Positions 1 through 22,128 of a DNA stretch of 22,128 nucleotides are shown here, piece after piece (positions within the stretch are counted from its first letter, which is position 1; each line of letters opens with the position of its first letter). The notes under the pieces were generated by a model, which searched no databases, was not told where the DNA came from, and saw only the letters and a list, made by a program, of their open reading frames with translations. The DNA is from a virus, in the IMG/VR virus record IMGVR_UViG_3300025127_007454, positions 1-22,128 of that record, one strand, 5' to 3'. Made by a program: the position numbers and the translations under genes.

Positions 1-1
1 A

Positions 2-1276
2 CAAGCATATGCGGTTAGACTAAAGGCACCTGTTTCCAACAAAACAGTAATGGACTCTTGGGCCAAGGCAAGTTTCCGTGGAGCAAAATATTACATTTCA
101 GCCGACGACACTGTGAACGGACATATCACTAATATGGAGGCTTTGGTTGTGCATGATGGTACATCGTCTTTTATAACAACATACAATCAACACAACTCTA
201 ATACATCTCTAGTTACCCTTACCACAGAAATAGATTCGAGCGGTAATGTTAGGATTTTGGCCGATCCACTTTCGCCTGATGTCAAAATAAAATTTTATAG
301 AATAAGGTTAGCCGATAATGAATCTGATTCGGCAGGCACAGATTTCAACACTATCGGTGCTGTTACTATTTCAAGTTCGGCAACTGCCATTGATTCTTTT
401 GTGGACTCAAGTCATAGTGGGGCTCATTATGTGATTGTTGCCAATAACTCTGGTGAATCGGCCTCATCAATATCTACTGCTACCGTTGTTACAAACGGAA
501 CTACTGCATTTGTGGCACATGGTCCTGAAGTATCTACAAAGGACTCCGCACAGCTGACTTTGACAGCGGACCACGACGGATCAAATACGGTGACTCTCAG
601 TGCGGCATCCAGTTCAGGATCAAGCACGACTGTAAATGCATTCCGGATTCATCTTTTAGCACAGGATGAATTTGCTTATGACGTTATCGATACATTTGAA
701 CATGCAAATCATCAAGGTGTCAATTACATAGTTGTGGGAAAAAATGGTGACAATGAAAGCCAGATTGCAGACATAGGAATCGTCACAGACGGAACGTCTG
801 CTTTCATTATGCAAGATGGACCTAACATCAGCACACATTCAACTACGACGCCGTTGATGAACTTTTCTACAGCGGTGAATGGAGCAAATGTTGAATTAAG
901 AGCACGTAACAATCAGGAAAACACAGATACTACTGTTAATATTCACAAATTGAAACTGGGCAGGGCGGCAGGAAATCCAACTTCAATAAAAACTTTGGAT
1001 ACTTTTTCGGCCAGCACATTCAGAAGTGCCAAATACACTGTGTCAATTAGTGATTCTGCCAGTGGTGATCTTGGACTTTATGAAATTTGTGATGTTGCTG
1101 TTACCCACGACGGCAGTAACGCATTCTTGTCTGTTTTTGGAAGAACCACAAATGCCTCAGATGATACTGTGACATTTAGTGCAGATATTGACAGCGGAAA
1201 TGTGCGCCTAAGGGGAACAATAAATAACACTAATACACACACTGTAACGGTCGTGAGAAAGGTTATGAACACGTAG
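2..1276 (+). CDS. Virion beta-repeat protein, 5'-truncated by the window edge
   Basis: The frame is open to the first bases of the window, so the ATG at 50 is probably internal and the gene starts upstream. The visible 424 residues contain four diverged copies of a module of about 90 residues (about 50-313, 386-664, 683-961 and 992-1273). Each begins with a [I/L]D[T/S]F-like or DSW stretch, then a variant of FRSAKYxV, a [T/H][D/N]G[T/S]xAF core and beta-strand-rich Ser/Thr/Asn sequence. A fifth copy forms the C-terminus of the next gene (about 2574-2849), which ties the two together as parts of one adhesin or fibre system. There is no cysteine-rich, enzymatic or membrane sequence. Composition and context suggest a tail-fibre or capsid-decoration protein; the exact virion role is inference. 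Confidence 0.72.
   Translation, partial: QAYAVRLKAPVSNKTVMDSWAKASFRGAKYYISADDTVNGHITNMEALVVHDGTSSFITTYNQHNSNTSLVTLTTEIDSSGNVRILADPLSPDVKIKFYRIRLADNESDSAGTDFNTIGAVTISSSATAIDSFVDSSHSGAHYVIVANNSGESASSISTATVVTNGTTAFVAHGPEVSTKDSAQLTLTADHDGSNTVTLSAASSSGSSTTVNAFRIHLLAQDEFAYDVIDTFEHANHQGVNYIVVGKNGDNESQIADIGIVTDGTSAFIMQDGPNISTHSTTTPLMNFSTAVNGANVELRARNNQENTDTTVNIHKLKLGRAAGNPTSIKTLDTFSASTFRSAKYTVSISDSASGDLGLYEICDVAVTHDGSNAFLSVFGRTTNASDDTVTFSADIDSGNVRLRGTINNTNTHTVTVVRKVMNT
1219..1226 (+). promoter_or_regulatory. Possible late element AATAAATA
   Basis: AATAAATA lies inside the end of the first gene, 51 nt before the ATG at 1278. The context is coding, so chance is possible. Confidence 0.35.
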
Positions 1277-1277
1277 G

Positions 1278-2852
1278 ATGCCAAGAATTAATTTGAATGT
1301 AGGAACAAACGCCAACGACGGCACAGGTGATACATTACGTGATGCAATGATCAATGTGAACACAATGTTCACTGAGATATACAATGCACCAGGGATCAGC
1401 ACAGACACATTAACTTTTACTGGCAACGAAATAAGTGCAGTCAGAAGTAATGATGATATTGTTTTTGCACCTGCCGGCACAGGAGCTGTTGTTTTACCTG
1501 CTTTGAAATTCAATGGCAACAATATCGAGGGCACACGTACAAATGATGATATCAATCTTCTACCATCTGGCACAGGAAGAGTAGTATTTGGATCAATAGC
1601 CATTAATGGAACCACCCTAAGCTCAGATGACTCTTCTTCGATCAATATTAACGAAGGACTTATTGTAGACGGAACACTAGCGACTTCAGGTGCGGCAACC
1701 ATAACAGGAACAGTAACGGCGGCAACAGGGTCTACATTCGGCAACCTTACAATCGCAAATGGATCGATCACTGATTCATCAGGAGCAATTAGTTTTGGCA
1801 ACGAAAATTTAAGCACCACAGGCACAATGACGGCTGGATCAGGCTCTTCGATAGGAAACCTCACATTGGCCGATGGATCAATCACTGATTCATCAGGAGC
1901 AATAAGTTTTGGAAATGAAAATTTAAGCACCACAGGAACATTGACTGTAGATGGACTTACAACACTCGGGGATCTTACAGTTACTGGCACAACCACAATA
2001 GCAGGCACTGTTACTATTGACAATTTGACTTTCAATGACAACATTATAGGATCAAGTTCAAACGCAGACATACGCCTGGTGCCTGGAGGTACAGGATCAG
2101 TAATAGTTGACAGTCTAACCATAGACAGCAATATTAACATTACAGACAACATAATTAAAACCACAGTATCAAATTCCAATCTTGAATTGCAACCCAGTGG
2201 AACAGGAACCGTGATAGTCCACAGCGATCTTGACATCAACGGAGGAACAATTGATGGCACTACGATAGGTGGATCTACTGCGGCGGCTGGTACATTTACT
2301 ACATTGACAGCAAATACATCAGTGACCATAGACGGAGTCACAATCACCGATAATACAGTATCTGCAAATGCATCCAATTCCAATCTGGAACTTACCGGAA
2401 ACGGAACAGGTGGAGTTACAATAAGTGGATTCACTTTTCCAACATCGGATGGATCATCAGGACAGTTCATAAAAACAAACGGACTGGGAGTGCTATCTTT
2501 TGGTACAGCTGGTGCTAGTTTGAGTCATTCCGACATCGCAGATGCAACAACCACAGTGGCAAGTTCTGCAACAACTGTGTTGAACACTTTTGCCGTTGGA
2601 ACATACAGAAGTGCAAAATATTTCATATCAATCGTTGACGCCACGAACGGCAGATACGAGATAGTGGAAGCAAATGTCACGCATGATGGCTCCGACGCCT
2701 ACATTTCCACTTTCGGATCAACCACAAACTACACCGGACCACTGACAACTTTTTCTGCAGATGTCAGCGGTGGCAATGCTAGAGTTTTGGTCACGAATAT
2801 ATCCGATAATAGCACAGTATTCAAATTTCAAGCCATCTATATAGACGTATAA
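1278..2852 (+). CDS. Tail-fibre-like virion protein (paralogue 1 of 3)
   Basis: This 524-residue protein opens with the phage-fibre motif NDGTGDTLRDAMINVN-FTEIYN (residues 14-38), which is shared with the next two genes. It continues with beta-rich repeats built on SNxDIxLxPxGTGxV and INGTTLSSDDSS, including a 38-residue tandem duplication. It ends in a FxxxTYRSAKYFIS module like those of the upstream gene. The start lies one base after the preceding stop codon (1274-1276). A late-promoter-like AATAAATA lies inside the end of that gene at 1219-1226. Repetition, lack of cysteines and neighbours all point to an elongated trimeric fibre or adhesin; the receptor-binding role is inferred. Confidence 0.78.
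   Translation: MPRINLNVGTNANDGTGDTLRDAMINVNTMFTEIYNAPGISTDTLTFTGNEISAVRSNDDIVFAPAGTGAVVLPALKFNGNNIEGTRTNDDINLLPSGTGRVVFGSIAINGTTLSSDDSSSININEGLIVDGTLATSGAATITGTVTAATGSTFGNLTIANGSITDSSGAISFGNENLSTTGTMTAGSGSSIGNLTLADGSITDSSGAISFGNENLSTTGTLTVDGLTTLGDLTVTGTTTIAGTVTIDNLTFNDNIIGSSSNADIRLVPGGTGSVIVDSLTIDSNINITDNIIKTTVSNSNLELQPSGTGTVIVHSDLDINGGTIDGTTIGGSTAAAGTFTTLTANTSVTIDGVTITDNTVSANASNSNLELTGNGTGGVTISGFTFPTSDGSSGQFIKTNGLGVLSFGTAGASLSHSDIADATTTVASSATTVLNTFAVGTYRSAKYFISIVDATNGRYEIVEANVTHDGSDAYISTFGSTTNYTGPLTTFSADVSGGNARVLVTNISDNSTVFKFQAIYIDV
1740..1950 (+). repeat. Tandem 114-bp (38-residue) duplication inside the fibre gene
   Basis: Two in-frame copies begin at 1740 and 1854. Both encode DGSITDSSGAISFGNENLS followed by TTGT, with mostly synonymous differences between them. 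The copies are nearly identical over about 90 bp, so the duplication is more recent than the other repeats in the protein. The second copy fades at about 1945-1950. Confidence 0.8.
2574..2849 (+). repeat. Fifth copy of the FRSAKY/HDG beta module
   Basis: The C-terminal 90 or so residues of the 1278-2852 protein (NTFAVGTYRSAKYFIS, then VTHDGSDAYISTFG and FSADVSGGNARV) align by eye with the last module of the upstream gene (TFSASTFRSAKYTVS, VTHDGSNAFLSVFG, FSADIDSGNVRL). The module was therefore duplicated or exchanged between two adjacent virion genes. Confidence 0.75.
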
Positions 2853-2878
2853 AATTACATTAGGTTTATAAAATATCT

Positions 2879-2886
2879 AATAAATA
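2879..2886 (+). promoter_or_regulatory. T4-type late promoter element AATAAATA
   Basis: AATAAATA lies in the AT-rich gap (2853-2910) between two fibre-like genes and ends 24 nt before GTG 2911. GGAAG (2900-2904) follows, so the leader is normal. Confidence 0.6.
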
Positions 2887-2899
2887 TTGTATCAACATA

Positions 2900-2904
2900 G
2901 GAAG
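2900..2904 (+). promoter_or_regulatory. Ribosome binding site GGAAG deciding a GTG start
   Basis: GGAAG sits 6 nt before GTG 2911 and too far downstream to serve TTG 2887, so it decides the start of the short fibre-like gene. Confidence 0.6.
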
Positions 2905-2910
2905 ATACAA

Positions 2911-3414
2911 GTGGCACAACAGACCATAAGCATAGGATCTACAGCAAACGACGGAACAGGTGATTCGTTACGTGTTGCTTTCAACAAGATCAACTCGATG
3001 TTTACAGAGTTGTATGGTGAGACTGCGGCAGATTCTCAGATATCTTTTTCCGGAAACAAAATTAGTTCCAATGTTTCAAATGCCAATTTAGTATTGGAAG
3101 CAAGTGGCACAGGTGCCATTGAATTGGAAGGCATACAAATTAGAGATAATCATATCGAAGGCACAAGAAGCAATGACAATCTAATATTGTCAGCATCAGG
3201 AACAGGTAACATAGTATTAGGGGCAGTAAAAATAAATGGAACAACTTTAAGTTCGGATGACTCAAGCAAAATTTCAATAGCAGAAGCAGTGGATGTAAAT
3301 GGCAACTTGGTTGTAACAGGTTCACAGATTGATTTTACAAATTTACCAACAAGCGATCCAGGAACAGCGGGAAGGCTTTACAGAGATGGTGCAACAGTGA
3401 AGGTAAGCATATAA
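2911..3414 (+). CDS. Short tail-fibre-like virion protein (paralogue 2 of 3)
   Basis: I place the start at GTG 2911, not at the upstream in-frame TTG 2887. A GGAAG ribosome site (2900-2904) sits 6 nt before the GTG, and the resulting N-terminus (MAQQTISIGS) matches the next paralogue (MAKQTINIGS). The 167-residue product has the NDGTGDSLRVAFNKIN motif, two GTG-turn repeats (EASGTGAIEL, SASGTGNIVL), one INGTTLSSDDSSKI module, and a C-terminal LPTSDPGTAGRLYRDG stretch of the kind that ends many marine phage fibre or neck proteins. It is about one third the length of its neighbours because it carries fewer repeats. A late element (2879-2886) lies 24 nt upstream. A structural role is likely; the specific position in the virion is unknown. 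Confidence 0.74.
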   Translation: MAQQTISIGSTANDGTGDSLRVAFNKINSMFTELYGETAADSQISFSGNKISSNVSNANLVLEASGTGAIELEGIQIRDNHIEGTRSNDNLILSASGTGNIVLGAVKINGTTLSSDDSSKISIAEAVDVNGNLVVTGSQIDFTNLPTSDPGTAGRLYRDGATVKVSI

Positions 3415-3415
3415 G

Positions 3416-5059
3416 ATGGCAAAACAAACAATTAACATAGGTAGTTCGGCCAACGACAAAACAGGTGATCCGTTAAGAACAGCGTTTAACAAAATTAACG
3501 AAAACTTCACGGAGTTGTACGGTGCATCACCTTTTGGACAACAGGTAACCATATCAGGCAATCAAATTTCCGCAAATGAGTCTAATGCGGATCTTGTATT
3601 ATCTGGATCAGGTACAGGTGGTGTTGTTGCAAGTGCAGTAAGAATAGACGGCACCAGTTTGAGTTCCAGTGACTCTACACAGATAAACATCAATGAAAAT
3701 TTAGATGTTGGTGGCAACATCACAGCATCAGGAAACATTACAGCTACTGGTGATATATTTGCAAACGGAAACATAAATTTAGGAAATGCATCAAGTGATC
3801 AGACAAAGGTCGTTGGTGTGTTCGAGGCAGATAATATACAGATAGATGGCACAACAATCACAACAAACACAACCAATGGCAGTGTAACCATAACAGGTAA
3901 TGCAACAGGTGGTGTTGTTGTAGAAAATTTAACAGTTAACGACAATACTATTTCATCTCCGTCAAACTCGGATATCGTTATAGAACCAGGTGGAACTGGT
4001 GATGTTGTTTTAAGTGCTTTAAGGATCAATGGAACAACATTGGATTCATCAGATTCCAGTGCAATCACTTTGGCAGAGGCGGTTGATATAACAGGTGCTC
4101 TAACAGGCACATCTGGATCATTCAGCACAACATTGGCAGTTACCGGCGCTACTACTTTGACCGGTGCTACAACAATTAATAATAGTTTGACTGCAAATTC
4201 AGTTACTACAAATACTATTGCATCAAATGGTTCTAATGCTGACCTAAGTATACAACCAAGCGGAACAGGAGATGTACTGATAAGTGCCCTAAGAATAAAT
4301 GGAACAACATTAGATTCATCCGATTCTAGTAAAATTACTGTTGCAGAACAACTTGATGTTACAGGAACTTTGGTAACAACTGATATTACAACCACCGGCA
4401 CACACACAATTACAGGTCAATCAGATATTGATTTTGTAAGGATTAAAGATCACACAATTACAACAAATTCGTCAAACGCCAATTTAAATCTTTCTGCAAA
4501 CGGTACTGGAACAGTAATAGTTGATTCAACTATGACAACTGGGAATGTTAATACGACAGGTGACATTGTTGTTACAGGAACACTTGATGTCGACAACATT
4601 AGAATAGACGGTAATGGAATAGTTGCTACAAACTCAGGTGGTGATGTCAACATCAATCCAAATGCTACAGGACAAGTGACGATTGGAGGATCTAACGTAT
4701 CAGTTCCTAGTTTGTTGACTGCATCGGCTTTATTCGCACAAACCGAAATACTTTTGGCCGATAATGCTAAAATTAAGTCGGCGGTTACCAACTCTGATAT
4801 TATATTAGAAACACAAGGAACAGGATCAGTGGTGCTGGAAGAAGTTTCGATAACAGCTAACAAGATCACAACACATGTATCAAATGCTGACTTACAATTA
4901 GACACAGACGGCACAGGATTAATTGATATCTTGACCGATACACAATCAACAGTCGGATCTGCCGGGGGTGCATCAGCATTGCCTGGACAACCAACAGGAT
5001 ATATCAAGGTCAAGATAGCAGGCACAACAAGGGTTATACCTTTCTACGATCAGTCATAA
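3416..5059 (+). CDS. Tail-fibre-like virion protein (paralogue 3 of 3)
   Basis: The 547-residue product starts MAKQTINIGSSANDKTGDPL and keeps the AFNKINENFTELYG continuation of its two upstream paralogues. The body is a long run of beta repeats: three INGT/DGT-xLxSSDS modules (nt about 3640, 4024 and 4290), each paired with a SNADL-xxSGTGxV turn. The C-terminus has GYIKVKIAGTTRVIPFY, a short segment I associate with the ends of phage fibre and neck proteins. It follows the previous stop codon by one base, which suggests co-translation. There is no catalytic motif and no S74 autoprotease signature. It is most likely a fibre or adhesin subunit; assembly with the two paralogues is inference. Confidence 0.77.
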   Translation: MAKQTINIGSSANDKTGDPLRTAFNKINENFTELYGASPFGQQVTISGNQISANESNADLVLSGSGTGGVVASAVRIDGTSLSSSDSTQININENLDVGGNITASGNITATGDIFANGNINLGNASSDQTKVVGVFEADNIQIDGTTITTNTTNGSVTITGNATGGVVVENLTVNDNTISSPSNSDIVIEPGGTGDVVLSALRINGTTLDSSDSSAITLAEAVDITGALTGTSGSFSTTLAVTGATTLTGATTINNSLTANSVTTNTIASNGSNADLSIQPSGTGDVLISALRINGTTLDSSDSSKITVAEQLDVTGTLVTTDITTTGTHTITGQSDIDFVRIKDHTITTNSSNANLNLSANGTGTVIVDSTMTTGNVNTTGDIVVTGTLDVDNIRIDGNGIVATNSGGDVNINPNATGQVTIGGSNVSVPSLLTASALFAQTEILLADNAKIKSAVTNSDIILETQGTGSVVLEEVSITANKITTHVSNADLQLDTDGTGLIDILTDTQSTVGSAGGASALPGQPTGYIKVKIAGTTRVIPFYDQS

Positions 5060-5076
5060 TAACACGCCAAAAACTT

Positions 5077-5084
5077 AATAAATA
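5077..5084 (+). promoter_or_regulatory. T4-type late promoter element AATAAATA
   Basis: AATAAATA ends 19 nt before the ATG of the 814-residue virion gene. AAGGAG (5091-5096) lies between, the best Shine-Dalgarno in the window. Confidence 0.65.
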
Positions 5085-5103
5085 CTGGTGAAGGAGTAAG
5101 TGC

Positions 5104-7548
5104 ATGTCAACACCCGTGTGGACAACCACAGCAGGTAAACTGGCGTCTATAGACGAAAAAGTATCGTTTTCTCAGCAATTGGAAGCGAACACCAGTGACT
5201 CTACGGCTATTGCTTACTCCGTTATCGCAGGAAGCCTACCTTCAGGAATGCAACTTACTTCAACAGGCTTACTGACAGGGATACCAGCAGAAGTTGAGAA
5301 AAGAACAAGATACACCTTCGTTGTTCGTGCGACTGCTGGTTCCCTAATCACAGACAGAAGTTTCTATCTTGATGTGGAAGGACAGGACAATCCCACATTC
5401 ACAACAGCATCTGGAAGATTACAATTGGATGATTCAACCAGTGTTGGTGTATTTTGGGTGTTGGACGGCGCACAAATTAATTTCCAAGTGCAGGCCACTG
5501 ATGTGGATACAAGGTCCGGACACTCTTTAACTTATGAAATCGAAAGCGGTGAACTACCGCCTGGCATCACACTAAGTTCTTCGGGACTGCTTAGTGGTAT
5601 TGTTAAGTTGACTGACGATGATTTTTCAAGTAAAACAATATTGAGTAAAAATTACACATTTAACGTCAGGGTTTTTGACGGAACAAGTTTTACCACACAG
5701 GAAAATCAAATACATGTTGTTTCCGCAAATTACTTTGTGGTATCAAATACGGAAATTACAATTGACCAAACTCTAATAGGTGGAGTCCAACTAACAATGG
5801 ACTTTAGCACATTTAGAAGACCGATCTTCCTAACCCCAAGCGATCTAGGCACATTCAGGCATGACAATCAAACAGTGATAAAAATTGATGTTCAAGATGC
5901 TGATCCTTTGGAGGCCGCGTTTGTGTATTCAATACAATCAGGATCATTACCACCAGGACTAAGTCTTAACAGCACGAATGGTGAAATATCAGGCACATTG
6001 GCCAAACAGGAGGCAGTTGAAACAGACTTTACTTTCACCATGAGGGTCAACAGAGAAATAGCCACGGACACTAACGTGTTCACAGATCAAACATTCACAA
6101 TGAAAGTGATAGGCGGTATAGACATTGGAATTTCATTTACCACGCCTGCCACTGTTGGCACTTTAACAGCTGATATTCCGAGCCTCCTTTCCATCGAAGC
6201 AGAATCGGAATATTCCAACAGGGTGTTGACATATACTCTGACGGAAGGATCACTGCCCACAGGAATCACGCTATCATCCACAGGCAATTTAATAGGCACA
6301 GTCGACAAGGATGACTTTACGGATTCAACAACATCTTTTACTTTTACGGTCAACGTGAGTGATCAATATCAGCAGTCAGCCTCATCAAAAGAATTTACAA
6401 TCCACGTGGACATTCCTTTCACCACAAAAGAACATGGATCCATGTTTGGGGAGGCAACAAGTCTCATAGATCAAAATATATTCTACAACATAGCACAAGA
6501 CAGGAATATTAATTCACCTGAATACATATACAGACCGGAGGATTCTAATTTTGGCATGAAAAATAAACCTGACATGCTATTGATAGCAGGTTTACAAAAT
6601 CAAACATTGACCACACTCCAAAATCAAATGGAACAAAATCATGCTCCCAAAACTTTGTATTTTGGTGATATCAAAACTGCCGTGGCCAAAGAAAATGGCG
6701 TTGTGAAGTACGAGGTTGTTTATATTGACATGAAAGATAATCTTGTCAACAACGATGGGGACGCAGTTGGATCATCGGTCACAGTTAGATCAAGTGTGGA
6801 AAAACCTATACTTGGGCCGAGAGCAGGAACTACAGAAATCACCGCTGACGCAGATGTATATGAAGTCACACACAGAAGTGGATTGGCATTTAGCACATCC
6901 GGCTCTAAAGTAAGATTTGCAAACCAATTGAGTGCTGACCTTGACTTCATGGACATATTATATCCAAATGCCTTGGCAAACATGAGGACACGTATGAAAA
7001 GCCTTGGACATAAAGAATGGACACATTTGCCATTGTGGATGAGAACAACACAATCTGGAGACCTTGCACCGTTAGGGTGGGTGCCGGCCGTGGTAATTTG
7101 TTATTGCAAACCTGGCACAAGTGAATTGCTAAAGAAAAGAATTACTGACAAAGGGTTGGAGTTTAAGAATATTAATTTTATAATTGACAGATACAAGTTC
7201 AACAAAAGCACGGTCACACCTGCTCAATTTACTGGTGATGGATCCACAAGCACTTTTGAACTTAACGAAATAGTTCATGAGGAAGACATGTTGGTAAAAG
7301 AAGGGGCAACACGTGTGTTTGTAGGTTTTGGTATAAGAGCAGACAATCAGTTGGATCCAAATTCTTATAGAGCAGATTCGGATCTGGTGTCAGCTGATCA
7401 TGAATTTGGTATTGATCTTGCACATGACACTACAAATCTTAAAACCACGATTACTTTTAGAAAAGCACCGCCAACCGATGGCACAATAATCACAGTGGAC
7501 AGATTGAACGATAAATATCTTAAATTTAGACACAAAGGAATATTTTAA
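5104..7548 (+). CDS. Large virion protein with four Ig-like (He_PIG) repeats
   Basis: The 814-residue protein is preceded by AAGGAG (5091-5096) 7 nt before the ATG and by a late element at 5077-5084. Four Ig-like repeats fill residues 1-440. Each is marked by the He_PIG turn G[S/E]LPxG[I/L/M]xL followed by G-x-[L/I]-x-G, at residues 43, 149, 280 and 382. The C-terminal half (about 440-814) is not repetitive. It contains a segment with many basic and aromatic residues and a final beta region (TGDGSTSTFELN to the FRHKGIF end) typical of virion appendage proteins. The following fibre-like gene overlaps the stop codon by one base (TAATG). Ig-like repeats in phage structural proteins usually mediate weak surface binding; a role in host or particle adhesion is inferred. 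Confidence 0.75.
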   Translation: MSTPVWTTTAGKLASIDEKVSFSQQLEANTSDSTAIAYSVIAGSLPSGMQLTSTGLLTGIPAEVEKRTRYTFVVRATAGSLITDRSFYLDVEGQDNPTFTTASGRLQLDDSTSVGVFWVLDGAQINFQVQATDVDTRSGHSLTYEIESGELPPGITLSSSGLLSGIVKLTDDDFSSKTILSKNYTFNVRVFDGTSFTTQENQIHVVSANYFVVSNTEITIDQTLIGGVQLTMDFSTFRRPIFLTPSDLGTFRHDNQTVIKIDVQDADPLEAAFVYSIQSGSLPPGLSLNSTNGEISGTLAKQEAVETDFTFTMRVNREIATDTNVFTDQTFTMKVIGGIDIGISFTTPATVGTLTADIPSLLSIEAESEYSNRVLTYTLTEGSLPTGITLSSTGNLIGTVDKDDFTDSTTSFTFTVNVSDQYQQSASSKEFTIHVDIPFTTKEHGSMFGEATSLIDQNIFYNIAQDRNINSPEYIYRPEDSNFGMKNKPDMLLIAGLQNQTLTTLQNQMEQNHAPKTLYFGDIKTAVAKENGVVKYEVVYIDMKDNLVNNDGDAVGSSVTVRSSVEKPILGPRAGTTEITADADVYEVTHRSGLAFSTSGSKVRFANQLSADLDFMDILYPNALANMRTRMKSLGHKEWTHLPLWMRTTQSGDLAPLGWVPAVVICYCKPGTSELLKKRITDKGLEFKNINFIIDRYKFNKSTVTPAQFTGDGSTSTFELNEIVHEEDMLVKEGATRVFVGFGIRADNQLDPNSYRADSDLVSADHEFGIDLAHDTTNLKTTITFRKAPPTDGTIITVDRLNDKYLKFRHKGIF
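7510..7517 (+). promoter_or_regulatory. Possible late element GATAAATA
   Basis: GATAAATA lies inside the end of the 814-residue gene, 30 nt before the ATG at 7548. It may give extra late transcript of the small fibre-like gene. Confidence 0.4.
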
Positions 7549-8111
7549 TGGCAAGTAACATAGTACCAGGAAATATAGACACAGGATATCCTAAAGCAGG
7601 ACAGGATAATAGTTCACAAGGTTTCAGAGACAATTTTACACAGATAAAAACTAATTTTGACGAAGCAAAAACCGAGATTGAGGCATTACAGTCAAACAAA
7701 GCCAGTCTCGATGGTTCAAGTGATTTTGCAGATAACGAAGTCACAAGGGCAAAATTCAAAGACACAAGTGAAACAATTTACGCACATGGTACCACAGGAG
7801 GATCCATTGTTCTTAATCATGCTAATGGACACTATCAAACATTGACTACAAATGCTTCAATTACTTTGTCGTTCACAAATTTACCAGCCGCAAGTTCATT
7901 AGGCAGAATTGTGCTTGATGTTACGATACCGGATGTAGCACACACAATCACAATTCCTTCAGCAGTAATAGTGGCAGGTAATGTTACCGGTGGCGACGGT
8001 TCGTCCGACACAATAACTTTACCAACATCTGGTAGACACCTATACGAGTTCCTGACTCCTGATAACGGCACTACAATTTTGATGCATCAACTCGGCGCCA
8101 ACTACATCTAA
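7548..8111 (+). CDS. Small fibre-like virion protein
   Basis: This 187-residue protein has an N-terminal stretch GNIDTGYPKAGQDNSSQGF followed by RDNFTQIKTNFDEAK, which recalls the attachment domains of other marine T4-like virion proteins. A short helical segment comes next (about residues 35-60), then a beta-rich C-terminal domain rich in Thr, Ile and Gly with no catalytic residues. The ATG shares its A with the upstream TAA stop (TAATG), so translational coupling to the 814-residue protein is likely. A GATAAATA element at 7510-7517 could also drive it late. The product probably attaches to the same structure as its neighbours; the exact identity is unknown. Confidence 0.68.
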   Translation: MASNIVPGNIDTGYPKAGQDNSSQGFRDNFTQIKTNFDEAKTEIEALQSNKASLDGSSDFADNEVTRAKFKDTSETIYAHGTTGGSIVLNHANGHYQTLTTNASITLSFTNLPAASSLGRIVLDVTIPDVAHTITIPSAVIVAGNVTGGDGSSDTITLPTSGRHLYEFLTPDNGTTILMHQLGANYI

Positions 8112-8123
8112 TGGGAGGTGGTG

Positions 8124-8375
8124 ATGTACTTTCATCCTTTACAAGAAGAAATAGCAAACATGAGTGATGAGGATATATCAAAAAGGATCAAAGAACTATC
8201 CAGAAAAGTAAACATTGCCAGAAGAGGACGCAACCCCGAGATACTTGCTAGGTTACAACAGGCTTTGGCAACATACCAGGACGCCATCAAGCAGAGACGA
8301 TTGGAGGAATGGCACAAGAACTACAAGAAGGCCCGTAACGAACCAGATCTCGGAGATTTGATCAATATTGAATAG
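8124..8375 (+). CDS. Small helical protein, unknown function
   Basis: I choose ATG 8124 over in-frame GTGs at 8118 and 8121 because GGGAGG (8113-8118) lies 5 nt upstream. The 83-residue product (start MYFHPLQEEIANMSDEDI) is charged and almost entirely helical in appearance, with alternating Lys/Arg and Glu/Asp and no cysteine or membrane segment. It follows the fibre block closely and precedes another unknown gene by only a few bases, so it probably sits in the same transcript. I believe similar short proteins occur near structural genes of marine T4-like phages, but I cannot assign a role. Confidence 0.68.
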   Translation: MYFHPLQEEIANMSDEDISKRIKELSRKVNIARRGRNPEILARLQQALATYQDAIKQRRLEEWHKNYKKARNEPDLGDLINIE

Positions 8376-8381
8376 TAAGTA

Positions 8382-9023
8382 ATGTTGATGTCAAATCAAT
8401 TCAGTTGGAAAACAAAATTTAAATCTATTATAATTGTGGACGGAGAACTCTTTCCGAACGAATATGATTTAAATATTTTTATCTCAGCACACACGCCCGA
8501 CCTAAAGGAACAATCCGACTACTTCGAGAGATTGAAAAATTTATTTGAAAGAGTATTCACCAACACAATCACGACATGGCGTGACGAACCTTTGTATCCA
8601 GTTTTGAAAAAGCAAACCAATAACCGATTTGTTGAATTACCAAGACCTCCCTATGATCAAATAATGGCGGCTGTATGTTTTTGCAAGGCTAATGCAGTAT
8701 TAGATAGCAAAATAATAATTAACAATCTTCAGTTAAGTAGTTGGCAAGGAGATGGTATTACCTATTCGGTTGACAAAAACTCACCAGAACTGCTATTATT
8801 AGATCAAAAGGATTGGTTTAGTAAAAAATTTAGCAAATTCGATCCATGGTGGTTAAGGCCAGACACTGCAACATATGATGAGGAACATGCAAAAGGCATC
8901 TACACAGGACACTTCAGTTGGAACAAAACAAATATTCCTGTTGACAAGAAGCACGAAGACCATGCTAAAATATTTGAATTCAGTCCAAAGGTTTTAGATG
9001 GTGGAAAAAATAAAAACAAATAA
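8382..9023 (+). CDS. Hypothetical protein, 213 residues
   Basis: Two in-frame ATGs (8382, 8388) are possible, and the Shine-Dalgarno signal is weak for both. The protein has no signal peptide, transmembrane segment or recognised motif. Residues about 90-130 (YDQIMAAVCFCKANAV, IIINNLQLSSWQGDG) look like a compact alpha/beta core, and the C-terminus is Lys/Asp rich and probably flexible. Its 3' end overlaps the start of the polymerase-III-like gene by 26 nt, which suggests coupled expression. Codon use looks coding throughout. I do not recognise the family; a virion-assembly or DNA-associated role cannot be separated from the sequence alone. Confidence 0.62.
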   Translation: MLMSNQFSWKTKFKSIIIVDGELFPNEYDLNIFISAHTPDLKEQSDYFERLKNLFERVFTNTITTWRDEPLYPVLKKQTNNRFVELPRPPYDQIMAAVCFCKANAVLDSKIIINNLQLSSWQGDGITYSVDKNSPELLLLDQKDWFSKKFSKFDPWWLRPDTATYDEEHAKGIYTGHFSWNKTNIPVDKKHEDHAKIFEFSPKVLDGGKNKNK

Positions 9024-9519
9024 ACACGGCGATTGCATTTACTCAGAGCAAGATGCAATTAATTTACTCTACACAGATCCAGATTTTGACATAACAAAAC
9101 TTTTCTTCGATTCCACTGACAAATATAACAACACAGTGCAAGAGCTTGGTTTGGATTTGCCAAAAATACACAAGGTGCCGGAACGTTCTGATGTGGTTGA
9201 GTTTGACAAGGCCAATAGCGATCGATGGCACATGCCTGAACATTACAGCAAGTTGAATGTCCTGCAATGGTTATTAGAAAAATGCCAAAACGACGAAGAA
9301 CGATTCCGGGTCCAAACAGAATATAGTTTGTTTGAGGAGAAAAAATTTATCAAGGTGTTGCAATTTTTGATCTATTTTGTTGACACACTAAGAGCAAACA
9401 ATGTGGTATGGGGAGTAGGAAGAGGCAGTTCGGTAGCCAGTTTCTGCTTATTTTTGATCGGTGTACATAAAATAAATCCCATGCTGTACAATTTGGATCA
9501 CCGTGAATTTTTAAGATGA
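8998..9519 (+). CDS. Stand-alone fragment resembling DNA polymerase III alpha (GRGS region)
   Basis: The last 70 or so residues of this 173-residue protein follow the bacterial DnaE pattern around the GPGRGS loop: RVQTEYSLFEE, then FLIYFVDTLRANNVVWGVG, then GRGSSVASFCLFLIG, then INPMLYNLDHREFLR (DnaE: yfLIV-dFi--ak-nGI-vGPGRGSaagSlvay-lgIt-IdPL-y-LlFERFL). Conserved GVGRGSS is at 139-145 and INP at 159-161. The protein ends exactly where DnaE would continue into the PDfDiDF catalytic aspartates, so it cannot polymerise on its own. The N-terminal 100 residues are unrecognised. DnaE is over 1100 residues, so this is either a remnant or a repurposed nucleotide- or DNA-binding domain. It overlaps the upstream gene by 26 nt. 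The resemblance is clear by eye; the function is unknown. Confidence 0.66.
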   Translation: MVEKIKTNKHGDCIYSEQDAINLLYTDPDFDITKLFFDSTDKYNNTVQELGLDLPKIHKVPERSDVVEFDKANSDRWHMPEHYSKLNVLQWLLEKCQNDEERFRVQTEYSLFEEKKFIKVLQFLIYFVDTLRANNVVWGVGRGSSVASFCLFLIGVHKINPMLYNLDHREFLR

Positions 9520-9545
9520 TAAGTAATTACAAATAGGAGCATATA

Positions 9546-9935
9546 ATGGTAGCAAGAGCACCCAGAAAAAGAATGTACAGAACCATGCAGGGACGCATGA
9601 TCGACATTGAAAAATTAAGAGGCGCAAATGAAGACGTCCGGGCAGTTGGCAATATGAATGTGAATGCACGTGGAGATGTGCTGAGCAAAAGCGGACAAGT
9701 AGTTACGCCTAAGGCAAAAGTAATACAAAAATATTATGAGCAACCAAAAGGCAGAGTTGACGACACGCCAAGAAGAGCAAAGCCCACTCCTGCTAGAAAA
9801 ACGCCTCCACAACCAACGGTGGCTCAAGCCCAGAAGACAGTGCCGGTGGCACCAAAACCTCAATCATCCAAAGTGGCAAAAAAGCCCACTACTGAGAAAA
9901 AAGGCATTGACGCCGCACTTGACGGCATAGAATAA
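9546..9935 (+). CDS. Basic Pro/Ala/Lys-rich protein, probably disordered
   Basis: AGGAG (9535-9539) lies 6 nt before the ATG. The first 60 or so residues (RKRMYRTMQGRMIDIEKLR, then VGNMNVNARGDVL) look folded. The rest is rich in Lys, Pro, Ala, Thr and Gln, lacks hydrophobic core sequence and is probably disordered. The net charge is strongly positive, so nucleic-acid contact is possible. I think similar proteins recur in marine T4-like phages without a known role. The end of this gene contains the -35 region of the next gene's promoter. Confidence 0.66.
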   Translation: MVARAPRKRMYRTMQGRMIDIEKLRGANEDVRAVGNMNVNARGDVLSKSGQVVTPKAKVIQKYYEQPKGRVDDTPRRAKPTPARKTPPQPTVAQAQKTVPVAPKPQSSKVAKKPTTEKKGIDAALDGIE

Positions 9936-9947
9936 TTTTGCTATAAT
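9919..9947 (+). promoter_or_regulatory. Sigma-70-type extended -10 promoter for the GroES-like gene
   Basis: TTGACG (9919-9924), a 17-nt spacer and TATAAT (9942-9947) preceded by TGC give a near-consensus host-type promoter with an extended -10. A second TTGACG lies at 9907-9912. The ATG at 9953 starts 6 nt after the hexamer, at the expected transcription start, and there is no Shine-Dalgarno between them. Confidence 0.75.
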
Positions 9948-9952
9948 ACATT

Positions 9953-10399
9953 ATGGCAGACAGCATAAAATCTTTACAGGACAAAGGTTTCGGATCGCAT
10001 GGTGGTCAGCAATACAAAGTAAATCATGATATTGTTCCTTTGAAAAAAAGAGTATTAGTCAGCGACATGCATTTTGGTGAGACCAAAACAGCAGGTGGAA
10101 TAATTGTACCTGACGACGATGGCACAGCAGGTGGAATACATCCACGTTGGGCAAAAGTTTATGCCGTCGGCCGTGATCAGGAAGATGTCAAAGTTGGCGA
10201 GTGGATCATGATAGCACATGGTCGTTGGTCGAGAGCATTCAAGGTTGTGAAGGAAGGAAAAGAATTAGAAGTAAGAATGATTGATGAAAATGATATATTA
10301 CTTACTTCCGAGGAGGAACCAGCACACAATAGAAAAAAAGCCGGATATGTAAACACTGGTGGTATGCAACAGATGACATCACTACCAGGTAATGACTAA
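9953..10399 (+). CDS. groES: GroES-like co-chaperonin
   Basis: The protein would cap the host GroEL chamber and adapt it for phage protein folding, as T4 gp31 does. In the 148-residue product, IVPLKKRVLV (27-36) matches the first GroES strand. The segment ETKTAGGIIVPDD (43-55) is nearly the GroES mobile loop (E. coli: ETKSAGGIVL), which docks on GroEL. KVYAVG (68-73) and VKVGEWIMI (79-87) follow the GroES order, and EVRMIDENDIL (106-116) matches the last strand. It is longer than bacterial GroES (about 97 residues), with extra N- and C-terminal tails; T4 gp31 is 111 residues. The strong promoter sits directly before the ATG, so early expression is likely. The ParB-like gene overlaps its end by 8 nt. 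Confidence 0.85.
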   Translation: MADSIKSLQDKGFGSHGGQQYKVNHDIVPLKKRVLVSDMHFGETKTAGGIIVPDDDGTAGGIHPRWAKVYAVGRDQEDVKVGEWIMIAHGRWSRAFKVVKEGKELEVRMIDENDILLTSEEEPAHNRKKAGYVNTGGMQQMTSLPGND

Positions 10400-10775
10400 A
10401 AAGATAGATATCAAAAGAACACACGTACCAATAGATAAACTCGTTACAATGGCAGAACTTGGATTAGGTGCGGTGCGTCCTCTTAATAAAGAAAAAAAAG
10501 GATGGATTAGAAAATTAGTCAAGGATGAATTGTGGGATCCAATACTTGTTACGCCGATAAAAGATTCTGGATATTATTTGCTTACGGATGGTTGGCACAG
10601 GGTACAGGCGGCAAAAAAATTGAAACAAAAAGAAATAGAAGCACTTCCAATTCCAGCAGATGTAGGATTAAGCATGGCAAAAGCAAACAAAGTTTTGCGT
10701 GACATAGATAGAGAATACGGATTCAAATTGAAATGTAGTAACATAATTGGGCAATGGGCATTTTACCAAGATTGA
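10392..10775 (+). CDS. ParB/sulfiredoxin-like domain protein
   Basis: The 127-residue product carries a ParB-like nuclease fold signature: VPIDKL near the N-terminus, then DPILVTPIKDSGYYLLTDG (49-67) and GWHRVQAAKKL (67-77), where GxHRxxAA is the characteristic nucleotide-binding loop. ParB-like proteins bind CTP, ATP or DNA; some phage members are nucleases or host-takeover proteins. There is no helix-turn-helix after the domain, so plasmid-style partition is unlikely. The start overlaps the GroES-like stop by 8 nt, giving one transcript. The last codons overlap the -35 box of the uvsE promoter. Family membership is a motif-level call. Confidence 0.66.
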   Translation: MTKKIDIKRTHVPIDKLVTMAELGLGAVRPLNKEKKGWIRKLVKDELWDPILVTPIKDSGYYLLTDGWHRVQAAKKLKQKEIEALPIPADVGLSMAKANKVLRDIDREYGFKLKCSNIIGQWAFYQD

Positions 10776-10799
10776 CAATCTTAAAAATCATGTTAAAAT
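10772..10799 (+). promoter_or_regulatory. Sigma-70-type extended -10 promoter for uvsE
   Basis: TTGACA (10772-10777), a 16-nt spacer and TAAAAT (10794-10799) preceded by TGT (10791-10793). The -35 overlaps the stop codon of the ParB-like gene. The uvsE ATG at 10807 begins 8 nt after the hexamer, so the mRNA would start at or next to the ATG. No Shine-Dalgarno is present. Confidence 0.75.
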
Positions 10800-10806
10800 T
10801 ACTATC

Positions 10807-11844
10807 ATGCGTATAGGTTTTTGTTGTAAATGGCTTAACAACCATTCTGAATTTGGTGGCATGAAGGTTAATGCCAAGGACAGAGATCTTAACGGCCGAT
10901 CAACTACCATGCGTTGGCTTAGAGAACACCCTGAAGATGCGGTACAAAGGCAGTGGGACATCATGAACCATAATGCCACAGCGGCAAGGAAGTTGGTGCA
11001 ACGTGTTGGTTCGCTTCCACCTGAACGTAGGATGGTGAGGCTAGGGAGTGAAATGTTGCAAGGCTACACAGAAGCTAATTGGATCGATTGGTGGCAACAA
11101 CCTCACATACAAGATCATTGTGAAAGGATATTTGCACCTGTTGGTGAAATGGCTCGAAAACTCGATGTGAAAGTAAGTTTCCATCCTGGACAATTTTGTG
11201 TCCTAAGCAGTGAGAGTGCAGACATAAGAAAAAGAAGTGTTGAAGAATTTGAATACCACGTCGACATGGCTAGATGGATGGGATTCGGCAAATCATTCCA
11301 AGATGGTTGCAAGATCAATGTACACATCTCAGGCAGGCGTGGACCACAAGGTATTATTGACGCACTACCAAAATTATCACCCGAAGCTAGAAATCTCATC
11401 ACAATCGAGAACGACGAAATGGGTTGGGGCCTTGATGCCAGTCTCGAACTGGAAAAACATCTTGCATTGGTCATGGACATACATCATCACTGGATTCGTG
11501 ATGAAGAATACATACAGGCAACCGATGACAGGGTCAAAAGAGTGATTGATTCATGGCGTGGACAACGTCCTACAATGCACTATTCTTATTCTCGGGATGA
11601 ACACCTGGCAGTAGCGAATCTTGGTAACAAGACACACACAGAAATGCATGATATTAAAATGTTGCTTGAACGTGGATGCAAAAAACAAAAACTTAGAGCA
11701 CACTCTGACTTGTTACCAAACCGAGCAGTGAATGACTGGGCCTTGAGCTTTGGAGAAAACTTTGACATACAGACAGAAGCTAAAGGTAAAAACATAGCGG
11801 CAGAACAATTGTATAGACAACATCTCGAAAATACTGTACAATAG
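10807..11844 (+). CDS. uvsE: UV damage endonuclease (UVDE/UvsE family)
   Basis: This metal-dependent repair enzyme nicks DNA 5' of UV photoproducts. I choose ATG 10807 (MRIGFCCKW) because family members start this way and the promoter lies just upstream; a frame-extended start at 10747 would place the promoter inside the gene. The 345-residue product fits a TIM-barrel UVDE: FHPGQFCVLSS (125-135), NVHISGRRG (171-179), TIENDEMGWG (199-208), VMDIHHHW (222-229), MHYSYSRDEH (257-266) and RAHSDLLPN (297-305), which supply the usual His and Glu metal ligands. Phages more often carry DenV or photolyase; a UVDE fits life in sunlit water. Neighbours are repair- and replication-related (ParB-like upstream, clamp loader downstream). 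Confidence 0.88.
   Translation: MRIGFCCKWLNNHSEFGGMKVNAKDRDLNGRSTTMRWLREHPEDAVQRQWDIMNHNATAARKLVQRVGSLPPERRMVRLGSEMLQGYTEANWIDWWQQPHIQDHCERIFAPVGEMARKLDVKVSFHPGQFCVLSSESADIRKRSVEEFEYHVDMARWMGFGKSFQDGCKINVHISGRRGPQGIIDALPKLSPEARNLITIENDEMGWGLDASLELEKHLALVMDIHHHWIRDEEYIQATDDRVKRVIDSWRGQRPTMHYSYSRDEHLAVANLGNKTHTEMHDIKMLLERGCKKQKLRAHSDLLPNRAVNDWALSFGENFDIQTEAKGKNIAAEQLYRQHLENTVQ
11814..11842 (+). promoter_or_regulatory. Sigma-70-type promoter before the small coiled-coil gene
   Basis: TAGACA (11814-11819), a 17-nt spacer and TACAAT (11837-11842), within the end of uvsE. The ATG at 11849 begins 7 nt after the hexamer, at the expected +1. There is no Shine-Dalgarno in between. It could drive the clamp-loader operon. 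Confidence 0.62.
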
Positions 11845-11848
11845 TTGC

Positions 11849-12016
11849 ATGGTTAAAGATACAGAGCTCAAAAAGTTACAAGAAAAAATTAATAAACTAC
11901 AAAAAACAATTGATGATTTGAATGTTAAATTATCAAAGCATATAAAATTTATAGATAGCACTTATGAAGGTTTGAAAAATCCCATCGAAGCGGCGAGGAA
12001 ATGGCTAAGAAGATAA
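11849..12016 (+). CDS. Small coiled-coil protein, 55 residues
   Basis: The ATG lies where transcription should start from the promoter at 11814-11842. The product begins MVKDTELKKLQEKINKLQ, and residues 5-31 form a heptad-rich coiled coil (LKKLQEKINKLQKTIDDLN). A short basic tail follows (ARKWLRR). The stop codon (12014-12016) lies inside the next small gene, which overlaps by 16 nt. Function is unknown. A helix this short could oligomerise or bind the clamp-loader complex, but that is speculation. Confidence 0.6.
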   Translation: MVKDTELKKLQEKINKLQKTIDDLNVKLSKHIKFIDSTYEGLKNPIEAARKWLRR

Positions 12017-12120
12017 AAGCATTTATAAGGTGGGTCGGTTTGATTCCTTTGCTACACGCCCCTGTTTATTTCCTTGCAATGGTTGGAGTGTTTCTGTTAG
12101 TATTAACATTTGTATTATGA
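12001..12120 (+). CDS. 39-residue single-pass membrane peptide
   Basis: The product MAKKIKAFIRWVGLIPLLHA plus a hydrophobic run ending FLLVLTFVL has a basic N-terminus and one or two hydrophobic stretches (about residues 11-39). GAGGA just upstream may serve as ribosome site but sits very close (1 nt) to the ATG. Its TGA stop (12118-12120) overlaps the ATG of the clamp loader (ATGA), the classic sign of translational coupling. A small gene here could simply feed ribosomes into the clamp loader, or the peptide could act on the host membrane. The ORF is short, so I am moderately sure only. Confidence 0.5.
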   Translation: MAKKIKAFIRWVGLIPLLHAPVYFLAMVGVFLLVLTFVL

Positions 12121-13043
12121 AAGATCTTTGGGTAGAAAAATATAGACCAAAAACATTAAAAGAATATGTTGTCAGAGATGAGGCACAGCGACAGCAGATA
12201 CAGTCTTGGATTGATGACAAAGCTATTCCGCATTTGCTATTGAGTGGTGCTCCAGGAGTAGGTAAAACTACATTGGCGAAAGTACTATTCCAAGAACTGG
12301 ACGTGAGCAGTTATGACATACTAGAAATAAACGCTTCAAGAGAAAATTCAGTAGACACTGTTAGAGAGAAGATCAATTCATTTGTACAAATAATGCCTTT
12401 TGGGTCATACAAGTATGTGCTGTTGGATGAAGCAGACTATATGAGTCCAAACGGACAAGCGGCACTTCGTGGTGTAATGGAGATGTATCATACATCAGCA
12501 AGATTTATTTTGACTTGCAATTATCCCAACAGAGTCATTCCAGCACTACACAGCAGATGTCAAGGCTTTCATATGGAGACAATAGACAAAAACGAATTCA
12601 CGGCAAGAACAGCAGAAATATTGATTGCAGAACAGATAGAGCCAGACATAGAAGTGCTAGACACATATGTCAAAGCAAGTTATCCTGATTTAAGAAAATG
12701 TATCAACATGATACAACAGAATTGTAAAGACGGCAAACTGATGACACCAAAATCAGGTGATTCCGGACAGCAGGATTATAGATTACAAATGGTTGAACTG
12801 TTCAAAGCGGGGAAAATAAATGAAGCAAGGAAACTTGTGTGTGCCCAAGCTAGGCCAGAAGAGTGCGAAGAGATATATAGATGGCTATATGATAATTTAG
12901 ATATAATCTCCAAAGATGAGGACAAACAAGACAAAGCAGTGTTGATAATCAAACAAGGATTGGTTGATCATTCGTTTGTTGCTGATCCAGAAATAAACTT
13001 GGCCAGTGTGATGATCAAATTAGCAAGGTTATCAAATGGGTAA
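12117..13043 (+). CDS. Sliding-clamp loader ATPase subunit (T4 gp44 / RFC-like)
   Basis: The protein loads the phage sliding clamp on DNA for replication and late transcription. The ATG at 12117 overlaps the stop of the small upstream peptide (ATGA); the alternative ATG 12030 would add 29 residues unlike the family, which starts near WVEKYRPKTL. The 308-residue product has RFC box sequence LWVEKYRP (4-11), Walker A SGAPGVGKTT (43-52), Walker B YVLLDEAD (100-107), sensor-1-like FILTCN (130-135) and the arginine-finger motif HSRCQGF (145-151). The C-terminal collar domain ends VADPEINLASVMIKLA, similar to the gp44 end. T4 gp44 is 319 residues, so it is full length. In T4 the next gene is the small loader subunit 62; the next gene here does not obviously match it. 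Confidence 0.88.
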   Translation: MKDLWVEKYRPKTLKEYVVRDEAQRQQIQSWIDDKAIPHLLLSGAPGVGKTTLAKVLFQELDVSSYDILEINASRENSVDTVREKINSFVQIMPFGSYKYVLLDEADYMSPNGQAALRGVMEMYHTSARFILTCNYPNRVIPALHSRCQGFHMETIDKNEFTARTAEILIAEQIEPDIEVLDTYVKASYPDLRKCINMIQQNCKDGKLMTPKSGDSGQQDYRLQMVELFKAGKINEARKLVCAQARPEECEEIYRWLYDNLDIISKDEDKQDKAVLIIKQGLVDHSFVADPEINLASVMIKLARLSNG

Positions 13044-13299
13044 GAAACATGCAAAAAAAAGATACTTCTGTGTGAAATACACCTTGAAGCCAGATAAAAA
13101 ATTTGACGAACTGGTCACCCTGTCTCGCAAAAAAATTGGACCAGGTAAGATGCAAGAATATTCGGTTGTGTTAGATCTTGTTAATGAAGAAATATTGAAA
13201 AACGAATTGCCTAACACAGAGGCCATCACATACAAAAGAATGTTTGAACACTACAATCAATATTACAAAGATGCTATCGACTCCTTTGTTAAATCTTGA
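13036..13299 (+). CDS. Hypothetical basic protein next to the clamp loader
   Basis: The 87-residue product starts 8 nt before the end of the clamp-loader gene (ATGGGTAA), so it is very probably co-translated with it. The N-terminus is lysine rich (MGKKHAKKRYF), and the C-terminal half is helical (YKRMFEHYNQYYKDAIDSF). In T4 the gene after 44 is 62 (small loader subunit, 187 residues), then regA (122 residues). This protein does not resemble either by eye and is much shorter. It could be a diverged or reduced partner of the loader, or an unrelated protein. Confidence 0.62.
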   Translation: MGKKHAKKRYFCVKYTLKPDKKFDELVTLSRKKIGPGKMQEYSVVLDLVNEEILKNELPNTEAITYKRMFEHYNQYYKDAIDSFVKS

Positions 13300-13313
13300 T
13301 ACCGTACATGCGT

Positions 13314-13574
13314 TTAAGTAGCGCCAACTGCCTCATTTTCCATAACTTTGTTAACACTTTCCGTCTTCTTCTGTCTTTTTGTTTTCGTATTTTCAGCCAA
13401 TGTTGATTTAACATATACAATTTTACTCGTTTGTCGTAGATTCCTTTTTTCCTTATAAGTTTCCATAATTTCCTTTGATACAAAGGCCGCATTTGTTGGC
13501 TTTTGAATAATAGCATTTGATACCTCGTTGATTGTGTTAAGTTGTGATTTGATGTGTCTTTGTGTTCGACTCAT
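13314..13574 (-). CDS. Hypothetical protein on the minus strand, 86 residues
   Basis: In this otherwise empty stretch the minus strand has two overlapping open frames. I favour this one: ATG at 13574 (MSRTQRHIKSQLNTINEVSN), ending at 13314. Its codons more often begin with G (GAG, GTA, GCT, GAA), as in the neighbouring genes, while the other frame (13289-13516) encodes an implausibly basic stretch. The product is hydrophilic, with a Lys/Thr/Glu-rich C-terminal half. It converges on the 87-residue gene and diverges from the gene at 13653. There is no membrane segment or motif. The function is unknown. Confidence 0.45.
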   Translation of the reverse strand: MSRTQRHIKSQLNTINEVSNAIIQKPTNAAFVSKEIMETYKEKRNLRQTSKIVYVKSTLAENTKTKRQKKTESVNKVMENEAVGAT

Positions 13575-13638
13575 GTACAAATATTTAATGTTGTCCATGG
13601 GCCAAAAAGTATGCATATTTTACAAAGCAGATTTTACT

Positions 13639-13646
13639 CATAAATA
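13639..13646 (+). promoter_or_regulatory. T4-type late promoter element CATAAATA
   Basis: CATAAATA followed by AAG lies 6 nt before the ATG at 13653, with no ribosome site in between. It matches the NATAAATA late element of marine T4-like phages. Transcription would be expected to start about at the ATG. Confidence 0.62.
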
Positions 13647-13652
13647 AGCGTT

Positions 13653-14132
13653 ATGCACGATGTATTAGATATAATCCGTAATGTACAGGGGCTATACGCC
13701 GTAGGGCCTACTTTGGGCATACTCAAGGACTACGAAAGGGTCATGGACGAATTAGACCTATATGTGTTCGAAAATTGGCAGGACGGTGAACTGCTAGAGG
13801 GCCCAAAAGATTCTAGACATTTTGTCACTTGTAGTTTCATGTGGCCTGAAGACAGGATGCCAGATCCAACTGGTGGACAGAGACTACTTGACAGAGGATG
13901 TAAAGTATCATACAGACGAGACGAATTACTGAAGCCAAGACAGATTAAGACTCCAGAAGATTACAGGCCTGGCACAACCAAGGGCAAGATTGACGCACAT
14001 CCAATCTGGATTGTAGAGATAAAGATGCCAAAAGAACTGATTGGCAATTTTAAGTTCGGCAGAGATAATATCCAAAACCAAGACGAAACAGATATAGCAA
14101 CACAGGATCAAAATAATTTAGATGCAAATTAA
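13653..14132 (+). CDS. Conserved-looking marine T4-like protein, 159 residues
   Basis: The product (MHDVLDIIRNVQGLY start) has a middle part with DRMPDPTGGQRLLDRGCKV and then KVSYRRDELL, PEDYRPGTTKGKID, and PIWIVEIKMPKELI. I recall related proteins in T4-like cyanophages, where they are unassigned and may be virion components. There is no signal peptide, membrane segment or enzymatic motif, and the C-terminus is Asp/Gln/Asn rich. A late element 6 nt before the ATG predicts late expression, which suits a structural or assembly role. The next gene starts 11 nt before this stop codon. Confidence 0.65.
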   Translation: MHDVLDIIRNVQGLYAVGPTLGILKDYERVMDELDLYVFENWQDGELLEGPKDSRHFVTCSFMWPEDRMPDPTGGQRLLDRGCKVSYRRDELLKPRQIKTPEDYRPGTTKGKIDAHPIWIVEIKMPKELIGNFKFGRDNIQNQDETDIATQDQNNLDAN

Positions 14133-14862
14133 TGAAGGACTAAAGGCCGGTGATTTGGAAGGCGTGATCGATAAACGTTTTTCCATAGACCAATACAAAT
14201 CTAAAATGGGCGATGACAAAAACATCATGGTCCTTGCTTTTACGGCAGAAGGACTTGCGCCTGCAAAGGATCTAGAACGTTTTGCTGAGACCGGATATAA
14301 AGAAATTTTAGATGCAGATGCAACTCCTGGCACAATGGCAGATGGCAAACACAAAGTATTTGTTGAGTTTGCAAGACAGGACGGAGTCATAATGCACATA
14401 ATGAAATTTTTGGAAGACCTCAAAAAACTTACTAATATTGACGAGTTTGAGTACACTTATCACAAAGGTGAAAATCCAACTCTTGTATCTGCAGGTACCA
14501 TGCAGGAGATGGTTCCAACAACTCCTGACGCATACGAACAAAAGGTCAATGAAATGAAAATGGGTGAAGCAAAAAACTTTTTTGACAAATACGACATGTT
14601 AGAATGTGCAATGCAGGACAATATTTTAAGTGTCAAAAAAGCAGGCACACAACAAGAGTTACAATTTGAAATACACAAAGTTGGATCTACGAATGAAATC
14701 ATGAAAGAAGCTAAAGCATTTGCTTTGGACATAGATTCGGTTGCAGAATGCACACATCTCACAAAATACTTTGGTCCTTATAATATTACCAAAACCACTG
14801 AAAACAGATTCATTTTCAACAAAGGTGATGAGTCTGCACTATTAAGTAAGTACAAATGGTAA
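14122..14862 (+). CDS. Hypothetical virion-associated protein, 246 residues
   Basis: The start overlaps the previous gene by 11 nt, which suggests a two-gene unit. The N-terminal half looks alpha/beta (IMVLAFTAEGLAPAKDLER, KVFVEFARQDG), with a repeated DLxxF pattern, and the C-terminal half contains SVKKAGTQQELQFEIHKVG. I see neither a membrane segment nor a catalytic motif. Related proteins probably exist in marine T4-like phages as unannotated structural or assembly proteins; this is recollection, not a search. The M15 peptidase gene overlaps its stop codon by 7 nt, so the three genes are probably co-transcribed from the late element at 13639. Confidence 0.63.
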   Translation: MQINEGLKAGDLEGVIDKRFSIDQYKSKMGDDKNIMVLAFTAEGLAPAKDLERFAETGYKEILDADATPGTMADGKHKVFVEFARQDGVIMHIMKFLEDLKKLTNIDEFEYTYHKGENPTLVSAGTMQEMVPTTPDAYEQKVNEMKMGEAKNFFDKYDMLECAMQDNILSVKKAGTQQELQFEIHKVGSTNEIMKEAKAFALDIDSVAECTHLTKYFGPYNITKTTENRFIFNKGDESALLSKYKW

Positions 14863-15320
14863 GGTTATCAAAAAATTTCACGCTACAAGAATTTACTAAA
14901 AGTCAAACAGCAACAAGAAAAGGCATAGACAACACGCCTGGTGAAGAACATCTTGCCAAGGCAAAGAGTCTTTTTGAAAATGTTGTGCAGAAAGTAAGAG
15001 ACAATTTTGGAGTAACAGTGATCAACTCTGGATATAGAGGCCAAGCACTTAACGAAGCTGTAGGCGGTTCAGAAAAGTCGCAACACTGTAAAGGCGAGGC
15101 TGTGGATATAGAATGTCCAGGCACCCCTAATTATGATGTGGCAAAATGGATTGCAGATACCTTAGACTTCGATCAACTTATATTAGAATTTTATACACCA
15201 GGAATACCTGATTCAGGATGGGTACACGTTTCTTACAAGTCAGAAGGAAATCGTAAAAGTGTTTTGACTGCAATGAAGGAGAACGGCAAGACCGTCTATA
15301 AAACAGGATTAATACAATAA
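14856..15320 (+). CDS. M15-family peptidase, endolysin candidate
   Basis: This predicted zinc D-Ala-D-Ala carboxypeptidase or L-alanoyl-D-glutamate endopeptidase cleaves peptidoglycan stem peptides. The 154-residue product has the M15 metal motif SQHCKGEAVD (75-84; SxHxxGxAxD, zinc ligands H77 and D84), a possible catalytic Glu in LILEF (E111), and the third ligand in GWVHVS (H124). The N-terminal FTLQEFTKS pattern is typical of phage M15 lysins. There is no signal peptide, so it would depend on a holin. The ATG overlaps the upstream stop by 7 nt (ATGGTAA). The spanin pair lies about 1.4 kb downstream, separated by an oxygenase-like gene and an opposite-strand gene. Confidence 0.85.
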   Translation: MVRLSKNFTLQEFTKSQTATRKGIDNTPGEEHLAKAKSLFENVVQKVRDNFGVTVINSGYRGQALNEAVGGSEKSQHCKGEAVDIECPGTPNYDVAKWIADTLDFDQLILEFYTPGIPDSGWVHVSYKSEGNRKSVLTAMKENGKTVYKTGLIQ

Positions 15321-15321
15321 A

Positions 15322-15843
15322 ATGTATCGAAAATGTTTTTTAGATTACGATCACAATTTTTTTGTCGAGCAGGAATACAAACAAGAACCTACTAGTTGTA
15401 TCAAACATCAGATCAACGAGCTTGACGACATACACAAAAAGTATGGTGGCTTTCCGGAAACATACACTTTTGCCAATACGAAAATACATCAATTATGGTA
15501 TACTAAGGAACAAATTGATTTCGATGCTATAGGAAAGCAATTAGGTGTCGAGGTGGTTACAGTCAGTTCTATAAAGCAACCTCCTGGACAAGTGGTTCCA
15601 TTGCACAGAGACACTTTTTTCCAAATCAAAAAAAAATTTCCTGATGACAAGAGATTGAAAGTACGGGCAAACATATACCTCCAGGATTGGAAGATGGGAC
15701 AGTTTATACAGTATGACGACACGGTTGATGTGAAGTGGAAGGCAGGAGATGGACACATATGGGACAGCAATGTTCTCCACGTCAGTGCTAACGCAGGATT
15801 CAACGACAAGTACACTTTGCAGGTGAGTGGTTTTTTGTTATAA
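15322..15843 (+). CDS. 2OG-Fe(II) oxygenase-like (aspartyl hydroxylase-like) protein
   Basis: The 173-residue product has SSIKQPPGQVVPLHRDTFF (82-100), where H95 and D97 fit the HxD iron site, followed by KVRANIYLQDWKMGQFIQY. The distal ligand is H153 in VLHVSANAGF (151-160), before a final KYTLQVSGF strand. This double-stranded beta-helix order resembles aspartyl/asparaginyl beta-hydroxylases and the oxygenase-like proteins common in marine phages. The substrate is unknown: protein, nucleic acid and small molecules are all possible. It lies two nucleotides after the M15 stop and its own stop codon (15841-15843) touches the stop of the convergent aminotransferase-like gene. Confidence 0.68.
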   Translation: MYRKCFLDYDHNFFVEQEYKQEPTSCIKHQINELDDIHKKYGGFPETYTFANTKIHQLWYTKEQIDFDAIGKQLGVEVVTVSSIKQPPGQVVPLHRDTFFQIKKKFPDDKRLKVRANIYLQDWKMGQFIQYDDTVDVKWKAGDGHIWDSNVLHVSANAGFNDKYTLQVSGFLL

Positions 15844-16722
15844 TCAAATAGTTATTCTTTTATCCCATATCCTACTAAAACATAAACGATTTGTGTCTAT
15901 ACCTCTGTTGTATTCAGAATATTTTCCAGATGTATCTAAACCAAATATTACGCAGTCCGATGGAGTCAACTGTAAACTAGCACAGGAATCTTTTTGTAAA
16001 TCTTTATATTTTGCATATAGCCAATTATTACTAAATTTTTTTATCATTTGGTGACCTATATTGACACTGAATAAGTTTACATAATCATTTTGATTATAGG
16101 CAAATAAAGTATCATCAAAAAATTGCCTTCTCATCCTGATGCCTATCCTGTGGTGTTCTACAGGAAAAACTTTGCTTAATGACGTGGTAATTGTATGAAT
16201 ACATTTGAAACTAAGGTCGAGCTCTTCTATTTTTGATATACTGATGTACGCAAGATCTAACATCACAGGAATTTCAAGTTGTTCGCACTGCTTCAATATA
16301 TTATAAAAGTCGACAGGTATATTGCCTGTGCCTGAGAACGGACAACTCATTACAACCACATCACCTGACCTGAGTTTATCATCACCTATGTCAACACATG
16401 ATTTGAAATAATTACGTCCCATCAACCAATGATAAAAAAATTCTCCCTTCAGCAGACGTAGACGTTTATTGATGTGTTGATGATAGAATTGACCAAAAGT
16501 TTCTGTGGTGCCAGCACTGAAGTCAATGTTTTCAAAATTTTGTATTCCTTTAAAATTTTTACCACTGCATATCCATTCTTTGTAATCTTTCAAGAACTTT
16601 TTACTATCACCTATTTCATGGTTGATGTTTTTTAAATGTTCAACAGACTCGGGGTCGTGGATGCTCCACGCACCTCCATAAGGCTTATTTCTTAACGGTG
16701 GTAATACATGATTGATAGCCAT
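15844..16722 (-). CDS. Compact fold-type-I PLP aminotransferase-like enzyme
   Basis: This 292-residue minus-strand protein retains the main residues of class-I aminotransferases in the right order. GTTETF (71-76) fits the phosphate-binding loop. PVMLDLAYIS (152-161) has D156 and Y159 in the D-x-A-Y pattern that holds the PLP ring. SLSKVF (181-186) offers the Schiff-base lysine K184, and R192 in HHRIGIR lies eight residues on, the same spacing as K258 to R266 in aspartate aminotransferase. NRLCFSRIW (278-286) can supply the substrate-carboxylate arginine (R279). The usual NPTG is replaced by SGTG. At 292 residues it is about 100 shorter than typical members, mainly in the N-terminal arm. The substrate is unknown. 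It is the only long gene on this strand, so separately acquired. Confidence 0.7.
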   Translation of the reverse strand: MAINHVLPPLRNKPYGGAWSIHDPESVEHLKNINHEIGDSKKFLKDYKEWICSGKNFKGIQNFENIDFSAGTTETFGQFYHQHINKRLRLLKGEFFYHWLMGRNYFKSCVDIGDDKLRSGDVVVMSCPFSGTGNIPVDFYNILKQCEQLEIPVMLDLAYISISKIEELDLSFKCIHTITTSLSKVFPVEHHRIGIRMRRQFFDDTLFAYNQNDYVNLFSVNIGHQMIKKFSNNWLYAKYKDLQKDSCASLQLTPSDCVIFGLDTSGKYSEYNRGIDTNRLCFSRIWDKRITI

Positions 16723-16766
16723 TTGATTTACTTATAGGCGTATATTTGACCATAAATATTAGCCAT
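16723..16766. promoter_or_regulatory. Divergent promoter region
   Basis: This 44-nt gap separates the aminotransferase-like gene (minus) from the i-spanin gene (plus). On the minus strand TATAAG (16731-16736) lies 8 nt before the ATG, without a convincing -35. On the plus strand the late element CATAAATA (16751-16758) faces the spanin. The two genes are thus likely expressed at different times. Confidence 0.45.
16751..16758 (+). promoter_or_regulatory. T4-type late promoter element CATAAATA
   Basis: CATAAATA ends 8 nt before the spanin ATG at 16767, with no ribosome site in between. The in-frame TTG at 16746 would lie upstream of the promoter core, so the ATG is preferred. Confidence 0.62.
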
Positions 16767-17240
16767 ATGTTTTCAAGCATTAGAATGATATTTACAGTTT
16801 TAATAATCACCGGAATAGCCGGTGCAGGTATGTATGTAATGAAATTGAGGGCAGATAACGCCACACTGAAAGCAAATCAAATTAAATTAGAGACAGCGGT
16901 TGCAGAACAGAACAAGGTGTTGGAACAACAGAAAAAAGATTTTACGGCAATAATGGAAAGCAACAAAAAACTAAATGTGTTGATCAACACATTCAAAAAA
17001 GATCTACAGGATCTAGACAAACGTTTCACAAAGAAAAACAGAGACATTGGGAAGTTGGCTATTGAAAGAACAAAATCTATAGAACGCATTGTCAACAACG
17101 GTGGGAAAAACGCCGCAAGATGTATCGAGTTGGCATCAGGTGCAGAGCATACTGAAGCAGAACTAAAAGCAACTTTAAAATCACAAATCAACCCAGAGTG
17201 CCCAGCACTTGCAAATCCAAATTATGTACCACATCAATAA
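16767..17240 (+). CDS. i-spanin-like inner-membrane protein
   Basis: The product (157 residues) has one N-terminal transmembrane helix (about residues 7-25: MIFTVLIITGIAGAGMYVM) with a short basic start, then a long, highly charged coiled coil (about 28-105) and a C-terminal region with two cysteines. This is the Rz layout: anchored in the inner membrane with the coiled coil in the periplasm, where it joins an outer-membrane lipoprotein to fuse the membranes at lysis. The lipoprotein gene overlaps its end by 17 nt, the expected Rz/Rz1 arrangement. I prefer ATG 16767 because the late element at 16751-16758 lies just upstream. There is no sequence-level Rz motif beyond the architecture. Confidence 0.78.
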   Translation: MFSSIRMIFTVLIITGIAGAGMYVMKLRADNATLKANQIKLETAVAEQNKVLEQQKKDFTAIMESNKKLNVLINTFKKDLQDLDKRFTKKNRDIGKLAIERTKSIERIVNNGGKNAARCIELASGAEHTEAELKATLKSQINPECPALANPNYVPHQ

Positions 17241-17589
17241 AATATTTGCATTAGCGTTAATTGTATTACTAACAGGTTGTAGTATAGGTGGCGAGAAAAA
17301 GATCAAGATATTCTCAGTTGAGAAACCAAGGGAAAAATTAAACTACGAGATGCCAACTCCATTACAAATGGAGGAAATTTACTGGCATATTATCACAAGT
17401 GAAAATGCAGAGGAAGTATTCAAAAAACTAGAAGAAGCAGGAATAGATCCTGTGTTATTTGGAATCACAGACAAAGACTTCCAGGTGCTGGCTAGAAACT
17501 TTGCACAGATAAGGCAAAAACTACAGGAAACAAACAACCTGCTTGAAGAGTACAAAAAATACTACGAAGATTCTGGTAATAGTCAATAA
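17224..17589 (+). CDS. o-spanin-like lipoprotein
   Basis: ATG 17224 gives MYHINKIFALALIVLLTGC, a classic lipoprotein signal: basic start, hydrophobic core and the lipobox LLTGC with Cys19 as the lipidated residue. An in-frame TTG at 17209 would weaken the signal. The mature part of about 103 residues is helical and charged (EEVFKKLEEAGIDP, QIRQKLQETNNLLEEYKKYY). It overlaps the i-spanin gene by 17 nt. Position and architecture fit an o-spanin, which bridges to the i-spanin coiled coil. It is larger and less proline rich than lambda Rz1, so another outer-membrane lipoprotein role remains possible. Confidence 0.72.
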   Translation: MYHINKIFALALIVLLTGCSIGGEKKIKIFSVEKPREKLNYEMPTPLQMEEIYWHIITSENAEEVFKKLEEAGIDPVLFGITDKDFQVLARNFAQIRQKLQETNNLLEEYKKYYEDSGNSQ

Positions 17590-17592
17590 ATA
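17585..17592 (+). promoter_or_regulatory. T4-type late promoter element AATAAATA
   Basis: AATAAATA overlaps the stop codon of the o-spanin gene and ends 8 nt before the ATG at 17601. No Shine-Dalgarno is visible. It could give a leaderless or very short-leader transcript. Confidence 0.6.
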
Positions 17593-17600
17593 CTACTATA

Positions 17601-18035
17601 ATGAAAATAAGTGATTCAACATCAATTTCGATGCCAATGCGGAACCTAATTTCAATTGTGGCGGCAGTTGCGGTTGGCGTTTGGGCTTATTTTGGAGTGA
17701 TTGAAAGACTGAACAAGTTAGAAACACAATCAGTTCTACTAGAGAAAGACATGACTGCCGAAGACGAAAGGCTACATAACGAAGTCACAAAAAATACAGA
17801 CTTCAGGATTAGATACCCAAGAGGTGAATTGGGTCAAAGTTCACAAGACATAGAACAGTTTATGTTGATAGAAGATTTATATAAAAGTGTAGACAGGATG
17901 CAAAAGCACCTGGACGACATGGCAAACAACAAGGTAAACATAGAGTTCCTCAAAGAGCAAATGGAAAAAGCACTCAGGTCTATTGAGAAATTGAAGGATG
18001 CTGACAGGGAAATAGTGTATAAAAACGGAAACTAA
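17601..18035 (+). CDS. Single-pass membrane coiled-coil protein
   Basis: The 144-residue product has one transmembrane helix (about residues 15-33: NLISIVAAVAVGVWAYFGV) followed by coiled-coil segments (about 35-60 and 95-135). YPRGELGQSSQDIEQFMLI (73-91) is distinctive and, as I recall, recurs in marine T4-like phages without a known role. It has no signal-peptide cleavage site or lipobox. Its place between the spanin pair and two further membrane proteins suggests a lysis or host-envelope function. One transmembrane helix makes it an unusual but not impossible holin; the 19298 protein is the better holin candidate. Confidence 0.66.
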   Translation: MKISDSTSISMPMRNLISIVAAVAVGVWAYFGVIERLNKLETQSVLLEKDMTAEDERLHNEVTKNTDFRIRYPRGELGQSSQDIEQFMLIEDLYKSVDRMQKHLDDMANNKVNIEFLKEQMEKALRSIEKLKDADREIVYKNGN

Positions 18036-18036
18036 C

Positions 18037-18246
18037 ATGATAGAATCAGTTGTAGCCTTATTAATGTTTGTAAATGGAGAAATAAAGGAACATCGTATAC
18101 AAGACAACATGGCAGGATGCCTAAGAGGTAAACGCCATGCAGAAAGAAATTATAGTCCAAGTGTAAAGTATCAGTGTTGGAAAGGTAAAGCTGAAACTGA
18201 GATTTACATGGGCGAAAAATCTATAAAAGCTATAATATTGGAATAG
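18037..18246 (+). CDS. Small Cys-containing protein, unknown function
   Basis: The 69-residue product (MIESVVALLMFVNGEIKEHR) has a short hydrophobic N-terminus that is too weak to be a sure signal peptide. Two cysteines follow in GCLRGK and YQCWKGK, so a disulphide is possible if exported. It sits 1 nt after the preceding stop codon and 1 nt before the SNase, so the genes form one unit. I recall similar small proteins in marine myophages but know of no role. Confidence 0.6.
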   Translation: MIESVVALLMFVNGEIKEHRIQDNMAGCLRGKRHAERNYSPSVKYQCWKGKAETEIYMGEKSIKAIILE

Positions 18247-18247
18247 T

Positions 18248-18682
18248 ATGTGGACCTACCGAGCAAAAGTGATCAAGGTCATAGACGGTGACACTGTTGA
18301 CGTAGACATAGATCTAGGCTTCGGCATCTGGCAGAAGAACGAACGTGTGAGAATTATGGGTATAGACACTCCCGAATCAAGAACAAGAGACAAAATTGAA
18401 AAGAAATTTGGACTGGCTAGTAAGGCAATGTTGAAAAGGGTTTTAGGAAAAACAACAATTTTGAAAACCACAATAAACAAAAAAGGGCTAGATATGAAAG
18501 GAAAGTTTGGTAGAGTGCTGGGAGACTTCTTATATAAAGGCAAACCAGTATCAAAACTTATGTGTCGAGAAGGTTTCGCAGTACCTTACTTTGGTGGAAA
18601 CAAAGCAAAACTGAAAGCCAAACATATGGCAAATAGAAGAAAATTAATCAAAGCAGGAACAGTGCAAGGAGACATCGAATAA
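18248..18682 (+). CDS. SNase-like (thermonuclease-family) nuclease
   Basis: The enzyme would cleave DNA or RNA in a calcium-dependent way. The 144-residue product carries the staphylococcal-nuclease core: KVIDGDTVDVDIDL (10-23, metal-binding aspartates), VRIMGIDTPESR (34-45) with R35 and E43, and GRVLGDF (88-94) with R89, which correspond to catalytic R35, E43 and R87 of the type enzyme. It has no signal peptide, so it would act inside the host cell, perhaps on host DNA or in nucleotide scavenging. Its position among envelope genes is curious. The gene follows the previous stop codon by one base. Confidence 0.85.
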   Translation: MWTYRAKVIKVIDGDTVDVDIDLGFGIWQKNERVRIMGIDTPESRTRDKIEKKFGLASKAMLKRVLGKTTILKTTINKKGLDMKGKFGRVLGDFLYKGKPVSKLMCREGFAVPYFGGNKAKLKAKHMANRRKLIKAGTVQGDIE

Positions 18683-18685
18683 ATA
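18678..18685 (+). promoter_or_regulatory. T4-type late promoter element AATAAATA
   Basis: AATAAATA at the end of the SNase gene ends 22 nt before the ATG at 18708. A Shine-Dalgarno-like CGAGGA (18695-18700) lies in between, so this leader is normal in length. Confidence 0.6.
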
Positions 18686-18707
18686 CGTATATAACGAGGA
18701 TTATATT

Positions 18708-19298
18708 ATGGAACTAATAATATCACTAGCAATGAAATTTTGGCAATGGACTGTATTGATAGCGGTCGTAATCATTGGAGCAATCATTAACTTCACCGAC
18801 AAAAGAAAGAAACCGGATATAAAGTTTTACTTTAAAGGTTTTCCTGAATTACAGCCTATTCAAATTAAAACAAAAGGCAAAGGATTCTGGAAAGGTATTG
18901 CACTATGGTTGTTATCAACGAGAAATTGGGAACTTAAAAAGGACTGGAAGTACAGTATAGATGGAACAGAATATGTTATACCGTCTGGATTTGTTTTTGA
19001 TGGCGCAAGTATTCCCAAATTCCTTAGAACGTTCTTCTCACCCGTGGGCGTTTTACTAATTGGTGGACTGGTACACGACTACGCATACAAATATAAAACA
19101 TTATTAGAAGTAAACAAAAAGAAAACAATGGGTGACATGAGCCAAAAAAGAGCAGATGAAATATTCAGAGACATCAACATTGTTGTAAATGGTTTCTACA
19201 CTATGAACTATCTTGCATATTGGTCACTAAGAATTGGTGGGTTTGTTGCTTGGAACGGTCATAGAAAAAGAAATAATAAGATTCCGGAGTTAAAATAA
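18708..19298 (+). CDS. DUF1353-like membrane-anchored protein
   Basis: The 196-residue product has an N-terminal transmembrane helix (about residues 12-29: FWQWTVLIAVVIIGAIIN). It then carries the DUF1353 pattern: GTEYVIPSGFVFDGASIPK (86-104), FFSPVG, GGLVHDYAYKYK (122-133) and DEIFRDIN. DUF1353 proteins occur in many phages, often near lysis genes, and their activity is not established. A CGAGGA ribosome site and late element precede the gene. The next gene overlaps its stop codon by one base (TAATG), which suggests coupling. A wall-associated or holin-regulating role is inference. Confidence 0.78.
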   Translation: MELIISLAMKFWQWTVLIAVVIIGAIINFTDKRKKPDIKFYFKGFPELQPIQIKTKGKGFWKGIALWLLSTRNWELKKDWKYSIDGTEYVIPSGFVFDGASIPKFLRTFFSPVGVLLIGGLVHDYAYKYKTLLEVNKKKTMGDMSQKRADEIFRDINIVVNGFYTMNYLAYWSLRIGGFVAWNGHRKRNNKIPELK

Positions 19299-19618
19299 TG
19301 GCAGAATTAAAAGAAGACAAATTGATTGTAAAAAAAGACAGCATTATGAAAAAAGGTGCGAAGGACGGTTGGGAACTGATCAAGATCATTTGGGTGTTCT
19401 TGAGAGATGAACTCCCACAGTTTTTGTCAAATTGGAGAACAGTTCCAAGACTTATGATGGTTTTGTACGGAATTGCATTCTATCAAACTATGACGTGGTT
19501 CATGGCACTTGAAAATCCAAACAACGCACAGGCAGGATTTGTGTCGGTTGTAGTTGGTGCAGGTGCGGCCTGGTTTGGCCTTTACGTCAACGGTAAAAAG
19601 ACCGACATCAAAAAGTAA
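19298..19618 (+). CDS. Small two-helix membrane protein, holin candidate
   Basis: The 106-residue product has a charged N-terminal half and two hydrophobic helices: about residues 50-70 (PRLMMVLYGIAFYQTMTWF) and 76-97 (NAQAGFVSVVVGAGAAWFGL), with a basic tail. Two closely spaced helices and a charged cytoplasmic end fit class-II holins. Its start shares the last A of the DUF1353 stop (TAATG), and GGAG at 19286-19289 supplies a ribosome site. Lying next to a spanin pair supports a lysis role. No holin sequence family was confirmed. Confidence 0.6.
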   Translation: MAELKEDKLIVKKDSIMKKGAKDGWELIKIIWVFLRDELPQFLSNWRTVPRLMMVLYGIAFYQTMTWFMALENPNNAQAGFVSVVVGAGAAWFGLYVNGKKTDIKK

Positions 19619-19634
19619 CAATAATTACATATAG

Positions 19635-20135
19635 ATGAAACTATATGAACCATTCCAATTTCTGACGACAAAAGAATGTGATGACATAATATCATACGCA
19701 AGAAAAAATCAAATAAAAGATGCATCTAACCCTGCTAGAAAAAATAGAATAGTATGGTACAAAGAAAGTATGCAATGGAAAAAATGGATTGAAATGCTTA
19801 ATACCATCGAGCCAGTGATAGATTGGATACAGACGCCACAAATTTCATTTTATAAACCTGGAGAGCAATATAATTGGCATGATGATGGATGGCCAAGCTA
19901 TAGAACACACATAAGGCATTTCACATTAACTTGTGAACTACAATCGGCTCCTAACGCAGGATTCGAAATGAAAGACAGAATTATAACACCTTTAAAAAAA
20001 GGCCAAGCAGTAATATTTAGATCCACCGAAAAACACAGGGCAACATCACCGACCGAAGGCGAAAGAATAAGTTTTACCATTTGGGCAATGACACTAAACA
20101 AAAGCAAACAATCTATCCCAAATACCAAACGTTGA
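19635..20135 (+). CDS. 2OG-Fe(II) oxygenase, prolyl-4-hydroxylase type
   Basis: The 166-residue product has the iron/2-oxoglutarate signature: YNWHDDGW (79-86) with H82 and D84, then KHRATSPTEGERISFTIWA (133-151) with distal H134 and R144 for 2-oxoglutarate. The preceding SFYKPGEQYN matches the F-Y-x-x-G-x-x-Y/F stretch of P4H-like enzymes. It belongs to a different subfamily from the oxygenase at 15322. Marine T4-like phages commonly carry such genes; substrates are unknown, with protein or nucleic-acid hydroxylation suggested. No ribosome site is visible just before the ATG. Confidence 0.82.
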   Translation: MKLYEPFQFLTTKECDDIISYARKNQIKDASNPARKNRIVWYKESMQWKKWIEMLNTIEPVIDWIQTPQISFYKPGEQYNWHDDGWPSYRTHIRHFTLTCELQSAPNAGFEMKDRIITPLKKGQAVIFRSTEKHRATSPTEGERISFTIWAMTLNKSKQSIPNTKR

Positions 20136-20159
20136 CTTATTCCAATTCTGTTATAAAAT
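20132..20159 (+). promoter_or_regulatory. Sigma-70-type promoter for dnaJ
   Basis: TTGACT (20132-20137), a 16-nt spacer and TAAAAT (20154-20159). A TGT-TATAAA alternative -10 overlaps it but has a 14-nt spacer. The ATG at 20167 begins 8 nt after the hexamer, again at or next to +1, with no Shine-Dalgarno. Confidence 0.6.
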
Positions 20160-20166
20160 ATAAAAA

Positions 20167-21015
20167 ATGAAGAATTATTACAACATCCTAGGTGTGAAGG
20201 AAGATGCATCTTCTGATCAAATAAAAAAAGCATTCAAAGATATTGCAAAAAAAGAACATCCAGACAGAGGTGGGGACGAGGCAAAGTTCAAAGAAGCCAA
20301 CGAAGCATATGACACATTAAAAGATACAAAGAAGAGGCACGAATACGACACTATAAGGAAATATGGCCAGCCAGGACAGGGTGGCAATTTTCATTTCCGC
20401 TCACAGGATTTCTTTGGTGACGAAATATTTGAAGATTTCTTTTCTGGCTTCGGATTCGGCAACAATCCAAATGTAAGGGCGAGGACATTTAGATCCAGGC
20501 CGCAGGCCAATAAAAGCGTCAATGTGAGGATGGCCGTGAGTATTAAGGAAGCCATGCAACACATGGAAAAAACAATTTCATACCGACTGCCGTCAGGCAA
20601 GGAAGAATTTGCTACGGTGAAAATACCTGCTGGTGTACAACACGGGGTCACATTCAAATACAAAGGCATGGGCGATGATTCAATACAAAATGTCCCACGT
20701 GGTGACTTGCTTGTACAGATGAGTGTGCTTGACTCCGATGGATTTACAAGGCGTGGCAATGATTTGTACACAGACAAAACTGTAAGTTGTTTTGACGCAA
20801 TCCGTGGGTGCGAAGTAGAAATAAAAGAGTTGAATGACAACGTGTTAAAGGTCAAAATTCCTGCAGGCACACAACCAGGGACATTGCTTAATGTGAAAGG
20901 CAGAGGCATGCCAGTACACAAAACCTTAAATATTAGAGGAAATCTGTATGTGAAAGTTATGGTGCTTGTTCCACAGCTGTCAGCGGCAGATTTGAAAAAG
21001 ATAAAAGATTTATGA
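20167..21015 (+). CDS. dnaJ: DnaJ/Hsp40 co-chaperone, class B
   Basis: The protein stimulates the host DnaK ATPase and delivers clients. The 282-residue product has a J domain at about 3-67 (YYNILGVKEDASSDQIKKAF, with H31-P32-D33), then a short Gly/Phe-rich linker (GGNFHFRSQDFF, FSGFGFGNN) and two C-terminal beta domains (VKIPAGVQHG..KYKGMG, VKIPAGTQPG..VKGRGMP). The cysteine-rich zinc finger is absent, so it is a CbpA-like class B protein. T4 has no DnaJ. The promoter just before the ATG suggests early expression. The deformylase gene overlaps its stop codon (ATGA), so the two are translated from one mRNA. Confidence 0.9.
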   Translation: MKNYYNILGVKEDASSDQIKKAFKDIAKKEHPDRGGDEAKFKEANEAYDTLKDTKKRHEYDTIRKYGQPGQGGNFHFRSQDFFGDEIFEDFFSGFGFGNNPNVRARTFRSRPQANKSVNVRMAVSIKEAMQHMEKTISYRLPSGKEEFATVKIPAGVQHGVTFKYKGMGDDSIQNVPRGDLLVQMSVLDSDGFTRRGNDLYTDKTVSCFDAIRGCEVEIKELNDNVLKVKIPAGTQPGTLLNVKGRGMPVHKTLNIRGNLYVKVMVLVPQLSAADLKKIKDL

Positions 21016-21512
21016 TGCAAGTTTTTCAATACCCACACGAGACGCTAATGCAAGTTAGCTCGGACTGGAAATCGGTAGACACTATACAAGGTTATTCGGA
21101 TATAGAAAAATTTGAAAATGATTTTATAAAACTGATGCTGGATCAAAAGGGAATGGGCCTCGCCGCAAACCAGATTGGCATTACCAAAAGATTCTTTGCT
21201 ATAGGGCATGACTCATTTGACACTTTCAAAAAACATGCTATAATTTGGAATCCACGTATAACAAAATTTAGTGAAGAGAAAGTGGTAGATGTGGAAGGTT
21301 GTTTAAGTTTTAAAGGAATATGGTTAAACGTAGAAAGGCCAAAACAGATAGAAGTACAATATGAAAGCACACAAGGAAAAACAGAATATGCAAAGCTCGA
21401 TGGAATGGAATCCAAGTGTTTCCAGCATGAATTCGACCACCTTGAAGGTATTACATTTAATAAAAGGGTCAGTAAGATACGATGGCAAATGGCAAAGAAA
21501 AAAGCAAAATAA
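21012..21512 (+). CDS. def: Peptide deformylase
   Basis: The enzyme removes the formyl group from nascent N-termini at the ribosome. The 166-residue product has all three motifs: GMGLAANQIG (47-56, motif I GxGLAAxQ), EGCLSFKG (95-102, motif II EGCLS with Cys97 as metal ligand) and QHEFDHLEGI (138-147, motif III with H139, E140 and H143). It is full length for phage deformylases. The ATG lies within the dnaJ stop (ATGATG; either of two ATGs could be used). Cyanophage deformylases are thought to sustain host photosynthetic protein turnover; here, with DnaJ and ClpA-like neighbours, a wider protein-quality role is plausible. Confidence 0.92.
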   Translation: MMQVFQYPHETLMQVSSDWKSVDTIQGYSDIEKFENDFIKLMLDQKGMGLAANQIGITKRFFAIGHDSFDTFKKHAIIWNPRITKFSEEKVVDVEGCLSFKGIWLNVERPKQIEVQYESTQGKTEYAKLDGMESKCFQHEFDHLEGITFNKRVSKIRWQMAKKKAK

Positions 21513-21742
21513 GAAAACGGACTAAGGTATGGAAAATATTAAACGGCACTTACGAACAACAGACTCCGGCACAGAAAGCCGTGGAAAGATTGATATGTGC
21601 TATACAGCAAGAACTGGAATGGGACGACAGAGATTTAGCAACTTTTACAAAAATACAACATGGATATTTAGATTGGAGTGGAAATGTTAGAAAGCACGGA
21701 AAACCTAGAAAACATATTCGAAAACGCAGTCAGAGAAGCTGA
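21482..21742 (+). CDS. Small basic hypothetical protein
   Basis: The 86-residue ORF starts 31 nt before the end of the deformylase gene and overlaps the ClpA-like gene by 59 nt. The product is strongly basic at both ends (KSKIRKRTK, KPRKHIRKRSQR) with a helical middle (QKAVERLICAIQQELEWDD). It has no membrane segment or motif and does not look like ClpS, the usual ClpA adaptor. The Shine-Dalgarno signal is weak. The overlap with two better-supported genes lowers my confidence that it is translated. Confidence 0.45.
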   Translation: MANGKEKSKIRKRTKVWKILNGTYEQQTPAQKAVERLICAIQQELEWDDRDLATFTKIQHGYLDWSGNVRKHGKPRKHIRKRSQRS

Positions 21743-22128
21743 AAAAAGAAAACACGAATATGTGACCGTTGAGCATGTGTTACTGGCCTTGATCAAAGAC
21801 GAGTCCATAGGCACGACATTACATGACTTTAAAATAAATGTTAGTGCGTTGATAAGAGATATTGAAAATTATCTTGATACAAAATGTAATGATATCAAGT
21901 CCAAAGGTAAGGAACCAGTGACTCCTAGAAAAACAGCATCTTTGGAAAGACTCATGAATCGTGCATTCACGCAGGCACTATTCCAAGGAAGGCAAGATGT
22001 GTCTGCTACAGATATATTGATATCCATATTTTCAGAAAAGAAAAGTTATGCGGCGTTCTTCCTAAAGAAACACAATGTCAATAAACAAGATCTAATGGAT
22101 TTGGTCAGCACAGAAACAATTCTTGACG
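21684..22128 (+). CDS. clpA: ClpA-like AAA+ unfoldase, N-terminal part, cut by the window end
   Basis: GGAG (21675-21678) lies 5 nt before the ATG. The frame stays open for 148 residues to the last base, so the gene continues. The visible part is a Clp N-domain: NIFENAVREAEKRKHEYVTV (10-29), EHVLLALIKDES (30-41), RLMNRAFTQALFQGR (89-103), VSATDILISIFSEKKSYAAF (106-125), FLKKHNV. The IFSExxSxAAxxLxKH string is closer to ClpA (IFSEQESQAAYLLRKHEV) than to ClpC or ClpB. No AAA+ module is visible yet, so a stand-alone N-domain cannot be excluded. If complete it would unfold substrates for host or phage ClpP. It belongs to the dnaJ-def transcription unit. Confidence 0.82.
   Translation, partial: MLESTENLENIFENAVREAEKRKHEYVTVEHVLLALIKDESIGTTLHDFKINVSALIRDIENYLDTKCNDIKSKGKEPVTPRKTASLERLMNRAFTQALFQGRQDVSATDILISIFSEKKSYAAFFLKKHNVNKQDLMDLVSTETILD

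Follow-up and report, generated by a model that had tools for sequence, protein, structure and literature searches.

The closest described relatives of the protein considered here are the class I/II aminotransferases of the HisC / CobD / N-succinyl-DAP aminotransferase type (PF00155), which share its fold along nearly the entire chain (Z about 22) and whose Lys, Asp, Tyr, K+8 Arg and C-terminal Arg are also found in the phage protein. The phage family is more compact (277-312 aa, median 300, for the aligned members, versus about 310-415 aa in the PF00155 type), is 8-16% identical to these enzymes, and differs from them in the replacement of Asn by Ser, Ala or Gly in the NPTG-like motif.

At the level of gene sets, the comparison extends to (i) the streptidine branch of streptomycin biosynthesis, with the StsC aminotransferase, the StrB1 amidinotransferase and the StrG oxygenase, since the cassette of the relatives likewise combines an aminotransferase, a StrB1-like amidinotransferase and 2OG oxygenases, although the phage aminotransferase is of class I/II, unlike the DegT/StsC enzyme of that branch, and the window is without an amidinotransferase; (ii) the radical-SAM/amidinotransferase module of Campylobacter phages CP220 and CPt10, termed interchangeable by its describers, in which a distantly related amidinotransferase (31%) lies beside sugar-transferase-like genes, whereas the module encodes radical SAM enzymes and has no compact class I aminotransferase annotated (PMC2853527); and (iii) Pelagibacter phage Mosig EXVC030M, whose protein Mosig_00079 (262 aa) is encoded two genes downstream of an Asp/Arg-hydroxylase-type oxygenase gene, and for which the genome paper discusses no function (PMC7892664).

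The window (the whole stretch of DNA analyzed, 22,128 bases, which is all that the record contains) is a fragment of a marine T4-like phage. It encodes structural repeat proteins, UvdE (PF03851, 2e-27), a gp44-like clamp loader, and DnaJ- and deformylase-like ORFs. The features of the region under study are as follows:

14856..15320, plus strand: endolysin (peptidase M15), left border of the insertion site, common to L010-L013 and L016
15322..15843, plus strand: small predicted 2OG-Fe(II) oxygenase, 173 aa, HxD...H triad H95, D97, H153
15844..16722, minus strand: predicted compact fold-type-I PLP enzyme (class I/II aminotransferase-like), 292 aa, putative Schiff-base Lys K184, with D156, Y159, R192 and R279
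16729..16736, minus strand: TATAAGTA, differing at one position from the T4-type late promoter and lying 6 bases ahead of the aminotransferase ATG
16746..17240, plus strand: Rz-like spanin, right border of the insertion site
17209..17589, plus strand: lipoprotein-like ORF following the spanin gene, part of the right border

The aminotransferase reading frame is intact (ATG start, 292 codons, TGA stop). An earlier note on this DNA had read from it a D-x-A-Y motif, an S-x-S-K motif, an Arg at K+8 and a C-terminal Arg within 292 residues, and all were located as claimed (D156-L-A-Y159, S181-L-S183-K184, R192 and R279). In an alignment of 50 sequences (42-96% identity), G71, T72, E74, D156, Y159, S181, S183, K184, R192 and R279 are invariant, and ten residues kept in 50 of 50 sequences at this level of identity place the motif pattern well beyond chance. 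Loss of K184 in close homologues was looked for, and the residue was kept in every one of the 50. The Mosig protein (27% identical) also keeps K184, D156, R192 and R279, with His where Tyr159 stands. The dN/dS value (0.13, window versus L002) indicates purifying selection.

The same note had described these residues as being in class-I order, which holds for the Asp, Tyr, Lys and Arg residues and fails for the Asn of the NPTG-type motif. The Asn of the CobD NNPTG motif aligns with position 130, which is Ser in the window protein, and Ser, Ala or Gly (41, 6 and 3 sequences, respectively) in the alignment. The canonical Asn that is hydrogen-bonded to PLP O3′ (N194 of AAT) is replaced in all 50 relatives; this residue is typical of class I/II, but lies outside the Pfam cut-off criteria. 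Conservation of the remaining residues and of the predicted fold shows a site in which PLP would be held as an aldimine on K184, and by homology K184, D156 and R279 are predicted to share one pocket. In enzymes of this class the Asp (D156 here) faces the pyridine nitrogen of PLP, and the K+8 Arg (R192 here) binds the phosphate.

An AlphaFold2 model built on 50 family members (mean pLDDT 94.3, pTM 0.91) gave 911 Foldseek matches in the PDB at E<=1e-3, and the 50 listed were all fold-type-I PLP enzymes, the matches including CobD, HisC, kynurenine aminotransferase, C-S lyases and GntC. In VIA-align comparisons (Z 20.8-22.2), 273-287 residues were aligned to chains of 363-419 residues; 283 of the 292 residues were aligned to class I/II fold-type-I PLP enzymes at Z about 22. 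Such near-full-length alignment indicates a trimmed whole enzyme, not a lone domain. Single-protein searches of the window sequence against Pfam, PHROGs and PDB sequences produced no usable match, and PF01041 (DegT/DnrJ/EryC1/StrS sugar aminotransferases) gave none at E<=1. One relative (L006) passes PF00155 with 37.1 bits versus a cut-off of 19.7, whereas the window protein has no Pfam match; in the PDB sequence search, a deeper aminotransferase profile was less sensitive than a shallow one. The modelled fold and the catalytic residues together show the predicted protein to be a trimmed class I/II-like fold-type-I PLP enzyme, and the identity and compactness proposed from the reading frame are borne out by the model, Foldseek, VIA and residue conservation. 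These unusually small class I/II PLP enzymes offer material for learning which parts of the fold are dispensable.

At least 154 homologues were found in IMG/VR viral contigs, compared with one in isolate phages ('putative aminotransferase' Mosig_00079, 26.8% identity, E 3e-9), in agreement with the proposed viral origin of the gene and its rarity among isolates. When 84,980 bacterial and archaeal genomes were scanned with a family profile, a method that needs conserved peptide patterns and can be escaped by divergent cellular relatives, one match was found, on a 10-kb contig of a Verrucomicrobia MAG. This contig also carries genes for an amidinotransferase, SGNH-like proteins, a UDP-sugar dehydrogenase, a PIG-L deacetylase and glycosyltransferase-like proteins, and with its phage-like cassette is probably viral. 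A single-sequence scan of genome contigs with the window protein gave no match. The compact family is apparently virus-restricted, and that tag in one isolate phage is almost its only annotation. The family, the replaced Asn and the cassette described below were not found in the literature searched, most subscription journals being outside its scope; the chemistry is of known kinds. A second, divergent compact aminotransferase (L055:1601-2479; 115.6 bits) was observed on the contig of a main copy.

The neighborhoods of the gene in relatives had been proposed as a place to look for modification enzymes, and the survey revealed an oxygenase, a StrB1-like amidinotransferase and glycosyltransferases around it. 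The small 2OG-Fe(II) oxygenase (homologue of 15322-15843) lies directly upstream of the aminotransferase in 58 of 83 loci, and the amidinotransferase directly downstream in 46. Within 5 kb the two were found in 68 and 62 loci, respectively, and a larger oxygenase with similarity to the TIGR04324/TIGR04323 'sporadic carbohydrate cluster' models, mostly scoring under their cut-offs, in 54. Near-identical phages inflate these counts; after clustering at 70% aminotransferase identity, the oxygenase is within 5 kb in 14 of 23 clusters and the amidinotransferase in 10 of 23. Starting from the amidinotransferase, the compact aminotransferase was present within 4 kb in 77 of 80 loci (25/25 of those with full flanks), and two of the three exceptions end at a contig edge. 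Further cassette neighbors include glycosyltransferases and, in L083, a UDP-sugar dehydrogenase and a PIG-L deacetylase. The physical linkage of the aminotransferase to the oxygenase and the StrB1-like amidinotransferase is conserved in relatives.

The amidinotransferase profile matched StrB1 (inosamine-phosphate amidinotransferase of streptomycin biosynthesis, 1bwd) over its full length at 1e-113, and L-Arg:Gly amidinotransferase at 1e-62 to 1e-64; StrB1 is the closest solved structure, and the GGxHC motif aligned with it and the HxD pair are conserved. Enzymes of this family use arginine. Neither this gene nor the TIGR04324 gene was found in the 22-kb window fragment or in the 53-kb relative L011. 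In three relatives (L013, L003 and L083) the amidinotransferase is located elsewhere on the contig of the aminotransferase; in L013 (172 kb), it accompanies an oxygenase homologue about 100 kb away. The gene tree placed the window aminotransferase in a well-supported clade of 13 rows, to which most members adjacent to an amidinotransferase do not belong. One that does is L069, with the complete oxygenase-aminotransferase-amidinotransferase order, on a long branch of unsure placement. Literature searches for the 'sporadic carbohydrate cluster', StrG in cyanophage and phage inosamine-phosphate amidinotransferase, with most subscription journals outside their scope, found nothing.

In the window, the stop codons of the aminotransferase and oxygenase genes abut (convergent, 0 bp between), and the convergent neighbor, noted previously as oxygenase-like, proved to have an HxD...H triad on a predicted 2OG double-stranded beta-helix (pLDDT 96). 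H95, D97 and H153 are invariant and the model reached VIA Z values of up to 13.3, to prolyl 4-hydroxylases; the PhyH Pfam score is 16.6 bits, under the cut-off of 22.

The suggestion that the two proteins act on one substrate was upheld in part: adjacency is conserved in two gene orientations, but when the analysis started from window-type oxygenases, only 5 of 80 loci had a compact aminotransferase of this family within 4 kb. Linkage to the oxygenase alone would overstate the partnership, because of this reverse result. An approx. 200-aa DegT-type aminotransferase (PF01041) was present in 17 of the 80 loci, neither type occurred within 4 kb in 58, and none had both. On these counts the oxygenase seems able to partner either of two compact aminotransferases that are unrelated to each other. 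The mini-DegT/DnrJ/EryC1 proteins, about half the normal size, were observed in L126:3392-3991, L111, L128, L130, L160, L084:6281-6868 and others; in Synechococcus phage S-SCSM2R a mini-DegT, a related oxygenase and an amidinotransferase lie in one glycosyltransferase-rich cluster.

We propose that PLP bound to K184 would serve an aminotransferase in which R279, judging by its position, would hold the amino donor (glutamate, for example) by its alpha-carboxylate. The acceptor of the amino group would be a carbonyl on a small molecule, for which a keto-sugar, a keto-cyclitol or a similar compound is the likeliest candidate, and the partner 2OG-Fe(II) oxygenase, given the conserved linkage, may hydroxylate or oxidize the unit that is aminated. 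In the fuller marine-phage cassettes, gene order and homology suggest that the StrB1-like amidinotransferase would turn the new amine into a guanidine, using arginine, a logic that resembles guanidine formation in streptidine biosynthesis; the glycosyltransferases would then probably place the decorated unit on a surface or virion glycan.

This proposal as a whole, in which the predicted aminotransferase, the oxygenase and, in fuller cassettes, the amidinotransferase decorate a sugar/cyclitol-type unit, we consider reasonably probable on the basis of sequence and models. The conserved operon in related phages suggests that they assemble an unusual decoration rich in nitrogen, whose carrier is probably a sugar. 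A more specific reading is put forward tentatively: marine phages may possess a virus-specific mini-pathway (oxygenase, compact aminotransferase, StrB1-like amidinotransferase, carbohydrate-cluster oxygenase and glycosyltransferases) making a guanidinylated streptidine-like sugar or cyclitol that decorates virions or the host surface, with the aminotransferase slot filled by either the compact class I/II enzyme or the unrelated approx. 200-aa DegT enzyme. The cassette points to an unrecognized small-molecule or glycan pathway in ocean phages and offers a testable order of reactions.

The best-surviving alternative, which we nevertheless regard as unlikely, is that the fold-type-I PLP enzyme performs other amino-acid chemistry and shares an arginine-derived pathway with the oxygenase and the amidinotransferase; examples of such chemistry are O2-dependent oxidation/desaturation (MppP, RohP and Plu4), hydroxy-arginine cyclodehydration (GntC) and decarboxylation (CobD). 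PLP decarboxylases, lyases and the fold-type-I arginine oxidases MppP, RohP and Plu4 tie with aminotransferases in VIA Z against the compact model, so the fold alone cannot prove transamination; GntC and CobD occur among the Foldseek matches and as weak NCBIfam matches of family members, and the use of arginine by the cassette amidinotransferase also fits. On the other hand, ordinary aminotransferases match equally strongly, the best profile matches are transaminases (NF006967 and PF00155), and no arginine-oxidase sequence signature was found.

Hypermodification of DNA bases, in which the aminotransferase (together with the amidinotransferase) would decorate a modified base against restriction, appears improbable. 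PLP enzymes do occur in known phage base pathways. FolE, QueD-like and radical SAM (QueE-like) genes lie near the aminotransferase in L003, and dADG-modified DNA has been reported for the group that includes the Campylobacter phages carrying a related amidinotransferase (PMC6884629). However, FolE-type neighbors were found in only 7 of 83 loci, no base-modification enzyme was recognized in the window, and typical cassettes combine glycosyltransferase and sporadic-carbohydrate genes. These carbohydrate neighbors make surface or virion chemistry more likely, and a surface or virion glycan is the favored target; of the two targets named in the earlier note, base or surface modification, the second fits the neighbors better and the first less well.

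There is a very small chance that the gene serves the amino-acid metabolism of the host as an auxiliary metabolic transaminase, for instance a valine-pyruvate transaminase: NF006967 is the best NCBIfam match of the window protein (E 3.4e-6), but only 111 residues are covered, and the gene travels with an oxygenase and an amidinotransferase, not with genes of amino-acid biosynthesis. Identity as AvtA (NF006967) was rejected at 26 bits versus a cut-off of 402. A degenerate PLP-fold protein serving for non-catalytic binding, to which the shortened sequence and the replaced PLP-O3′ Asn might point, is scarcely credible given the invariance of the remaining catalytic residues and the dN/dS of 0.13.

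The aminotransferase-oxygenase pair occupies an insertion hotspot among the lysis genes. The aminotransferase of L010-L013 and L016 is found at the same endolysin/spanin site and in each case runs against the direction of the core genes. The layout of the window recurs unchanged in L002, and in L012 the two convergent genes are separated by 4 bases. The lipoprotein-like ORF is probably the outer-membrane spanin. The window cassette comprises the aminotransferase and oxygenase only, and the rest may lie outside the 22-kb fragment, as in L013, or be absent.

The TATAAGTA sequence was not retained as a late promoter of the aminotransferase gene: near-matches occur at chance level window-wide, and it may be a chance occurrence. 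The T4-type late promoter core ATAAATA is present eight times in the window (1220, 2880, 5078, 7511, 13640, 16752, 17586 and 18679), a raw count not above chance; all copies are on the plus strand and most precede an ORF start by no more than about 60 bases, and this strand split and placement suggest that they are late promoters.

Several other genes were observed. The window contains a stand-alone 173-aa piece of DNA polymerase III alpha (8998-9519; PF07733 2.4e-10, phrog_11127 2e-44), also a separate gene in L002, L011 and L013; a clamp-loader ATPase (12117-13043) whose nearest relatives are in Pseudomonas jumbo phages of the PA5oct type (54%) and not in cyanophages; and a second 2OG-Fe(II) oxygenase (19635-20135; PF13640 1e-9, phrog_61) not adjoining the aminotransferase. 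A Bmp/PnrA-type substrate-binding protein is encoded in the marine phage contigs L003 (9678-10751; PF02608 7e-52), L019 and L020, near FolE and a putative QueD/QueE/transglycosylase set.

The 172-kb record represented by L013 and L104 encodes a full-length bc1/b6f-type cytochrome b (L013:13231-14490; PF00033 3e-69, PF00032 3e-40) between ParB-like and GroES-like ORFs, in phage synteny, and this is a phage-borne respiratory-complex gene. The same record carries a TctA subunit of a tripartite tricarboxylate transporter (L104:4593-7068; PF01970 5e-96); the ORF after it, of 348 aa, has a signal-like N-terminus and no Pfam match, and looks like the TctA binding protein.
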